Assembly (NCBI GenBank): GCA_003165795.1
Contig: PMWW01000179.1
Location: forward strand, 25,619-89,618
Length of the DNA: 64,000 bases
Source: Acidobacteriaceae bacterium
Lineage (GTDB): Bacteria > Acidobacteriota > Terriglobia > Terriglobales > Acidobacteriaceae
Direction of reading: 5' to 3'
This document shows, piece after piece, positions 1 through 64,000 of the stretch. The notes under the pieces were generated by a model that saw only the letters and a list, made by a program, of their open reading frames with translations, was not told the origin of the DNA and did no database searches. Within the stretch, counting starts at the first letter, position 1. Each line of letters begins with the position of its first letter. The translations under genes were made by a program, and so were the position numbers.

Positions 1-1
1 G

Positions 2-103
2 ATCAACCTGACGTTCGTCATCGACGAAGCCGACGTGCCTGAAGCCGTGCGCCGGCTGCACGCCAAATTTTTCGCCAACGTTGATCCCGAGGTGTTCGAT
101 TGA
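2..103 (+). CDS. lysC: Aspartate kinase, C-terminal fragment
   Basis: The window opens inside a reading frame that ends with TGA at 101-103. The 33 visible residues (INLTFVIDEAD..., then a RRLHAKFF motif) match the end of the second ACT domain of aspartokinases, the regulatory domain that binds lysine or threonine. The family catalyses the first step of the aspartate pathway. Catalytic domain and start lie outside the window. Its stop overlaps the start of dapB, so the two are probably cotranscribed and translationally coupled. Identification rests on a short tail plus the dapB/dapA/dapD context, so it is likely but not proven. Confidence 0.75.
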   Translation: MNLTFVIDEADVPEAVRRLHAKFFANVDPEVFD

Positions 104-795
104 GCAATTCTTCGCTAAACCTGCTAGTGCTGGGGCCCGGCAAGACCGGGTTGCTGGTTGCCGATGTGGCGCGCGAGCGTGGCCACCAGGTGGAGAGCAT
201 TGATGCCGACGTGAACCTGAACGCAGCTTGGCTCACAACCGAGCATCTGCGCAACGTCGATGTGGCGATCGATTTCACTGCGCCCGATGCGGTTTTGGCG
301 AATATGGAAGCCTGCACGCGCGCCCACACCACAATGGTGGTCGGAACCACCGGCTGGTATGGCGAGATAGAGCGCGTCCGTCATGCAGTCGAGCAGGCGG
401 GAACCGGATTTGTCTTCGGCGCAAACTTTTCCTACGGCGTGAATCTCTTCTACCAGATCATGCAAGCGGCTGCGCCTGCGTTGAAGCACAACTACAGCGG
501 ACACATCACCGAAATCCATCACATTCACAAGAAAGATGCGCCGTCGGGAACCGCCGTGACGCTGCGGCGCGTTTTGGAACAGGCATCCGGAGTGCGAGTC
601 GGCATTACGTCCGAACGCGAAGGCGAGGTGACCGGCATTCACACGCTGGAGCTGAACTCAGCAGGCGACCGCATAGTACTGACGCACGAGGCCAAGTCGC
701 GGCGAACGTTTGCCGAGGGCGCGGTGCTTGCAGCGGAGTGGATCGCCGGTAGAACCGGGTTCTACGAGTTCAAGGACATCTTCACTCAGTTATGA
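100..795 (+). CDS. dapB: 4-hydroxy-tetrahydrodipicolinate reductase
   Basis: Cytoplasmic enzyme of lysine and diaminopimelate synthesis that reduces the DapA product with NAD(P)H. The 231-residue protein has an N-terminal Rossmann segment (LGPGKTG, residues 11-17), the GTTGW motif (82-86) and the family signature EIHHIHKKDAPSGTA (138-152), with the catalytic His pair, Lys and the substrate-binding GT. It is shorter than the E. coli enzyme (about 273 residues). The start is a TTG at 100 overlapping the lysC TGA by four bases, which suggests translational coupling. A 0.6-kb repeat-bearing spacer separates it from dapA. Confidence 0.93.
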   Translation: MSNSSLNLLVLGPGKTGLLVADVARERGHQVESIDADVNLNAAWLTTEHLRNVDVAIDFTAPDAVLANMEACTRAHTTMVVGTTGWYGEIERVRHAVEQAGTGFVFGANFSYGVNLFYQIMQAAAPALKHNYSGHITEIHHIHKKDAPSGTAVTLRRVLEQASGVRVGITSEREGEVTGIHTLELNSAGDRIVLTHEAKSRRTFAEGAVLAAEWIAGRTGFYEFKDIFTQL

Positions 796-1379
796 GGGGC
801 GATTTCACCACGGAGAACACGGGAATTTTTTTCATTACGGAGACGATGGAAGGAAAGGCTATCGCCATAGACACACAGGGCATTTCTTTTCCTTTAAGAT
901 CGCGGAATTAGAACCGATCTAATACATCTCATCAATGTTTTATGTCAGGGCACGGCTGAAACGATCTAACCCATCTCATTATCCGCTTTGTATCAGGGCA
1001 CGGCTTCAGCCGTGCCGCAAGGACTCAACGTAACTTGGGCTTTAGCCCCTGAGGGCATGATTCTTGCAGGGGCTAAAGCCCTGATCGTTGTTGCGCGTCG
1101 TTCGGCACGACTAAAAGTCGTGCCCTGATTCAACCCCAGAACGATTCATCAGATGGCTGGTAGCAACTCTTGTCCGCCCAGGATTATCATGCAGCCAATT
1201 CTCGAATACCTCGCAGGGGAAACCATAGATCTGATCTTCTCCGTGCCTCGGTGTTTCCTGGGTGAGAGTGTTTTCTTCTATGTCCTCCGCGTGAAAGAAT
1301 TTCCCCGTGCTCCTGGGGTCCTTCGTCTTGAAAAACGTCGTTTTTGAGATTCACTGCTCCGAGGTTTATCCTTGCTGAC
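796..1379. other. Intergenic spacer dapB-dapA with REP-like repeats
   Basis: This 584-bp spacer has no convincing gene. Its middle part (about 916-1130) is a cluster of palindromes described separately. The remaining flanks look like plain spacer; a 64-codon open frame at 1153-1347 resembles no family I know and was not called. The dapA promoter, if separate, should lie here, but I could not pick a good -35/-10 pair. Confidence 0.6.
916..1130. repeat. REP-like palindrome cluster
   Basis: Two imperfect direct copies of a unit running ATCTAA-CATCTCAT-...-TCAGGGCACGGCT begin at about 917 and 963. The second continues into a hairpin, GGCACGGCTTCAGCCGTGCC. Further short inverted pairs follow: GGGCTTTAGCCCC and GGGGCTAAAGCCC near 1038-1081, then GGCACGAC/GTCGTGCC at 1104-1124. 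The cluster starts with TCAGGGCACG (near 993) and ends with CGTGCCCTGA (1119-1128), an outer inverted pair. Such elements are common between genes in acidobacterial genomes (recalled, not searched). Confidence 0.75.
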
Positions 1380-2282
1380 ATGAGATTGCGTGGATGCGGT
1401 ACCGCCCTGGTGACTCCCTTCAAGCAGGATGAAAGCGTCGATGAATCCGCGCTGCGCGAGTTGGTGCACTGGCAACTGGAGTCGGGCATCGACTTTCTCG
1501 TGCCCTGCGGCACCACCGGCGAGACACCAACGTTGTCGCACGACGAGTGGCTGCGCGTGATTGATCTGACCATTGAGACCGTGGGCGGCCGTGTTCCCAT
1601 CATGGCCGGTGCGACCTCGAACAACACGCGTGAGGCGGTGGCGAGAACCAAAGAGATGTCGGCGCGCCCCGGCGTCAATTACATTCTGACGGCGACGCCG
1701 TACTACAACAAGCCCACCCAGGAAGGCGTTTATCAGCACTTCAAGGCGATTGCTGAAGCCTCGACCAAGCCGCTGGTACTCTACAACATTGCCGGGCGCA
1801 CCGGCACCAATATTGAAACTCCAACGCTTCTCAGGCTCGCAGAGATTCCCCACATCGCGGGCGTGAAGGAAGCCAGCGGCAACATCTCGCAGATCGCCGA
1901 AGTGTGCGCGTCGGTCCCCGACGACTTTCTGGTTTTCTCCGGCGACGACGCGGTTACGCTCGCGGTCATAGCGCTGGGCGGTGTTGGAATCATTTCCGTG
2001 GCCTCCAACGAGATCCCCGCGGAGATGACGCGCATGACCGGCGCCGCACTCTCCAATGAGTGGGACACCGCGCGTCAACTGTTCCGCAAGTATCTCCCAC
2101 TGATGCAGGCGAACTTCATCGAGTCCAATCCCGGCCCGGCGAAGGCCGTGCTGGCGATGATGGGCCGCGTCGAAGAGGTCTATCGCCTGCCAATCGTTCC
2201 CATGAAGAAACAAAACCGTGCCAAGCTGGAAGAGGTAGCCACCCAGGTAGGTCTGCTGCAAAGCCAGCCGGTGACTAGCTAA
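1380..2282 (+). CDS. dapA: 4-hydroxy-tetrahydrodipicolinate synthase
   Basis: TIM-barrel class I aldolase that condenses pyruvate with aspartate semialdehyde. From the ATG at 1380 the protein has 300 residues and opens with the usual GCGTALVTPF. Visible hallmarks are GTTGE (44-48) for the pyruvate carboxylate, Tyr135 in YNIAGRT and the Schiff-base Lys163 in GVKEASG. An upstream in-frame start at 1344 would add 12 residues absent from the family, so 1380 is preferred. dapD follows about 120 bp downstream on the same strand. Confidence 0.96.
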   Translation: MRLRGCGTALVTPFKQDESVDESALRELVHWQLESGIDFLVPCGTTGETPTLSHDEWLRVIDLTIETVGGRVPIMAGATSNNTREAVARTKEMSARPGVNYILTATPYYNKPTQEGVYQHFKAIAEASTKPLVLYNIAGRTGTNIETPTLLRLAEIPHIAGVKEASGNISQIAEVCASVPDDFLVFSGDDAVTLAVIALGGVGIISVASNEIPAEMTRMTGAALSNEWDTARQLFRKYLPLMQANFIESNPGPAKAVLAMMGRVEEVYRLPIVPMKKQNRAKLEEVATQVGLLQSQPVTS

Positions 2283-2405
2283 ACAAGTGGCCGTTGCTGT
2301 ACTAGAAATCACAGCTCACAATGATATTGGCTTTTGGCCGGACTTTTGTCCCGCGATGGCGAGGCGGGCTGGAGCGCGCCGCACGCAACGCGTATACTGC
2401 CCGCC

Positions 2406-3242
2406 ATGCATGAACTTCAGCGTGAAATCGAGCGCCTGTACGCCATGGGGCAGGACGCCACGAAGGACCTTGGATCCGCTACAGCGTTTTTGCGTTTCCG
2501 CGATTCGTTGACGGCAGGCACCATTCGCGCGGCCGAGAAGGCCAACGGCGTCTGGCTAACCAATGCGTGGGTGAAGCAAGGCATCCTGCTCGGCTTCCGC
2601 ATCGGGAAGCTGGCGGAGAGCGGCGACCCGCGCGTGCTCTCCTTCGTCGACAAAGACACCTACCCGACGCGCCACTTCGCCGCCAGCGAACAGGTGCGCG
2701 TCATTCCCGGCGGTTCGTCGGTGCGCAGCGGGGCCTATGTTGCCTCGTCCGTGGTCTGCATGCCTCCGATGTTCATTAACGTCGGCGCCTATGTAGACGA
2801 AGGCACCATGGTCGATTCGCACGCCCTGGTGGGCTCGTGCGCGCAGGTCGGCAAGCGCGTACACATCAGCGCAGCGGCGCAGATCGGCGGCGTGCTAGAG
2901 CCGATCAATGCCTCTCCGGTGATTATCGAAGACGACGTGCTCATCGGCGGCAACTGCGGAGTGTACGAGGGAACGCAGGTCGGCGCACGCGCAGTGCTGG
3001 GCGCGGGCGTGATCCTGACGCGCTCCACGCCGCTGTTCGATACCGTGAAGGGCGAGATTTATCGCGCCTCGGCCACCGGACCTCTTCGCGTTCCGGAAGG
3101 CGCGGTGGTCGTGCCCGGCTCGCGTGCAATTACCAAGGGCAAAGCTGCGGAGTGGGGCCTGTCACTCTACACTCCGGTGATCGTGAAGTACCGCGACCAG
3201 CGCACCGATCGCGGCGTGGAATTGGAGGACATTCTGCGATAA
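2406..3242 (+). CDS. dapD: 2,3,4,5-tetrahydropyridine-2,6-dicarboxylate N-succinyltransferase
   Basis: Cytoplasmic acyltransferase that succinylates tetrahydrodipicolinate, which implies the succinylase branch of diaminopimelate synthesis. The 278-residue protein (ATG at 2406) has an N-terminal helical part, then a left-handed beta-helix of hexapeptide repeats (about residues 90-230: VRSGAYVASSVV, INVGAYVDEGTMVDSHALVGSCAQVG, IEDDVLIGGNCGVYEGTQVG). Length matches E. coli DapD (274). A longer frame from 2334 adds an unrelated tail. The succinylase-branch partners dapC and dapE are not in the window. Confidence 0.95.
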   Translation: MHELQREIERLYAMGQDATKDLGSATAFLRFRDSLTAGTIRAAEKANGVWLTNAWVKQGILLGFRIGKLAESGDPRVLSFVDKDTYPTRHFAASEQVRVIPGGSSVRSGAYVASSVVCMPPMFINVGAYVDEGTMVDSHALVGSCAQVGKRVHISAAAQIGGVLEPINASPVIIEDDVLIGGNCGVYEGTQVGARAVLGAGVILTRSTPLFDTVKGEIYRASATGPLRVPEGAVVVPGSRAITKGKAAEWGLSLYTPVIVKYRDQRTDRGVELEDILR

Positions 3243-3245
3243 ATC

Positions 3246-4637
3246 ATGGTCAGCCCCAGCCATCGCCGCCAGAACATCGCCCTTATCGTTGCCGCCATTG
3301 CTGCGTTGGCCGCCTTGTTTTGCTCACGGATGAGCGGCCCATCCTCCGCCCTGATTTTCGTCGCTTTGCGCTGGATCACGCTTGCCGCGCTGGTGGTCTA
3401 TGGGTGTTTGCGGCGGACGCTCACCGCGTGGATCTTCATCGCCATGCTGCTGGGCGCCGAGATTGGGCATGACTTGCCGAACCTCGCTACCCATCTGCGC
3501 GTGCTGGCGCTTATCTTCCTGCGGCTGATTAAGGCAATCATTGCACCGCTGCTGTTCGGCACCTTAGTAGTCGGGATCGCCGGGCACTCCAACCTGCGGC
3601 AGGTGGGAAGGCTCGGACTGCGCTCCATCATCTTCTTTGAGATCGTCACCACAATCGCAATTTTTCTCGGGCTCGGGGCCATCAACTTGAGCAAGGCCGG
3701 GGTCGGCGTTCACCTGCCTGCCACGACAAGCGCCGACACCTCGTCGGTCAGCAAACTCAGCGGTGAGGACACCATCCTGCACATTTTTCCCGAGAACATT
3801 GCCAAGTCAGTGGCTGACGGCGCAGTGCTGCAAGTGGTCATCTTCAGCCTCATCTTCGCCATTGCTCTGGCGATGATCAGCGAGCCTAAGCGCCGCCCCA
3901 TGCTGGCATTCTGTGAGAGCTTGAGCGAAACCATGTTCAAGTTCACCAACCTGGTGATGTATATGGCTCCGCTCGGCGTAGGCGCCGCCGTGGCCTACAC
4001 TGTGGGACATACGGGGATCGCCGTCCTCGGCAGCCTACTGAAGCTATTGCTCACGCTGTATGCCACGCTGATCGTCTTCATCCTCGCCGTCTTGTTGCCC
4101 ATTGCTTTGATTTTCCGCGTGCCGCTGCGGGCCTTTATCAAAGCAGTCGCCGAGCCCGTCACGATTGCGTTCGGCACCGCCAGCTCGGAAGCAGCGCTTC
4201 CCCGCGCCATGGAGGCAATGGAGGCCATCGGCGTCCCGCGGCAAATTGTGGCCTTTGTCATTCCCACCGGTTACAGCTTCAACCTCACGGGCAGCTCGCT
4301 CTACTTGTCGGTAGCGGCAATTTTTGTGGCGCAAGTCTCGGGCATCCATCTATCGTTGGGACAGCAGCTCATGATCATGCTGACGCTGATGCTCACCAGT
4401 AAAGGCGTGGCCGGCGTCTCGCGAGCGGCATTGGTGATTCTGCTGGCGACGGCCAGCTCAACCGGGCTTCCCACCGAGCCGGTCTTTCTGCTGCTCGGAG
4501 TCGATCAACTGCTGGATATGGGACGCACCGCGGTCAATGTACTGGGCAATTGCCTGGCAGCGGTGGTGATGGCCAAGTGGGAGGGCGAATTCAACGCAGA
4601 GACACCTTCCCAGGTTGTCGCCGACGCGCTACAGTAG
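3246..4637 (+). CDS. Dicarboxylate/amino acid:cation symporter (DAACS family)
   Basis: Inner-membrane secondary transporter of the SDF/GltP-DctA family (463 residues), probably driving uptake of a dicarboxylate or acidic amino acid with Na+ or H+. Several hydrophobic helices precede the family core: a serine-rich hairpin loop (GTASSEAALPRAMEAME), the PTGYSFNLTGSSLY motif of TM7 and the second hairpin GVAGVSRAALVILLATA. LLGVDQLLDMGRTAVNVLGN near the end matches the substrate-binding TM8. The N terminus (about 60 residues) is longer than in GltP and may hold extra helices. It starts 3 bp after dapD, so it may be cotranscribed. Substrate is unknown. Confidence 0.9.
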   Translation: MVSPSHRRQNIALIVAAIAALAALFCSRMSGPSSALIFVALRWITLAALVVYGCLRRTLTAWIFIAMLLGAEIGHDLPNLATHLRVLALIFLRLIKAIIAPLLFGTLVVGIAGHSNLRQVGRLGLRSIIFFEIVTTIAIFLGLGAINLSKAGVGVHLPATTSADTSSVSKLSGEDTILHIFPENIAKSVADGAVLQVVIFSLIFAIALAMISEPKRRPMLAFCESLSETMFKFTNLVMYMAPLGVGAAVAYTVGHTGIAVLGSLLKLLLTLYATLIVFILAVLLPIALIFRVPLRAFIKAVAEPVTIAFGTASSEAALPRAMEAMEAIGVPRQIVAFVIPTGYSFNLTGSSLYLSVAAIFVAQVSGIHLSLGQQLMIMLTLMLTSKGVAGVSRAALVILLATASSTGLPTEPVFLLLGVDQLLDMGRTAVNVLGNCLAAVVMAKWEGEFNAETPSQVVADALQ

Positions 4638-4657
4638 AGCGGTTTCAGCGAGACCCC

Positions 4658-5419
4658 ATGCCCGAGAAACACGCCCACAGCGATAGCCGTCCCGGCACCG
4701 AATTTCGTCCGCGCAGCCGCGAGGTCTCGCGCATCGAGGCCTTCAGCGACGTGGTCTTCGGCTTCTCGCTTACCTTGCTGGTGGTTTCGCTGGAGGTGCC
4801 ACGCACGTTTACCGATTTGCTCGGCGCCATGCGCGGCTTTGTGCCATTCGCGGTCTGTTTCGCCGTCTTCGCCCAGGTCTGGTGGCTACATCACAATTTC
4901 TTTCGGCGCTATGGTCTGGATGACATCGTCACGGCCACCCTGAACTTCGTACTGTTGTTCGTCATGCTGTTCTACACCTATCCCCTGAAGTTTGTGTTCG
5001 TCGGCCTGTTTAACCAGGTGACCGGGCACAATGAAATACGCGACGCGAGCGGGAGAATGATCCCGTGGATGGAACCGCAGCAAGCCCCCCTGCTAATGGT
5101 CATTTACGGCCTGGGCTACGCGACCGTTTTTCTCATTTTCGTTCTGCTGTATTGCAATGCGTTGAGCAAGAGGCAGGAATTGGACTTGAACCAGCTGGAA
5201 GTCTTCGATACCTACACCAGCATTATCGAGAGTGGATTCATGTCTGCTTTAGGAGTGCTGTGCGCCATCGGCGCGGCTGTTCTGCCCGTAAACACGGCCG
5301 GACGAGTTGGGTTTCTCTTCTTTCTGATCCCAATCGGGATGACGGTTATTGGCACCCGCCGCGGAAATGCCCGGCGAAAATTGGAGGCGATTGCCGCCGA
5401 GCAGCCGGCCAACCCTTAG
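4658..5419 (+). CDS. TMEM175-family membrane protein (potassium-channel-like)
   Basis: Predicted integral membrane protein of 253 residues with about six hydrophobic segments. The family signature lies at the end of a charged N terminus: RIEAFSDVVFGFSLTLLVVSL, containing the FSD motif that lines the pore in TMEM175 channels. Bacterial members conduct K+; selectivity here is inferred only from the family. I chose the ATG at 4658, just before the charged N terminus; the open frame extends back to 4550 inside the symporter gene, but that part has no family resemblance. It follows the symporter by 20 bp. Confidence 0.85.
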   Translation: MPEKHAHSDSRPGTEFRPRSREVSRIEAFSDVVFGFSLTLLVVSLEVPRTFTDLLGAMRGFVPFAVCFAVFAQVWWLHHNFFRRYGLDDIVTATLNFVLLFVMLFYTYPLKFVFVGLFNQVTGHNEIRDASGRMIPWMEPQQAPLLMVIYGLGYATVFLIFVLLYCNALSKRQELDLNQLEVFDTYTSIIESGFMSALGVLCAIGAAVLPVNTAGRVGFLFFLIPIGMTVIGTRRGNARRKLEAIAAEQPANP

Positions 5420-5427
5420 GGAGACTC

Positions 5428-5530
5428 TGATTAAGTCACAGCAATTCCCTCAGCGGCTGAAGCCGAAGTGATTCTGCGGCATTACGGACGGCCTCAAAGG
5501 CCGTCCCCTTCAAGAAATCACACTTAATCA
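5428..5530. repeat. MITE-like element with nested REP hairpins
   Basis: Located between convergent genes. It is bounded by inverted copies TGATTAAGT (5428-5436) and ACTTAATCA (5522-5530); similarity extends outward on both sides. Inside are CGGCT-GA-AGCCG (5454-5465) and a nine-pair hairpin GGACGGCCT-CAA-AGGCCGTCC (5486-5506). It could also serve as a bidirectional transcription stop, though no T-run is obvious. Confidence 0.6.
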
Positions 5531-5538
5531 AAGTTTCC

Positions 5539-6216
5539 TTAGCTCTGGCTGGCCCGTAGCGGAATCGCGTTTTTCGCCTGCCGGATTTCCCGATGCCTCC
5601 GCCGGAAGTGCGCCACGGCGCGCTCGCCCCATATCTTCACGAAGTAGTAGTTCAAGCCCGCCCCGATCACTGAACTGACGAGCGGGATCAGTCGCGCCGT
5701 CCACTTCTCTACAATCTCCGCGCTGGCGCTGACCGCAATGCGCTGAATGACGCGCGGGACAAACTTCGACACGAACTGCTTCTCCAGTAATTCGCGGCTG
5801 ATATCGACCCCGGCGGCGCTGGCAGCCGCCACCCACAGCTCGGCTTCCTCCTGCTCGGTGTTGTACGGAAAGCCATAAAGCAGGCTGAGCTTTTGAATCA
5901 TACGCAGGGTAATTCCCGCCAGTATCCCAAGGTCGGGCAGCATGGTGAACAGCCCGCCCAGTCCAAGTCCCGCACCTTCGGCGGCGGCCATGCGCATGTG
6001 GGCGCGAATGGTGTCTTCGGCGATGCTATCGAGAATCTCGGGATTGACCGAATACACGCCGTCATAGGTGAGCGCGGGAAGGTGATAGGCCATCCGCAGA
6101 TGGTCGAGATAGTTCTTGGGATCGACTTTAATGGTGTCGTAGGCCTTCAGGAATGCGCTTCGGATGGCGCCTTCCAGCCGCCGCCGGAGCCATGATTTCC
6201 GTTCGTCATTTCGCAT
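5539..6216 (-). CDS. EcsC-family protein
   Basis: A 225-residue protein resembling the EcsC family (PF12787), whose molecular role is poorly defined. Visible features are the glycine-rich amphipathic stretch AAAEGAGLGLGGLFTMLPDLG, the following ITLRMIQKLSLLYGFPY, and a second hydrophobic stretch LIPLVSSVIGAGLNYYFV, typical of the family. The start is the ATG at 6216, preceded by GGGAGAG at a good distance; the frame opens further upstream without family similarity. It points away from the RNase J gene, sharing a short divergent promoter region of about 95 bp. Confidence 0.82.
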   Translation of the reverse strand: MRNDERKSWLRRRLEGAIRSAFLKAYDTIKVDPKNYLDHLRMAYHLPALTYDGVYSVNPEILDSIAEDTIRAHMRMAAAEGAGLGLGGLFTMLPDLGILAGITLRMIQKLSLLYGFPYNTEQEEAELWVAAASAAGVDISRELLEKQFVSKFVPRVIQRIAVSASAEIVEKWTARLIPLVSSVIGAGLNYYFVKIWGERAVAHFRRRHREIRQAKNAIPLRASQS

Positions 6217-6310
6217 GGTGGGTCTCTCCCAGTATAGGCGCGAGCGGCCCGATCCCGCCGGGGAGCGGCAAATCTCACGCCGCAAGCTGTGCTAGCATCG
6301 AAGATTGCAG

Positions 6311-7984
6311 ATGCCAATAGGAAAGCTACAGGTTGTACCTCTCGGTGGGCTCGGCGAATTCGGCATGAACTGCATGGCCATTCGCTGGGGGAATGACATC
6401 ATCGTCATCGATGCCGGACTCATGTTCCCCGAGGCCGAACTGCTCGGCGTGGATATCGTAGTCCCCGACCTCACCTACTTGATCGAGAACCGGGCCCATG
6501 TGCGGGCCGTGGTGCTGACCCATGGCCACGAAGACCACATCGGAGCGCTGCCCTGGCTGCTTTCCGAGCTGAACGTGCCGGTGTATGGCACCGAATTCAC
6601 ACTGGCTTACGTGGAAGGCAAGCTGGAAGAGCATGGGCTGCTGGACAATGCGGTGCTCAACGAGATCAAGCCTGGCGAACGCTTCAAGATCGGCCCGTTC
6701 ACCATCAATCCCATCCATGTGACCCACAGCCTGGTGGATTGCGTGGCACTGGCCATCCACACGCCGCTGGGCACTCTGATTCACACCGGCGACTTCAAGG
6801 TCGATCCCACGCCCACTGACAACCGTCTCTTCGATCTGCACGCTTTTGCGGAGTACGGCAAAGAAGGCGTCCTGGCGCTGTTTCAGGATTCGACCAACGT
6901 GGAGCGCAAGGGCTACACTCCCAGCGAACGCGCGGTCCGCGCGCGCTTTCAGGAAATCTTCTCCCGCGCCGAGCGCCGCCTGTTCATCACCTGCTTCTCA
7001 TCATCGATCCACCGCATCAAGCTGACCATCGATCAGGCTTTTGAGAATGGCCGCAAGGTTTCGCTGGTCGGACGCTCGATGATGGAGTCCGCTGAGATCG
7101 CCCAGGATCTGGGTTACCTTGAGATTCCCGACGGGCTGCTCATTCATCCGGCGCAGATTCGCGACTTCGCGCCGGAAAAGGTTTGCGTGCTGATCAGCGG
7201 CACTCAGGGCGAGCCGATGTCGGCTTTGTCGCGCGCTGCGGTGGACAATCACAAACACGCGCGCATTCAGCCGGGCGACACGGTGGTGCTTTCGTCGCGA
7301 ATTATTCCGGGCAACGAGAAGGCCATCTATCGCGTGGTCGATCACCTTTTCCGTCGCGATGCCCACGTTATCTATGACGACGGTTCGTCACCGCCGGTAC
7401 ACGTCAGCGGACATGCCAGCCAGGAAGAGTTGAAGCTCATCATCAACCTGGTCAAGCCGCAATATTTCATCCCGATCCACGGCGAATACCGTCAGCTCAA
7501 GTTGCACGCCGAAATGGCGGGAGCGATGCACAGCTCGGTCGGGAAAGTAATCATGATCGAGAGCGGCGACATCCTGGAGTTCGACGAAATGGGCGCCCGC
7601 AAGGCGGGAAAGATCAATGTCGGCCGCGTCTGCATCGATTCCAACTCGATGGGCGACGTAGTGGAGGACCTGGTGATCCGCGATCGCCGCCACCTTAGCG
7701 AAGACGGCATCGTGCTGCCCATCATCGCCATCAACAAGCTGACCGGAAAAGTGGAAAGTTCTCCCGAGATCGTAATGCGGGGCTTCGGAGCCAGCATGAG
7801 CGAGGAGGACGGCTTCATGGACCAGGCGCGGCGTACCGTAATGAACACGCTGGAATCGTCGAGTGACGAAGAGAAGGGCGATTACGGCATGATCAAAGAA
7901 AAGATTCGCCAGGACCTAAAGCGCTTCATCGTGAAGAACACTTCGCGCCGTCCGCTGATCATGCCGGTGATATTGGAAGTGTAG
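6311..7984 (+). CDS. rnj: Ribonuclease J
   Basis: Metallo-beta-lactamase/beta-CASP ribonuclease for mRNA decay and rRNA maturation; family members have endo- and 5'-exonuclease activity. The 557-residue protein carries the zinc motif HGHEDH (71-76), an Asp in HTGDFKVDPTP, the beta-CASP region with VGRSMMESAEIAQDLGY and a late His in PIHGEYRQLKLHAEMA. Length matches the family (about 555). An alternative TTG two codons upstream (6305) is possible. No strong ribosome-binding site is visible. Confidence 0.95.
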   Translation: MPIGKLQVVPLGGLGEFGMNCMAIRWGNDIIVIDAGLMFPEAELLGVDIVVPDLTYLIENRAHVRAVVLTHGHEDHIGALPWLLSELNVPVYGTEFTLAYVEGKLEEHGLLDNAVLNEIKPGERFKIGPFTINPIHVTHSLVDCVALAIHTPLGTLIHTGDFKVDPTPTDNRLFDLHAFAEYGKEGVLALFQDSTNVERKGYTPSERAVRARFQEIFSRAERRLFITCFSSSIHRIKLTIDQAFENGRKVSLVGRSMMESAEIAQDLGYLEIPDGLLIHPAQIRDFAPEKVCVLISGTQGEPMSALSRAAVDNHKHARIQPGDTVVLSSRIIPGNEKAIYRVVDHLFRRDAHVIYDDGSSPPVHVSGHASQEELKLIINLVKPQYFIPIHGEYRQLKLHAEMAGAMHSSVGKVIMIESGDILEFDEMGARKAGKINVGRVCIDSNSMGDVVEDLVIRDRRHLSEDGIVLPIIAINKLTGKVESSPEIVMRGFGASMSEEDGFMDQARRTVMNTLESSSDEEKGDYGMIKEKIRQDLKRFIVKNTSRRPLIMPVILEV

Positions 7985-8006
7985 GCAAGGATTGATGGGG
8001 GGTGGA

Positions 8007-8120
8007 GCATCGCTTTAGCGATGCGGCGCACCTTTACAGCTTGCGGAAAAAGTCGGGTTTTTGAGTGTTTTGAAGGGCGCAGCTTTAGGAGCGCCGTTGC
8101 GAGCTGAAGGCGTGCTCTAC
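8007..8120. repeat. REP-like palindromes downstream of rnj
   Basis: The spacer between rnj and the next gene holds an eight-pair hairpin GCATCGCT-TT-AGCGATGC (8007-8024), a second inverted pair GGCGC/GCGCC (8076-8095) and a tail GCTCTACCC. The same GCTCTACC tail follows palindromes inside lhr, so these appear to be copies of one dispersed family. Confidence 0.65.
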
Positions 8121-8136
8121 CCAGCTTCCTGCCGTC

Positions 8137-9378
8137 ATGACCAGCGTTCCCTGGCAAGCTCGTCCATCCCGCAACGCGCGATTACTGGCCTGGCTTCTGC
8201 TGCTGCTTCCGATCGTGGTGACCTTGCTTTATCCCATCGCGCAAGACTATCTGCAAGCCGCTTCCCTGCTGCAGCGCATTTCCAATCCTAATGCCGCGGG
8301 ATGGATCGCCAACTACGAAGTGCGCCCCGTCGATGTTCACGACACCACTTTCAACTTTCGCGGCAAGCCAATTCCCGCTCGCATCTATCTGCCCCGCGGA
8401 CTCGGATTCGCGCCCGGCATTGTCGTCGTTCACGGAATGCACGAGCTCGGCATCAACGAGCCCCGGCTGGTAAACTTTGCGCGTGCGCTGGCGGCCAGCG
8501 GATTCTTGGTGATGACGCCGCTGGTTCCCGGCATCGCCGACTATCGCGTGCAAGGCGAGTCGGCGGACCTCATTGGCACGGCGGCGCAGAGTTTCGCCCA
8601 GCAGCTCAGCGTGCCCAAGGTCGGCATCGTGGCGATCAGCTTTTCCGGAGGCTTGTCGTTGCTGGCGGCCAGCGGTCCGCAATATGCGCCGTCGATCGCT
8701 TGGGTCGCTTCCGTCGGCGGATACTACGACCTGGCCCATGTGCTGCAATTCTTCGCCACTGGCAAAGCTGTTCGCCCCGATGGCTCGGTCGCGCACCTGC
8801 CGCCGCATGAGTATGGTCCGCTGATCGTGGTGTATGACGAGCCGCAGGACTTCTTTTATGCTCCGGATGCGCAGACTGCGCACAATGCTCTAAAGGTGTT
8901 GCTGTCGGGCAACGGCAAAGCTTCCGAGGCGCTGACCAAAACCATGACGCCCGCCGATCAGCAGATCATGCAGCACATTTATCACAAGCAGCGTGAGAGC
9001 CTCGCGCCCGCCATCCTTAACGAAATCGACAAGCGTCGTGAGGAGTTGGCGGCGGCTTCTCCGGCCGGTCATCTGCGCTTTCTGCAGATGCCCGTCTTGT
9101 TGTTGCACGGCTCTGACGATTCCATCATTCCGCCGACCGAGATGTTGTGGCTGGAACGTGACATCCCGAAGGAACATCTGGTCACTGCGTTGATCAGCCC
9201 GGCAATCGGTCATGTCGACTTTGGCAGCAAGATCAATTTGCGCGATCGGCTGGCGCTTGTACACTGGATGGCATTGATGATCCACGAGGCGCGCAGCACA
9301 ACTGGCGGCAAGGCTCCGGTTTTGCCCGCTGGGATGTGGCTGGCTCCGGCGACGGCGGCGAGAGCGCTCGTGCGGTGA
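8137..9378 (+). CDS. Membrane-anchored alpha/beta hydrolase
   Basis: A 413-residue protein with an N-terminal hydrophobic anchor (about residues 15-35) and an alpha/beta-hydrolase fold. The oxyanion region is VVVHGMHELG (97-106), the nucleophile elbow SFSGG puts Ser170 in place, the acid is in LLLHGSDDSIIPP and the histidine in AIGHVDFG. Orientation after the anchor suggests a periplasmic catalytic domain, which is inferred. The substrate (ester, lipid or peptide) cannot be told. It is followed 7 bp later by the threonine dehydratase gene. Confidence 0.78.
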   Translation: MTSVPWQARPSRNARLLAWLLLLLPIVVTLLYPIAQDYLQAASLLQRISNPNAAGWIANYEVRPVDVHDTTFNFRGKPIPARIYLPRGLGFAPGIVVVHGMHELGINEPRLVNFARALAASGFLVMTPLVPGIADYRVQGESADLIGTAAQSFAQQLSVPKVGIVAISFSGGLSLLAASGPQYAPSIAWVASVGGYYDLAHVLQFFATGKAVRPDGSVAHLPPHEYGPLIVVYDEPQDFFYAPDAQTAHNALKVLLSGNGKASEALTKTMTPADQQIMQHIYHKQRESLAPAILNEIDKRREELAAASPAGHLRFLQMPVLLLHGSDDSIIPPTEMLWLERDIPKEHLVTALISPAIGHVDFGSKINLRDRLALVHWMALMIHEARSTTGGKAPVLPAGMWLAPATAARALVR

Positions 9379-9385
9379 TCCAGCC

Positions 9386-10399
9386 ATGGTGACACTGGAA
9401 GACATAAAGCGAGCGCAGCAACGATTGCGCGGCATCGCCGTGCGTACGCCACTCATTGCCTATTTCCCTCCCGCGAACAAGCCCGCCGCGAATGCGAAAA
9501 CGGAGAACGAATCCGACCGTGGGCAACTTTGGCTGAAACCCGAGAGTCTACAGCCCATCGGCTCCTTCAAGCTGCGCGGAGCATACAACAAGATCGCATC
9601 GCTCACGGAACAGGAACGCCAGCGCGGGGTCATCTCATATTCCAGCGGCAACCACGCCCAGGGGGTGGCCTACGCGGCGCGTGCTCTGGGAGTGAAGGCG
9701 GTCATCGTAATGCCACGCAACGCGCCCCGGCTCAAGATGGAGAGCACAGCCGCGCTGGGAGCGGAGATCGTCACCGTCGGTCCGGCCAGCGCCGAGCGCA
9801 TGCAGAAAGCGGAAGAGTTGGCGTCCCAGCACGGCTACGTGATTGTGCCTCCTTACAACGATGAGCAGATTATCGCCGGACAAGGCACCACCGGACTCGA
9901 AATCCTGGAAGACTGCCCCAACGTAGATATGGTGCTGGTGCCGGTTGGCGGCGGCGGCTTGCTCAGCGGGATTTCCGCGGCGCTTAAGCTGAGCGGCTCC
10001 CGCGCCCAGATCGTCGGCGTCGAGCCGGAGCTGGCCAATGATGCTCAGCAAAGCTTCCGCCAGGGAGAAATTGTTCAGTTGTCGGCCGACCGCGTCTCCA
10101 GCACGCTGGCCGACGGCCTGCGCACGCAATCGATAGGTCCCATCAATTTTGAACACATCCGGCAATTTGTGGATGACGTGATCACCGTGACGGAAGACGA
10201 AATCCGCATCGCGATGCGGCGGCTCGCCGGCAACGCACACATCGTCGCCGAGCCCAGCGGCGCAGTTACCTTCGCGGCGTGGCTCTTTCATGCGAAAGAA
10301 CTGCCGGACTCGAAGGAGGCTGTCGCCGTGGTTAGCGGCGGCAATGTCGATCCTCAATTGCTGGCGCAGGTGCTGCAAGAAGAGATTACGCCGGAGTAG
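9386..10399 (+). CDS. Threonine/serine dehydratase (PLP, fold type II)
   Basis: Cytoplasmic PLP enzyme that deaminates threonine to 2-oxobutyrate (or serine to pyruvate). Of 337 residues, Lys62 in GSFKLRGAYNKI is the Schiff-base lysine, SSGNHAQGVA binds substrate, and the glycine-rich phosphate loop is VGGGGLLSGIS. No C-terminal ACT domain is present, so it resembles the short catabolic type (TdcB-like) or serine racemase rather than regulated biosynthetic IlvA. An insertion rich in Ala, Asn and Lys (about residues 30-47) interrupts the usual N-terminal segment. Confidence 0.85.
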   Translation: MVTLEDIKRAQQRLRGIAVRTPLIAYFPPANKPAANAKTENESDRGQLWLKPESLQPIGSFKLRGAYNKIASLTEQERQRGVISYSSGNHAQGVAYAARALGVKAVIVMPRNAPRLKMESTAALGAEIVTVGPASAERMQKAEELASQHGYVIVPPYNDEQIIAGQGTTGLEILEDCPNVDMVLVPVGGGGLLSGISAALKLSGSRAQIVGVEPELANDAQQSFRQGEIVQLSADRVSSTLADGLRTQSIGPINFEHIRQFVDDVITVTEDEIRIAMRRLAGNAHIVAEPSGAVTFAAWLFHAKELPDSKEAVAVVSGGNVDPQLLAQVLQEEITPE

Positions 10400-10423
10400 G
10401 AATACGCAGTGCAGGAGTAGCAG

Positions 10424-11380
10424 GTGTCACCCAAATTGTGCCGCAGTTCATTCTTGTTGTTCACTGTCCTTGTTTCGCTATCGGCTCTGGCCACCGAGCG
10501 CGGCATTATGCTGCGTGAAAGTGTGATCTATGTTTCGCCCAACACCGCATCGGCGAAGATCTCGAACATCAGCCGCGGCCGCGAAGTTGCCGTGATGGAA
10601 CGCACGCCCGGCTGGATGAATGTTGTCGGGACGGTCGAAGTGAGTCAAGACCCGGAGAACGAAGGCGACCGCAATGTCACCGGTTGGGTTCTCGACAAAG
10701 GAATCATCACCACCACCACTCCCGATGGCGACAGGATTCTGTTCGGTGAGGCCTTCGATTGCGAGATGGAGGCCAGTCATCGCGACGGACGCCGTGGCGC
10801 CGCGCAGGACGCCTTGCGGCTTTATGCCCGCATCGCCGAGTACTTTCCCAGTTCGCCGCTGGCCGCCGAGTCTCTCTATCGCGCGGCCGATATCCGCTGG
10901 CAGATCGACGCTGCCGATGCAGCTTCGCGGCCCTCGGCGAAGATGCGCGATCCCGACCTGCGTGTCCAAATCGACGAGGACCATATGCGGAAGGTGATGA
11001 AGAAGTTTCCGCACACCAAGTGGGCCGACCTCGCCGCTTATCACCTCATCGACAACAAAGTGTGTGGCGAGTGGGAGGCGCTGGCCAAGTGCCCGGAGAT
11101 GGAGGCCGCGCTCTACTTGAAATATGCGGAGGAGCATCCGCAGTCGCCCAAGGCACCCGAAGCACTCTACAAGGCGGCGTGGCGATACTCGGCGCTGATT
11201 GAGATTTACAAGACCGACAATCAGCAAAAGAAGGCGGACGACTCGGCGGCGCACTCGCTCAACGTAGCCAAGAAACTAATTGCGCAATACCCCAACGATA
11301 CTGACTGGTCTAATCGGGCCGAGCGTCTGGTATATATGGTGCAGAACAAAATCCCCACATTTGGGAACACGGTGGAATAG
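10424..11380 (+). CDS. Exported SH3-like and TPR-repeat protein
   Basis: The 318-residue protein starts with GTG at 10424, preceded by AGGAG six bases upstream. Residues 1-24 form a signal peptide ending near LSALATERG. A bacterial SH3-like segment follows (about 25-95: IMLRESVIYVSPNTASAKISNISRGREVAVMER...GWMNV), then helical repeats (about 110-300) with the pattern of BamD/YbgF tetratricopeptides, such as ARIAEYFPSSPLAAESLYRAADI and YAEEHPQSPKAPEALYKAAWRY. Function is unknown; a periplasmic scaffold role is inferred. uppP begins one base after its stop. Confidence 0.7.
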   Translation: MSPKLCRSSFLLFTVLVSLSALATERGIMLRESVIYVSPNTASAKISNISRGREVAVMERTPGWMNVVGTVEVSQDPENEGDRNVTGWVLDKGIITTTTPDGDRILFGEAFDCEMEASHRDGRRGAAQDALRLYARIAEYFPSSPLAAESLYRAADIRWQIDAADAASRPSAKMRDPDLRVQIDEDHMRKVMKKFPHTKWADLAAYHLIDNKVCGEWEALAKCPEMEAALYLKYAEEHPQSPKAPEALYKAAWRYSALIEIYKTDNQQKKADDSAAHSLNVAKKLIAQYPNDTDWSNRAERLVYMVQNKIPTFGNTVE

Positions 11381-11381
11381 C

Positions 11382-12260
11382 TTGCCTATTCTTGAAGCGA
11401 TCATCCTAGGCATTGTGCAGGGGCTTACCGAATTCCTGCCTGTCTCCAGTACCGCACATCTGGCACTCACGCCCTGGCTCGTCACCCGCTTGGGACTGGC
11501 GAATTGGAGCGATCCCGGCCTCACGTTTGACGTAGCTTTGCACGCAGGCACACTTTTCGCCATCTTGCTTTACTTTTGGCGTACCTGGATCCAGATCCTG
11601 CGCGCGGCCTTCGGCGGAAAAGTCGTGCGCTTCTCTGAGACCAGCGACAATGTGCGGGACCTCACACCGGAAGAAGAACGGCGCGAACGGAAGTTGCTGT
11701 GGTACATGATCGCCGGCACCATACCCGCCGCCATTGCGGGTGCTCTATTGCAGAAGCACATTGAAACCACCTTTCGCGCGCCGAAGCTGGTGGCATCGAT
11801 GCTCATCCTGGTTGCCATCATCATGTGGCTGGCCGAGCGCATGGGCCGTTTTGAAAAGCCGTTGCCCCAGATCACGCTGGGCGACGCTATGACCGTCGGA
11901 GTGTTGCAGGCCTTCGCCGTCATTCCCGGTGTCTCCCGTTCCGGCATCACGATCACAGGCGGGCTGTTTCGTAATTTCACGCGTGAGGCCGCAGCTCGCT
12001 TCAGCTTCCTGCTTTCCACTCCAATCATCGCAGGTGCGGCTCTGCTCAAGTTGCATCATGTAATGAAAGAAGGTTTGCCGCCAGGCATGGCAACCGGATT
12101 CGCCGTCGGCATGGTGGTTTCTGCAGTGGTGGGTTACCTGACCATCGCGTGGTTCATCCGCTATCTGCAGACCAAAACCTTGACAGTCTTCATTGTGTAT
12201 CGCATCCTGTTTGGCATCCTGGTCCTGTTGCTGGGCTATTTCGGTCACTTTTCAGGATAA
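11382..12260 (+). CDS. uppP: Undecaprenyl-diphosphate phosphatase
   Basis: Inner-membrane phosphatase (BacA type) that recycles the C55 lipid carrier for peptidoglycan and O-antigen synthesis. The 292-residue protein has the two family signatures: GLTEFLPVSSTAHL near the N terminus (catalytic Glu and the PVSS loop) and PGVSRSGITI about two thirds along, amid several hydrophobic helices. The start is a TTG one base after the upstream stop, with GGTGG before it; the frame upstream lies in the preceding gene. A charged loop of about 30 residues (SETSDNVRDLTPEEERRERK) is longer than in E. coli. Confidence 0.94.
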   Translation: MPILEAIILGIVQGLTEFLPVSSTAHLALTPWLVTRLGLANWSDPGLTFDVALHAGTLFAILLYFWRTWIQILRAAFGGKVVRFSETSDNVRDLTPEEERRERKLLWYMIAGTIPAAIAGALLQKHIETTFRAPKLVASMLILVAIIMWLAERMGRFEKPLPQITLGDAMTVGVLQAFAVIPGVSRSGITITGGLFRNFTREAAARFSFLLSTPIIAGAALLKLHHVMKEGLPPGMATGFAVGMVVSAVVGYLTIAWFIRYLQTKTLTVFIVYRILFGILVLLLGYFGHFSG

Positions 12261-12499
12261 TCCGGTGGTTTCGACACGTCTCTCGGGGGATACACTTCGG
12301 CAACGTTTAAGATTTTATTTCTGATCGCAGTAGCTGGCCTTTTTGGGATAATCACTTTGGCTCTGGCGTATGTGCAGCTCAATCGGGCCGGCAGCGGTGC
12401 CGTTTGGCAAACCCGCATCGGTCATTTTCCCGGATCACGCGCTTCCGTTCGCGGCGCGGTAGAGGCTGGTGTCTGCTTGCGATGGATGGGGCAGACAGC

Positions 12500-14962
12500 A
12501 TGAATCCTGGCAAACGCAGTCCGGCGAAACGATCGCACGCCAAAATGAATATCGGTACTCGCGCATTCACTCCGACGGCCAACCGGCGGCTCAATGAGCT
12601 GATCGGCTTTCTGGTGTTCGTCTTCGCGGTCCTCCTTGTCCTCGCACTGATTTCCTACTCCCCGCTCGATCCTTCGCTGAACACGGCTGCGACTCCGTTG
12701 GCCGGGAGGCCGGCGCACAACTGGATTGGCGTCTTCGGCGCACTGGTCGCCGACTTGGCGTTACAAGTCTTCGGCGTCTCGGCATTTCTGGTTCCAGTTT
12801 TTCTTGCGATGTATTCGGTGCGCTGGTTTCGCTCGCGTCCAATCCAGTCGCCTTATGCCAAGACGATCGGCGCGACTGCGCTGGTCACGTTCCTCTCCGG
12901 ATTCATCGGACTGCTGCCCTGGAATATGCGCTGGATGGGAGCGATTCCATCGGAGGGACTGCTAGGACGCATCGTCGCCGACGCGCTGCTCCATTACTTC
13001 AACTTGGTCGGCGCTTATCTAATCTGCGTCGCCGTGATCGCTGTGGCGCTGTATCTTTCGACGGCGTTCTCCTTCGGCGCAATCCAGATCTGGTCGCAGA
13101 CGCGCTTTGGCTTCGCCTATGCCGCGCTCGATCGTTTCGCCGACTGGCGTATGGAACGCTCGCGCAAGCGGGCCGCCAAGCAATTGGAGAAGAAGCGCAC
13201 TGCCGCCGCTATTGCCAAGCCAGTGGTGACCGCGCAACTGGTTCCCAAGCGTTACATCGCGCCTGCCGAAGAGCCCACGGCTCCGCAGCCTAATGCTGTC
13301 TCCGCTCCGCTGCCGCAGAGTGGGCCTTCCAACGGCAGCAAGACGGGCATCGAGCGGATGCTCGATGATGATAGCCCGACATCTGCTCCCGAACCGCGGG
13401 AAGAGGAAGCTCCTGCCGAAGAGATCGCCGTCGCCTCACGGGCTGACAGCACTCATACGGGCAAGACCACCATGCCTCGGCTTGCCGGCAGCTACAAACT
13501 GCCGTCAACCGCACTACTGCATCGGGCTGACGAACGCAGCGCGATCAATGAGCTCGAACTAAAGAACCTGGCGCAGGTGCTGGCGGAGAAATGCGGCGAG
13601 TTCGACGTTCGCGGGCAAGTGGTGCAGATCAATCCCGGCCCGGTGGTGACCACCTTCGAGTTCAAGCCGGAGGCGGGCATAAAGTACAGCCGCGTGACCG
13701 GGCTCTGCGACGACCTCTGCCTGGCGCTGCGCGCCGAGAGCATCCTGATCGAGCGCATGTCGGGCAAGTCCACGGTCGGCATCCAGGTCCCCAATCACCA
13801 GCGCGAGACCATCTGGCTGCGCGAGGTGGTTGAAGCACAGGAATTTCTCGGGACGAAGTCCAAGCTCACTCTGGCGCTGGGTAAAGATATCAACGGCCGC
13901 ATCGTTACCGCCGATTTGAACTCAATGCCACACTTGCTGATTGCCGGCTCAACCGGATCGGGCAAGAGTGTGGCCATCAACGCCTTCATCATGTCCATCT
14001 TGTACAAAGCCACGCCGAATGAGGTCCGGATGATTCTGGTCGACCCCAAGCGGCTGGAGCTGGGCAACTACGAGGGCATCCCACATCTGCATACGCCGAT
14101 CATTACCGAACCGAAGCTGGCCTCGAACGCGCTGCGTAACGCGGTCCGCGAGATGGAGCGCCGCCTGAAAGTGCTGGCGGCTAAAGGCGTACGCAACATC
14201 GACCAGTACAACCGGCTGTTTGACGGCAGCACGGCAAGCCTGTTCGAGGAGGGCGATGAAGAGCGGCCATTGCCTTACATCGTCATCATTATCGACGAGT
14301 TGGCGGACCTGATGATGCTCGACGGGCCGAATGTTGAAGCTTCCATCACGCGGCTGGCGCAGATGGCGCGCGCGGTCGGCATTCACCTGGTACTGGCGAC
14401 CCAGCGGCCTTCGGTGGATGTGATCACCGGATTGATCAAGGCCAACTTCCCTGCCCGCATGTCGTTTCGGGTGGCCACCAAGATTGACTCGCGCACAATT
14501 CTCGACGCCAACGGAGCAGAGGCCCTCCTGGGACGCGGCGACATGCTTTATCTGCCGAATGGATCGGCACGCGTGCATCGCGTACATGCGCCTTTCGTTA
14601 CCGAGAAAGAGATCGCCGCCGTGGTGGAGTTCTGGCGCTCGCAAGGCCAGGTGCAGTATCAGGAAAAGTTCCTTGAGGCTCCGCGCGACGACAGCGACTC
14701 CGAAGGTGGCGCGGGTGGCAGGGGTTCGGCTGAAGATGATAACGACGAACTTTTCCAGGATGCCGTGCGCATCGTGCTGGAATACGGAAAGGCTTCTACC
14801 TCGCTACTACAGCGGCGTCTGCGGATAGGTTATGGACGAGCCGCTCATCTGATCGATCTGATGGAGCGCGACGGAATTGTCGGCGCCGCTGACGGGCCCA
14901 AGCCGCGCGAACTTCTGAAACGCCCCGACTGGCTCAGCGAAGTGGAAGACGCGCTGCGGTAG
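12500..14962 (+). CDS. ftsK: DNA translocase FtsK/SpoIIIE
   Basis: Septal DNA pump that clears chromosome ends during division. The 820-residue protein has an N-terminal membrane domain with about four helices (residues 20-190), a short Pro/Ala/Glu-rich linker (about 235-320), and the RecA-like motor with Walker A GSTGSGKS (about 482-489) and Walker B IVIIIDELADLMM. A C-terminal winged-helix gamma domain (LFQDAVRIVLEYGKASTSLLQRR...) would read KOPS-like polarity sites. The linker is much shorter than in E. coli. I chose the ATG at 12500; upstream TTG/ATG codons at 12404 and 12482 are possible. Confidence 0.94.
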   Translation: MNPGKRSPAKRSHAKMNIGTRAFTPTANRRLNELIGFLVFVFAVLLVLALISYSPLDPSLNTAATPLAGRPAHNWIGVFGALVADLALQVFGVSAFLVPVFLAMYSVRWFRSRPIQSPYAKTIGATALVTFLSGFIGLLPWNMRWMGAIPSEGLLGRIVADALLHYFNLVGAYLICVAVIAVALYLSTAFSFGAIQIWSQTRFGFAYAALDRFADWRMERSRKRAAKQLEKKRTAAAIAKPVVTAQLVPKRYIAPAEEPTAPQPNAVSAPLPQSGPSNGSKTGIERMLDDDSPTSAPEPREEEAPAEEIAVASRADSTHTGKTTMPRLAGSYKLPSTALLHRADERSAINELELKNLAQVLAEKCGEFDVRGQVVQINPGPVVTTFEFKPEAGIKYSRVTGLCDDLCLALRAESILIERMSGKSTVGIQVPNHQRETIWLREVVEAQEFLGTKSKLTLALGKDINGRIVTADLNSMPHLLIAGSTGSGKSVAINAFIMSILYKATPNEVRMILVDPKRLELGNYEGIPHLHTPIITEPKLASNALRNAVREMERRLKVLAAKGVRNIDQYNRLFDGSTASLFEEGDEERPLPYIVIIIDELADLMMLDGPNVEASITRLAQMARAVGIHLVLATQRPSVDVITGLIKANFPARMSFRVATKIDSRTILDANGAEALLGRGDMLYLPNGSARVHRVHAPFVTEKEIAAVVEFWRSQGQVQYQEKFLEAPRDDSDSEGGAGGRGSAEDDNDELFQDAVRIVLEYGKASTSLLQRRLRIGYGRAAHLIDLMERDGIVGAADGPKPRELLKRPDWLSEVEDALR

Positions 14963-15020
14963 CGCGCCTTCGGTGTCGGCCCGCCTCTCGTGCTACTCTG
15001 CAATTCAGGAATCTCGCTTA

Positions 15021-16664
15021 ATGGTCCGACGCTCATTCGCGTTTCTGCTGGCTTTTCTCACTCTGTGGCTGCCCGTCGATGGTATCGCCCAGGCTACAAG
15101 TCCAGCCTCCCAAAGTTCCGACACGGCGGCCGCCGATCAGCTCTTCATGTCGGGAATGTTTGCGGAGGCACAAGCGAAGTACCAGGCGATTGTTAATATC
15201 AACCCCGCCTCGGTAGCAGCGCAGGTGGGCCTGATTCGCACTTATCTGATCCAGCAAAAGCTTGACCAGGCCGTCGCGTCCGCCAACGCTGCCTTGGCTG
15301 TGCTGCCGAATGCTCCCTTGCTGGTGTTGACCATGGGCGACCTGCAATTCCGCCTGGGCAAGATACCCGATGCAGAAAGGTCTTACATTAAGGCGAAGAA
15401 CCTCGGTCCGAAAGACCCTGCACCGTACTTAGGCCTGACGCGCGTCTATCGCTCCTATTCGCTGTACCGGCGCGCCTATGACGAAATGAATCGGGCTCGC
15501 GAGCTTGCGCCCAACGATTTTGCGGTGCAGATGATGTGGTTGCAGTCGCTTCCTTGGAGCGATCGGACCGCAGCTGTTCAAGCCTATCTCGCCCGTTCTG
15601 GGGTACAGAATCCGCAAGTAGCCAGACCCTTGCAGCAGTATCTCGAATTCCTGCAGAGAAATCCTGACCCGGCGGCGCAGCACCCCTGCAGGCTGGCGAG
15701 CAAGGTTGAAGAAACCAACAGCAAGCTTTACCCGGTGCCGAGGGCCGGTATGCAATTGGGGGCGACCGGGCTCGTGGTGAAACTGAACAAGCAGGAGATG
15801 CACCTGGCAGTTGACACGGGGGCCGACGGCATTCTAATCGGACGCGCCGCAGCCGAAAGAGTCGGGCTCAAGCGTCTTGCCTATCAGCCGGTTGCTGGTA
15901 TGGGCGACACCGGGCTGCAAGGTGGATATACGGCGGTGGCCGATCAGATCCGGATTGGAGACCTGGAGTTCGAGGACTGTGTGGTGCGGGTCACGGATGC
16001 GGCAACTCCCGTGACTGGTCAGGATGGTCTCATCGGCACCGACGTGTTCAGTTCGTACCTGATCGACATCGACATTCCCGGGGCCAAGCTCAGGTTGTCG
16101 CCTCTTCCCAAGCGTCCGGATGAGGCGCCCGCGCCCGCCACCTTGAAAACGACACCCCAGGAGGCTCCGGAGCTCGACCTCGCGACCCCAGCCGCTTCTC
16201 TTCCCCAGAACGCCTACGTCGCTCCTGAGATGGCTAACTGGACGAAGGTTTATCGCTTCAAGCACATTTTACTGGTTCCCACCCTGGTGGACAAAACTGG
16301 CCCGATGCTGTTCATGATTGATACTGGCTCCTTCAGTAATGTACTTTCCACCAGGGCGGCACGTGAGGTCACTCAGATCCGGTCTGATCCGGCGACACAA
16401 GTGAGTGGACTCAGCGGAAGCGTGGCCAAAGTTTATCGCGCTGACAAAGCGGCGCTGCAGTTCGGCCACTATGAACAACAGAACCAGGACATTGTGACCT
16501 TCGACATGTCGTCCATTTCCAAGAGTACGGGCACGGAAGTCTCTGGCATCCTTGGCTTCGCCATGCTGCGCATCTTGCAGATCAAAATCGACTATCGCGA
16601 CGGACTGGTGGACTTCATCTACAACCCCAATCATCTGCCCAAGGGAATGCGCATCGGCAAGTAG
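15021..16664 (+). CDS. Exported TPR protein with two retropepsin-like aspartyl protease domains
   Basis: A 547-residue protein with a signal peptide (MVRRSFAFLLAFLTLWLPVDGIAQ, cut near residue 24) and tetratricopeptide repeats (about 30-200). Two separate aspartic-protease-like modules follow: the first has AVDTGADG (about 263-270) and the second MIDTGSFSNVL (about 431-441), each followed by hydrophobic flap and core segments. A linker rich in Pro and Ala joins them. Two DTG motifs in one chain could form an intramolecular active site; that is inferred. An upstream in-frame start at 14973 is less likely, because the signal peptide begins at 15021. Confidence 0.8.
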   Translation: MVRRSFAFLLAFLTLWLPVDGIAQATSPASQSSDTAAADQLFMSGMFAEAQAKYQAIVNINPASVAAQVGLIRTYLIQQKLDQAVASANAALAVLPNAPLLVLTMGDLQFRLGKIPDAERSYIKAKNLGPKDPAPYLGLTRVYRSYSLYRRAYDEMNRARELAPNDFAVQMMWLQSLPWSDRTAAVQAYLARSGVQNPQVARPLQQYLEFLQRNPDPAAQHPCRLASKVEETNSKLYPVPRAGMQLGATGLVVKLNKQEMHLAVDTGADGILIGRAAAERVGLKRLAYQPVAGMGDTGLQGGYTAVADQIRIGDLEFEDCVVRVTDAATPVTGQDGLIGTDVFSSYLIDIDIPGAKLRLSPLPKRPDEAPAPATLKTTPQEAPELDLATPAASLPQNAYVAPEMANWTKVYRFKHILLVPTLVDKTGPMLFMIDTGSFSNVLSTRAAREVTQIRSDPATQVSGLSGSVAKVYRADKAALQFGHYEQQNQDIVTFDMSSISKSTGTEVSGILGFAMLRILQIKIDYRDGLVDFIYNPNHLPKGMRIGK

Positions 16665-16954
16665 AGGCGGTTACGCGAGCCGCTTCTTACGCTTGCAACC
16701 GAATCGTCCCGTGCTTGATTCGCCGTGGTCCTCCATATTAAGTCCGCCCATTCGTATGACATCAAATCGAACGTCCTAGTTGAATCTGGGTGGCTACGAC
16801 CTGACCAAAACGGTTCGCCACGACGCTCGGTTTTGCAGAAGTTCACGTACCTCATACAATGGTTGCGGATTCCAATTGCCGGTGTTCTTCCGCCCTGTGC
16901 CGTCATCCGAATACCATTGGCACATGCGGCCCGGAAATAAGTAAGGAGATATTC

Positions 16955-17353
16955 ATGTCTGCTTCGATCCCGGAAAACTATCTCGACCTTTTCCAGAAGA
17001 AGGCATTCGGTAGCTTCACTACCCTTATGCCCGACGGCAGTCCGCAGACCACGCCAGTATGGGTGGATTACGCGGACGGCAAAGTCTTGGTCAACTCTGC
17101 CCTCGGTCGCCAGAAAGACAAGAACCTGCGTCGCGATCCCCGGGTGGCAATTACCCTCATCGATCCCGACAATCCGTATCGCTACCTGGAAGTACGCGGA
17201 ACGGTCAGCGAGATCACCCAGGAAGGCGCCGACAAGCTGATTGACAAGCTTGCCAAAAAGTATCTGGATAAAGACAAGTATCCCTTCGCGCAGCCTGGCG
17301 AGCAGCGCGTTATCTACAAGATTGACCCCGTGCATGTCAGCCCGCACGGATAA
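16955..17353 (+). CDS. PPOX-class flavin/F420-dependent protein
   Basis: A 132-residue split-barrel protein of the pyridoxamine 5'-phosphate oxidase-like superfamily, resembling F420- or FMN-binding reductases. Typical elements are the opening FGSFTTLMPDGSPQTTPVWVDY, then KDKNLRRDPRVAITLIDPDNPYRYLEVRGTV, and a C-terminal PGEQRVIYKIDPVHV. The start is well fixed by AAGGAG six bases upstream of the ATG at 16955. A 290-bp spacer separates it from the preceding gene, and a strong terminator follows, so it appears to be its own transcript. Cofactor and substrate cannot be decided from the sequence. Confidence 0.83.
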   Translation: MSASIPENYLDLFQKKAFGSFTTLMPDGSPQTTPVWVDYADGKVLVNSALGRQKDKNLRRDPRVAITLIDPDNPYRYLEVRGTVSEITQEGADKLIDKLAKKYLDKDKYPFAQPGEQRVIYKIDPVHVSPHG

Positions 17354-17386
17354 GCGGGCCGTCATGACAGCGATTGTGAAACGATG

Positions 17387-17411
17387 AGCGGGCTACGGGC
17401 CCGCTTTTCTT
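17387..17411 (+). terminator. Rho-independent terminator after the PPOX gene
   Basis: Stem AGCGGGC (17387-17393), loop TACGG, stem GCCCGCT (17399-17405), then a T-rich tail TTTTCTT. It lies 33 bp after the stop of the PPOX-class gene. Confidence 0.85.
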
Positions 17412-17465
17412 ACGGGTCAACAATGCGATGCACGATGAAAGCCATTTCCGAGGGGCGACGGATAT

Positions 17466-17633
17466 CTATTCTTGCGTCTCTGGCTCCGGCTGAACGGCCT
17501 TGAACCCATACGGACAATGCCGGCATCCTGACTGGCAACAGTATCCGCGACCCTGCAAATAGATCGCGGTGAACACCCTGAACCCGTCTTCCATGTAATA
17601 GTCGATACCGTCGACCAGGTCATCTGGAATCAT
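17466..17633 (-). CDS. DUF5522 small cysteine-rich protein
   Basis: A 55-residue protein matching the small DUF5522 family. The signature runs YYMEDGFRVFTAIYLQGRGYC, then CQSGCRHCPYGF, with four cysteines and a His that look like a metal-binding knuckle. The ATG at 17633 overlaps the TGA of lhr in an ATGA arrangement, so it is probably translated by coupling from the lhr message. No function is established. Because the lhr stop sits on its start codon, a role connected with the helicase or simply shared expression is plausible, but inferred. Confidence 0.82.
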   Translation of the reverse strand: MIPDDLVDGIDYYMEDGFRVFTAIYLQGRGYCCQSGCRHCPYGFKAVQPEPETQE

Positions 17634-20600
17634 TGCGCGGCAGCCTCGGACGGATGCTCCGTCCAATCTTCTCTTGCTTGAGTGGAGGTTAAGCGCTCCG
17701 CGGCTGGGAAGGGGATTCCGTCGCGGAAGCTGACGTACTTGCCAGAAATGGCCGCGACGCGCTCGCCCGGAACAATAATGCCCACGAGGTTGAGCGGATC
17801 GGCAGCCGAGATTGTCACGGTATCGCCAGCTACGGCGAGGTTGCGCATCGCACGTAATGACTCTACGGCCTCGGGCAACGCGAACTGCTCACCCAGAAAT
17901 CCGCTGACAAACCGGCCGCCGCGCACCTCGCCGCGATCTTCGAGACGGCGGAAGGCGATCAGCAACTCACGCCACTTGGGCATATTGGATTCGCGCGCCA
18001 ACATCTCGCGAAAGACCACGCCGTAACGCCGCAGCAGCATCCAGCAAGTGGCCTCGGCAACCTTGCTGCGATCGCATCCCTCCGCGGGATAGAGCAGCGA
18101 CCAGCGTCCCGGCGTATGTCGAGGTCTGGGCGCCTTGCCCGAGCCCGGTCCCAAGCGGCGTTTGGGGTTGATCAGCGAGCGCAGATTGTCGAAGCCGTCG
18201 GCCGTCACCATTCCCGCGGCAACCAACTCCCAGAGCGCAGTTTCGATCTCTGCTTTCAGCTTGCCGGTGCCGCGTACGATGTCGGCAAAGAACGACGCGC
18301 CCCGGCGCCGCAAGTATTCCAGCACGGCTCGCGCGCCCTCGCTGAGCACCCGCTCAAAGCCTTGCTCATCCTCGAGGCGCGGCTGCATCCAGTCGCACTC
18401 TTCGCGGACAAAGAACGTGATGGGCGCAACGCTGGTGGGAACAACCCGGCGCCGGCCTTCGTGCGAATCCTCCAACGTAGCCGGATGCGGCGACAGCCTT
18501 CCCCAGCCCACGGCTCCCGTCAGGCAAAGCTGGTCGAGTGCGGCCGGATCGTAGTTGTTGATCCGCGAAGCCAGCACCTGTTTCTCCCAGGCATTGGCAG
18601 GAATTTCGAAACCTTGCAACTGTCGCACGGCTTCCAGCAGGCCGCGCTCGCCACTCAATTGCGACTGCGGAGCTACGTGCTGCCAGCGCAGCAGCCAGCG
18701 CATGAACTGCGCCGCCGTGACCGGCTCGACCTGCTTGCGCAGCGTCGCAACCGTGAGGTGGTGAATGCGCGCCAGCAAACGCCGCTCGCACCACTCGACC
18801 GCATCTAAACCGCCCGGTAGTCGTTCTTCTGGGTCCGGGTGCCCTGTCCAAGCTTCCTTTGCTTGGGCGGAGACGTTCGCCTGAAATCCCGTAAAATTTC
18901 CGCGCAAGATCGAGCCCGACGCCTCCATTCGCAGGAGAGCTTTTCCCACGTCGGCGGCAGGCAATCCCAACCAGTATGACAGCGCAGCCGCGGTCACCGG
19001 ACCACAGTGCATCATCCAACCCGTCACCATGGCGAGCACGGCATCGTCGCGCGAACCGGTGTTGGACGGCAGCTCGGGCGGCGTTACCTCAAACTGTCCC
19101 TCGGGAAAGATCAGTGCAAAATCTTTCGCCCGCTCGGAGGCGACGAAATAGTGGCGCTCGTTGGTGCCGCCGGCTAAAGCCGGCTCTGAAGTAGAAAGTT
19201 GGCTAGACGCAGCGCTGAAGCGCTGCTCTACCCGTACGTATGACCCACCCAAAACGGAACCAGAGGGCTGTTCCGGCTCGCTGCTCGTCGCTAGGTCCAA
19301 TTGCACGCTGGCCCGCACCGCACGCCAGCCTTCCATTAGTTCGGCGACAAAGGGAAACCAGCTTGCGATCGCCTGCTGCCAGTCGGCATCGGCAATTTCC
19401 TCGGGAAGCGCAACCAGGGTTTGCAGCGTATCGTGCAACTCGTCGCTGTCGCGAACATCGGGTCGCGCCTCTTCGCGCACGCGAGCAATGGCTTGCTGGT
19501 CCAGCCTGCCAACCTCATTGAGCACCGCCTCGGGCAACATGCGGCGCATTTGGACGGCGCGGGCCCGGCGCTCTTCCAAGGGAGCGTCATCGAGAAAGGC
19601 ATACGGATTCGCGTTCAGGATCTCGTGGGAGAACTGTGATGGTACCGGCGTATCCACCGCAAGACAGCGAATTGCGCCGCTGCCGATTCCCTCTAGAACG
19701 CGCCGCAGTCCGTCGATGTCCATCGCCTCGGTCAGGACGTCTTTCATCACCTCCTGTACCAGGGGGTGATCGGGAATCTTGATGTCGCCCTCAATGTTTT
19801 CCTGGCACGCGGCCACGTCAGGAAAGACCGACGCCAGAAGGTCATCGCTGCGGATACGCTGGATCTGCGGCGGAACTTTCTTGCCACCCATGAAGCGCAG
19901 CAGCGCCAGCGACCGGTTGGCATCCCATCGCCAGCGGGTGGCGAAGATGGGTGATGCCAGCGCCGCCTGTTCCAGGATTGCCTGGACAGTTTCTGTCTGC
20001 AGATAATGAAAGACGTCGCCGAGCGGGAAACTGTGCTGCTCGCTGAGGGCAATGTTCAGTCCGTTGTCAGTTGCCGCAGCCTGCAACTCAAAATTGAAGG
20101 AGCGGCAGAATCGCTTGCGCAGCGCCAGCCCCCAAGCCTTGTTCACGCGACCGCCGAAGGGCGCGTGGATGATGAGCTGCATCCCGCCGCCTTCGTCGAA
20201 AAAGCGCTCGGCGATGATGGTCTGCGTCGTGGGCACATCGCCCAGCACGGCACGCCCGGTCACCACATACTCGATTGCCTGCTCGGCGCCGGCATCGTCC
20301 AGCCCGCATTCCGCTTTCAGCCAGGCAACCGCGTTCTGCACTTCGGGACTGGATTCGAGGCCGCGCAAACGGGCCTTGGGCCGGGCGGGAGGCGTGCCGC
20401 CGCTTGAAGCCGGCACAGAAAACGGCAGAGATGCCTTTGACGCGGAGCTAGAGCTTCGCTCTACCGCAACCTCGGCGCTAACTTCAGGATTCGCCGGCAC
20501 CGGCAACGGCGCGGTGTTGGGCAGCAGCTCGCTGATGCGCTGCCGCACCTCTGCCACGTGCAGCGACAGCTCGTCGGTACGTGCCGGAGCTTCGCCGCGC

Positions 20601-22300
20601 CAGAATGGAATCGTCGGCGGCGCGCCGTGAGCATCTTCTACCACCAAGCGTCCGGAGTTGGATTCGACCCGCCGGATGCGCCACGATGTGTTGCCCAGCA
20701 GCATAATGTCGCCGGCATTGCTCTCAACCGCAAAGTCTTCATCGACCGTGCCGATGACGATCTCTTCCGGCTGCGCCAGTACGGTAAATAGCGCGGTCTC
20801 GGGAATTGCGCCGCCGCTGGTGATGGCCGCCAGCCGCGCTCCGCGCCGTGCCCGCAGGCGCCGGTTCACCATGTCGCGAAACAGATACGCCCCATAGCGT
20901 CCGCGCTTGGCAGCAATCCCCTGCGAAAGCATTTCCAAAATGCTGTCATACTCCTCGCGCTTCAGATCGCGATACGGATAGGCGCGGCGCACGCACTCGA
21001 ACAGCGCGTCTTCATCCCAATCCTCGCAGCTGCACATGGCAACGATCTGCTGCGCCAGAATGTCGAGCGGAGAAGCGGGAATCTGGATGCGATCAAGATC
21101 TCCCTGGCGAATGGCCCGCACGGCGGCCGCGCACTCCACCAGGTCATCGCGCGTGGTGGCGAAGAGACGTCCCTTCGGGACCGCTCCCCGCCAGTGACCG
21201 GAGCGTCCCACGCGCTGCAGAGTAACCGCAATGGAGCGCGGGGAGTTGATCTGGCAGACCAGGTCGACTGTACCAATATCAATTCCCAACTCAAGCGACG
21301 CCGTCGCTACCAACAAGCGAATCTCGCCATTCTTCAGCTTGCGTTCGGCGTTCAGCCGTAGCTTGCGGGCCAAGCTGCCATGATGCGCCGCAACCAAGTC
21401 CTCGCCGATGCGTTCGCCTAAATGCAGCGTCACCCGCTCCGCCAGTCGCCGCGTGTTGACGAAGACCAGAGTCGAGCGATGCTGCATTGCTAATTCGGCA
21501 ATGCGATCGTAGATCTCTCCCCACATCTCGTTGGTAGCGATGGGGCCGAGTTCAGAGGCCGGCACTTCCACCGCCAGATCAAGCTCGCGCCGATGACCGA
21601 TATTCACCACCGCCGGAGCTGGACGTCCCGCGCCAGTGAGGAAGTGAGCGATCTCCTGGATCGGCTTTTGCGTGGCCGACAGTCCGATGCGCGTTGGGCG
21701 ATTGGCTAACAGGTCCAGGCGCTCCAGCGAGAGCGTGAGATGCGCGCCGCGCTTGTCGTCGGCGACAGCGTGGATCTCGTCGACGATCACCGTCTCAACA
21801 TGGCTCAGGATGGCACGGCTGCTATTGGCGGTCAGCAGGATGTAAAGCGACTCAGGCGTGGTGACCAGAATGTGCGGCGGACGCTTCAGCATCGCGCGCC
21901 GCTCTTTCATTAGAGTATCGCCGGTGCGTACAGCAGTACGAATCTCGGGCATCAACATGCCGCGCTCGGCAGCCAGCGCCAGAATCTCGCCCAGCGGGCT
22001 GTCGAGGTTCTTCTGAATATCGTTGCCTAGCGCCTTCAGCGGCGACACGTAGAGGACTTCGGTGCAGTCGCGCAGCGAGCCGTCCAGCGCTTTGCGAACG
22101 AGACGGTCAATGCAAATGAGGAATGCAGCAAGTGTTTTACCCGAACCAGTGGGAGCCGAGATCAGCGTAGTGCGACCCGCCAGAATCTCAGGCCAGCCTT
22201 GCTCCTGCGGCTCGGTCGGCGTGCCAAAGCGTCCGATGAACCATTCGCCAACCAGCGGATGCGCCCAGGCCAGTGCGACGGGAATCTCCCCAACAGGCAT
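17630..22300 (-). CDS. lhr: Lhr-type ATP-dependent helicase (full length)
   Basis: A 1556-residue superfamily 2 helicase, close to E. coli Lhr (1538). Walker A is SAPTGSGKT (48-56), the DEIH box is at 174-177, SAT appears in LSATQKP and motif VI is QRVGRSGH. A winged-helix and Lhr-specific beta domain follow, and a long C-terminal half corresponds to the Lhr-CTD region. Family members are 3'-5' translocases linked to DNA repair. Two linkers (about residues 612-636 and 1023-1045) are encoded by REP-like palindromes inserted in frame. The downstream DUF5522 gene overlaps its stop. Confidence 0.93.
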   Translation of the reverse strand: MPVGEIPVALAWAHPLVGEWFIGRFGTPTEPQEQGWPEILAGRTTLISAPTGSGKTLAAFLICIDRLVRKALDGSLRDCTEVLYVSPLKALGNDIQKNLDSPLGEILALAAERGMLMPEIRTAVRTGDTLMKERRAMLKRPPHILVTTPESLYILLTANSSRAILSHVETVIVDEIHAVADDKRGAHLTLSLERLDLLANRPTRIGLSATQKPIQEIAHFLTGAGRPAPAVVNIGHRRELDLAVEVPASELGPIATNEMWGEIYDRIAELAMQHRSTLVFVNTRRLAERVTLHLGERIGEDLVAAHHGSLARKLRLNAERKLKNGEIRLLVATASLELGIDIGTVDLVCQINSPRSIAVTLQRVGRSGHWRGAVPKGRLFATTRDDLVECAAAVRAIRQGDLDRIQIPASPLDILAQQIVAMCSCEDWDEDALFECVRRAYPYRDLKREEYDSILEMLSQGIAAKRGRYGAYLFRDMVNRRLRARRGARLAAITSGGAIPETALFTVLAQPEEIVIGTVDEDFAVESNAGDIMLLGNTSWRIRRVESNSGRLVVEDAHGAPPTIPFWRGEAPARTDELSLHVAEVRQRISELLPNTAPLPVPANPEVSAEVAVERSSSSASKASLPFSVPASSGGTPPARPKARLRGLESSPEVQNAVAWLKAECGLDDAGAEQAIEYVVTGRAVLGDVPTTQTIIAERFFDEGGGMQLIIHAPFGGRVNKAWGLALRKRFCRSFNFELQAAATDNGLNIALSEQHSFPLGDVFHYLQTETVQAILEQAALASPIFATRWRWDANRSLALLRFMGGKKVPPQIQRIRSDDLLASVFPDVAACQENIEGDIKIPDHPLVQEVMKDVLTEAMDIDGLRRVLEGIGSGAIRCLAVDTPVPSQFSHEILNANPYAFLDDAPLEERRARAVQMRRMLPEAVLNEVGRLDQQAIARVREEARPDVRDSDELHDTLQTLVALPEEIADADWQQAIASWFPFVAELMEGWRAVRASVQLDLATSSEPEQPSGSVLGGSYVRVEQRFSAASSQLSTSEPALAGGTNERHYFVASERAKDFALIFPEGQFEVTPPELPSNTGSRDDAVLAMVTGWMMHCGPVTAAALSYWLGLPAADVGKALLRMEASGSILRGNFTGFQANVSAQAKEAWTGHPDPEERLPGGLDAVEWCERRLLARIHHLTVATLRKQVEPVTAAQFMRWLLRWQHVAPQSQLSGERGLLEAVRQLQGFEIPANAWEKQVLASRINNYDPAALDQLCLTGAVGWGRLSPHPATLEDSHEGRRRVVPTSVAPITFFVREECDWMQPRLEDEQGFERVLSEGARAVLEYLRRRGASFFADIVRGTGKLKAEIETALWELVAAGMVTADGFDNLRSLINPKRRLGPGSGKAPRPRHTPGRWSLLYPAEGCDRSKVAEATCWMLLRRYGVVFREMLARESNMPKWRELLIAFRRLEDRGEVRGGRFVSGFLGEQFALPEAVESLRAMRNLAVAGDTVTISAADPLNLVGIIVPGERVAAISGKYVSFRDGIPFPAAERLTSTQAREDWTEHPSEAAAQ
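19168..19233. repeat. REP-like palindrome pair inside lhr
   Basis: Two hairpins lie in frame within the coding region: GCCGGCT-AA-AGCCGGC (19168-19183) and CAGCGCT-GA-AGCGCTG (19210-19225), followed by CTCTACCC. They encode a low-complexity linker (RVEQRFSAASSQLSTSEPALAG). The same pattern occurs in noncoding spacers of this window. Confidence 0.75.
20396..20465. repeat. Second REP-like element inside lhr
   Basis: GCCGCCGCTTGAAGCCGGC (20396-20414) and the imperfect hairpin GCGGAGCT-AG-AGCTTCGC (20442-20459) followed by TCTACC. The element encodes the Ser/Ala/Pro-rich linker VERSSSSASKASLPFSVPAS between the helicase core and the C-terminal half. Confidence 0.65.
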
Positions 22301-22383
22301 CCGGCTATTTTAGCAGATATTCGCTAATTGTTCGCTTGCACATTGCCTTTCGCTGCTGACAGGGCGGCGGTAGACCGACGTCG

Positions 22384-22638
22384 TCAAGAATGGAAGTCAT
22401 TCCGGCGCCGGTAGGTGAGTACCGTGATCCCGATCGACAGCAACATGGGAGGGACCATCAGGACCAGGATTCCGCTGCGCAGCGCCTGAATGAAGCGCGC
22501 CGTTGAGGCGGCGGCCTGAGTGTAGCAAAGTGGGCAGCCTTGGGCGAGAAGGGTATGTGGGCCGAACAGCAATACCAGCGCGGCCATGGCGAGAACACAC
22601 GGTCGCAGCCGCCGCGGAATTTCACGCTTACTTCTCAT
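22384..22638 (-). CDS. Small exported membrane protein with CPLCY motif, end of cox operon
   Basis: An 84-residue protein with a basic N terminus and signal-like helix (to about residue 33). The conserved-looking GCPLCYTQAAAST (34-46), holding a CxxC pair, follows. A C-terminal helix (about 56-75) ends in the basic tail RRRN. Its ATG overlaps the stop of the subunit IV gene (ATGA), making it the last cistron of the oxidase operon. The CxxC would lie on the periplasmic side. A role in oxidase assembly or copper/redox handling is inferred from position only; I know no assigned function. Confidence 0.7.
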   Translation of the reverse strand: MRSKREIPRRLRPCVLAMAALVLLFGPHTLLAQGCPLCYTQAAASTARFIQALRSGILVLMVPPMLLSIGITVLTYRRRNDFHS

Positions 22639-23000
22639 TGCGAAGGCCCCGTCCGATAGCCTGGCGAACGATCGTTTGGCGGAGCGTCTCTTTCCATCCG
22701 ATAACTGTCCGGCCAGCTAGATTGCATGATCGTCAGCACCAACAGGGTAACGATCGCGATCCAGGTGACGAATGGTCGATTCTCCGCACCCAGACGCATG
22801 AAGAATACCACCATCAAGCCGGCTTCAAGAATCGCCAACGCGAACATGCGGAAAAGCGCCGCGGTCACATTGACCTGCTGATAAGCGATGGCGAACTGAA
22901 GGCCGGCAAGCACCAGTATGCCGAAATAGACCAGCAGATATTTTCCGGGATTTCCACCATACGGCGCACCGCGATCATCCTGCCGATTTGTCAGAACCAC
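22635..23000 (-). CDS. Cytochrome c oxidase subunit IV (prokaryotic type)
   Basis: A 121-residue membrane protein with three hydrophobic helices (about 21-40, 47-68, 76-95) and the family-like pattern YFGILVLAGLQFAIAY / FALAILEAGLMVVFFMRL / TWIAIVTLLVLTIMQSSW. This matches the prokaryotic COX IV family (PF03626), an accessory subunit that stabilises the oxidase. Start is GTG at 23000 with GGAGGGG five bases upstream. It sits between subunit III and the CPLCY protein, overlapping the latter by four bases. Confidence 0.82.
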   Translation of the reverse strand: MVLTNRQDDRGAPYGGNPGKYLLVYFGILVLAGLQFAIAYQQVNVTAALFRMFALAILEAGLMVVFFMRLGAENRPFVTWIAIVTLLVLTIMQSSWPDSYRMERDAPPNDRSPGYRTGPSQ

Positions 23001-23024
23001 TTTCGCCCCTCCGTTCGCACCCGG

Positions 23025-23654
23025 CTACTTCGATACATTCAGCAGATAAACCAACGGCACGACGAACATCCAGACCAGATTCACGAAGTGCCAATAGAGT
23101 CCGGTGATTTCGACGTCGCCGGCATCGCACCGTCCGCCTCTGCAGCGTAGCCCGACCACGATGAGAACAACGATTCCTGCCATGACGTGGATCAGGTGCA
23201 ATCCCGTAATGGTGAAGAATGACGCGCCAAACAACGCGTTGCCCCACGGGTTACGGGACAGCCGCACTCCTTCATCGATCAAGTCCATCCACTCGTGAAC
23301 ATGCAAGAGCACGAAAATTGACCCTCCGGCCGCCGTGAGCATGGTCCATCGATAAGCCGCGTCCTGGTCTCCCATCTTGGCGGCGCGAACTCCCAGGGCC
23401 ATGGTCAAGCTGCTGGTGACGAGGATGAAGGTCATCACCATAGTGTTAACAACCGTGGGGAAAAACTTGAACGGCGTGGGCCAGTTGAGGGAGCCGTTGC
23501 GTAAGAAACCGTATGCTACGAGACACGTGGCGAAGGTGGCAGCGTCGGCGATAAGGAAGAGCCACATCGCCAATTTCTTGCTTGGCATGGCAAACGGCGA
23601 CGATCTCTCCGGCACAGAGAGATGCGTTCCCATCGTCAAGTCCGATTGGCTCAC
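23025..23654 (-). CDS. coxC: Cytochrome c oxidase subunit III (second copy)
   Basis: A 209-residue protein with about five helices: KKLAMWLFLIADAATFATCL, MVMTFILVTSSLTMALG, TMLTAAGGSIFVLLHVHEW, GASFFTITGLHLIHVMAG and WHFVNLVWMFVVPLVYLL. The GLHLIHV and YWHFVNLVW motifs are those of the heme-copper oxidase subunit III family. The start is GTG at 23654 behind a strong GGGAGG. It lies 22 bp after a related but more divergent subunit III-like gene, in the inner-membrane terminal oxidase operon. Confidence 0.9.
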   Translation of the reverse strand: MSQSDLTMGTHLSVPERSSPFAMPSKKLAMWLFLIADAATFATCLVAYGFLRNGSLNWPTPFKFFPTVVNTMVMTFILVTSSLTMALGVRAAKMGDQDAAYRWTMLTAAGGSIFVLLHVHEWMDLIDEGVRLSRNPWGNALFGASFFTITGLHLIHVMAGIVVLIVVGLRCRGGRCDAGDVEITGLYWHFVNLVWMFVVPLVYLLNVSK

Positions 23655-23676
23655 GACGCCTCCCGCTCGTGCCTCG

Positions 23677-24351
23677 TCAGATTCGCGTCCATAGTAAGAA
23701 CAACAAATAAACCCAAAGTAAGTCCATAAAATGCCAATAGTAGGAAACCGTACTTACAGTGCTCAGTCGTAGAGTGGGAACAGGCCTGCTGAAACGCCAG
23801 ACTACTACCATCAACCCCGCAAGTCCCCCCAGCACATGAATAGCGTGAATCGCGGTAAACAGATAAAAGAACGAGCTACTGGGGCTGGTCGCCAGGTATA
23901 GCCCCTCCGACCTCAGCTTGAGCCAGGCCGCATATTGGCCGACGACGAACAACCAGCCGAGTCCCAGAGTCACATACAGCCAAAGCAACGGAATCGCGCA
24001 GCGCGGCTGCAATCCGCGAGCCAGCCATCGAACCCGTTGGCGTGCAAGCTCCAGGGTGACGCTGCTGGTCAGCAATATAGCGGTGTTGAGGTAGAGCACC
24101 GAGGGCAAGGCAAAATGCCGCCAGTCGGTCGACGATCCCTGGCGAACCACCATGGCGCTGGTGAAAGCAGCGAAGGTCATGGTAATTGCCGCCAGCCCGA
24201 CCCAGATGCCGGTTCTCGAAGCTGGCGAGCGGTCCTCGACGGCCCGCCAGCTTCCGCTTTCTGATGTCACATTGCCGTGTCCGCCGAAGTCAGCTTGAGC
24301 TGGGTATCGAGCGGAGTCGGGTTGCTGGCGTTCGTGAACCGTGGTCGTCAT
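23677..24351 (-). CDS. Cytochrome c oxidase subunit III-like protein (first copy)
   Basis: A 224-residue membrane protein with a polar N terminus of about 45 residues, then five helices. AIHAIHVLGGLAGLMVVVW and YYWHFMDLLWVYLLFLLW are subunit III hallmarks. It aligns in general plan with the following gene but differs in sequence. The ATG at 24351 gives a conventional start 46 bp after coxA; a GTG at 24411 would overlap the end of coxA and cannot be excluded. It may be a diverged paralogue that pairs with the other subunit III. Confidence 0.82.
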   Translation of the reverse strand: MTTTVHERQQPDSARYPAQADFGGHGNVTSESGSWRAVEDRSPASRTGIWVGLAAITMTFAAFTSAMVVRQGSSTDWRHFALPSVLYLNTAILLTSSVTLELARQRVRWLARGLQPRCAIPLLWLYVTLGLGWLFVVGQYAAWLKLRSEGLYLATSPSSSFFYLFTAIHAIHVLGGLAGLMVVVWRFSRPVPTLRLSTVSTVSYYWHFMDLLWVYLLFLLWTRI

Positions 24352-24397
24352 AAATGAGCTACTGCCTTCGCCGCCGGCCCCAGGTAATCCGGAGCAC

Positions 24398-26182
24398 TTA
24401 CTTTTCGCCACGAACCGAGTTGATCGACGCCGGCGAATCCTGCATCACGTAATCGTTGGTCGCACCTTCGATGTCGTATTGATACGGATCGTGGTACACG
24501 ACGGGGAGCTTGCCTGCGAAATTATCAAACGGCGGAGGCGACGGAATCGACCACTCCAACGACGTGCCTTCCCAGGGATTCTGCGGCGCCAGTTCGCCCC
24601 AGAAGCGGCTATGGATCAGGTTGTACAGAAAGATCAGTTGCGCCGCACCTGTGATCAGAGCAGCGATAGTGATGAATTTGTGCACCGGCATCAGCGGCGC
24701 CATGAAGTCGTCGACGAAAGCCTGGTAGCGGCGCACATTTCCTGCCATTCCCAGATAATGAAATGGCATGAAGATGCAATAGGCGCCTACAAAGGTAAAC
24801 CAGAAATGGACCTTCCCTAATGTCTCGTTCATCATCCTTCCGGTTACCTTGGGAAACCAAAAGTAGGTTCCGGCAAAGATTCCGAACAGTGCGGCAACTG
24901 CCATCACCAAATGGAAGTGGCCGACGACGAAGTAGGTGGCATGCAGCATGATATCGAGCGAGGGCTGCGCCAAGAAAAAGCCAGTGATACCGCCGCTGAC
25001 GAACATGGAGATGAAGCCCAGAGCGAAGAGCGAAGCGGTGTTAATACGCAGCTTCGAACCGTAGAGACTGCCGATCCAGATCAGCACCATGATCGTGGAC
25101 GGAATAGTAATCGCCAGCGTGGGCAAGGAAAACGCGATTGACGAGTACGGATTCATCCCGCTGACGAACATGTGATGTCCATAAACCATGTAGCTGAGAA
25201 ACGCGATTGCGACCATCGAATAGATAATCGCTTTGTGGCTGAGCAGCGGCCGGCGCATGTTGGTGATCAAGACGTGAGAGACAATGCCCATGGCGGGCAC
25301 GATCGCAATGTAAACCTCCGGGTGCCCGAAGAACCAGAACAGGTGCTGCCACAGTAGGGTCGATCCGCCCGCGTGCGGCTGCAACTGATCGTTGACGACC
25401 AGGTTGGAGGGTACGAAGAAGCTGGTTCCGGCGACGTGGTCCAGGACCAGCAGGATGCAAGCCGGCATCAAGACCGCGAACGCTGTCAGGCTGATGCAGG
25501 CAGTGATAAACCATGCCCACACGGTGAGTGGAAGGCGCATGAGGCCCATGCCCTGGCAGCGCATATCCAGCGTGGCCGAGATGAAATTCAACGTGCCTAA
25601 CAACTGCCCCACGCAGAAGATGGCAATCGAAACCGCCCACAGGACCTGGCCGGTCCCTTGTCCCGGCCCGGCAACCTCGCCCAGCGCACTTAGTGGGGCG
25701 TACGCCGTCCAACCGGATAGAGGTGGCCCCTGGGGCACGAAAAACGCGGCGATGGCCACCAGGAATGCGCCGAAGGTCACCCAGAACGACAGCATGTTGA
25801 GGCGCGGAAACGGCATGTCCTCGGCGCCCACTTGGATGGGCAGGAAATAATTGCCGAAACCCGCCAGCGGCGCGGTGGTCAGCACGAAGAAGACCATGAT
25901 GGTCCCATGCATGGTCATCAGTTGCAGGTAGTACTCTGGAGTGAGGACACCACCCGGCGCGCCGTTCTTGGAGAGTAGCTGCATTCCAGGAATAGCTGCG
26001 GCCGGCCACGCCAGGTGGATCCTCATGATCCAGGAAAGCACCATCCCGATAAATACCGCCGCCAACGCGAGGCCATAATACTGCTCGCCGATGACCTTGT
26101 GGTCAGTGCTGAAGATGTACTTCCGGATGAAGCCGGTCGGCGGAACGCGGTGGCGAGCCGCGTGGGCGGACTTATCGTGCAT
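24398..26182 (-). CDS. coxA: Cytochrome c oxidase subunit I
   Basis: Catalytic heme-copper subunit (594 residues, about twelve helices) that reduces O2 to water and pumps protons. Ligand motifs are complete: TMHGTIM (low-spin heme His), FFGHPEVY (CuB His with the cross-linked Tyr and the D-channel Glu), YGHHMFVSGM (two CuB His) and VGHFHLV (heme a3 and heme a His). GHPEVY points to the A1 type. The ATG at 26182 has GAGGG six bases upstream. Gene order coxB-coxA-III-III-IV is that of a caa3/aa3-type operon. Confidence 0.97.
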   Translation of the reverse strand: MHDKSAHAARHRVPPTGFIRKYIFSTDHKVIGEQYYGLALAAVFIGMVLSWIMRIHLAWPAAAIPGMQLLSKNGAPGGVLTPEYYLQLMTMHGTIMVFFVLTTAPLAGFGNYFLPIQVGAEDMPFPRLNMLSFWVTFGAFLVAIAAFFVPQGPPLSGWTAYAPLSALGEVAGPGQGTGQVLWAVSIAIFCVGQLLGTLNFISATLDMRCQGMGLMRLPLTVWAWFITACISLTAFAVLMPACILLVLDHVAGTSFFVPSNLVVNDQLQPHAGGSTLLWQHLFWFFGHPEVYIAIVPAMGIVSHVLITNMRRPLLSHKAIIYSMVAIAFLSYMVYGHHMFVSGMNPYSSIAFSLPTLAITIPSTIMVLIWIGSLYGSKLRINTASLFALGFISMFVSGGITGFFLAQPSLDIMLHATYFVVGHFHLVMAVAALFGIFAGTYFWFPKVTGRMMNETLGKVHFWFTFVGAYCIFMPFHYLGMAGNVRRYQAFVDDFMAPLMPVHKFITIAALITGAAQLIFLYNLIHSRFWGELAPQNPWEGTSLEWSIPSPPPFDNFAGKLPVVYHDPYQYDIEGATNDYVMQDSPASINSVRGEK

Positions 26183-26233
26183 TGCGGACCCTCTGAACTC
26201 AACTTTACAGACTTAGCGGAGCGGCACTGTGCG

Positions 26234-27046
26234 CTACTGCAAGGCTGCCTTCTGCTTCAACCAGTTGTCGAAGTCCGATTGCGACATGACTTTGAGATAT
26301 GCCTTCATGTTGTAATGACCCAGACCGCAAAGCTGCGTGCACAAGATCTCGTACTTGCCCGGCTTGGTCGCGGTGAAGTGTACCGCGAGATCCAGCCCCG
26401 GTACGAAATCCTGCTGAATACGCAGCTCGCGTATAAAAAACGAATGGCCCACATCCTTGGAGTGCATCAGCAGATGGATTTCGCGGTTGACCGGCACCGC
26501 CAATTCAGCCGTCACAATGTCATCTTTGGAATCGGCGTCATGCGTCGTATCCAGACCGAAGAAGTTCAGGTTGCCTTCGTTGACCATCTCGGGATGAATG
26601 GGACCAAACTTTCCATCCGCTCCCGGATAACGAAAATAAAATGCGAACTGGCCGGCCTGCGCCTGGATTGGCAGTGCGTTCGCGGATGGGGGTGTGAAGT
26701 AGATGGCCGCCCACGCCTTGGCTCCAAAAATTCCCAGCGCCATCACCTCGATTCCCACGACGAGGACGGCCGCGGCGACCAGCCCGCGGGCTCCGCCGGG
26801 AAAGTGCTGGATCTTTTCGTTCTTAGGTCGGTTCGAGAATCTCCAGACCAACCAGGCCAGAATGAGCTGTGCAGCCAGAAATGCAACTCCGGCCTCGGCC
26901 ATGGTCTCCGACATCTGTTCGTCGATCAATCTCCCGTGCGTCGAGATGTCCGCCGGAGGCTCCCACGTGTGCAGGATGATGGGCATAGCCGAAGCTAGCG
27001 CAATCACGATCAGCGTCGCTGCAAACACTTTGCCCATATTCCTCAC
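26234..27046 (-). CDS. coxB: Cytochrome c oxidase subunit II
   Basis: Membrane-anchored CuA subunit of 270 residues receiving electrons from cytochrome c. Two N-terminal helices (about 7-25 and 52-70, plus a hydrophobic stretch near 90-110) precede the cupredoxin domain. CuA ligands are visible: His in HSKDVGHSFF, then CTQLCGLGHYNMKAYL with the two Cys, His and Met. No C-terminal heme c domain is fused, so a separate cytochrome c must serve it. Start is GTG at 27046 with AGGA seven bases upstream; an ATG at 27037 is an alternative. Confidence 0.94.
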   Translation of the reverse strand: MRNMGKVFAATLIVIALASAMPIILHTWEPPADISTHGRLIDEQMSETMAEAGVAFLAAQLILAWLVWRFSNRPKNEKIQHFPGGARGLVAAAVLVVGIEVMALGIFGAKAWAAIYFTPPSANALPIQAQAGQFAFYFRYPGADGKFGPIHPEMVNEGNLNFFGLDTTHDADSKDDIVTAELAVPVNREIHLLMHSKDVGHSFFIRELRIQQDFVPGLDLAVHFTATKPGKYEILCTQLCGLGHYNMKAYLKVMSQSDFDNWLKQKAALQ

Positions 27047-27206
27047 CTGCCGTTCCTGACGGGATTGGCGATTTCTTCATTGCTGAACTTTACCTCGAAC
27101 CGCGGTTAGCCCGGAACAAAAAGAAGCTAATCGCCAACAGCAATGGTCAAGCGGCACCGCCAAGAGTGGGTGGCGAACCGCGGCATTTCGGCTGTTACAC
27201 TGGCTC

Positions 27207-27845
27207 ATGGCCGACGAGCGCGCAAAGAAGATCAAGCTGATGTTGTTTGACGTTGACGGCGTAATGACCGATGGAACGATTTTCTTCTTCCCTGCGCCGG
27301 GTGGCGGAGCGGGCCAGGCAACCCACGAGCGTCGCGAACAGATGGCCGGCAAAGGCGGATTCGGGACTGCCAGCCACGAAATCATCGAGGCTAAAGGCTT
27401 CGACGCGCACGACGGTACAGGTTTTTCGCTGGCGCGACTGGGTGGACTGAAGACCGGCATCATCACCAAGCGTATTTCCGAAACGGTCGCCTTGCGAGCT
27501 CGCGATTTGAAAATGGACCACGTGTACCAGGGCCAGCAAGACAAAGCCGCGGCCTTTTACGAAATCCTGGAGAAAGAAGACCTCGCCGGGGACCAAGTCT
27601 GTTATGTGGGCGACGATATCATCGATCTGCCGGTGATGCGCCTGTGCGGTCTGGCTATCGCGGTCAAGAACTCGCGCGAGGAGGTCGTCCGCGAGTCCCA
27701 CTATGTAACCCCTCACGAAGGCGGCAGAGGCGCTGTCCGCGACGCCATCGAATACGTTCTCCGCGGGCAGGGATCGCTGCAGCGGGTGATCGACGAATAT
27801 ATCCGCTCGCGTAGCGCTGCACCGGCGGCGGAAAACGGAACGTAG
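27207..27845 (+). CDS. kdsC: KdsC-like HAD phosphatase (3-deoxy-D-manno-octulosonate 8-phosphate phosphatase)
   Basis: HAD-superfamily phosphatase (212 residues) acting in Kdo synthesis for lipopolysaccharide. Motif I is FDVDGVMTDG (about 14-23), motif II lies in GIITKR, the lysine motif in QQDKAAAF and motif III in VGDDIIDLPVM. Between motif I and the FDAHDG segment, where KdsC normally has a short loop, there is an insert of about 30 residues (FPAPGGGAGQATHERREQ and on). I recall similar inserts in acidobacterial relatives. It is transcribed divergently from coxB. Confidence 0.85.
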   Translation: MADERAKKIKLMLFDVDGVMTDGTIFFFPAPGGGAGQATHERREQMAGKGGFGTASHEIIEAKGFDAHDGTGFSLARLGGLKTGIITKRISETVALRARDLKMDHVYQGQQDKAAAFYEILEKEDLAGDQVCYVGDDIIDLPVMRLCGLAIAVKNSREEVVRESHYVTPHEGGRGAVRDAIEYVLRGQGSLQRVIDEYIRSRSAAPAAENGT

Positions 27846-27889
27846 ACAAGCGCATCGCGCCATAACCTGACATCCCAAGAACTGCCCCC

Positions 27890-29029
27890 TCACTTCAGCG
27901 CGATCACCAGTACGCGCCCGTCCGACTGAATATTCCCGCCGGTCGCGGTTCTGGCTGACGTGATCGGCTTCGATCGCGTCATGTATGACATCGCCTCCAC
28001 TTGTCCTGCCTGCTGCAGCGTTGCGCCGATGAAGTCGCGCTCGTTGTCGACCTCCTGATCAATCTTGTGCGTCATCGCATCCGGCGAGCGCTGGTCTCGT
28101 TCGATGCCGACGTCGTGCGTTCCCGCACCCACCCAGATAGGCCCATTCTGCGTCGCTGCGAACGGCGCATTCCAGATGCGGAAGTGATGCCGCTGCGCCG
28201 CCACCATGACCGCCTCGGCGCGCTGATAGCCAAAGTCCTGCGGCCTGCCGAACAGGTACAGCATGCTCATCGGCACCGAGACGTACACGTTTTTCTGCAG
28301 CGTCGCCAACAGCGCGCTGACTACCGCGTCTTTATTCGTCTTGTCCGCCGGAATCCAGGCTGCTGCCTTCAACGCATCCGTCACTTGCTGCTGGCTCCCG
28401 ACGATCACGAAGTTGACCAGGTCTCCGGGATTGCCTCCCTGCGCTTGATCGCTGACCCGATAGGGCAGCTTGGCGTTGAGGACGGCAAATAGCGGCTTGA
28501 AGTCATACATGCTCTGGCGAGCGGCCACTCCGCTGGCCGTCGCAGCATTAGTCGCGGTGCGGTCGATATGCACTTCATACTTGCCATCCGGCGTTTGCAT
28601 GGAATCGGTATTAATTCCCAGATAGAACCGGCCCGCGATCGGCGCTTGCACCGTTCCATCCGCGCCAATGAAGAACGGCGTCGCCGCGTCACTGTTGCCG
28701 ATTCGTCCCACCAATGCGCCGCGGCCAACGCTGGGCACCATCAGCGCACGCAGAGTGTCAACCCATCCGCGCGCTACGCCGTTCGCCGTCACGCCGGAGT
28801 TGTTGCCCATGTTGACGGTTCCTTCCGCGGTGATGTGCAGTTTGTCGCCGGCTTCGACATCCATACCCGTGTCAATCCACTTCTGACTACCGCTGACCGT
28901 GACGTTGAGCCTCGTACTGTTGGCCGTGCTGGCCCCCGTCAGCGGAGCGGCTGCCTCGGAATCGCCCGCACCGCGCAGCGGGAGAACAATAAGAACTACT
29001 GCAATCAGGGTTGCACGAGCAAACTTCAT
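27890..29029 (-). CDS. Exported protein: LecA-like lectin domain fused to LssY C-terminal-like domain
   Basis: The 379-residue protein has a signal peptide (MKFARATLIAVVLIVLPLRGAG), then a domain resembling the PA-IL/LecA galactose-binding fold (about 38-160: KWIDTGMDVEAGDKLHITAEG, GALVGRIGN, FFIGADG, GRFYLGIN). The C-terminal half resembles the LssY_C domain (PF14067): VYVSVPMSMLYLFGRPQDFGYQ, RHHFRIWNAPF, WVGAGTHDVGIERDQRS and THKIDQEVDNERDF. The ATG at 29029 has AGGGG five bases upstream. Surface or periplasmic carbohydrate-related work is a guess. It converges on kdsC. Confidence 0.7.
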   Translation of the reverse strand: MKFARATLIAVVLIVLPLRGAGDSEAAAPLTGASTANSTRLNVTVSGSQKWIDTGMDVEAGDKLHITAEGTVNMGNNSGVTANGVARGWVDTLRALMVPSVGRGALVGRIGNSDAATPFFIGADGTVQAPIAGRFYLGINTDSMQTPDGKYEVHIDRTATNAATASGVAARQSMYDFKPLFAVLNAKLPYRVSDQAQGGNPGDLVNFVIVGSQQQVTDALKAAAWIPADKTNKDAVVSALLATLQKNVYVSVPMSMLYLFGRPQDFGYQRAEAVMVAAQRHHFRIWNAPFAATQNGPIWVGAGTHDVGIERDQRSPDAMTHKIDQEVDNERDFIGATLQQAGQVEAMSYMTRSKPITSARTATGGNIQSDGRVLVIALK

Positions 29030-29116
29030 CGATCCCCTACTGCGCTCCTCACCGAGTATAACCACGTACTCGCCGCCAGGTTGCGAGAAGGCGACGGCGC
29101 AGTTTATTCGCTCCGT

Positions 29117-29452
29117 TCACCGCTGGGCCTCGCTGAACATGAACTTCCCCAGGTACATGGGATAGGACTTCGGCGGCGTGGTCTTGGCCGTGTCCACTGG
29201 ATACGGCCCCTGCGCCAGCGTGGGAAATCCCCAGATGTCGCCGTTGCGCATGTCGATGACGACCTTGCCATACACTTGCGCCGTGCCATCTGGCTTGCGA
29301 ATCATGGTGTAACCCGGCTCGACATAGAATAGATAGCCCTCCTGAACTTGCGCCCGCACCGGCGCCGGTCGAAGTATCGGACGAAATACCAGAATGCCCA
29401 GCAGAATTGCGATCACCACCAGGATTGCTTTCATAAACCGATCCAGCTGCAT
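29117..29452 (-). CDS. Small membrane-anchored hypothetical protein
   Basis: A 111-residue protein starting at the ATG 29452 behind a strong GGGGAGGGG site. One N-terminal helix (about residues 6-24: MKAILVVIAILLGILVF) would anchor a short polar domain containing EGYLFYVEPGYTMIRKPDG and VVIDMRNGDIWGFPT. I do not recognise a family. It is separated by 87 bp from the LecA-like/LssY gene on the same strand, so the two may be cotranscribed. Confidence 0.6.
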   Translation of the reverse strand: MQLDRFMKAILVVIAILLGILVFRPILRPAPVRAQVQEGYLFYVEPGYTMIRKPDGTAQVYGKVVIDMRNGDIWGFPTLAQGPYPVDTAKTTPPKSYPMYLGKFMFSEAQR

Positions 29453-29534
29453 AAACCCCTCCCCAGGCACAGAGTGAACTCGCACCCATTCTCCACCTCG
29501 CGTCTCTTATAACCCCCACCCCCCCAAAAAATGC

Positions 29535-29706
29535 AAAGTATTCAAAACACTAGACCCAAATAGGGAAAGTATTCAATCCAGAGACTTTACAGGCAAAGTA
29601 TTCGAAACAAACAACTTAAACCAAATATCCTCCGTCGCACTTTTCTAACTTATTGAAAACGCGAGAAGCAAAATCCGTCAACCCGCGACATTGCCCCAAA
29701 GTATTC
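29535..29706. repeat. Four direct copies of AAAGTATTC
   Basis: The nonamer AAAGTATTC occurs at 29535, 29566, 29595 and 29698, mostly followed by A or G and an A-rich run. The first three copies are spaced about 30 bp apart; the last lies about 100 bp on. The region lies upstream of the small membrane protein gene (start 29452, minus strand). Confidence 0.85.
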
Positions 29707-29870
29707 GGAATAAAGCACTTGATCTAGAAAACGACTTTGGGAGTCGCTCTGTCCTCTTTTTCAGTTTTCAAAGAACCCGTCGACCATGGCAGCGCTCAAA
29801 GGTGCTGGTAAGCCATCGGGCACACTGAGCCCACGCTTACAGCGTAGAGCACAGGCAGCGGTTGTCAAGA

Positions 29871-29907
29871 TTACGAAAGGCCAGTCGGCCACCTAGTCCT
29901 TTCGTAA
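29871..29907. repeat. Ten-base perfect inverted repeat
   Basis: TTACGAAAGG (29871-29880) and CCTTTCGTAA (29898-29907) are perfect inverted copies separated by 17 bases; the loop contains a GGCC...GGCC pair. It lies just downstream of the frameshifted GloVer gene (minus strand). There is no T-run, so terminator status is uncertain. Confidence 0.6.
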
Positions 29908-29963
29908 CCCCGCGACGCGAAGCACTCCTTATGGCAAGTGATAACCGGCCACGGGCAGTTGTC

Positions 29964-31203
29964 TTACGGCGTGATCTCCCAAACCACGCCGTATCCGTAT
30001 GCTCCTCCCCCTAACGCAGTGCCGTAGAGGTTGCCGTTTGCGTCCAGGGTAACGCCCGCGACTGGATAGAGCCCATCGGCTCCGCCGCTAAAATCGTGCA
30101 GTGCAGTATAGATCCAACCGTTTTCGGAGGGCGTTAACTTGAAAACAGAACCAAACCCGTAAGCGCCGTCAGATTCCGTTGTGCCGTAGAGGTTGCCAGA
30201 GGAGTCCATCACCACGCCGGCCGCAGGCCCGTAAGGCCCGTACCCTTGAGTATGTCCGAGGACAAACCGATAAACCAAACCATAGGCCCAACTGTCACCG
30301 GAGGGTGTGAGCTCGAACACCGTTCCGCCACGATACCAGGTTGTGCCGTACAGATTGCCAGAGGGATCGAAGATCAAACCTCCCCAAGGATTTGCTTCAG
30401 CACCGGAGAAGGTATACAGAGTATTTTCCAGCCAATCCGAGCCTGAGGGCGTCAACTGAAACACCTCGTTGCCGGGATAACCGAGCGTGGTCCCGTACAG
30501 ATTGCCTGACCGATCAAAAACGACACCACCCCACGGCTCGACGCCTCCATTGTTGTTGAAAGCGTAGATCGCCGTTTCCGTCCACTGGCCGTGCGAGGGG
30601 GTCAGCTTGGCGACAACGCCTAGATTGTACGCACCTCCACCGGCGCCCGTAACATAGGCGGTATTTTCTGAATCGAAGCTAACCTGGCCAGTCGGGAATG
30701 CTCCATCCTCGCCTCTGGCGAAGCTATAGAGCATCGTCTTAGTCCACTTGCCCACGACCCCGGCCGGCGGGCTTAGTTTGTAGACGGTTCCGCAGCCGCT
30801 CCCGTTGCAGTACTCTCCTGACCCTCCGAACTCCGTCGTGCCGTAGAGATTTCCATCCGAGCCGAAGACGACTGGTCCCGCGATGGCCCATCCATCATCC
30901 TCCGATTGAAAGGCGTAAACCAGCGTGAAAAGCCAGCCAGAGGCGCTGTGAGAAAGCCTGAAGACCGTGCCACATCCGCTGCCGTAGTCGCAACTGTCAT
31001 TTCCGCCGTTGCTGGCCGTTCCGTACAAATTTCCGGCGCGATCCATTGTTAGGCTGGTTTCAGGATTAGCCCCGTCCGCCCCACCAGTGAAGTTGTAGAT
31101 GGACGCTGTACGTCTGCGCTCGGGCGGATTGCGTTAGCAATGCCGTACAGGTGGACAGAGCTAGTGTCAAAACCACAAACCGACCTCTAATCCAGTGACG
31201 CAT
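29964..31203 (-). pseudogene. GloVer-repeat exported protein, frameshifted near the signal peptide
   Basis: The intact start is the ATG at 31203 with AAGGAG six bases upstream, encoding a signal peptide (MRHWIRGRFVVLTLALS then LLTQSARAQ). After TYSV the frame is lost: one extra G/C pair near 31101-31102 shifts it. Downstream, the other frame continues smoothly as ASIYNFTGGADGANPETSL and into about 360 residues of Gloeo/Verruco repeats, with LYGT, GTVF and LTPS motifs. Removing one base restores a single protein of about 410 residues. This is either a real inactivating mutation or a sequencing error. The likely native role is an exported beta-propeller-like repeat protein of unknown function. 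Confidence 0.8.
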
Positions 31204-31303
31204 GGGACGCTCCTTTTCATTCCTGAATGCTCAAAATACCAGGCCCAATCCGAATTACGGCAATTATTGCTAAAAGCCGTCGCTAGGAACTAACCGCGTC
31301 ATC

Positions 31304-32416
31304 CTAATACTTCCCCCGAAACAGATACACCAACTCGATAACTAGAATAATCACCACCATCACCTCCAGCACAAAGCCGCGGCTCTGGTGAAACTCGTCG
31401 ATGAGGGATCGATAAAGTCCTTCGGCTATGCGGAGCTTCTCGTTAACCAGGTTCTTATACTCGGGGACGCCCACCTTGACCGCCGCCAGCCGGTATAGCC
31501 GCGCCGAGTACATGTCGCTGACAAACTTGATGGCGTTATCGGAGCGCTCCACCAGCTCCGTTACTTCCACGGTGATGCTGTTCAGCCGCAAAGCTTCCGC
31601 GCGCATCGTCCAACGCCGCAAGATTCCCGCGCGATGCTTCAGCGATGCATAGACGCCGGCCAGCTCCCGCGTCAGCCACTCGTCATAATGACGAAACTCC
31701 AGCAACTGCGAGTTGGCGTACTCCAGAATCTGGACCGAGGTTTCCGCACCTGCCGGTGTGTCATACACCAGCGCGGCATTCCATGCCACCACCACCAGAT
31801 CGTTGGGATAGTAGAAGAGGCTGGACTGCAGCACATCGTCATTGATGCTGCGTGCCAATGGCGTCTGCTCGCCGCGCAACACTTGCGCGATCTCGGGTCC
31901 GTGCCTGCTCAACAAATCGAATCCTTGCGGATTCCCTGGCACCTCAGTCAATACGAAAATGTAGTAATCCTCGCTCAGCCATTCGGAGTAAGGGCGCACG
32001 ATCGCCGGCAGAATCTTCTCCAGCCGGCCGCGAATAATCTGTTGTGCCTGCCGCTCCAGTTCAGGACTGGGTACCCAGCGCGCCGCTAGCTGCACCAACC
32101 CTGGCCAGTCGGCGGCAAATTCCAGCTGCAGCAGTACGCTGACCACGCCGTAATCGTAATACTTGATCTGCGGAATCAGCTTCTCTCCGCTGGCCAGTAA
32201 CACCGGCTCCAGTTGTTCCACGACCGGCGGTTTCTCGAAGCGGACGTACTCGGGAGTGGCATGTTTAAAGCTGGGCTCAACCCGCCTGGCGCCCAGGATT
32301 TGGCGCAGTTCCTCCAGCCGGATCTCCTCGCACACATCGTGCAGGATCACGCCCAGCACCGCGCCCTTCATGATCGTCGAATCCGTGCCGGCCAAGCTGC
32401 GATCCGCTTGCTCCAT
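31304..32416 (-). CDS. RMD1/DUF155-like membrane-anchored protein
   Basis: A 370-residue protein with a C-terminal hydrophobic anchor (about 347-366: VLEVMVVIILVIELVYLF) and a soluble N-terminal region. IKYYDYGVVSVLLQLEF recalls the F-x-YGVVVFW motif of the RMD1/DUF155 family. The mid-region SINDDVLQSSLFYYPNDLVVVAWNAALVYD and the coiled C-terminal LVNEKLRIAEGLYRSLIDEF also fit that plan. The resemblance is remote, so the family call is tentative and no function is assigned. Two GloVer-repeat genes flank it on the same strand. Start is the ATG at 32416 without a good ribosome-binding site. Confidence 0.5.
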   Translation of the reverse strand: MEQADRSLAGTDSTIMKGAVLGVILHDVCEEIRLEELRQILGARRVEPSFKHATPEYVRFEKPPVVEQLEPVLLASGEKLIPQIKYYDYGVVSVLLQLEFAADWPGLVQLAARWVPSPELERQAQQIIRGRLEKILPAIVRPYSEWLSEDYYIFVLTEVPGNPQGFDLLSRHGPEIAQVLRGEQTPLARSINDDVLQSSLFYYPNDLVVVAWNAALVYDTPAGAETSVQILEYANSQLLEFRHYDEWLTRELAGVYASLKHRAGILRRWTMRAEALRLNSITVEVTELVERSDNAIKFVSDMYSARLYRLAAVKVGVPEYKNLVNEKLRIAEGLYRSLIDEFHQSRGFVLEVMVVIILVIELVYLFRGKY

Positions 32417-32745
32417 AGGGCAAATTGTACGTGAGTAGCAAGACAGACGGGTTACCTGGGGCGATCGCCACCTCTGATGTCAGCTTGGAACAATCGTGGT
32501 GCGCACGTCCGAAAATCACCGCCGTGATTGCAAGAAAAAACTCCCGCCGCAGGGCTTACCACGGCAGGAGCATTATCAGATGACGGAAACCGGAATTGTG
32601 CGCTCGTCCCGAGTTCAGCTCTTACTGGGACAGCGACGACATAGGACAATATCCGACTTTGCGACGACTCGGCTACCCAGTCGTGCAGATTTCGTCACCA
32701 GTTCCTCCAGTCCGCCGCGGACTTGGGGGGCTTGGAGCGCTGAAG
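32417..32745. other. Intergenic region with minus-strand terminator
   Basis: The 329-bp gap holds the terminator of the intact GloVer gene (32533-32570, listed separately) and, presumably, the promoter of the RMD1-like gene. I see no convincing gene; short open frames here resemble nothing known. Confidence 0.5.
32533..32570 (-). terminator. Rho-independent terminator of the intact GloVer gene
   Basis: Read on the minus strand, CTCCTGCCG (32570-32562) pairs with CGGCGGGAG (32549-32541) across a 12-base loop, with one G-T type mismatch, then runs into TTTTTTCTTG. It lies about 175 bp past the GloVer stop. Confidence 0.78.
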
Positions 32746-34134
32746 CTACGGCGTGATCTCGAACACGGTGCCGGCGTTGTAAGTGCCGCCCTGGTAGGTC
32801 GTGCCGTAAAGATGGCCGGCGGCATCGAAAATCAGGGCGGCTGGAGGGTTCTGCCCGTCTCCGCCAGTGCCGTAGACGAAGTCATGCACCTGCTTTTCCG
32901 ACCAGCGGCCGCCCCCAACCGGCGTCAACTCGAACACCGTCCCGGAGTCGTGAATGCCGCCCCCAGTGGTTGTGCCGTAGAGATCGCCGGTGGCATCGAA
33001 GATCAGACTGGCCCCGGGGTTAATCCCATCCGTGCCATTACCGAAGCTATGTAGCACTTTCTCCGTCCAAGTGCCGTCTGCGCTGGGTGTTAGCTCGAAC
33101 ACCGTACCATCGCCATAGGAACTTTGGCCCCAGCCATACGTGCCGCCTAGACTGGTTGTGCCATAAAGATTGCCAGCAGCATCGAAGATCAAGCCGGCAA
33201 CGGGATTCGTCCCGTCCGCGCCATTATCGATAAAGTCATAAAGCACTTTCTCGGTCCAAGTGCCGTCCCCATTGGGCGTCAACTCGAACACCGTCCCGGC
33301 GCCACCGCAACAAGGTTCGTTATTGCCACCATCGTAGGTCGTGCCGTAGAGATCGCCGGCCGCATCGAAGATCAGACCAGCTTGGGGATTAGCTCCATCC
33401 GAGCCGTTGTTGTTGAAGCTGTGCAGCACCTTCTCCGTCCAGCCTCCGCCCTCTGTGGGCGTCAACTCGAACACTGTCCCCGAGCCGTAATCGCCGCCGC
33501 TGTTGGTCGTGCCGTAGAGATTGCCGGCGGCATCGCTGACGAGGCCGGCCTGGGGATTGGTTCCGTCGCTGCCATGGCCGAAGCTGTACAGCTTCTTCTC
33601 GGGGTTTACAACGACCTCGAGCCCGGTGGGTCCCCCGTCGTTATAAACGACGAAGTCGAGGCTGTTTATTCCGACTTGAAACCCGGTCGTGAAGGTGAAA
33701 GGAGTGTACTGTAAATAGCTCAACCCCCCGCCGAGAGTACATTGTTCGGGGCCGCCGTTTAGGGTCACACAAGATTGGTTGTCAGAGGAAAATTCTCCCG
33801 TCAACATAGCGCCGGCAGTACCGTCTAACGTGAACGCTTGCTGGTAGGTGTAGTTTCCAAAGGGTGAGTTCCAGTCGGCAGTGCCAGTGGGATCGATCCA
33901 CCAGGAACCAGGCAAAGGTGTTACCCAAGACCCGCAACACCCCGAAGCAAGCGGGGAGGAATAGACATTTCCAAGAGTCACCCCTTGAGGAGCGGCCACG
34001 AGCGTGTAGTGGGGATCGAGTAAATCGCAGCAGCCTTGGGTTCCTGTACTGTAAACCGTCTGCCCAAAGGCGAGGGATGGTGTGATCGCCGGGGCCAGTA
34101 CCGCTATGACAATCAAATACTCTAAGTTTTTCAT
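32746..34134 (-). CDS. GloVer tandem-repeat exported protein (intact)
   Basis: A 462-residue protein with a signal peptide (MKNLEYLIVIAVLAPAITPS, cut near AFGQ). A cysteine-containing domain of about 150 residues (GCCDLLDPHYTLVA..., NQSCVTLNGGPEQC, then INSLDFVVYNDGGPTGLEV) follows, which looks like a carbohydrate-binding-type beta sandwich. From about residue 180, roughly five copies of a 50-60-residue Gloeo/Verruco repeat follow, each with LYGTT, GTVFELTP and WTEKVL. The repeat family (TIGR03803) is of unknown function. The 34-residue ORF at 34196-34300 lies just upstream on the same strand. Confidence 0.85.
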   Translation of the reverse strand: MKNLEYLIVIAVLAPAITPSLAFGQTVYSTGTQGCCDLLDPHYTLVAAPQGVTLGNVYSSPLASGCCGSWVTPLPGSWWIDPTGTADWNSPFGNYTYQQAFTLDGTAGAMLTGEFSSDNQSCVTLNGGPEQCTLGGGLSYLQYTPFTFTTGFQVGINSLDFVVYNDGGPTGLEVVVNPEKKLYSFGHGSDGTNPQAGLVSDAAGNLYGTTNSGGDYGSGTVFELTPTEGGGWTEKVLHSFNNNGSDGANPQAGLIFDAAGDLYGTTYDGGNNEPCCGGAGTVFELTPNGDGTWTEKVLYDFIDNGADGTNPVAGLIFDAAGNLYGTTSLGGTYGWGQSSYGDGTVFELTPSADGTWTEKVLHSFGNGTDGINPGASLIFDATGDLYGTTTGGGIHDSGTVFELTPVGGGRWSEKQVHDFVYGTGGDGQNPPAALIFDAAGHLYGTTYQGGTYNAGTVFEITP

Positions 34135-34195
34135 TGTCTCTTCTCCTTCTAAACCAGGGCCCCGGCTTAGATTGTGGGAGATAAGTCTCAGCCCC

Positions 34196-34300
34196 TCAGC
34201 CTACGCTTAGTAAGCCGACCAGAGAATCCAATGCGAATAGGGCCAGCGAAACCATGGTCAGACCAGTTTTCAACGCGATAGAAAGTTTATTGCCGCGCAT
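34196..34300 (-). CDS. Orphan 34-residue signal-peptide-like ORF
   Basis: Read on the minus strand from the ATG at 34300, the 34 codons give MRGNKLSIALKTGLTMVSLA then LFALDSLVGLLSVG and a TGA at 34198-34196. AGGGAGGA sits six bases upstream, a near-ideal ribosome-binding site. The peptide is one hydrophobic helix behind a basic start, like the signal peptides I recall for GloVer proteins. It may be the residue of a degraded GloVer gene, or a genuine small membrane peptide translated just ahead of the GloVer gene 61 bp downstream. Confidence 0.55.
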   Translation of the reverse strand: MRGNKLSIALKTGLTMVSLALFALDSLVGLLSVG

Positions 34301-34755
34301 GATCAGTCCTCCCTTGGCCCAGAACTTTCGTGAACATGGCCGCTAGCTTAAAGCACACCTTCGCGAATCTGTTTTCTTACCCGTGCGGGCAATCTCTGGC
34401 GTTTGGCAGATGTCATGACCGTCCCAGTCCGGAATCCTCGGGGAAAACGCTTGTCAGAATTTGACGCCGGCGACCGGTGGTTTGTCAGTGACACCTGCGG
34501 CCCAGGGACGTGATAGCCGGAGACGCCGAAGGAGCATCTCACGGTCAATTTTCCGGTGGGCGGGCTTGCGGAGAAAAGATTCCAGCCATCCGATAGCCGT
34601 CTTTCGGGACGGCGCCTCGGATTGCAGATAGGGCTGCGTAAGTTCGTGGGGAAGTGGAGGAATTTTAGTTATTCAGCCCATTTCACAACTTATCTGGTAT
34701 CTGGGGCAGTAATGGCGTGGATCTCCCGAATTCCGTGCCTCGATGGTGAATTGCT
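34301..34755. other. Noncoding region between the GloVer and rhamnose clusters
   Basis: 455 bp with no recognised gene. A 66-codon minus-strand frame (34348-34548) and a 77-codon plus-strand frame (34556-34789) have no family resemblance. Several short inverted pairs (for example GCCGGCGACCGG near 34473) hint at RNA structure, but I cannot match a known riboswitch. Confidence 0.4.
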
Positions 34756-35775
34756 CTACTGCGCGAAAGTTTTCTCGCGCTGCACGTAGTGCTTCTGGAA
34801 GTAGTCGCGATACTGACCGCTGCGCACATCGTTCAGCCATTGCTGATTGTCGCGGTACCACGCGATGGTGTCCGCCAGTCCTTGATCGAACTGTACCTGA
34901 GGCTGCCATCCAAACTCGCGGCCTAGCTTTTCACAGTTGATGGCATAGCGCAGATCGTGTCCCGGCCGATCGGTAACGAACTGGATCAGGCTCTCGGACT
35001 TGCCGAGCGCTTTCAGAATTAGCTTGGCAACTTCCAGATTGCGCATCTCGCAACCGCCGCCGATGTTATAGACCTCGCCCTCGCGCCCCTGCTGCAGCAC
35101 GACATCCAAGGCGGCACAGTGATCGTCCACATGCACCCAGTCGCGCACGTTACTGCCTTTGCCGTACACCGGCAGGCGCTCGCCCGCCATCGCTTGCGCG
35201 ATCATCAGCGGGATAAACTTCTCTGGAAACTGATACGGCCCGTAATTGTTCGAACAACGCGTCACCAGCGCCGGCAGCTTGTGGGTGTGCACGTAAGCCA
35301 GCACCCCTAAATCGGAAGCCGCCTTGGTCGCGGCGTAAGGACTGTTCGGCTGCAGCGGCGACTCTTCCGAAAACAGCCCTTCGTCGCCCAGGCTACCGTA
35401 CACCTCGTCGGTGCTGACGTGAACCAAGCGCGGCACGCCGGCTTCGCGGCAGGCTTGCAACAGGTTGTAGGTTCCATCGACATTGGTACGCACGAAGGCC
35501 GACGCGTCTTCAATGCTGCGATCGACGTGGCTCTCGGCAGCAAAATGAATCACCGCATCGCAACCACGCAACGGATCGAGCACGGCGCGGTCACAGATGT
35601 CCATCTGCACAAACTCGCAGCGTCCCTCGCCCAACTCCGGCTCCAGGTTCTTGAGATTGCCGGCGTAGGTGAGTTTGTCGAGCACCACCAACTTCCACTC
35701 CGGATGCTTCGCCAGCGTGCGATGAACAAAGTTTGAGCCGATAAATCCTGCGCCGCCCGTGACCAGTAACTTCAT
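34756..35775 (-). CDS. rfbB: dTDP-glucose 4,6-dehydratase
   Basis: Short-chain dehydrogenase/reductase family enzyme (339 residues) forming dTDP-4-keto-6-deoxyglucose on the way to dTDP-L-rhamnose. Visible are the NAD-binding VTGGAGFIGSNF (5-16), HFAAESHVDRSI, STDEVYGSL, the catalytic pattern SPYAATKAASD (Tyr-x3-Lys) and NNYGPYQFPEKFIP. Start is the ATG at 35775, overlapping the rfbA stop by four bases. It is the last gene of the rfbC-rfbD-rfbA-rfbB operon. Confidence 0.95.
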   Translation of the reverse strand: MKLLVTGGAGFIGSNFVHRTLAKHPEWKLVVLDKLTYAGNLKNLEPELGEGRCEFVQMDICDRAVLDPLRGCDAVIHFAAESHVDRSIEDASAFVRTNVDGTYNLLQACREAGVPRLVHVSTDEVYGSLGDEGLFSEESPLQPNSPYAATKAASDLGVLAYVHTHKLPALVTRCSNNYGPYQFPEKFIPLMIAQAMAGERLPVYGKGSNVRDWVHVDDHCAALDVVLQQGREGEVYNIGGGCEMRNLEVAKLILKALGKSESLIQFVTDRPGHDLRYAINCEKLGREFGWQPQVQFDQGLADTIAWYRDNQQWLNDVRSGQYRDYFQKHYVQREKTFAQ

Positions 35776-36575
35776 GCGCCACGCACCGGTAACGGGGCCC
35801 CCAACGAGCGCCGCTGTTGCGCTTGGTGGGGTGTTGGAGCAACTTCTTCCACGCCGCGCAATACCTTCTCGCGAACCATGTTGCTGGCGTGCCACAGCGA
35901 TTCGAAGGTGCCCGCGTCCGTCCACCAGCCCTCCAGCTGGCTATGTTGCAACGTGCCATCTTCAATGTAGCTGTTGTTAATGTCGGTGATCTCGTACTCG
36001 CCTCGGCCTGACGGCTTCAAGGCCCGAATGCGATCGAAGACCGACCCGTCGTAGAAATAAATCCCGATGACTGCATACGACGACAACGGTTTCTTGGGCT
36101 TTTCCTCGATGCGAATGATGCGGTCCTTCTCGAACACGGGAACGCCAAAGCGCTCCGGGTCGGTTACCTGCTTCAGCATCACCATCGCGCCCTTTTCCAA
36201 TTGTTGGAAACGCTCCGCCGCCCGGCTCACGTCACCTTCGATGATGTTATCGCCCAGCACCACGCAAATCTTGTCGCCCTTCGCCCATGGCTCCGCCAAC
36301 CTAAGTGCGTCGGCGATGCCCGCCTCGCCTTCCTGATACGCGAAGCTGAGTTGCTGCAATCCGAACTCCTTGCCGTTCTGCAGCAGGCGAAGAAAGTCAC
36401 CCGCGTTCTGGCCGCCGGTGACGATTAGGATGTCGCGAATGCCGGCGTCCACCAGCGTCTGTAGTGGATAAAAGATCATGGGTTTGTCGTACACGGGGAG
36501 CAGATGCTTGTTGGTGACGCGGGTCAGCGGATACAGGCGCGAGCCAATGCCACCCGCCAGGACTATGCCCTTCAT
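35772..36575 (-). CDS. rfbA: Glucose-1-phosphate thymidylyltransferase
   Basis: Nucleotidyltransferase (267 residues) that joins glucose-1-phosphate and dTTP. Typical motifs are the start MKGIVLAGGIGSRLYPLT, then KHLLPVYDKPMIFYPL, LGDNIIEGD, the substrate loop EEKPKKPLSSYAVIGIYFYD and the later GEYEITDIN and WWTDAGTFESL. The ATG at 36575 is clear; the frame extends upstream without similarity. The extreme C terminus (PTPHQAQQRRS...) is not conserved. Its stop overlaps rfbB. Confidence 0.95.
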   Translation of the reverse strand: MKGIVLAGGIGSRLYPLTRVTNKHLLPVYDKPMIFYPLQTLVDAGIRDILIVTGGQNAGDFLRLLQNGKEFGLQQLSFAYQEGEAGIADALRLAEPWAKGDKICVVLGDNIIEGDVSRAAERFQQLEKGAMVMLKQVTDPERFGVPVFEKDRIIRIEEKPKKPLSSYAVIGIYFYDGSVFDRIRALKPSGRGEYEITDINNSYIEDGTLQHSQLEGWWTDAGTFESLWHASNMVREKVLRGVEEVAPTPHQAQQRRSLGAPLPVRGA

Positions 36576-36706
36576 AGGTCTCCGTTCATTTGCCGGAACA
36601 GCGCGAACCGCAGAATCTTGCTGGCGCTTCCGCTCGGGGGTCAAGCGAAAGCACGTTGCCGAAGCGCGCAATCCAGATAAAATTGCTTGTAGCCAGTAAC
36701 TCAAGA

Positions 36707-37633
36707 TTATCGGCGAAGGGCATCCTGCATGGCAAGCCGTAGTTGATCGCGCCAGTCCGGCATCATGATGCCGAAAGCAGCTTGCACCTGGCTATTGGAC
36801 AGCACCGAGTTGCGCGGCCTGCGCGCCGGTGTCGGATACTCCTCAGTCGTAATCGGAACCACATGCTTCGCCTTCAGCGGTGCGCCGAATTCTCCTGAGC
36901 CGTCTTCTGGACGCAGCTCCTGGTATTCCTCCAGAATCGCTTGGGCAAATCCTGCCCAAGAGGTTCGACCTGCCGCGGTAAGGTGGAACAAACCGCTCGG
37001 CCACTTGCCCGACGCACTGTTCTGCTGCAGACATCGGCCGAGAATGACCGCGGTCGCTTCCGCCAGGCCGCGCGCCCACGTCGGTGCGCCGTGCTGATCA
37101 CCCACCATGCGCAGCTCGTCCTTCTTGCGCGCCAGATGAAGCACGGTGCGCAGGAAGTTCTTGCCACGAATGTCATAGACCCAAGTCGTGCGCAGGATGA
37201 GGTGCGCACAGCCGCTGGCCTGGATGGCCTGGTCGCCGGCCAGCTTAGTGTGGCCGTACACACTCAGAGGAGCCGTGTTATCTAATTCTTCGTACGGTGC
37301 CGGCTTGCTGCCGTCATACACGTAATCCGTCGAATAATGCACCAGCAGCGCTCCGGTTCGCGCGCACTCCGCAGCGATTTGCGCTGGCGCGGCTGCATTG
37401 ATAGTGCGCGCCAGCTCCGGCTCACTCTCGGCTTTGTCCACAGCGGTGTAAGCGGCCGCGTTCACCACGATGCCGGGCGCAAAATCGCGAACCGTTCGGG
37501 CGACGGCATTCAGGTCAGTCAAGTCCACTTGGTCCACGTCAATCGCTCTCACATCACCGAGAGGAGCGAGCGTGCGTTGCAAGTGCCATCCAACTTGGCC
37601 GTTCGCGCCCGTTATGAGTACTCTCCGACTCAT
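36707..37633 (-). CDS. rfbD: dTDP-4-dehydrorhamnose reductase
   Basis: NADPH-dependent SDR enzyme (308 residues) that completes dTDP-L-rhamnose. Hallmarks are ITGANGQVGWHL (7-18), NAAAYTAVDKAE, STDYVYDG, the catalytic SVYGHTKLAGDQA (Tyr-x3-Lys) and RTTWVYDIRGKNFLRT. ATG at 37633 overlaps the end of rfbC by four bases. About 130 bp separate it from rfbA, still the same strand. Confidence 0.94.
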   Translation of the reverse strand: MSRRVLITGANGQVGWHLQRTLAPLGDVRAIDVDQVDLTDLNAVARTVRDFAPGIVVNAAAYTAVDKAESEPELARTINAAAPAQIAAECARTGALLVHYSTDYVYDGSKPAPYEELDNTAPLSVYGHTKLAGDQAIQASGCAHLILRTTWVYDIRGKNFLRTVLHLARKKDELRMVGDQHGAPTWARGLAEATAVILGRCLQQNSASGKWPSGLFHLTAAGRTSWAGFAQAILEEYQELRPEDGSGEFGAPLKAKHVVPITTEEYPTPARRPRNSVLSNSQVQAAFGIMMPDWRDQLRLAMQDALRR

Positions 37634-38187
37634 GGCTGATACCTCGGCAACTGCTCTGGTGCAACTTGTGCCAGCGGCAAATAGCGCTTGTCCTTGTCCG
37701 ACAGGATGGGACCAGGCGTCTGCCAGTCAATGCCAATTTGCGGATCGTTCCACAGCACCCCTCGATCGTCGTTGGCCTGAAAATAGTCACTGCATTTATA
37801 GAGAAAGTCCGCTGTCTCCGATCGTACGACAAAACCATGCGCGAATCCCTTGGGGATGTAAAGCTGGGCGTGGTTCTCGCCGGACAACACTACGCTCACC
37901 CACTTGCCAAAGTTCGGCGACCCAGCGCGAATGTCGACTGCGATGTCGAGCACCTCGCCCTGCACCACCCGGCAAAGCTTCGCCTGTGGGCTGCGCAATT
38001 GATAGTGCAATCCGCGCAGCACGCCGCGCGAGGAGCGCGAGTGGTTGTCCTGCACGAACATCTCGCGGATTCCTGCGTCGGCCAATACATTCTGCCGATA
38101 GGTCTCCATAAAGAAGCCGCGCGGATCGTCAAACACGCGCGGCTTGATGACTACTACACCAGGAAGTGATGTCTCGCTGATCTGCAA
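37630..38187 (-). CDS. rfbC: dTDP-4-dehydrorhamnose 3,5-epimerase
   Basis: Cupin-fold epimerase (185 residues), first gene of the operon. Family signatures are FDDPRGFFMETYRQN, FVQDNHSRSSRGVLRGLHYQ (with the catalytic His), CRVVQGEVLDIAVDIR and IPKGFAHGFVV, then DRGVLWNDPQIGIDW. The 66-bp gap to the glycosyltransferase gene is a divergent promoter region. Confidence 0.95.
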   Translation of the reverse strand: MQISETSLPGVVVIKPRVFDDPRGFFMETYRQNVLADAGIREMFVQDNHSRSSRGVLRGLHYQLRSPQAKLCRVVQGEVLDIAVDIRAGSPNFGKWVSVVLSGENHAQLYIPKGFAHGFVVRSETADFLYKCSDYFQANDDRGVLWNDPQIGIDWQTPGPILSDKDKRYLPLAQVAPEQLPRYQP

Positions 38188-38245
38188 GTTTTCTCCCCCT
38201 ACAACGATAAACCTGGAATTCGCTCCGACAACATGAACCGACGAT

Positions 38246-38251
38246 TATAAT
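38246..38251 (+). promoter_or_regulatory. Putative -10 box (TATAAT) of the glycosyltransferase gene
   Basis: A perfect TATAAT at 38246-38251 lies 3 bases before the GTG at 38254 and 18 before the ATG at 38269. The best upstream -35 is CCGACA at 38225-38230, 15 bases away, which is weak. If used, transcription would begin near 38258 and favour the ATG at 38269 as start. Confidence 0.45.
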
Positions 38252-38253
38252 GC

Positions 38254-39180
38254 GTGCTTCCTCAAACTATGCTGCGTTGCTCCGCCATCGTCGTCACTTA
38301 CAACTCGGCTGCGGCCATTGGCCCCTGTCTAGAGGCCCTGACGCGCGAGGACTGCGACATCATCGTCGTCGACAACGCTTCCCAGGACGACACCGTGCGG
38401 CGCGTGGAAGAGTTCGTGGCGTGGCATCCCGTCCGACTGATTGCCAACGAGCAGAATCGCGGCTTCGGCACCGCTGTAAACCAGGGAGTGCGCGAAGCCG
38501 GCGGCAACGTGTTTCTCATCCTCAATCCCGATGCGATCGCCGAGCCCGGAGCCGTGGCCGCATTGCTTCGTTGCATCGACGCGACTCATGCCGGCACGGT
38601 CGGCGGTGCCCTACGGGAGGATAATGGTGGGCCCGCACGCGGCTTCGCCTTTCGCCGAGTCGCGACGCTTGCACCATTGTTGTGCGAGGTGTTGCTGCTG
38701 AATCAGCTCTGGCCGGGCAATCCGGTCAACCGCCGTTATCGTTGCCTCGATGCCGACTACTCGCAACAGCAGCAGGTTGAACAGCCAGCCGGGGCCTGCC
38801 TGGCCGTCGCTCGCGAAGCGTGGGATTCCATCGGCGGCTTCGACGAGCAGTTCTTTCCCGTGTGGTTTGAGGACGTAGATCTTTGTAAGCGCCTCCTCGA
38901 CCACGGCGCTAAGATTTTCTATTGCCCAGCCGCGCGCTTCCGCCACAGCGGCGCCCACAGTGTGGGACAGTTGTCGTTTCGCGACCAACAGGTCTTCTGG
39001 TACTCAAATATGCTGCGCTATGCCCGCAAGCATTTTTCCAACGGGCAGATCCTGATTCTTCGCCTAGCTATTATCAAAGGAATGCTGCTGCGCTCGGTTG
39101 CTGCTCTGTTTGGCGCAAGACAGGCGCCGCTCGCCGAAACCATAGCGGCGTACTGGGCTGTGGTGCGAAACGTCTGCTGA
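38254..39180 (+). CDS. Family 2 glycosyltransferase (rhamnosyltransferase-like)
   Basis: A GT-A fold glycosyltransferase (308 residues from the GTG; 303 from the ATG at 38269). Features are the opening CSAIVVTYNSAAAIGPCL, the metal- and sugar-nucleotide-binding IIVVDNASQDDT, FLILNPDAI with the DxD-like NPD motif, and the acceptor region GGFDEQFFPVWFEDVDLC with the catalytic EDVD. The C terminus has hydrophobic stretches that may touch the membrane. Beside the rhamnose operon it may use dTDP-rhamnose, but donor and acceptor are inferred. Confidence 0.88.
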   Translation: MLPQTMLRCSAIVVTYNSAAAIGPCLEALTREDCDIIVVDNASQDDTVRRVEEFVAWHPVRLIANEQNRGFGTAVNQGVREAGGNVFLILNPDAIAEPGAVAALLRCIDATHAGTVGGALREDNGGPARGFAFRRVATLAPLLCEVLLLNQLWPGNPVNRRYRCLDADYSQQQQVEQPAGACLAVAREAWDSIGGFDEQFFPVWFEDVDLCKRLLDHGAKIFYCPAARFRHSGAHSVGQLSFRDQQVFWYSNMLRYARKHFSNGQILILRLAIIKGMLLRSVAALFGARQAPLAETIAAYWAVVRNVC

Positions 39181-39216
39181 AGTCAATCTGAAAGGCCCTG
39201 TTGGATCTGGCAACGA

Positions 39217-39240
39217 AATCCCGCCCTTTCAGGCGGGATT
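39217..39240. repeat. Nine-pair hairpin between convergent genes
   Basis: AATCCCGCC (39217-39225), loop CTTTCA, GGCGGGATT (39232-39240), in the gap between the glycosyltransferase and mdh, which converge here. It resembles the palindromic repeat class and may terminate transcription, especially on the minus strand, where TTTC follows. Confidence 0.6.
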
Positions 39241-39266
39241 CATGATGTTCGATTGTAGGGTCCGAC

Positions 39267-40193
<927 letters not shown>

Positions 40194-40347
40194 TTCATTT
40201 TCTCCTTATTGAACAAGAATCTCTTGAAGAGCGCGACTCTTACGGAGTTCGCGAGTAACAAGGCTCGGGAATGGCGATTCTTGATCGAAGTTCCCCGAAA
40301 AGCATACCTCAGGGGCTAAGGCCCACATGGATTGAACGGTCATTTGT

Positions 40348-40367
40348 GTCGGGGTTAAAACCCCGAC
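40348..40367. repeat. REP-like hairpin between icd and mdh
   Basis: GTCGGGGTT-AA-AACCCCGAC, a nine-pair stem with a two-base loop, preceded near 40314 by GGGGCTAAGGCCC. This sits in the gap between icd and mdh. Confidence 0.6.
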
Positions 40368-40416
40368 CTGCCATTCCGCCAACTGTTCCCCGATCCCTGT
40401 TCCCTGTTCCCTGCTT

Positions 40417-41814
40417 TCACATATTGCCGATGATGCGCGTGGCAAACTCGCTGGTGCCGACCTTGGTTGCGCCGGCGGTCTGGCGCTCAAAATCGTAGGT
40501 CACAAATTTCTGCAGGATGGTTTTCTCCAACGACTGCTCGATAAGTTTGGCGGCTTCCTTCCAGCCGATGAAATCGAGCAGCATGACGCCGGAAAGGATT
40601 ACCGAGCCGGGATTGATCATATCCTTATCGGCGTACTTGGGGGCGGTGCCGTGCGTGGCTTCGAACACCGCGAAGCCATCGCCGATGTTGGCGCCGGGGG
40701 CGATGCCGAGTCCGCCAACCTGTGCCGCGGCTGCGTCTGAGATGTAGTCGCCGTTCAGGTTGGGCGTTGCCAGCACCGCGTACTCGTCGGGACGGGTGAC
40801 AATCTGCTGGAAAATGCTGTCGGCGATACGGTCGTTGACCATCAACTTCGACTTCCACACGCCGTGGCCATGCGTGCCATAGATGCTGTCGAGCACGCCC
40901 TTCACTTCTTTGTACAGGGTGTCGCGGAAATCCTGCGGCGCAAACTCCAGCCCCGGTTCCGCCATCTTGGCGTTGTCTTCCACCGATAGCCCTGGATTCT
41001 TGTCCAGGTTATCGACGATCCAGCTCTCCCGCTCGGTGATGACCTGGTCACGAAACTCCTGCGTCGCCGTCTCATAGCCCCACTCACGGAAGGCGCCTTC
41101 GGTGAACTTCTGAATGTTGCCCTTGTGTACCAGGGTTACCGACTTGCGATGGTTGTCCAGCGCGTATTGAATGGCCATCCGCACCAAGCGTTTGGTCGCG
41201 GTGATCGAGATGGGCTTGATGCCGATACCCGAGTCCTCGCGGATTCGCTTGTTGGTCCCTGCCAACAACTTGGTATTGATGAAGTCAATCAACTCTTTCG
41301 CCTGCGCCGTGCCTTCTTTCCACTCGATGCCGGCATAAACGTCTTCCGTGTTCTCGCGGTAGATCATTATGTCCATGCGCTCCGGGTGCTTCACCGGCGA
41401 GGGAATGCCCGCGTAATACTTCACCGGACGCACGCAAGCATAGAGGTCGAGAATCTGCCGCAAGGCCACGTTCAGCGAACGGATACCGCCGCCGACTGGG
41501 GTGGTAAGCGGACCCTTAATGCCGATTCGCAATTCGCGAAACGCGGCGACGGTGTCATCGGGTAGCCAGGTCTTGAAGCGGTCCATGGCTTTCTCGCCGG
41601 CGAACACTTCATACCACGCCACGCGGCGCTTGCCGCCGTAGGCGATCTCGACTGCCGCATCGAATACGCGCACCGACGCTTTCCAAATGTCGCGTCCGGT
41701 GCCGTCTCCTTCGATGAAAGGAATGATGGGATTGTCTGGGATCACGAGCTTACCGTCGTAAGTGATCTTGGTCCCGGAGGAGGGTAAAGGAATACCGTTG
41801 TAAGAAGCCGCCAC
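40417..41814 (-). CDS. icd: Isocitrate dehydrogenase (NADP type)
   Basis: TCA-cycle enzyme, 465 residues from the GTG at 41814, close in pattern to E. coli Icd: [16 protein letters not shown], then [48 protein letters not shown] and [20 protein letters not shown]. The phosphorylatable Ser is in GGGIRSLN. The open frame begins at an ATG 54 bases upstream (41868), adding 18 residues without family similarity and without a ribosome-binding site; the GTG has GAGGTG before it, so I prefer it. A glnE gene lies upstream on the same strand. Confidence 0.93.
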
Positions 41815-42061
41815 GAAGCACCTCGAAGAGTTAAGAGTAGACAAGGACCCCAAGCTGTTTAAAGCCATGTGTCGGGATTAGAAAGCAGGAGCGGAACCGG
41901 CGGACCCCGAAGCCTGAATCAAAATGATGATAGCGACTTGCGGCCCATCCTCTAGCGACATCGGCCGCGCGTCCGAACCAGAAATGCTTACCCATTGTTC
42001 CCGAACCTCTTAACGTTATCACTGGGGGCTGCGAGGTTCAATGGAAACCCCGAGCTACGTG

Positions 42062-42077
42062 TCCCACTTCTGTGGGA
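42062..42077. repeat. Short hairpin downstream of glnE
   Basis: TCCCAC-TTCT-GTGGGA, six base pairs, just after the glnE stop (42096, minus strand) and within the spacer 41869-42095, which holds no gene. No T-run follows on the minus strand, so a terminator role is unsure. Confidence 0.4.
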
Positions 42078-42095
42078 GCTGTCTATCTCGCTAGT

Positions 42096-45080
42096 TTAGG
42101 AGTCATCTTGCCATTTGCTTCCCGACTGCCGCCAAGAACGGCTGCTTCCCTTCGTGGCGACAACCTTCAGATAGATTTCCCGGGTTTGCCGCAGCACTTC
42201 GGCCAGTCGCGCCTCGGGCTCGAAGCTGTCATCGGTACCGAGCACGCCCCACAGCAGTTTGTGCACCGCCCGACGGGGATGCTCCGCGACGGGAAGCCAT
42301 TTGCGCGCGCGTCCGGTCACCACCCGAATCACATGTTCCACCGTGCGCAGAAAGACAGCGCTCTCCGTCAGAAGTGCGCGTGCGTCTCCGTCCAACAAGC
42401 CGTGGTCGTGCAGTAATTGCAGCCTCGCCCGCATCGTACCGGCAAGCCAAAGCTGATGCCGGGCCTGCAACGATCCCACCAAATAATCCAGGTCATAGAT
42501 GCCGCCCGGACCGCTCTTGAAGTTCTGCGAGGTTTCGCTGCGTTCCAGGCGAGTGCGAACATCGATCAGCTGCGACTCAAAGTCCGGCCGCCGCGCTACC
42601 TCTGTGATTCCGGTCTGTACTTCCTGCAGCACGCGGTTGGCCACCTCACGATCTCCCGCGACGTACCGCAGTTTGAGATAGGTCAATGCTTCCCAGGGTT
42701 GGGCTTCGTCCTTGAAATATGCCGCCAACTGCGAGGGAGTTACGATCAGCTCACCCTCCCGGCCATGCGGGCGCAAACGCGCATCGACGGGAAAAACCGT
42801 CCCGTCGCGGGTGTAGGCGGTCAGCGCCTCCACCAAACGTTCGGCCACACGGCGCACCTTTTCTTTATTGCAACTCTCGTCGCAGACGAACAGCACATCC
42901 GCATCGGACAGCAAATCGAACTCGCACGCTCCCAGCCTTCCCAATCCCATCACGCTGAATCCGGCGTCAGACGTAGCGATCGCCAACGCCGCCTGGATCG
43001 CAGCATCGGCCGCTACCGTGTTGTCGGTCAGCGAGTTGAATACCTCACGCAGTTGAAACAAGTCGAGTGCGCCGGAAAGAAACGCCCGCCGCCGGTAGTG
43101 TCGCCGCAAGATCGACATCGCCTCGGAGCGGTCAACTTTTTCTTGTGCCAAGTAGGCAAACACTGGATCTTCGGACGCACTCACTTCGCGCGCATCGCCG
43201 GCGAACAGATCTCCTTCGCCAGAACCTGAGCGATTCTCTATGTTCTCCAGCAGCGAAACTTCCGCCGGATGACGAATTAGGATGTCAGTCAGATATTCGC
43301 TGAACTCGAAGATGGTCAGCGCTCGCTCCACGGCCTCGGGCGAACGCAACACTGCGCCGTAGCGCTCCGAAGTTGTTCCCGCTGAACTTAGAAAGCGGTC
43401 GAGGTTGCGCCGCGCATGTTGCGAAAGGTCGACCCGCCCGGCAATCTCGCGCAGCCGCGGCGAGTCCACGGCCAGCCGCTGCATCATCTGGCTGTAGGAG
43501 TTCTCGTGCGTGGCGGCAATCGCCGGTCGCAACTGGAACTCGAGCGCCTTCTGGTCGTGGCTCTGCTCGTGATAGATGACGCGCTGATAGATCTCCGCCA
43601 CCGCCGCCATGCGCCGTTGCACATGCGCCAGAAATTCCTCCGGCGTAGGCGCGGCCGTCCCTTCGCGGGTAAGGCTGCGCGCCAGGGATTGCAACTCCGC
43701 GCGCGACTCCGGCAAGCGATGCGTCTGCTGCCCCTGCCGCAGTTGCAGACGATGCTCCAGACTGCGCAGGAACTCGTACGCATTGGTGAGGTTGTGGAAG
43801 TCTTTGCCGCTGATGTGTTCCTTGTCATGCAACTTCTGTAGTGCAAACAGCGTGCCTCGCGACCGCAGCCACGGCTCGCCGCCTCCGTAGACCCGCTGCA
43901 GACATTGCACCAGGAACTCGATATCGCGAATCCCTCCACGATCGACCTTTACATCGAGACCGCTTTGTGACGGCTGCTTGAGAAGATTTCGGCGGCGATG
44001 GCTGCCGATCTTCTCCCGCGTGTCCAGTGCCGTCTTGATGGCGACGAAGTTCAGCTCGGGACGATATACATAAGGCTGTACGGCCCCTATCAACTCGCGT
44101 GCCAAGCCCAAGTCTCCGGCTGAATGCCGCGCCTTGATCATGGCCTGCAGCTCCCAACCGTGCGCCACCTGGGAATAGTAGTGAATTGCCTGCGGCAGCG
44201 GGACCGCCGGCTCACCTTCGCCGCCCTGCGGACGCAAACGCAAATCAATGCGAAACACTGGCCCTTCGCGGGTGTATCGCGACAGCACCTCGGTGGTTTG
44301 CTGCGCCAACCGGATGAAGTATTCGCGATTGGAAATCTCTGCGCCGGGCGGCTCCATGCCGCCGTCGTAGAGGTACAGCAAATCGATGTCGGAGCTATAG
44401 TTCAGCTCGTTGCCGCCCAGCTTGCCCAGCGAGAGCACCGCGAAACGCGAATCGACCACCCGTCCCTCTGCGTCCAGTCGCTGCGGCGTGCCCAAGCGAT
44501 GCTGAAGCTGGGTGTCCGCCTCGCGCAAGGCCTCTTCGATCAGTACATCCGCCAGCGCGGAAATTTCCGCGGTCGTCTCGGCCAAGGTGGCAATCCCGAG
44601 CACGTCGCGGAGCATGATGCGGATGTACTCCCGCCGCTTAAAGCGCGCCAGCAGCGCAGCCGTGTCGGTTTCCAACGACCGCGAGCGCATGCGCGCAAAG
44701 GTCTCCTGGAATTCTTCCCGCGAGTGGGTACGATCCAAGGTTCGCTCTCGCACGAAGCCATGGAATAGGTCGGGATTGTGGATGAGCGTGTCGCCCAGCC
44801 ACGGGCTGTAGCCGAAGACCACCATCGCGTAGTGGACCAGCGAGGGGTGCTTATCGAGCAGTCGCAACAATTCCGCCGAAGTCGTTTCCGCCAGCCGCTC
44901 GAACTGGTTAACTGCCGCGTCGGGATTCGGGGAAGTCATTAGCAGCGGTGCCAGCGACTGGTAAACTCCCGGCGGCACAAGTTGTCGTATGTGGGCCAGG
45001 TTGCGCGCCGCTGCTTCGGCATCGCGAAATTCCGGATTCGGCAGCGACGAGGCCGGTTCGCGTTGGATGAGTTCAGACAC
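42096..45080 (-). CDS. glnE: Bifunctional glutamine synthetase adenylyltransferase/deadenylase
   Basis: A 994-residue enzyme that adds and removes AMP from glutamine synthetase. It has two nucleotidyltransferase modules: LGKLGGNELNYSSDIDLLYLY (about 200-260) for the N-terminal deadenylylating half, and GLGRLGACEFDLLSDADVLFV in the C-terminal adenylylating half. GGIRDIEFLVQCLQ and GPGGIYDLDYLVG follow each. Length matches the family (about 950). A single start at 45080 is clear. Its nitrogen-control role is deduced from the family; no regulatory partner is in the window. Confidence 0.94.
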   Translation of the reverse strand: MSELIQREPASSLPNPEFRDAEAAARNLAHIRQLVPPGVYQSLAPLLMTSPNPDAAVNQFERLAETTSAELLRLLDKHPSLVHYAMVVFGYSPWLGDTLIHNPDLFHGFVRERTLDRTHSREEFQETFARMRSRSLETDTAALLARFKRREYIRIMLRDVLGIATLAETTAEISALADVLIEEALREADTQLQHRLGTPQRLDAEGRVVDSRFAVLSLGKLGGNELNYSSDIDLLYLYDGGMEPPGAEISNREYFIRLAQQTTEVLSRYTREGPVFRIDLRLRPQGGEGEPAVPLPQAIHYYSQVAHGWELQAMIKARHSAGDLGLARELIGAVQPYVYRPELNFVAIKTALDTREKIGSHRRRNLLKQPSQSGLDVKVDRGGIRDIEFLVQCLQRVYGGGEPWLRSRGTLFALQKLHDKEHISGKDFHNLTNAYEFLRSLEHRLQLRQGQQTHRLPESRAELQSLARSLTREGTAAPTPEEFLAHVQRRMAAVAEIYQRVIYHEQSHDQKALEFQLRPAIAATHENSYSQMMQRLAVDSPRLREIAGRVDLSQHARRNLDRFLSSAGTTSERYGAVLRSPEAVERALTIFEFSEYLTDILIRHPAEVSLLENIENRSGSGEGDLFAGDAREVSASEDPVFAYLAQEKVDRSEAMSILRRHYRRRAFLSGALDLFQLREVFNSLTDNTVAADAAIQAALAIATSDAGFSVMGLGRLGACEFDLLSDADVLFVCDESCNKEKVRRVAERLVEALTAYTRDGTVFPVDARLRPHGREGELIVTPSQLAAYFKDEAQPWEALTYLKLRYVAGDREVANRVLQEVQTGITEVARRPDFESQLIDVRTRLERSETSQNFKSGPGGIYDLDYLVGSLQARHQLWLAGTMRARLQLLHDHGLLDGDARALLTESAVFLRTVEHVIRVVTGRARKWLPVAEHPRRAVHKLLWGVLGTDDSFEPEARLAEVLRQTREIYLKVVATKGSSRSWRQSGSKWQDDS

Positions 45081-45195
45081 TGCCTCCGAATTCTATCTTG
45101 CTGGAATCTCGATTGCAGTTCAGGGATAAGGGAAGAGAATTTATTTCGCTCGGGCGGCATTGGCTGAAATGGGCGGCGGGGCTGGGCCGTTTCGC

Positions 45196-45228
45196 TGCAA
45201 AAAGCAGAGGCACCCTACGGTGGGTGCC
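45196..45228 (-). terminator. Rho-independent terminator of the PEP-CTERM gene
   Basis: On the minus strand GGCACCC (45228-45222), loop, GGGTGCC (45215-45209), then TCTGCTTTTTG. It lies about 45 bp past the PEP-CTERM stop codon. Confidence 0.78.
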
Positions 45229-45270
45229 CCAAGTCAAAAAAATCAGGATTCCAAAATTCGCGATATACGC

Positions 45271-45870
45271 CTACTTCTTCAGTTTGCGGCGCACCAATGC
45301 GCCCAAGCCCACGACTCCGGTGCCCAGAAGAATCAAGCTGCTGGGTTCAGGAGTGGTGCCCGTGCCGGACGACGAAGACACGGAAACGTTATCCAGAGCG
45401 ATATACCCTGGGTCGTCCCGGAAAGCGAACGAGATGCTATCGCTGCCGGTTCCCGTCCCGGTGAACGAGTATTGCGTCCAGGCGCCTCCCGTAGTCGGAT
45501 TAGTCAGGGCTAGTAGCTGAGTGCCATCCCAATAAGCACTAAAGTCGCTTGGATTGTCGCCAACCGCCGCCAGCCAAAAACTGAAGGTGTACTGAGAGCC
45601 CGCATGGTCCGCAAATGATTGGCCAAGCGTGCCGTCACTACCCACTGGCCCCAGCGCGGCATAGAAAGTGCCGCTTTGGGCACCGGTGTACTCGTAAAAA
45701 GCACCGCTCACCACTTCGGTATCTTCGAAGTTGCCGCCGGTGGTCCAGCCGGTAAAATCTCCGGTCTCAAAGCTGCCGTTGGTGAGAAGATTCTGAGCGA
45801 AGATCTTCGGCGCACTAACACTAAAAACTACTGCTAGAGCGACGCCGATCAGCAGGGTCTTTGTTCGCAT
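45271..45870 (-). CDS. PEP-CTERM sorted exported protein
   Basis: A 199-residue secreted protein with a signal peptide (MRTKTLLIGVALAVVFSVS). A beta-sandwich-like domain (NLLTNGSFETGDFTGWTTGG, then YTFSFWLAAVGDNPSDF) resembling carbohydrate-binding modules follows. The C-terminal PEP-CTERM signal is PEPSSLILLGTGVVGLGALV followed by RRKLKK: the motif, one helix and a basic tail. Such signals are processed by exosortases and linked to exopolysaccharide. The start at 45870 has GGGAGG five bases upstream; the frame extends back to 45918 without need. No exosortase is in the window. Confidence 0.85.
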   Translation of the reverse strand: MRTKTLLIGVALAVVFSVSAPKIFAQNLLTNGSFETGDFTGWTTGGNFEDTEVVSGAFYEYTGAQSGTFYAALGPVGSDGTLGQSFADHAGSQYTFSFWLAAVGDNPSDFSAYWDGTQLLALTNPTTGGAWTQYSFTGTGTGSDSISFAFRDDPGYIALDNVSVSSSSGTGTTPEPSSLILLGTGVVGLGALVRRKLKK

Positions 45871-46202
45871 TAATTCCTCCCGAGATAGGTGTGGAGCACT
45901 TCGGTCTATGTGGGGCATTTCTTGTGCCGCTCTCGCCTTAATGGCTTCAGGTAGTTAGCGTTGACAATGTCACGAAAACTGCAAAAAGTTGCGCAGTGTG
46001 AGAAGACGGTTACTATGCTGCAGGGATCTCCGCGTCACGCTAAGCGCCTTCCCAGCGCCCGGCGGGGGGAACTCAGGGGGCCGCAGCCCTTTGCGCAGGG
46101 GCTTTTCAGGAAGCCGAACCGTCCGTCTTTACTGCGATCCAATCCGCCTCTTGCTATCATCGGCTTTCCTTTCGAGCACACAGCTTCTTGCTGGAGCGCG
46201 CT
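45871..46202. other. Divergent promoter region, PEP-CTERM/permease
   Basis: 332 bp between divergent genes, no gene seen. A TTGACA at 45961-45966 has no clear -10 partner; TACTAT at 46011-46016 with TTGCGC 16 bases upstream is a weaker candidate for the permease. ORFs of 81-86 codons here resemble nothing known. Confidence 0.35.
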
Positions 46203-47513
46203 TTGAACTGGCCGCATACGCTGTTCGATTTCGATGGTCACAAAACTAGCCTCTCCCGCGAGGTAATCGGCGGGCTTACGACCTTCACCACGATGTCTTA
46301 TATTGTGGTAGTCAATCCTGCAATCCTCTCGGCGGCTGGAATTCCCGAGGGGCCATCGTTCGTGGCGACCGCGCTGACCGCCGCGTTCGGCTGCTACTTC
46401 ATGGCGCTCTACGCCAACCGTCCCTTCGCCATCGCGCCTTACATGGGCGAGAACGCCTTCATCGCGTTCACGGTTTGCAAGCTGCTGGGGTTCCGTTGGC
46501 AGACCGCGCTGGCGGCCATCTTCATCGCCGGCGTGCTGTTCGTGCTGATGACGTTGCTCCACCTGCGGCAATGGGTGGTCGAGGGCGTACCCGCATCGCT
46601 GCGCTACAGTTTCGCCGTGGGTATTGGACTGTTCCTCACCTTCATCGGGCTGAACCAGTCGGGCCTGGTGATTCTCGGCGTGCCGGGCGCTCCGGTGCGC
46701 GCGGGTCAACTCACGGGACATCCCGCCCTGGTCGCGATGTTCGGATTCGTGCTGCTGGCCGGGCTCATCATCCGCAAAGTTCCCGGGGCCATCCTGATCG
46801 GCATCGTCATCACCGCAATTGTCGCCTTCGTTACCGGCGTGGCCACGCCACCTCACGGTGTAGTCAGCCTACCGCCCAGCATCGCGCCCATTCTGTGGCA
46901 GCTCGACTTTCGCGGGGCCCTTACCTGGCGGGCGTTTCCGGTGGTGCTCACCATCTTCGTCATGGCGTTTGTGGATACCATGGGCACGCTGATCGGACTT
47001 TCGGCACGCGCCGGTTTTCTCGACGAGGAGGGACAGTTGCCCCAGATCGAACGTCCCATGCTGGTGGACGCGATCACCACCTGCATCGCACCTGCGCTGG
47101 GGACGACTGTTTCAGGCGCCTTTGTCGAGTCAGCCACGGGAATCGAGGCTGGCGGCCGGACGGGCCTCACTGTCCTGGTCACTGGAACTTGTTTCCTGCT
47201 GACGTTGTTCTTCTCGCCGTTGGTTGCGGCCATTCCGGCCCAGGCATACGGACCGGCACTGATTATCGTCGGGCTGTTCATGCTGGCACCGATCACCCGC
47301 ATTGACTTCGGCGACTTTACCGAATCCATTCCTGCCTTTGCCGTGGTCTCGCTGATGGCGTTCACCTTCAACATCGCGATTGGAATCTGCGCCGGATTTG
47401 TGCTCTACCCAATATGCAAGCTAGTAGCGGGCAAAGCGAGCCACTTGAAACCTGGCTTATGGGTGCTTACGGCGCTGTCATTGTTGTTCTTCGTTTTCTA
47501 TCCGTACAACTGA
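46203..47513 (+). CDS. NCS2/AzgA-family purine permease
   Basis: Inner-membrane transporter (436 residues) of the AzgA-like nucleobase:cation symporter family, probably for hypoxanthine, adenine or guanine. Typical are SREVIGGLTTFTTMSYIVVV near the start, NPAILSAAGIPEG, the helix-10-like FMAFVDTMGTLIGL and VSGAFVESATGIEAGGRTGLT, in a mostly hydrophobic protein. Start: TTG at 46203 with GGAG six bases upstream fits the family N terminus; a TTG at 46188 is possible. The downstream exported-protein gene follows 80 bp later. Substrate range is inferred. Confidence 0.9.
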   Translation: MNWPHTLFDFDGHKTSLSREVIGGLTTFTTMSYIVVVNPAILSAAGIPEGPSFVATALTAAFGCYFMALYANRPFAIAPYMGENAFIAFTVCKLLGFRWQTALAAIFIAGVLFVLMTLLHLRQWVVEGVPASLRYSFAVGIGLFLTFIGLNQSGLVILGVPGAPVRAGQLTGHPALVAMFGFVLLAGLIIRKVPGAILIGIVITAIVAFVTGVATPPHGVVSLPPSIAPILWQLDFRGALTWRAFPVVLTIFVMAFVDTMGTLIGLSARAGFLDEEGQLPQIERPMLVDAITTCIAPALGTTVSGAFVESATGIEAGGRTGLTVLVTGTCFLLTLFFSPLVAAIPAQAYGPALIIVGLFMLAPITRIDFGDFTESIPAFAVVSLMAFTFNIAIGICAGFVLYPICKLVAGKASHLKPGLWVLTALSLLFFVFYPYN

Positions 47514-47593
47514 GACGCCGATTTTTCCTGTACCCACTTGTCGCGTACCGCCAAAATTGCATCTCACTCCCCATGTTCCTGGGAAAGAAAGCC

Positions 47594-48346
47594 ATGGTTC
47601 GCGAGTTCCCGGCAAGAATTGACGGGAGACTGCTCGCGGCGGTTTCGCAACGGTTTGCGTCATGTACAATCGTCGCGTTTCTGTTGTGCTCGCCCGTGGC
47701 AGCGCAAGTGGGCCCGGCTGTACCCACGCAGGACGACTCGCCCAACCAGCGTAGCTTCGGGCATTACATCCATGCGGTCCCGGAGTCGCCAACCGCTTAC
47801 CATCCGATTACTGCAGATGGGCGACTAGGATGGTTCGTGCGCTCCACCATCGGGCCGCGGAGCCTGGTTGCCGGCCTGTTCTCGGCCGGCATCGGAACCG
47901 CCAGCAACAGTCCCCATGAATACGGTACCCATTGGGACGGCTTCGCGCAGCGCTATGGCATGCGCTTAACCGGCGTATCCACCGGCAACGCTATCGAGGC
48001 CTCGTTAGGAGCGGCTTGGGGCGAGGATCCGCGCTACTTTCACACCTTGAACGCCTCCTTCGGAGAGCGGGCCAAGAACGTCGCCGATCTCACCTTCCGC
48101 GCTTATCGCCCTGACGGGCAGCGCCACTTGGCTTATGCCCGATTTGTGGCTACCTTTGGCAACAACTTCCTCTCCAACACTTGGCGGGTGCAGAGTGAAG
48201 CCGACTGGCAGCACGCTATGATCCGCTCGGCCGAGGGCTTCGGGGCGCGCGCCATCTCCAACGCTTTCAGCGAATTTGTTCCCCAAGTCTGGAGGGCCGT
48301 ACGCCACAAGCCTGCTTCCGATTCCGCTCTCGCTTACAATCCGTGA
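47594..48346 (+). CDS. Exported protein of unknown function
   Basis: A 250-residue protein with a signal peptide (MVREFPARIDGRLLAAV then SQRFASCTIVAFLLCSPVAAQ). The mature part carries IGPRSLVAGLFSAGIGTASN, GFAQRYGMRLTGVSTGN, LGAAWGEDPRYF and FGARAISNAFSEFVPQVWRA. I recall similar proteins in acidobacteria but no assigned function. The open frame continues back to 47414 inside the permease gene; the signal peptide sets the start near 47594 (or 47573). No membrane helix follows the signal, so it may be an outer-membrane or periplasmic protein. Confidence 0.65.
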   Translation: MVREFPARIDGRLLAAVSQRFASCTIVAFLLCSPVAAQVGPAVPTQDDSPNQRSFGHYIHAVPESPTAYHPITADGRLGWFVRSTIGPRSLVAGLFSAGIGTASNSPHEYGTHWDGFAQRYGMRLTGVSTGNAIEASLGAAWGEDPRYFHTLNASFGERAKNVADLTFRAYRPDGQRHLAYARFVATFGNNFLSNTWRVQSEADWQHAMIRSAEGFGARAISNAFSEFVPQVWRAVRHKPASDSALAYNP

Positions 48347-48425
48347 ATTGTTAGGCCCTACATCTGGCCAGCCGCTTGCGAGACTATGATGGGTCGATGC
48401 ATCTCAACTCGCAGCCGGAGGAGCA

Positions 48426-48755
48426 GTGGCCAACTACTTAGTCGTCGAAAATTTACTCAAGGCAGTTGAAATCCCCCAGGACGGCACGCTCAGCCGGACT
48501 ATTCACCGCGACGATCGCGTCAAGATCGTGCTCTTCGGCTTTGCTGGAGGACAGGAGCTTTCCCAGCACACTGCCGCCGTGCCGGCCATTATGGAGATTC
48601 TCCAAGGCGACGCGCGCGTCACGCTTGACGGAGACGAGAAAGAATTCTCCGCAGGTTCCTGGGTTTTCATGGAGGCCAAGCTGCCGCACGCCGTCTACGC
48701 CCGCACCGATGTGATCATGCTCTTAACCATGTTGACCGGAACGGCGGAAAAGTAG
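48426..48755 (+). CDS. Cupin-domain protein
   Basis: A 109-residue single-domain cupin. The pattern is G-x5-H-x3/4-E-like in FGFAGGQELSQHTAAVPAIMEILQG and the second motif GSWVFMEAKLPHAVYAR with the His. Starts at GTG 48426 behind GGAGGAG. Such small cupins bind a metal and act as sensors, isomerases or dioxygenase-like enzymes; nothing here narrows it. Confidence 0.8.
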   Translation: MANYLVVENLLKAVEIPQDGTLSRTIHRDDRVKIVLFGFAGGQELSQHTAAVPAIMEILQGDARVTLDGDEKEFSAGSWVFMEAKLPHAVYARTDVIMLLTMLTGTAEK

Positions 48756-49215
48756 CCTGCCCCAGGTCGCCCGGCGCAAACCTCCCAGACGGCCATGGAA
48801 CCGGCGCCATGCGGATGTCGCGTTGTCAGCCGCCAAGATTTGCGGGGATTTGGCCCTCGGCGGAGCGTCGATACAATCCTGAAGGTCTTGTTCAGCCGCG
48901 ACCGTTTTCCCGTCGCTGTCCTCCAGGCAGGTCCCTCGCCGACAATCCTGGCCCCGACGAGGCGAACGACGGCCCCGCTCCGAAGTCAAATCGGGTGCGA
49001 GATGGCCGCCGCCTAAGCCGCGGGCATCATCCATCACAAAGCAGTGTGACATGAATCACTCGCGGTCAGCGGCCTTCCGTCCTAACGTTCCGTATTGGCA
49101 TCGCTTCAGGCGATTATCAAACTGAGTCCTTGCTCTCTCGTTTCCGGTCTGGCTCCAGGAATCTTGCCGCCCAGTTGGCTACCGGTACGGGCGGGATTCG
49201 CGTTGGGAGGTCCTT
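48756..49215. other. Noncoding region upstream of cstA
   Basis: 460 bp with only short open frames (48795-49016 plus strand; 48723-49052 minus strand) that resemble no family. It must contain the cstA promoter. I found no convincing -35/-10 or hairpin. Confidence 0.4.
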
Positions 49216-51066
49216 ATGAATACCTTTCCCATCTTGTTGGGGACACTGTGTGTCTTTGCCCTCTCCTACCGCTATTACAGCGCATTTATCGCCGCCAAAG
49301 TCCTTGCCCTTAACGACAGCCGCGTCACTCCTGCCCACACCTATGAAGATGGGCATAACTATGTCCCATCGCCCAAGTGGGTACTATTTGGCCACCACTT
49401 CGCGGCGATTGCCGGCGCCGGTCCGCTAGTTGGACCAACCTTGGCTGCCCAGTTCGGCTTTGCTCCCGGCTTCCTCTGGATCCTGATTGGCGCCGTCCTC
49501 TGCGGCTGTGTTCACGACTTTACCGTGCTGGTGGCCTCGGTACGGCACAAAGGAAAATCCCTGGCCGACGTGGCCCGTACCGAGGTCGGCCCCTTCGCCG
49601 GCCTGGTCACCATGATCGCTCTGCTGTTCATTCTGCTGGTCACGCTGGCCGGACTCGGCATCGTTGTGGTCAACGCCCTGGCCAACAGCCCCTGGGGAGT
49701 TTTCACCATCGGCATGACCATTCCCATCGCGATTCTGATGGGTTGGTACATGTTCAAGAGCTCGCCAGGTCAGATTAGAATTGCCGGACCCAGCGTTGCG
49801 GGTGTAATTCTGCTGATCGGCGCGGTTGTCGGCGGCCGTTGGTTCGCCGCTTCCTCTTTCGCGCATACGCTAACCTTCAGCGGACATCAGATCGTCTTCT
49901 TCATGATGGCCTATGGTTTCGTCGCCTCGGTCCTGCCGGTATGGTTTCTGCTTGAACCGAGAGACTATCTGTCTACTTACATGAAGCTGGGAACCATAGC
50001 CCTTCTGATCGTCGGGGTCTTTATCGTTCATCCCGACATTCAGTTCCCTGCCTTCACTCAGTTCATTCACGGCGGTGGCCCGATCATCGGTGGCAAGCTG
50101 TTCCCGTTCCTGTTCGTTACCATCGCGTGCGGCGCAATCTCCGGCTTCCATGCGCTCATCTCGTCGGGAACCACACCGAAGATGTTATGGAAGGAAACGG
50201 ACGCGCGCTTCATCGGCTACGGAGCGATGATGTGCGAAGGAATCGTGGCCGTATTGGCGCTGATCGCGGCCTGCTCCATGTATCCCGGCGATTACTTCGC
50301 CATCAACGCCCCGCCCGCGGTTTTTGCCAAGCTGGGGCTGCATACGGTCAATCTCGGCATGTTCTCCGCCGAGGTCGGCGAGAAACTGGCCGGACGTACC
50401 GGCGGCGCAGTCTCATTAGCGGTTGGAATGGCGCAGATATTCCGCGGCATTCCCGGCATGAAGACGTTGACCAGTTACTGGTATCACTATGCCATCATGT
50501 TCGAGGCCCTTTTCATTCTGACGACCGTCGATACGGGCACGCGCGTCGCGCGTTACGTCCTGCATGAACTGCTGGGCAAGGTCCACAAATCGTTCCGCAA
50601 CACGGCATGGCTACCCGGCAACCTGGCGACCTCGCTGCTCGTGGTGGTGAGCTGGGGATATCTGATCTACACCGGTTCTATCTCGACCATCTGGCCGCTA
50701 TTCGGCACCGGTAATCAATTGCTGGCCACCATCGCACTCGCGGTTGTCACCACCTTCCTGGTCAACATGGGGAAGGTGCGGTACGCCTTTATTACCGCGA
50801 TTCCGATGTGCTTTGTGGGTGTAACCACGCTTACTGCCGGCGTGCTCTCCATCAAGAACATCTACCTGCCGCTGGCGAAGCAGCCGGGCCACAGCTTCCA
50901 GGGCTATCTGGATTCGACCCTTATGTTGATCTTCATTGTGGGAGTGGTGTTGGTACTGATCGAGTCCGGACGGCGCTGCTGGAAGACGCTGCACGGAGCG
51001 CCAATTCCGCAGGAGGCGTTTGGCCCGCCAGAGAAGGACGAAGCAGTAAACATGGCCTGCTGTTGA
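49216..51066 (+). CDS. cstA: Carbon starvation protein CstA (pyruvate/peptide transporter)
   Basis: A 616-residue membrane protein of the CstA family, with about fifteen hydrophobic segments. Key motifs are [21 protein letters not shown] (residues 55-75), [42 protein letters not shown] and the C-terminal [13 protein letters not shown]. Family members take up pyruvate or peptides; which one here is not decided. GGGAGG sits five bases before the ATG at 49216. Close downstream lie lldP and the lut genes, suggesting linked use of pyruvate and lactate. Confidence 0.93.
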
Positions 51067-51147
51067 GTTAGGCGGGCATTACGCAACCTCCATAATCGGC
51101 CGATGTGGGCCGCAGTTTAACGGAAGCATGGTGGGGGAGACATTCTA

Positions 51148-51348
51148 ATGGCAATCATCAGCCTTGCAACTCGATCTCTCGCCCGCTTCGACAGCACAGG
51201 TACGTCATCTCTCTCGATTTGTAATAACGGCAACCGCGCGGTCCCCATTCATCAGCCTGATAACTCCATTCCCCGCGCCGCAGGTCATAGTTTCCCAGAA
51301 CGACAAAACTTGAGGAAAGGTCTGCCACTGGCTGGCAGACATCGGTGA
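51148..51348 (+). CDS. Possible small ORF between cstA and lldP (doubtful)
   Basis: A 66-codon frame (MAIISLATRSLARFDSTGTS...) behind GGGGGAGA, ending 7 bp before lldP. The sequence has no family resemblance and polar, unordered composition. It could be a leader ORF or chance. The full gap between cstA and lldP (51067-51355) holds nothing else I recognise. Confidence 0.2.
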   Translation: MAIISLATRSLARFDSTGTSSLSICNNGNRAVPIHQPDNSIPRAAGHSFPERQNLRKGLPLAGRHR

Positions 51349-51355
51349 GAATTTC

Positions 51356-53200
51356 ATGAGTACTCCAACCCCTAAGCCTCCGGTGAAAGCACCGTCCGCG
51401 GCGCCAGCGAAGGCTTCTCCTCCTTCTTCGAATCCGCTCGCCTCCGCGATCTTCGTCATCGTCGCGGCCATCATCTCCGTAATCATCCTCAAGCTACCGT
51501 CGGTGACCGCTCCCTGGTCGCAGGGATACGATCCGCTCGGGCATTGGTTGCTTTCGACACTGATCGCCGCCTTGCCCGTGGTGGTGCTGCTGGGCAGCCT
51601 GGCACTGGGCCATGTGAAGGCGCATTACGCAGCACTGCTGGGACTGACGGCCGCCTTGATTGTGGCGATCTTCGCCTTCCACATGCCGGGCCGCATGGCC
51701 GCGGTAACGGCGGTTTATGGAATTGGTTATGGCCTGTTCCCCATCGGCTGGATCGTGCTGAACGTCATCTTCATGTATCAGCTCACTTGTGAAGCGGGAC
51801 GATTCAATGTGCTGCAGCACAGCATGACCGGCATCACCCAGGACCGTCGCCTGCAACTGCTGCTGATCGCGTTCTGCTTCGGCGCGTTCTTCGAGGGGGC
51901 CTCGGGATTCGGTACTCCCGTAGCCGTTACGGCCGCGATCCTGATTGGCTTAGGCTTCCCGCCGCTGCAGGCTTCCGGCCTGTCGCTGATCGCCAATACC
52001 GCGCCGGTCGCGTTCGGCGCGCTGGCCACCCCCATCATCGCTTTGGCCAAGGTCACGGGCTACAGCGAAATCACGCTGGGCGCGATGACGGGCCGCATTC
52101 TGGCGCCGTTCTGCATTCTGGTGCCGTTCTGGCTGATCGCCGCCTTTGCCGGTTGGGGATCAATGCTGGAAATCTGGCCGGCCATTTTGGTGGCTGGTGT
52201 CAGCTTCGCGATACCGGAAGTTCTCATCTCCAATCTGCATGGGCCCTGGTTGGCTAATATCGGCTCATCGGTAATTTCGATGATCTGCCTGGTTGCCTTC
52301 CTGTTCGTTTGGCATCCCAAGCGGGTCTGGACCTTCGAAGGGGAAGAAGCCAAAACCGCGCACCGCGCCGACCACGGCTTCAGCCGCGCGGACGTCACCC
52401 GCGCATGGGTGCCCTGGATCATTCTCAGCGTCATCGTTTTCCTGTGGGGCACGCAGACCGGCAAGAAAATCATGAACACGCCGGAAAAAACCTTCACCTC
52501 AATGGCCAGCTGGCAGACTCCGCCCAGTAAAATCACCAACCCGCAGTTCACCGTCAGCGGCCTGAACAATCTGGCGCTGCGCGTCCCGCCGGTGGTCACT
52601 AAGCCGACCAAAGAGCCGGCCGTGTTCGGTCTCAACTGGGTGAGCGCAACCGGCTCGGGCATTCTGCTGGCGGCCCTCATCTCCGGCTTGATCATGGGGC
52701 TGAGCGTTAAGACGATTTTCGCTGTCTATGGCAGGACCTTGATGAAGGTGCGATTCTCGCTGGTGACGATTGCGGCCATGATGGCTATTGGGTTCATGAC
52801 CCGATACGCCGGCTTGGATGCGACCATGGGTCTCGCCTTCGCGCGCACCGGACACTTGTATCCGTTCTTCGGCACGCTGCTGGGCTGGCTGGGTGTGGCG
52901 CTGACCGGCTCGGATACGTCGTCTAACGTACTCTTCGGCAGCCTGCAGAAGATCACCGCGCAGCAGGTAAACACGTCGCCTATATTGATGGCCTCGGCCA
53001 ACAGCGCCGGCGGAGTGATGGGCAAGATGATCGATGCCCAGAGTATCGTCGTCGCCAGCACCGCAACCCAGTGGTATGGACACGAAGGAGACATCTTGCG
53101 CTACGTCTTCTGGCATAGCATTGCGCTGGCTGTGCTGGTCGGCATATTCGTGTTCCTAATGGCGTATGTGGCTCCGTTCACGCACTTGGTGGTGCATTGA
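51356..53200 (+). CDS. lldP: L-lactate permease
   Basis: Proton-coupled transporter of the LctP family (614 residues) importing lactate or glycolate. The signature is FGAFFEGASGFGTPVAVTAAIL, with GFPPLQASGLSLIANTAPVAFGA downstream and the C-terminal TGSDTSSNVLFG plus [18 protein letters not shown]. The N terminus has a Pro/Ala/Ser-rich cytosolic stretch of about 28 residues that is not usual. Downstream lie lutC and lutBA, the lactate-oxidation genes, so uptake and oxidation of lactate form one locus. Confidence 0.93.
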   Translation: MSTPTPKPPVKAPSAAPAKASPPSSNPLASAIFVIVAAIISVIILKLPSVTAPWSQGYDPLGHWLLSTLIAALPVVVLLGSLALGHVKAHYAALLGLTAALIVAIFAFHMPGRMAAVTAVYGIGYGLFPIGWIVLNVIFMYQLTCEAGRFNVLQHSMTGITQDRRLQLLLIAFCFGAFFEGASGFGTPVAVTAAILIGLGFPPLQASGLSLIANTAPVAFGALATPIIALAKVTGYSEITLGAMTGRILAPFCILVPFWLIAAFAGWGSMLEIWPAILVAGVSFAIPEVLISNLHGPWLANIGSSVISMICLVAFLFVWHPKRVWTFEGEEAKTAHRADHGFSRADVTRAWVPWIILSVIVFLWGTQTGKKIMNTPEKTFTSMASWQTPPSKITNPQFTVSGLNNLALRVPPVVTKPTKEPAVFGLNWVSATGSGILLAALISGLIMGLSVKTIFAVYGRTLMKVRFSLVTIAAMMAIGFMTRYAGLDATMGLAFARTGHLYPFFGTLLGWLGVALTGSDTSSNVLFGSLQKITAQQVNTSPILMASANSAGGVMGKMIDAQSIVVASTATQWYGHEGDILRYVFWHSIALAVLVGIFVFLMAYVAPFTHLVVH

Positions 53201-53618
53201 ACAGTTTCGAGTTTCAAGTTTCGAGTTTCGCGTTGCCCTCACGGCAGCCGGAACTCGAAGCTTGCCTTAAGAGCAGTTTCGAGTTGCAGTTAGGGCAGCC
53301 GGAACTCTGGCGACGGTCAGTCCGGCACACTCGAAACTCGAGTTGAACTGTTTTCCTCAACCTGTAAAATCCACCACAAATCCACTCCGAAGCCGCATTT
53401 CCAAGCCAGTCTGCTCCCGCTCGAAACTGGAAACTTGAAACTCGAAACTGCCCTTGTGATCCGGTCACAATCTCCGGCGACGCAGGTCACAGCATGACGT
53501 TCATCGGACTGTCATGCTGACTACGTCGCTCTTCGCCTCTCTCGCTGTTCGCCGTTCGCCAGATATAGGTTGCGTGCGCTTCTGGCGAAGAGCGACGAGC
53601 GAATAGCGGGGGTTCGCC
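53201..53618. other. Intergenic region with inverted-repeat element, no gene
   Basis: 418 bp between lldP and lutC. The first 250 bases are the TTTCGAG-rich inverted-repeat element described separately. The rest probably holds a promoter for lutC; none is clear. No gene seen. Confidence 0.55.
53202..53450. repeat. Element bounded by 29-bp inverted repeats (TTTCGAGT type)
   Basis: A 29-base arm at 53202-53230, made of repeated GTTTCGA/GTTTCAA units, has an inverted partner at 53422-53450 with 28 of 29 matches. The interior holds additional copies of the unit (near 53276 and, inverted, near 53330) and two direct copies of GCAGCCGGAACTC (53244 and 53299). It looks like a small palindromic mobile or satellite-type element. 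Confidence 0.75.
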
Positions 53619-54224
53619 ATGCCTGCCATCTTCGATACCTTCAAACTTCGCGCCGAAGCCGTAAGCGCCGAGGTCCATCGCTTCCCGAGAAAAACCGAAG
53701 CCCTCGATTTCATCGTTCAATACTTGCGATCGGCGGGAGTCGCTGACTCCCCTCAGTCCTACGCTGTCTGGGCCGACTGTCCCTTCCTTAGCGGCGTCGA
53801 CAAGAAGCAAATCGCCGAGCAAATCCCCGGCCTCACCTTCGAGGTCACCCGCGAGACGGCCGCAGCTTCCAGGGTAGGCATCAGCCAATTGGACTGGGCC
53901 ATGGCCAATACCGGCTCGTTGATTCAAGATGCCGCTCCGGTCGATCGCCGCCTGGTATCGACCCTGCCCAACATACATATCGCGGTGATTCAGACCGACC
54001 GGCTTCTGCCCGATCTGCCATCGGTGCTGGGCAAAATTCGTCCCGAGCAAACCAATTACATCTCTTTCATCACCGGACCCAGCCGCACGGCCGACATCGA
54101 GCGGGTGCTCACCATCGGCGTACATGGCCCGGAAAAACTCGTCATTATTTTTGTGGACCAGGTCTTTGCGGACCAGGTTTCCGTAGATGATGTTTTGGTC
54201 GACGAAGCGGCCGGAGTGAACTGA
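53619..54224 (+). CDS. lutC: LutC-like LUD-domain protein
   Basis: A 201-residue protein of the LUD superfamily (LutC/YkgG), part of the three-subunit iron-sulfur L-lactate dehydrogenase LutABC. Seen are GISQLDWAMANTGSLIQDA, the family ETGS-like region (here ANTGS), then RLVSTLPNIHIAVIQTDRLL and TNYISFITGPSRTADIERVL and VHGPEKLVIIFVD. It is immediately followed by the lutBA fusion (TGATG overlap). The C terminus has extra acidic repeats (VDQVFADQVSVDDVLVDEA). Confidence 0.85.
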   Translation: MPAIFDTFKLRAEAVSAEVHRFPRKTEALDFIVQYLRSAGVADSPQSYAVWADCPFLSGVDKKQIAEQIPGLTFEVTRETAAASRVGISQLDWAMANTGSLIQDAAPVDRRLVSTLPNIHIAVIQTDRLLPDLPSVLGKIRPEQTNYISFITGPSRTADIERVLTIGVHGPEKLVIIFVDQVFADQVSVDDVLVDEAAGVN

Positions 54225-56356
54225 TGCGCAAAGAATTTCGCGATTCAATCAATACTGCCCTGCACAACCCCAGTCTTACCGGAGCGCTCGGCCGTTTCTC
54301 CGAGGCCTACCGCATCAGTCGCGAAAAAGCCTACGAAGGCATCGACTTCGAAGCCGTGCGCACCCAGATTGCCGACCGCAAAGGCTACGCCGCCTCTCAT
54401 CTTGACGAACTCGCCGACAGATTCACGCAGAAGGCCGAAGCCCGCGGAACCAAGGTATTTCGAACCAACGATCCCGCCAAGGTCCGCGACTATATTCTCG
54501 ATCTGGCGCGGCAGAACGGCGTGAAAAGCGTCGTTAAGTCGAAGTCGATGGCGTCGGAGGAAATTCACCTTAATCCGCATCTGGAAAAGGCCGGCATCGA
54601 GGTCCATGAAACCGATCTCGGCGAGTGGATCATTCAACTCGCTGGACAAACGCCATCGCACATGGTGATGCCCGCCATCCACATGACCAAGGAAGAAGTT
54701 ACCGAGGTCTTCAATGAACAGGTCGAGGAAGGCCAGACGCCCGACATCCCCAAGTTGGTGAAGTTCGCGCGCGGCAAGCTGCGTACCAAGTTCCTCGACG
54801 CCGGGATGGGTATCACCGGCGCAAACATCGCCGTCGCCGAGACTGGCAGCCTGGTCATCATTACCAACGAGGGCAATGCCCGCCTGGTCACGACCCTGCC
54901 CAAGATTCACGTTGCCATCGTCGGCATCGAGAAGCTGATGGCCAATTTCTCCGACATCGTACCGGTTCTCACGGCGTTGCCACGCAGCGCGACCGCGCAA
55001 CTACTCACCAGTTACGTGTCGATCATCAGCGGCCCCGTTCCCAACACCGACGGCACTCCCAAACAGTTGCACATCATCCTGATGGACAACCGGCGCACCG
55101 AGATGTCGCACGACCCGAAGTTCAAACAGGCGCTGCAATGCATTCGCTGCGCCTCGTGCTTGAACGTGTGCCCCGTCTTTCGTCTGGTCGGCGGCCACGT
55201 CTTCGGCAAGGTCTACACCGGCGGTATCGGAACAATTCTCACGGCGTGGTTCGACGCGCTGAAATCGTCCGACGAGATTCAGGGCCTCTGCATTCAGTGC
55301 GGCAACTGCACCCAGGTTTGTCCCGGCAAGATCGACATTCCCGGCCTAATCCTCGAGCTCCGTCGCCGGCTCGCGGTCGAGAAGGGGCAGACGTTTACCC
55401 AAAAAGCCATCTTCTCCGTGGTCAACAATCGTCGGCTCTTCCATTCCATGCTGCGCACCGCATCCGTGGTGCAGAAGCCTATGCAGAAGGACGGATTCAT
55501 TCGTCATCTGCCATTCTTCCTTTCGGATATGACCGAATTCCGCAGCCTGCCCGCGATTGCTGACGTTCCCTTCCGTGACAAGTTCAAGCAGATCGCGCAG
55601 ACAAAGCAGAAGGAGAAAGCTGCGTTTTACTCCGGCTGCCTCATCGATTTCGCCTACCCCGAGATGGGTGAAGCCGTCGTGAAAATCCTGAATAAGGCTG
55701 GCATCGAAGTTATCTTTCCCGAAGGACAGACCTGTTGTGGAGCCCCGGCCCGCTACAGTGGCGCCTACGAAGTGGCAGCGCAAAACGCAACCGACAACAT
55801 TAGCGCTCTGCTCGAGCAGGATGTCGAATACGTCGTCTCGGCGTGTCCTACCTGCACGGTAGCGCTGAAGCAGGATTTCATCAGTACCTTCGAGAGCCTG
55901 GGCCAGACCGATGCCCTACCCCGAGCCCGCGAGCTCGCGGCGAAAGTCATGGACCTTTCTACTCTGGTGAAGAAGCTGGTCGACGAGGGGAGGCTGACGT
56001 TCAAGGAAGGTCAGAAATTGGGCCAGGTGACCTATCACGATTCATGCCACTTGAAACGGACGCTCCACGTCTCCGAGCAGCCGCGTGAACTGCTGACCAA
56101 AGCCGGCTATGAGATCTCCGAGATGTACGAGGCCGATATGTGCTGCGGGATGGGCGGCTCTTACTCGCTCAAGCTGCCCGAAATCTCCGCGCCTATCCTG
56201 GAACGCAAACTAAACAACATCAAGCAAACGTGCGCGACTCTTGTCGTAATGGACTGCCCGGGCTGCGTGATGCAAATTCGCGGTGGATTGGACAAGGACG
56301 GCGCGGAAATCAAGGTCGAACATACCGTGCAGCTTCTCGCCGAACAGTTGAAGTAA
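54224..56356 (+). CDS. LutB-LutA fusion: iron-sulfur L-lactate oxidation protein
   Basis: A 710-residue fusion. The N-terminal LUD part (to about 290) carries ITGANIAVAETGSLVIITNEGN, followed by two 4Fe-4S motifs, CIRCASCLNVCP (about 305-316) and CIQCGNCTQVCPG (about 356-368), as in LutB. The C-terminal half (from about 465) holds two CCG cysteine-rich domains with QTCCGAPARYSG and DMCCGMGGSY, as in LutA/GlcF. In Bacillus LutA and LutB are separate proteins. With LutC it should oxidise lactate to pyruvate; electron acceptor is unknown. Overlaps lutC by one base. Confidence 0.88.
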   Translation: MRKEFRDSINTALHNPSLTGALGRFSEAYRISREKAYEGIDFEAVRTQIADRKGYAASHLDELADRFTQKAEARGTKVFRTNDPAKVRDYILDLARQNGVKSVVKSKSMASEEIHLNPHLEKAGIEVHETDLGEWIIQLAGQTPSHMVMPAIHMTKEEVTEVFNEQVEEGQTPDIPKLVKFARGKLRTKFLDAGMGITGANIAVAETGSLVIITNEGNARLVTTLPKIHVAIVGIEKLMANFSDIVPVLTALPRSATAQLLTSYVSIISGPVPNTDGTPKQLHIILMDNRRTEMSHDPKFKQALQCIRCASCLNVCPVFRLVGGHVFGKVYTGGIGTILTAWFDALKSSDEIQGLCIQCGNCTQVCPGKIDIPGLILELRRRLAVEKGQTFTQKAIFSVVNNRRLFHSMLRTASVVQKPMQKDGFIRHLPFFLSDMTEFRSLPAIADVPFRDKFKQIAQTKQKEKAAFYSGCLIDFAYPEMGEAVVKILNKAGIEVIFPEGQTCCGAPARYSGAYEVAAQNATDNISALLEQDVEYVVSACPTCTVALKQDFISTFESLGQTDALPRARELAAKVMDLSTLVKKLVDEGRLTFKEGQKLGQVTYHDSCHLKRTLHVSEQPRELLTKAGYEISEMYEADMCCGMGGSYSLKLPEISAPILERKLNNIKQTCATLVVMDCPGCVMQIRGGLDKDGAEIKVEHTVQLLAEQLK

Positions 56357-56429
56357 CTGCCTTCGGCTCGCGGCGGACTTCTCATCCCACGAGATTGAGA
56401 GCGTTCTTAAGCACGCCTAGAATGTTTGG

Positions 56430-57452
56430 TCACTGCGGTTTTTGTGCGGTTCCTGCCGGGCCTTGTCCCGCCAGCTTCTCCCGCGCCAGCGGCCTGGCAA
56501 ACGCATTGGATGGGTTGTGCAGGTTACTGGTCATGACCTTCTCGTAATACTCCCTGGCATGCGCTTTGTCCCCTAGCTTCTCATAGGTCTGCGCCTCCAG
56601 GCTCAGGACGAACGGGTCTTTCTGGTCTGCTTTTTGCAGCTCTTTGATCGCGGTGCTGTAGTCGCCGGTGTACAGGGCGACATATCCCACAAGGTAGGGA
56701 TAGAAGTGCAGTTGATCGGGATTGCCGCCTGCATCGAGGACCGCCTTCGCTGCCGCCAGGTGCTTCAGGGCTTCGTCGCGCTGCCCTCGTCTTGCCTTGA
56801 TGCGCGCCTCCGCTGCCTCCCAGCGGAAGGTCCAGAGATCTTTTTCAGCCTGGGTGATATTCGGTTTGCGGAGGCCCGTCAGGCGCCCTGTTTGATACCA
56901 CTGGAAAGCGTTGTCCAGATCGCCCGACTCCAGATAGATGCGCGCCAGCTCGTTCGCTGTGGCCGCCGCGTCCTCGTACTTCTGCCAGTTGTATTGCAAG
57001 TCGAACGCTCGCCGCTCATACTCCGACGCCTTGTCGGTGTTACGTTCAAAAGCATAGGAGACCGCCATCACGCGCAAGGCCTGCGTCGTTTCTTCATCCG
57101 AAGCCAGTTCGATGGCCTTTGCCAAGTGTTGTCTGGCCTCCTGATACTTCCCCTCTAAATCCAAGGTGACACCCATGTCCAACTCGGCCTGGTAGAGTTT
57201 CGGCGACGCTTGCAGCGCTCGCTGGTAAAGCGCCAGCGCCTCGCTGAACTGCCCTTCGCTATTGAGCTTTTCGCCTTGCTTCACCAGCTCCATCGCGTCG
57301 TCCGTCTTCGCGCTCGGCGCCTGTGCGGGACTTAAAGATGGAATTTGCGTGGACGAGGCCGGAGCGGAGGATTGCGCCACGCTCGCCGCAGTTGAAAGCG
57401 CCAGGGCGAATATTACGAGGGCAGAAAAGAAAAAAGTGGGTCGCGACTTCAT
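56430..57452 (-). CDS. Exported TPR protein
   Basis: The 340-residue protein starts at 57452 (MKSRPTFFFSALVIFALALS, signal peptide) and has a Ser/Pro/Ala linker (about 25-50), then at least four tetratricopeptide repeats: GEKLNSEGQFSEALALYQRALQ, LDMGVTLDLEGKYQEARQHLA, LARIYLESGDLDNAFQWYQ and LVGYVALYTGDYSTAIKELQK. Function is unknown; it probably works as a periplasmic scaffold. The carbonic anhydrase gene lies divergently 130 bp away. The upstream extension to 57569 has no signal-like character. Confidence 0.75.
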   Translation of the reverse strand: MKSRPTFFFSALVIFALALSTAASVAQSSAPASSTQIPSLSPAQAPSAKTDDAMELVKQGEKLNSEGQFSEALALYQRALQASPKLYQAELDMGVTLDLEGKYQEARQHLAKAIELASDEETTQALRVMAVSYAFERNTDKASEYERRAFDLQYNWQKYEDAAATANELARIYLESGDLDNAFQWYQTGRLTGLRKPNITQAEKDLWTFRWEAAEARIKARRGQRDEALKHLAAAKAVLDAGGNPDQLHFYPYLVGYVALYTGDYSTAIKELQKADQKDPFVLSLEAQTYEKLGDKAHAREYYEKVMTSNLHNPSNAFARPLAREKLAGQGPAGTAQKPQ

Positions 57453-57581
57453 AGCGCCGCCATTATTGCATATTGCCGTTTGCATGTTGTCCAAGGCTCG
57501 ATGAGCGGTCATATACACGGCCAACAAAATGCAACGGGGTGTATACTGCGCCGTACGAAGAGCGCGCAAAGGACCTTCACC

Positions 57582-58286
57582 GTGAAAACTGCATTGTCTG
57601 AGAACCAGATACCGTCCAGGCGAAAATTCTTACAGATGAGCTTAGCCGGAACTGTCGTCGGCTTGGCGACAGGCGGCCTAGAACTCGCAGCTCCGTTGAC
57701 AGCGTGGGCTCAGTCCACGCTCAGCCCCGATGCTGCGCTGGCCAAGCTGATGGATGGCAACCAGCGGTTCATCACAAATCGCCTTACCGCGCATGAGTAC
57801 GACCTGGACATCCTTAAGCAACACACCGTTGACAAGCAGGAGCCATTCGCCGCGGTACTCTCATGCGCGGATTCGCGGGTGCCCGTCGAGCTCGTTTTCG
57901 ATCAGACAATTGGGCATATTTTTGTGACCAGGGTTGCGGGCAATGTGATTACGCCGGAAATCATCGGCAGCCTTGAATATGGAGCGGCGGTGTTGGGAAC
58001 CAAAGTGATTCTCGTAATGGGCCACTCCGGTTGCGGAGCGGTGAAGGCGGCCATCCAAGGCAAGGCGGTACCCGGCCAGATCAGCTCACTGTTTCCCCAC
58101 ATCCAACCGGCCATCGATCAAGCGGGGCCGAATCTGGAAGCAGCGACCAAGGCAAACGCCAAGATCCAGGCGACCCTATTGAGCGAAGCGTCGCCCGTTA
58201 TCTCAGGCCTGGTGAAGGAAAATAATCTGAAGGTGGTGGCAGGTTACTATGAACTGGCTAGCGGTTCGGTGACGCTCCTCGCCTAG
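57582..58286 (+). CDS. Tat-exported beta-carbonic anhydrase
   Basis: Zinc enzyme (234 residues) that hydrates CO2. The N terminus SRRKFLQMSLAG (12-23) is a twin-arginine signal, so the protein should be exported folded. Zinc ligands and catalytic residues are present: Cys95 and Asp97 in CADSRVP (with Arg99), His148 and Cys151 in GHSGCGAV. The start is GTG at 57582 with AAAGGA eight bases upstream; the longer frame from 57480 is unnecessary. Length fits the clade (about 200-240). Confidence 0.9.
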   Translation: MKTALSENQIPSRRKFLQMSLAGTVVGLATGGLELAAPLTAWAQSTLSPDAALAKLMDGNQRFITNRLTAHEYDLDILKQHTVDKQEPFAAVLSCADSRVPVELVFDQTIGHIFVTRVAGNVITPEIIGSLEYGAAVLGTKVILVMGHSGCGAVKAAIQGKAVPGQISSLFPHIQPAIDQAGPNLEAATKANAKIQATLLSEASPVISGLVKENNLKVVAGYYELASGSVTLLA

Positions 58287-58311
58287 GCGCATTGCCAACC
58301 GCTCTCAACCT

Positions 58312-58803
58312 CTACTTCACCTTGTCAAACACCGAAACGAAGTTCGCCCCACCGGAAAAGGTTGCCGTTCCCTTGATCGTCATCGTCTTGCCGTCGGGCG
58401 AAAGCGAGCGCGTTGCCGTCTCTACCGTGGTACCGGCGTTGTCCTTGACCACCCATCGCACGCTACCGGACGCCGTCCTGGTGTAGGCGATCATGGTCGC
58501 CGCTTCGCTGCTCTTGATGGGGTGGTCCTTGCCGTCAATGGGGCCATCGTACGACGATGCGTAAGTATGTCCGTGCCCCTCGGTGCCGACCATGCTCCAC
58601 TTGTAGGCATCCACGTCGTCGGATGTGATCACTAATTGTTCGAAGCTAGGCGCCGCCATATTTCCATACGACGACTTCGCGACATCCAGCTTCCAAGTTC
58701 CCACCGCCGATTGGTTTGAGCGCTCCGCAGCCGAGGCGATCATTCCCCCGAATACGACGATGCACGCTCCCATTAGCATCGCTAAACGAATCTTCCTACC
58801 CAT
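58312..58803 (-). CDS. Small exported protein of unknown function
   Basis: A 163-residue protein with a signal peptide (MGRKIRLAMLMGACIVVFGG then MIASAAE). The mature part, with the motif VGTWKLDVAKSSYG near its start, then YDGPIDGKDHPI and SLSPDGKTMTIKGTATFSGG, resembles a lipocalin-like/beta-barrel type I have seen in acidobacterial genomes. GGAGGGG lies four bases before the ATG at 58803. Convergent with the carbonic anhydrase gene. Confidence 0.7.
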   Translation of the reverse strand: MGRKIRLAMLMGACIVVFGGMIASAAERSNQSAVGTWKLDVAKSSYGNMAAPSFEQLVITSDDVDAYKWSMVGTEGHGHTYASSYDGPIDGKDHPIKSSEAATMIAYTRTASGSVRWVVKDNAGTTVETATRSLSPDGKTMTIKGTATFSGGANFVSVFDKVK

Positions 58804-58885
58804 TGGGCCCCTCCATACTCTGAAATCCCTAGCGTGCGAATCGTGACACCGCAGCGCGGCGTTGTCAACCGAAGTTACTTCAATG

Positions 58886-59575
58886 TCACCCTGCAGCTGT
58901 AATCTTCTTCGCCTCGCGAAAGATGCCTTCGAACATGGCCGCAGTCAGCTTTCCTGTGGCTGTGTTTTGGTTCGACGGATGATACGACGCCAGCAGCACG
59001 ATCCCGTTCGGCATCGCGTAGCGTGCCGCATGGGCAAATAAATATCCCGCGCGGCTCCGAATCACGCCGTTGCACTTCAGGCGGTTCAGATAAGCATCGA
59101 AACCAATCTTGCCCAACGCAACCACAACCTTTATGTCCTTCAGAATCGCAATCTCGCGATCAAGAAACGGTGCACAGTTGGCCAACTCCGATGGCAACGG
59201 TTTGTTATCCGGAGGAGCGCAGCGAACTGCCGCAGTGATGTAACAGTCGAGCAGCTTGAGTCCGTCGTCGCGATGATCGGCGTTGGGCTGCGACGCGAAG
59301 CCCACCTTGTGCAGGATGGGGTACATGAACTTGCCTGAAGCGTCGCCGGTGAAGGGCCTGCCGGTACGATTGGATCCCTGCGCTCCCGGCGCCAGCCCCA
59401 GCACCAGGACGCGGGCGCGCGGATCGCCGAAGCCGGGCACTGGTCGCGCCCAGTATTCGCAATCACGATAGGCGCGCCGCTTCTCGCGGCCAACCTGTTG
59501 GCGATAGGCGACCAGGCGTGGACAGCAGGTGCAATTCACCACTTCATGATTGAGAACGGCGAGCGCGGAAGGCAT
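58886..59575 (-). CDS. Type-5 uracil-DNA glycosylase (UdgB-like)
   Basis: A 229-residue DNA-repair glycosylase. The family 5 signature is GLAPGAQGSNRTGRPFTGD (60-78) and the second motif SYHPSNQNTATGKLT near the C terminus. Cysteines C15, C18 (CTCCPR), C119 and C134 fit the 4Fe-4S cluster of this family. It removes uracil, and by family also hypoxanthine-type bases, from DNA. No operon partner is obvious. Confidence 0.88.
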   Translation of the reverse strand: MPSALAVLNHEVVNCTCCPRLVAYRQQVGREKRRAYRDCEYWARPVPGFGDPRARVLVLGLAPGAQGSNRTGRPFTGDASGKFMYPILHKVGFASQPNADHRDDGLKLLDCYITAAVRCAPPDNKPLPSELANCAPFLDREIAILKDIKVVVALGKIGFDAYLNRLKCNGVIRSRAGYLFAHAARYAMPNGIVLLASYHPSNQNTATGKLTAAMFEGIFREAKKITAAG

Positions 59576-59663
59576 CCTTCAGGGTAGCAAATGCTTCTTA
59601 GTTTAAGGGTGTTTACGCACCTTTCGAGAGAAACTTGTAGGCGAAAACAAGGGAGATAGAACA

Positions 59664-59816
59664 ATGCTGGTTATTCTGCTGGTGATCATACTTCTGTTGT
59701 CTGTGGGGTCGTTGCCGTCGTGGCCGTACAGCCGCGGCTGGGGCTACTACCCCTCTAGCGGACTGGGACTGGTCCTGGTTATCTTGGTGCTATTGTTATT
59801 GCTTGGCCGTATCTGA
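59664..59816 (+). CDS. DUF3309 small membrane protein
   Basis: A 50-residue protein, too short for a standard ORF list: an N-terminal helix (MLVILLVIILLLSVGSLP), the signature SWPYSRGWGYYPSSGLG, then a second helix (LVLVILVLLLLLGRI). This matches the DUF3309 family. GGGAGA lies before the ATG at 59664. Function is unknown. It ends 22 bp before the phospholipase-like gene start on the same strand. Confidence 0.85.
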   Translation: MLVILLVIILLLSVGSLPSWPYSRGWGYYPSSGLGLVLVILVLLLLLGRI

Positions 59817-59838
59817 ACGGTTTTGGCAAGAACGCTCG

Positions 59839-61206
59839 ATGACCTTCACAGCTTCGCGTCCGCGCGCGATGATATGTTGCGCGTGCCTTCTGATGTGCGT
59901 CATCGCATTCACGCCCGTGTGCGCTGGCTATTCCGTGCTGACGCACGAAGAGATCATTGATCTACTTTGGAAGCAGCAAATCAAGCCGCTGTTGCTGGCG
60001 CGATTTCCCAATTCCACTGCAGACGACCTGCTGAAGGCCCATGCGTATGCCTACGGTGGAAGCGTCATCCAGGACATCGGTTACTATCCATTTGGCAGCC
60101 ATGTCTTCAGCGACCTTGCTCATTACGTCCGCAGTGGGGACTTCGTACAAGCGCTGATCAATGACTCGCAGGACCTGAATGAGTACGCTTTCGCCCTGGG
60201 GGCGCTATCCCACTACGTCGCCGACATCAATGGTCATCCCTACATCAACCTGTCGGTCGGCATTGAGTACCCGAAACTGGCGAAATGGTATGGGCCGGCG
60301 GTTCCCTATGACGTGGACCACAAAGCCCACCTTCGCACCGAATTCGGCTTCGACGTGCTTCAGGTCGCTAAAGGACGCTACGCTCCAGATGACTACCATA
60401 ACTTCATCGGCTTCGAGGTTTCAGCGTCGCTGATGGAACGCGCGTTCTATGACACTTATGGCTTAAAACTCACCGACGTGATGCCGCACGAGCAGTTGGC
60501 CATCAACACCTATCGCCGCAGCGTCAGCCAAATCATTCCAGAAATGACCAAGGTCGCTCTCCTCGCCAAAGGCAACCAACTGCAGCAGGAGATCCCGAAT
60601 TTCAATCGGCAACGCTTCCTATATCACTTGTCGAAGGCCGACTATCAAAAGAACTGGGGCTCGGGCTACAAACAACCAGGTCCGGGCGCGCACATCATGG
60701 CAGGATTGTTTAAAGTCGTCCCCAAGGTGGGCCCGCTCCATACCGTCGATTTCAAGGAACCGACGCCGAATACCGAGGACCTCTACTTCAAGAGTGTTGA
60801 CCAGACCATCGATCAGTACGGTAAGGCCCTGCAGGAGGTGCAGAACAGTGATCTGCAAGCGCCGGAGATCAACCTCGACACCGGCAAGCCGACGAAACGC
60901 GGCGAGTATCCCCTGGCCGACGCGACCTACCGCGGGTTGCTCGATGAATTGGCCCACGACAACTTCAACCACATGGACAAGACGCTGCGCGATAACCTCT
61001 TGAACTTCTACGATGGCTTTGGACTTCCCTCGCCCGGAACCCGTCTCGACAAATGTGTTGTCGCGCGCTGGCGCAAGACTTGGATCGAAGTCACCCAGGT
61101 GCGGGCGTTTGCGCTACTCGACCCGATTGACCAGGCTCCGCCCGCCGCGTCCGGGCCCTCCTCCAGCCTCACAACTGACACCCCTCAGCAGTCCTGTGGC
61201 CAATAA
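59839..61206 (+). CDS. Zinc-dependent phospholipase C-like exported protein
   Basis: A 455-residue protein with a signal peptide (MTFTASRPRAMICCACLLMC). The mature part resembles the zinc-dependent phospholipase C/S1-P1 nuclease fold (PF00882): Tyr and His in GYSVLTHEEIIDLLW at the mature N terminus, DIGYYPFGSHVFSDLAHYV, then GALSHYVADINGHPY and a later DELAHDNFNHMD. Substrate unknown. Start at 59839; an upstream ATG at 59803 overlaps DUF3309. Follows DUF3309 on the same strand. Confidence 0.75.
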   Translation: MTFTASRPRAMICCACLLMCVIAFTPVCAGYSVLTHEEIIDLLWKQQIKPLLLARFPNSTADDLLKAHAYAYGGSVIQDIGYYPFGSHVFSDLAHYVRSGDFVQALINDSQDLNEYAFALGALSHYVADINGHPYINLSVGIEYPKLAKWYGPAVPYDVDHKAHLRTEFGFDVLQVAKGRYAPDDYHNFIGFEVSASLMERAFYDTYGLKLTDVMPHEQLAINTYRRSVSQIIPEMTKVALLAKGNQLQQEIPNFNRQRFLYHLSKADYQKNWGSGYKQPGPGAHIMAGLFKVVPKVGPLHTVDFKEPTPNTEDLYFKSVDQTIDQYGKALQEVQNSDLQAPEINLDTGKPTKRGEYPLADATYRGLLDELAHDNFNHMDKTLRDNLLNFYDGFGLPSPGTRLDKCVVARWRKTWIEVTQVRAFALLDPIDQAPPAASGPSSSLTTDTPQQSCGQ

Positions 61207-61415
61207 GCCCGAAATCCCGAATTCCTCTTCGGCTCGGCGACCCCGGTTTGACCGCTCCGCAGCGCTCTCATAAACTGAAGGACGACGGTAATTGCGGTTT
61301 TTTCGTGTACCGTTTAAGCCGGGCCTTGCTCCCGAGGTGTCCGGCTCCGTCAGCGCACTCATCACCGTTTGCATTCGGGTCGAACGCGGCCCTATTCAGT
61401 TCTGAAGGCAATTCA

Positions 61416-62729
61416 TTGACTACCGATACAGCTACCAACGACACCAGCTCCACCGAACAATTTAACCCCTGTCAGCGCGAACTCACTATTGAGGTCCCGG
61501 CTGACGTAGTGAAGGCCGAAACCGAAAGCATTGTGAACCGATACCAGAAGCTGGCTCGAGTTCCTGGCTTCCGCAAAGGTAAGGTGCCGGCTTCCATGGT
61601 TCGCCAGCGTTTTGCTGACGACATCAAGAACGAGATTGTCGACACCCTGGTTCCCCGCTACTTCCGCGAAGAAGCCAAGAAACAAAACCTGGCACCCGTG
61701 TCGCAGCCCCAGGTCACCGACTTGCACATCCAGGAAGGCGAACCGCTGAAGTTCAAGGCCTCGTTCGAGATCCTGCCCGAATTCAAGGTCGCCCCCTACG
61801 ATGACATTCGGGTGACTACGCTCGACACCACCGTTACCGACCAGGACGTGGAGACCGCGCTGAACAATCTGCGCCAGCAGCAGGCGACTTACACCGCCGT
61901 CGAAGAAGATCGCCCGTTGGCTGACGGCGATTTCGCCGTGGCGGGCTTCAAAGGTACGCCAAAGGAAACCGAGCAGGACGCCGATTCGAAACCCGTCGAG
62001 GTGGACGAGATCATGGTCGAGATCGGCGGGCAAAATACCATTCCGGAATTTTCGGAAAACTTACGCGGCGCCAAGGCGGGCGAGCAGCGCACCTTCGACG
62101 TCAAATATGCCGACGATTTTGCCGACAAGCGGCTGGCCGGCAAGTCGATGACCTACGAGGTCAACGTCAAGGGTATCAAGATGCGCAGCGTTCCCGAGCT
62201 GAATGATGACTTCGCCAAAGAACTCAGCGCTGACTTCAACACTCTCGACGAACTCCGCAATCGCTTGCGCAACAACATGAAGGCCGAGAAAGAACACGAA
62301 GCAGAACATCAAGGCAAAGATAAGTTGGTTGAAGAGCTGGTCAAGCGTAACGACTTTCCGGTTCCGGAGGCGATGTTGAACGACCAGATTGACCTCCGCC
62401 TGGAGCGTGGTCTGCGGGCCCTGGCGGCGCAGGGGATGCGCACCGAAGACATGAAGCGCGTGGACCTTCCCCGCCTCCGCGCCGGACAGCGGGACGCCGC
62501 GTTGCGCGAGGTGAAAGCCTCGCTGATCCTGGAACAGATTGCCGACCAGGAAAAAGTAGAGGTCGGCGACGAGGAGATCGAGCGCGAGGTGGAGGCGTTG
62601 GCCCACCAGTCAAAGCAGACCATCGAGCAAGTCCGCGCTCGTTTGACGCAGGATGGGGGGCTGGATAGAATTCGGCATCGCATCCGCAATGAAAAGGCTT
62701 TGGACTCTTTGTACAGCAGGTCCGCATAG
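61416..62729 (+). CDS. tig: Trigger factor
   Basis: Ribosome-bound chaperone and peptidyl-prolyl isomerase, 437 residues (E. coli 432). The ribosome-binding GFRKGKVP motif is clear (about residues 50-57), then the PPIase domain (about 150-250: DGDFAVAGFKG, MVEIGGQNTIPEFSENLRG) and the helical C-terminal cavity. The start is TTG at 61416, with AAGG seven bases upstream; the frame upstream to 61248 lacks family likeness. It forms a cluster with clpP and clpX, as in many bacteria. Confidence 0.94.
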   Translation: MTTDTATNDTSSTEQFNPCQRELTIEVPADVVKAETESIVNRYQKLARVPGFRKGKVPASMVRQRFADDIKNEIVDTLVPRYFREEAKKQNLAPVSQPQVTDLHIQEGEPLKFKASFEILPEFKVAPYDDIRVTTLDTTVTDQDVETALNNLRQQQATYTAVEEDRPLADGDFAVAGFKGTPKETEQDADSKPVEVDEIMVEIGGQNTIPEFSENLRGAKAGEQRTFDVKYADDFADKRLAGKSMTYEVNVKGIKMRSVPELNDDFAKELSADFNTLDELRNRLRNNMKAEKEHEAEHQGKDKLVEELVKRNDFPVPEAMLNDQIDLRLERGLRALAAQGMRTEDMKRVDLPRLRAGQRDAALREVKASLILEQIADQEKVEVGDEEIEREVEALAHQSKQTIEQVRARLTQDGGLDRIRHRIRNEKALDSLYSRSA

Positions 62730-62896
62730 GGCGGTCTGCATTCCACTTTCCCTGCTTCGTCTTTCGGGAAAAAGGGCGGGCAGGTTTTGGCGCTTAGCAG
62801 GCGTGAGCAATTGATCGCCTCCTGCCGAAATCCTTGGCACCGCGAAGGACCGGCTTCCCAGAGCGGGAGTAACCAACTGCAAAGGAGCAGCAAATA

Positions 62897-63481
62897 ATGC
62901 TTGTGCCCATGGTGATTGAGCAAACCAGCAGGGGCGAGCGGGCCTACGACATTTATTCCCGGCTGTTGCGGGACAATATCATTTTCCTTGGCACTCCTAT
63001 TGACGATAATGTCGCGAACTTGATCATTGCCCAAATGCTCTTTCTCGAGGCCGAAGATCCCGAGAAAGACATCTCGCTCTACATTAACTCGCCCGGCGGT
63101 TCCATTACCGCGGGGATGGCGATCTACGACACCATGCAGTTCATCCGGCCGGATGTCACCACCATCTGCATTGGTCAGGCGGCAAGCATGGCTGCATTGC
63201 TGCTGGCGTCGGGCGCGGCGAAGAAACGTTTTGCTCTGCCCACATCACGAATTCTGATTCACCAGCCGCTCATGTCCGGACTGTCGGGCCAGGCGACCGA
63301 TATCGATATTCATGCCCGCGAGATCTTGCGCATGCGCGAGATCACCAGCCAACTGCTTTCCAAGCACAGCGGTCAACGCCTGGAGAAAGTAGAGCGGGAC
63401 GTGGAACGCGACTTCATCATGAATGCTCAACAAGGGAAGGAATACGGAATCATCGACGATATTATTTTCAAGCACAAGTAA
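62897..63481 (+). CDS. clpP: ATP-dependent Clp protease proteolytic subunit
   Basis: Serine protease of 194 residues that forms the Clp barrel. The catalytic triad is Ser97 (GQAASMAA), His122 (LIHQP) and Asp172 ([10 protein letters not shown]). The N-terminal handle [20 protein letters not shown] is typical. AAAGGAG lies before the ATG at 62897. clpX follows after 276 bp. Confidence 0.97.
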
Positions 63482-63637
63482 GCGCGGCAGCCCGGTCATC
63501 ACTAAGGCGGAAAAAAGTCGGTGGCTGCTTCCAAAGTTGTACCCAATATTGCACTAACGGTACGTTGCGGCGCGCGGAATTGTGGTTCAATAGCTTTCAC
63601 AGTGCAGTTGCACTCAAGGGTTCGCCAAGGGTTGCCG

Positions 63638-63745
63638 ATGGCCGATAAAGGCAGCTTCTCAAAAGGGGCAGCACGGCTCCTCCCGGATGTGAGCGGACGG
63701 GAAATGCGGCCCGGGAAACAATCCCGGCCAAAGCGTGCGGCATAA
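63638..63745 (+). CDS. Possible basic leader peptide ahead of clpX (doubtful)
   Basis: A 35-codon frame from the ATG at 63638 (MADKGSFSKGAARLLPDVSG then REMRPGKQSRPKRAA) with AAGGG seven bases upstream ends at a TAA that overlaps the clpX ribosome-binding site (AAGGAG 63744-63749). The frame opens further back to 63521. It could be a translated leader or chance. The rest of the 276-bp clpP-clpX spacer (63482-63757) shows no other gene. Confidence 0.25.
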   Translation: MADKGSFSKGAARLLPDVSGREMRPGKQSRPKRAA

Positions 63746-63757
63746 GGAGTTTTTTTC

Positions 63758-64000
63758 GTGAGAACCAGAACCGGTTCCGATGAAGTACTTCGCTGTTCGT
63801 TTTGCCACAAGTCGCAAGACGCCGTCGCTAAGCTGATCTCGTCGCCCACCGACTATCCGCGCGCCTACATTTGCGATGAATGTGTTGCCGTCTGCAATTC
63901 CATTCTGGAAGACGACCGCTCCGAAGCCCAGCCGGCGGCAACGCCTAACCAGCTTCCCAAGCCCGCTGAGGTAAAGACTTTTCTCGACGAGTACGTCATC
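63758..64000 (+). CDS. clpX: ATP-dependent Clp protease ATPase subunit, N-terminal part
   Basis: The first 81 codons of ClpX, cut by the window end. The N-terminal zinc-binding domain is visible: CSFC (Cys13, Cys16) and CDEC (Cys39, Cys42), followed by the linker and the start of the AAA+ module (PAEVKTFLDEYVI). Start is GTG at 63758 with AAGGAG eight bases upstream. Unfoldase partner of ClpP. Confidence 0.93.
   Translation, partial: MRTRTGSDEVLRCSFCHKSQDAVAKLISSPTDYPRAYICDECVAVCNSILEDDRSEAQPAATPNQLPKPAEVKTFLDEYVI

Follow-up and report, generated by a model that had tools for sequence, protein, structure and literature searches.

Which protein closes the cytochrome oxidase operon in this stretch of acidobacterial DNA, and what does it more probably do there? 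The supply of copper to both copper sites of family A oxidases is an open question beyond a few model bacteria, and a 2022 review, in the part drawn on here, describes the assembly proteins as diverse, expects more of them and treats the existence of different machineries as unsettled (PMC9145763). A sequence-only reading of the window, which is the whole analysed stretch of 64,000 nucleotides, had pointed to an 84-residue exported protein with a CxxC pair at the end of the operon and had considered copper delivery, redox or assembly work for it. The analysis presented here recommends this protein as a good candidate for a helper, or else a subunit, that has been missing from the picture of the oxidase copper sites. 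It is a single-gene and testable candidate, near-constant in one class of oxidases of the sampled Acidobacteriota genomes and missing from the sampled SCO-linked class.

The small gene and its operon

The open reading frame exists as proposed, and its strand, which had been left unnamed, is minus (Table 1). Its product of 84 aa reads MRSKREIPRR...LLAQGCPLCYTQAA...YRRRNDFHS. The claimed coupling to oxidase subunit IV stands in that the ATG of the small gene overlaps the stop of the preceding gene in a shared ATGA; the subunit IV match of this preceding gene is itself below the Pfam cut-off, yet its size and place agree with subunit IV. The signal peptide was assigned by sequence reading together with the first helix of an AlphaFold2 model, rather than by a signal-peptide program. 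This model (34 rows, mean pLDDT 73.8, pTM 0.42) consists of helices at residues 9–25, 36–45 and 47–83 only, and it tells little more than the primary structure.

Table 1. Features of the small gene and of its oxidase operon, with positions in the window.
Feature	Position	Strand	Basis
P0001, small membrane protein with CxxC (84 aa), encoded at the end of the oxidase operon	22384..22638	minus	ORF and family searches
Signal-peptide-like N-terminus, residues 1–32, ending LLA|Q	22543..22638	minus	basic start and hydrophobic core, by eye
CPLC motif, residues 35–38, C35 and C38 invariant	22525..22536	minus	alignment of members
Putative single TM helix, about residues 55–76, then basic YRRRN tail	22411..22476	minus	sequence reading; model helix 47–83
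Subunit IV-like protein, 121 aa	22635..23000	minus	PF03626, E 2e-4, 22 bits against a cut-off of 28.9 (below)
COX3-like protein b	23025..23654	minus	PF00510, above cut-off
COX3-like protein a	23677..24411	minus	PF00510, above cut-off
COX1, heme-copper oxidase subunit I	24398..26182	minus	PF00115, E 3e-127, above cut-off
COX2, CuA motif CTQLCGLGHYNM, without fused cytochrome c	26234..27046	minus	Pfam, above cut-off

Directly adjoining the operon on its downstream side, and on the same strand, is a large Lhr-type DEAD-box helicase gene (window 17630–22300). Beyond the start of the operon, a HAD-type hydrolase gene is followed by the gene of an LssY_C-domain protein (window 27893–29065, minus strand). 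The source genome has one convincing copy of the small gene; the second place found there (E 0.2) lies inside a long ORF.

Type-1 and type-2 members in the Acidobacteriota

The single sequence matched 45 of 396 Acidobacteriota genomes, the source genome counted (E ≤ 0.01). A profile of 26 rows, made from the part after the signal peptide, gave at least 90 places in at least 83 of the 396 genomes (E ≤ 0.001), and this count is a lower bound because at most 16 candidates were scored per genome. For the 89 places other than that of the window, flanks of about 6 kb in both directions were taken, as far as the contig reached. Two of the 90 places were left out, namely G159:C144 (L121), which has no CxxC, and G331:C33 (L111), where no ORF matches and the alignment reads through stops. 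The remaining 88 credible members of type 1, the window's included, belong to 82 genomes. All 88, and L032 as well (89 of 89 tallied), have the CxxC pair where it was claimed for the window protein, close behind the signal segment. CAMC is the commonest variant (46 members), followed by CTQC (11), and a Q stands within three residues before the CxxC in 88 of the 89; with few exceptions, the type-1 motif can be written as Q-x(0-1)-C-[ASTPV]-[MLQ]-C. The string GCPLCYTQAA, suggested earlier for searching, is local, and its CxxC core is what type 1 keeps. The mature part has 45% mean column identity, while the C-terminal tail varies in length and has only a few residues in many members. As read from the sequence, the make-up of type 1 would be a signal peptide, the CxxC, one TM helix and a basic tail.

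Presence in other oxidase operons, on which the sequence-only reading had made its proposal depend, was found, as COX genes lie nearby on the same strand for 87 of the 88 profile-found members. Six genomes (G084, G210, G147, G226, G323, and G389) carry a pair of members, and each member of a pair stands next to COX genes of its own. The sole unlinked member of the 88 (L061 5851–6156, G275:C22) adjoins the gene of a dehydrogenase, which by eye looks PQQ-type and has a cytochrome c domain. In L041, a DUF420 (CtaM-type) gene at 5441–5965 comes after the small gene; it represents a BLAST cluster found in 13 loci, with the L041 member as the one scanned.

The COX1 of the window matches 152 of the 396 genomes (E ≤ 1e-100), and 150 places were taken among the matches listed. 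A type-1 profile match lies within 9 kb at 77 of them. The other 73 places comprise 64 with a small CxxC-TM protein, designated here as type 2, three without it, and six (L134, L135, L139, L141, L153, and L191) where a contig edge comes before the expected place and which were excluded as uninformative. The 64 consist of 58 found inside the COX span by a detector (criteria: hydrophobic stretch, CxxC, TM segment, and early end), L140, whose copy about 1.8 kb past its last COX gene was counted as present, and five missed by the detector and added by eye (L181, with its frame broken there, L194, L200, L204, and L207). Two other detector matches were judged to be chance and left out: one in the plasmid stretch L128, inside the COX span and upstream of COX2, and one in L224, which lies in a long ORF on the opposite strand. 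Altogether, a small protein of one type or the other is present at 141 of the 144 window-like COX1 places with enough flank among the matches listed. It is missing from the operons L136, L137, and L138; the genome of L136 (G275) has the unlinked copy L061 elsewhere, and the genome of L138 (G376) has a second operon that does carry the small gene.

That the gene closes its operon is right for the operon type of the window; in the other type, the relative sits between COX4 and COX2, and COX1-COX3-COX4-small-COX2 is the commonest order, seen at most of the 64 places. The motif, again at most of them, has the form A|CPVC[YF]G. In profile-profile comparison (hhalign), the two types were aligned with a probability of 95.8%, E 7e-9 and a score of 40.5, against a score of at most 20.7 for 120 column-shuffled versions, and type 2 is therefore a subfamily related to type 1. 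Since type-2 members were recognised partly by their CxxC, cysteine invariance is clean for type 1 only. Two members located between COX3 and COX2 (L204 and L207) apparently have no signal peptide and start with MACPVC and MACAVC, respectively; these starts seem to lie near the same mature N-terminus and would fit a mature form beginning at the motif. In the type-2 operon L146 (about 3746–4100), and also in L155, L159, and L194, a further small hydrophobic ORF stands between COX4 and the CxxC protein; in L146 it reads ..FGGW......YGIWFWRKI..

The small CxxC gene is confirmed as a real gene and not a chance ORF, because it has one copy in the source genome and its matches, by single sequence and by profile, stand nearly all by oxidase genes. 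A chance ORF or a mis-annotated operon tail could be suspected for a short ORF in GC-rich DNA, but its probability is negligible, as conservation refutes it: profile matches in 83 of the 396 genomes share the same surroundings and the invariant motif, and the CxxC-TM detector gave outside the COX spans a single match in 700,695 bases, which is L140 just downstream of its COX operon.

SCO, Cox11 and other known families

The sequence-only reading recognised no characterised family, and no credible match to one was found in Pfam, NCBIfam or the PDB sequences. The Pfam and NCBIfam searches gave stray matches only, at E 0.003 or worse and to one or two members each, and the PDB sequences gave no match at E ≤ 0.01 (best E 0.017). 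Oxidase accessory proteins are known as a class, and a description of the small CxxC family was found neither in the literature searched nor in the part of PMC8552683 drawn on here.

Proteins of the SCO1/SenC family are also membrane-anchored, periplasmic, provided with a Cys pair and linked to oxidase operons. According to the part of the review cited (PMC9145763), they are built on the thioredoxin fold and carry CxxxC together with a distal His, whereas the small protein has CxxC, about 50 mature residues, a model of helices only and a place beside the other oxidase type; none of 24 type-1 or 26 type-2 members matched PF02630. Cox11/CtaG shares one TM helix, a periplasmic Cys motif and oxidase linkage with it, but has CxC and a larger periplasmic part and is nearly absent from the Acidobacteriota; no PF04442 match was obtained among the scanned members of both types. 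Subunit IV (COX4_pro, PF03626) and other small oxidase subunits are likewise small membrane proteins of the same operon. Unlike subunit IV, the small CxxC protein has a signal peptide and the CxxC, it is encoded by a separate gene adjoining COX4, and it gave no PF03626 match. A thioredoxin-like reductase (TlpA, ResA) is not indicated either by the length of 84 aa, by the search for thioredoxin-family matches, which gave none, or by the helical, low-information model. CtaM (DUF420) and Caa3_CtaG are oxidase-linked accessory membrane proteins with a partly unknown role. They are multi-TM proteins in the part of the review used (PMC9145763) and have no sequence match to the small protein, and the DUF420 gene of L041 stands separately from the small gene. 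Heme c attachment, as in a c-type cytochrome, was rejected, as there is no CxxCH: the residue after the CxxC is R, K, Y, Q, G, N, L or E in 89 of 89 type-1 members. A lipoprotein is not favoured, as the residues before the Cys resemble, by eye, signal peptidase I sites (AxA) and form no lipobox.

The source genome has two more COX operons, both with COX2 fused to cytochrome c and both without the small protein, and SCO adjoins one of them. The COX1 of this SCO-linked operon has matches in at least 236 of the 396 genomes (E ≤ 1e-150). Twenty such caa3-type places were hand-picked, spread among the matches listed, and 5 kb of flank in both directions was included as far as the contig reached. 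Fused cytochrome c and an SCO match (mostly CPMLC) were present at all 20, and the small protein was in the operon at none. Of the loci where every COX2 in view is unfused, 133 have the small protein and 10 of these 133 have SCO in the stretch, a number that may be an undercount, because the caa3 loci themselves supplied the SCO genes from which the SCO model was derived, and the flanks are unequal between the sets (the second COX1 set reaches only 1 kb upstream of COX1). Fourteen unfused-COX2 loci were counted as without the small protein: six cut off, one Sinorhizobium plasmid, three lacking it, and four later found positive. The CuA motif is present in the small-protein loci with COX2 in view; elsewhere COX2 is outside or cut by the stretch. 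A tie of the small protein to the E/Q switch in the CuA motif was rejected, as both letters occur among type-1 operons (E in 52, Q in 30).

Cox11 (PF04442) matches three of the 396 genomes, two of them above the cut-off, and none was found in the source genome. SCO (PF02630) was found at four places in the source genome. At G000:C63:72716-73132 (L122) there is a strong SCO-family match (E 1e-23) with no CxxxC or CxxC seen in frame. In 16 genomes picked for having the window-type COX1 and no caa3 COX1 match, the PF02630 cut-off is passed in 14 and a CxxxC SCO is seen in 10. The best SCO matches listed for G019, G206, and G234 are CxxC proteins without CxxxC, and no CxxxC was seen in frame in the SCO matches of G024, G050, and G088. 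As SCO is present in most of these 16 genomes, it could act in trans, and as it is not generally missing, a strict replacement of SCO is not supported as such. On a COX1 tree made with FastTree from 176 rows, the small protein is distributed along large clades and nine presence/absence changes are needed. This count precedes the by-eye additions and omits the cut-off rows, and FastTree issued a warning about long branches. The mutual exclusion of small protein and SCO follows oxidase clades and may therefore be inheritance, not replacement.

Proposed role and alternatives

The small protein is tentatively considered, with a chance a little short of even, a dedicated accessory protein of Acidobacteriota family A oxidases with unfused COX2, being exported, anchored and equipped with periplasmic thiols for copper-site maturation. 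It would be exported and have its signal peptide removed just before the CxxC pair, and one helix would keep it anchored, so that both thiols lie at the periplasmic face of the oxidase; under the positive-inside rule, the basic C-terminal tail would be inside and the CxxC would face the periplasm. The likeliest task of the thiols would be to bind Cu(I) or to provide reducing equivalents while a copper site matures, with CuA of subunit II as the best guess for the site. This is the task that SCO is expected to perform next to the fused (caa3-type) operons. Handling of copper or reduction of thiols is the best guess because the thiols would be located by the CuA subunit, the operons are mostly without SCO, and Cox11 is nearly absent. 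The genomic context thus agrees with the copper delivery, redox or assembly work proposed before, with SCO standing by the sampled operons that lack the protein; copper binding, for its part, is presumed. We also infer the topology, the thiol chemistry, CuA over CuB, and whether the association is transient or permanent. In the part of the review used, the Cys of CuA have to be reduced, and when copper is low, Sco plus another copper carrier are required; the same part counts against a dedicated factor, in that CuA can form without protein factors if Cys is reduced and copper is at hand (PMC9145763).

The small protein may also stay bound as an oxidase subunit, and its main rival role is that of a permanent structural subunit like subunit IV, in which the CxxC would be a stabilising disulfide or a structural metal site without any copper delivery. 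This is rather unlikely as an alternative, but both readings could be true. An overlapping and probably co-translated gene, the retention at 141 of 144 places, the two-member genomes in which each member has its own COX genes, and the resemblance of a tiny single-TM protein to known small subunits would all suit a subunit; on the other side, an invariant Cys pair near the mature N-terminus of a protein with 45% identity in its mature part looks chemical rather than a matter of packing, and the small protein is missing from 13 plasmid COX1 regions of other phyla. That the small protein stands in for Cox11 and serves CuB of subunit I is improbable. In its favour, Cox11 exceeds its cut-off in just two of the 396 genomes, and no small protein was found in the Pseudomonadota plasmid operons seen; Cox11 is also membrane-anchored, has a Cys motif and is reported, in the part of the review used, only from alpha-, beta-, and gamma-Proteobacteria and eukaryotes (PMC9145763). 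However, caa3-type operons of the same phylum need CuB too, yet the 20 sampled have no small protein, and in a phylum nearly without Cox11 something else must therefore serve CuB there. Very improbable is a role outside assembly, in which the protein would sense thiol redox state or regulate how the oxidase is turned over or synthesised, and to which the CxxC near the N-terminus, the membrane anchor and the variable length of the tail might point; the protein has no recognisable regulatory domain, and its tail is just a few residues in many members.

In its broadest form, the preferred accessory role would mean a separate route of copper-centre maturation for family A oxidases. In the Acidobacteriota, where Cox11 is all but missing, and perhaps in other phyla, unfused-COX2 oxidases would depend on the CxxC mini-protein in the way that caa3 oxidases depend on SCO; this wide form is unlikely, slightly more so than the structural subunit. 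About 150 otherwise unnamed proteins of the sample (88 of type 1, 64 type-2 places, and L032) would gain a context from the family. Outside the Acidobacteriota, the small-protein profile matched none of 13 plasmid COX1 regions (nine of Pseudomonadota, three of Bacteroidota, and one of Cyanobacteriota), and tblastn against the plasmid collection gave no match for one type-1 member and one stray match (E 4) for one type-2 member. QCAMC-type small proteins may occur in Bacteroidota; the three Bacteroidota plasmid COX1 regions showed no small CxxC protein and no CuA motif. Seven of the 13 regions have the order II-I-III-III-IV, according to annotation and CuA motif. These Pseudomonadota operons (L126, L127, and L253–L257), which we take to be of the coxMNOP type, resemble the window operon in gene order but differ in that no small CxxC gene was found in them, and such relatives of the oxidase encoded without the small gene in the plasmid regions seen count against the preferred accessory role. 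Subunit II of L126 and L253 is annotated only as a c-type cytochrome, but the CuA motif is present, and L254 has a second II-I pair ahead of II-I-III-III-IV. In L126, a Burkholderia plasmid operon, a high-potential iron-sulfur protein (HiPIP) gene is located at the place of the small gene (7007–7321).
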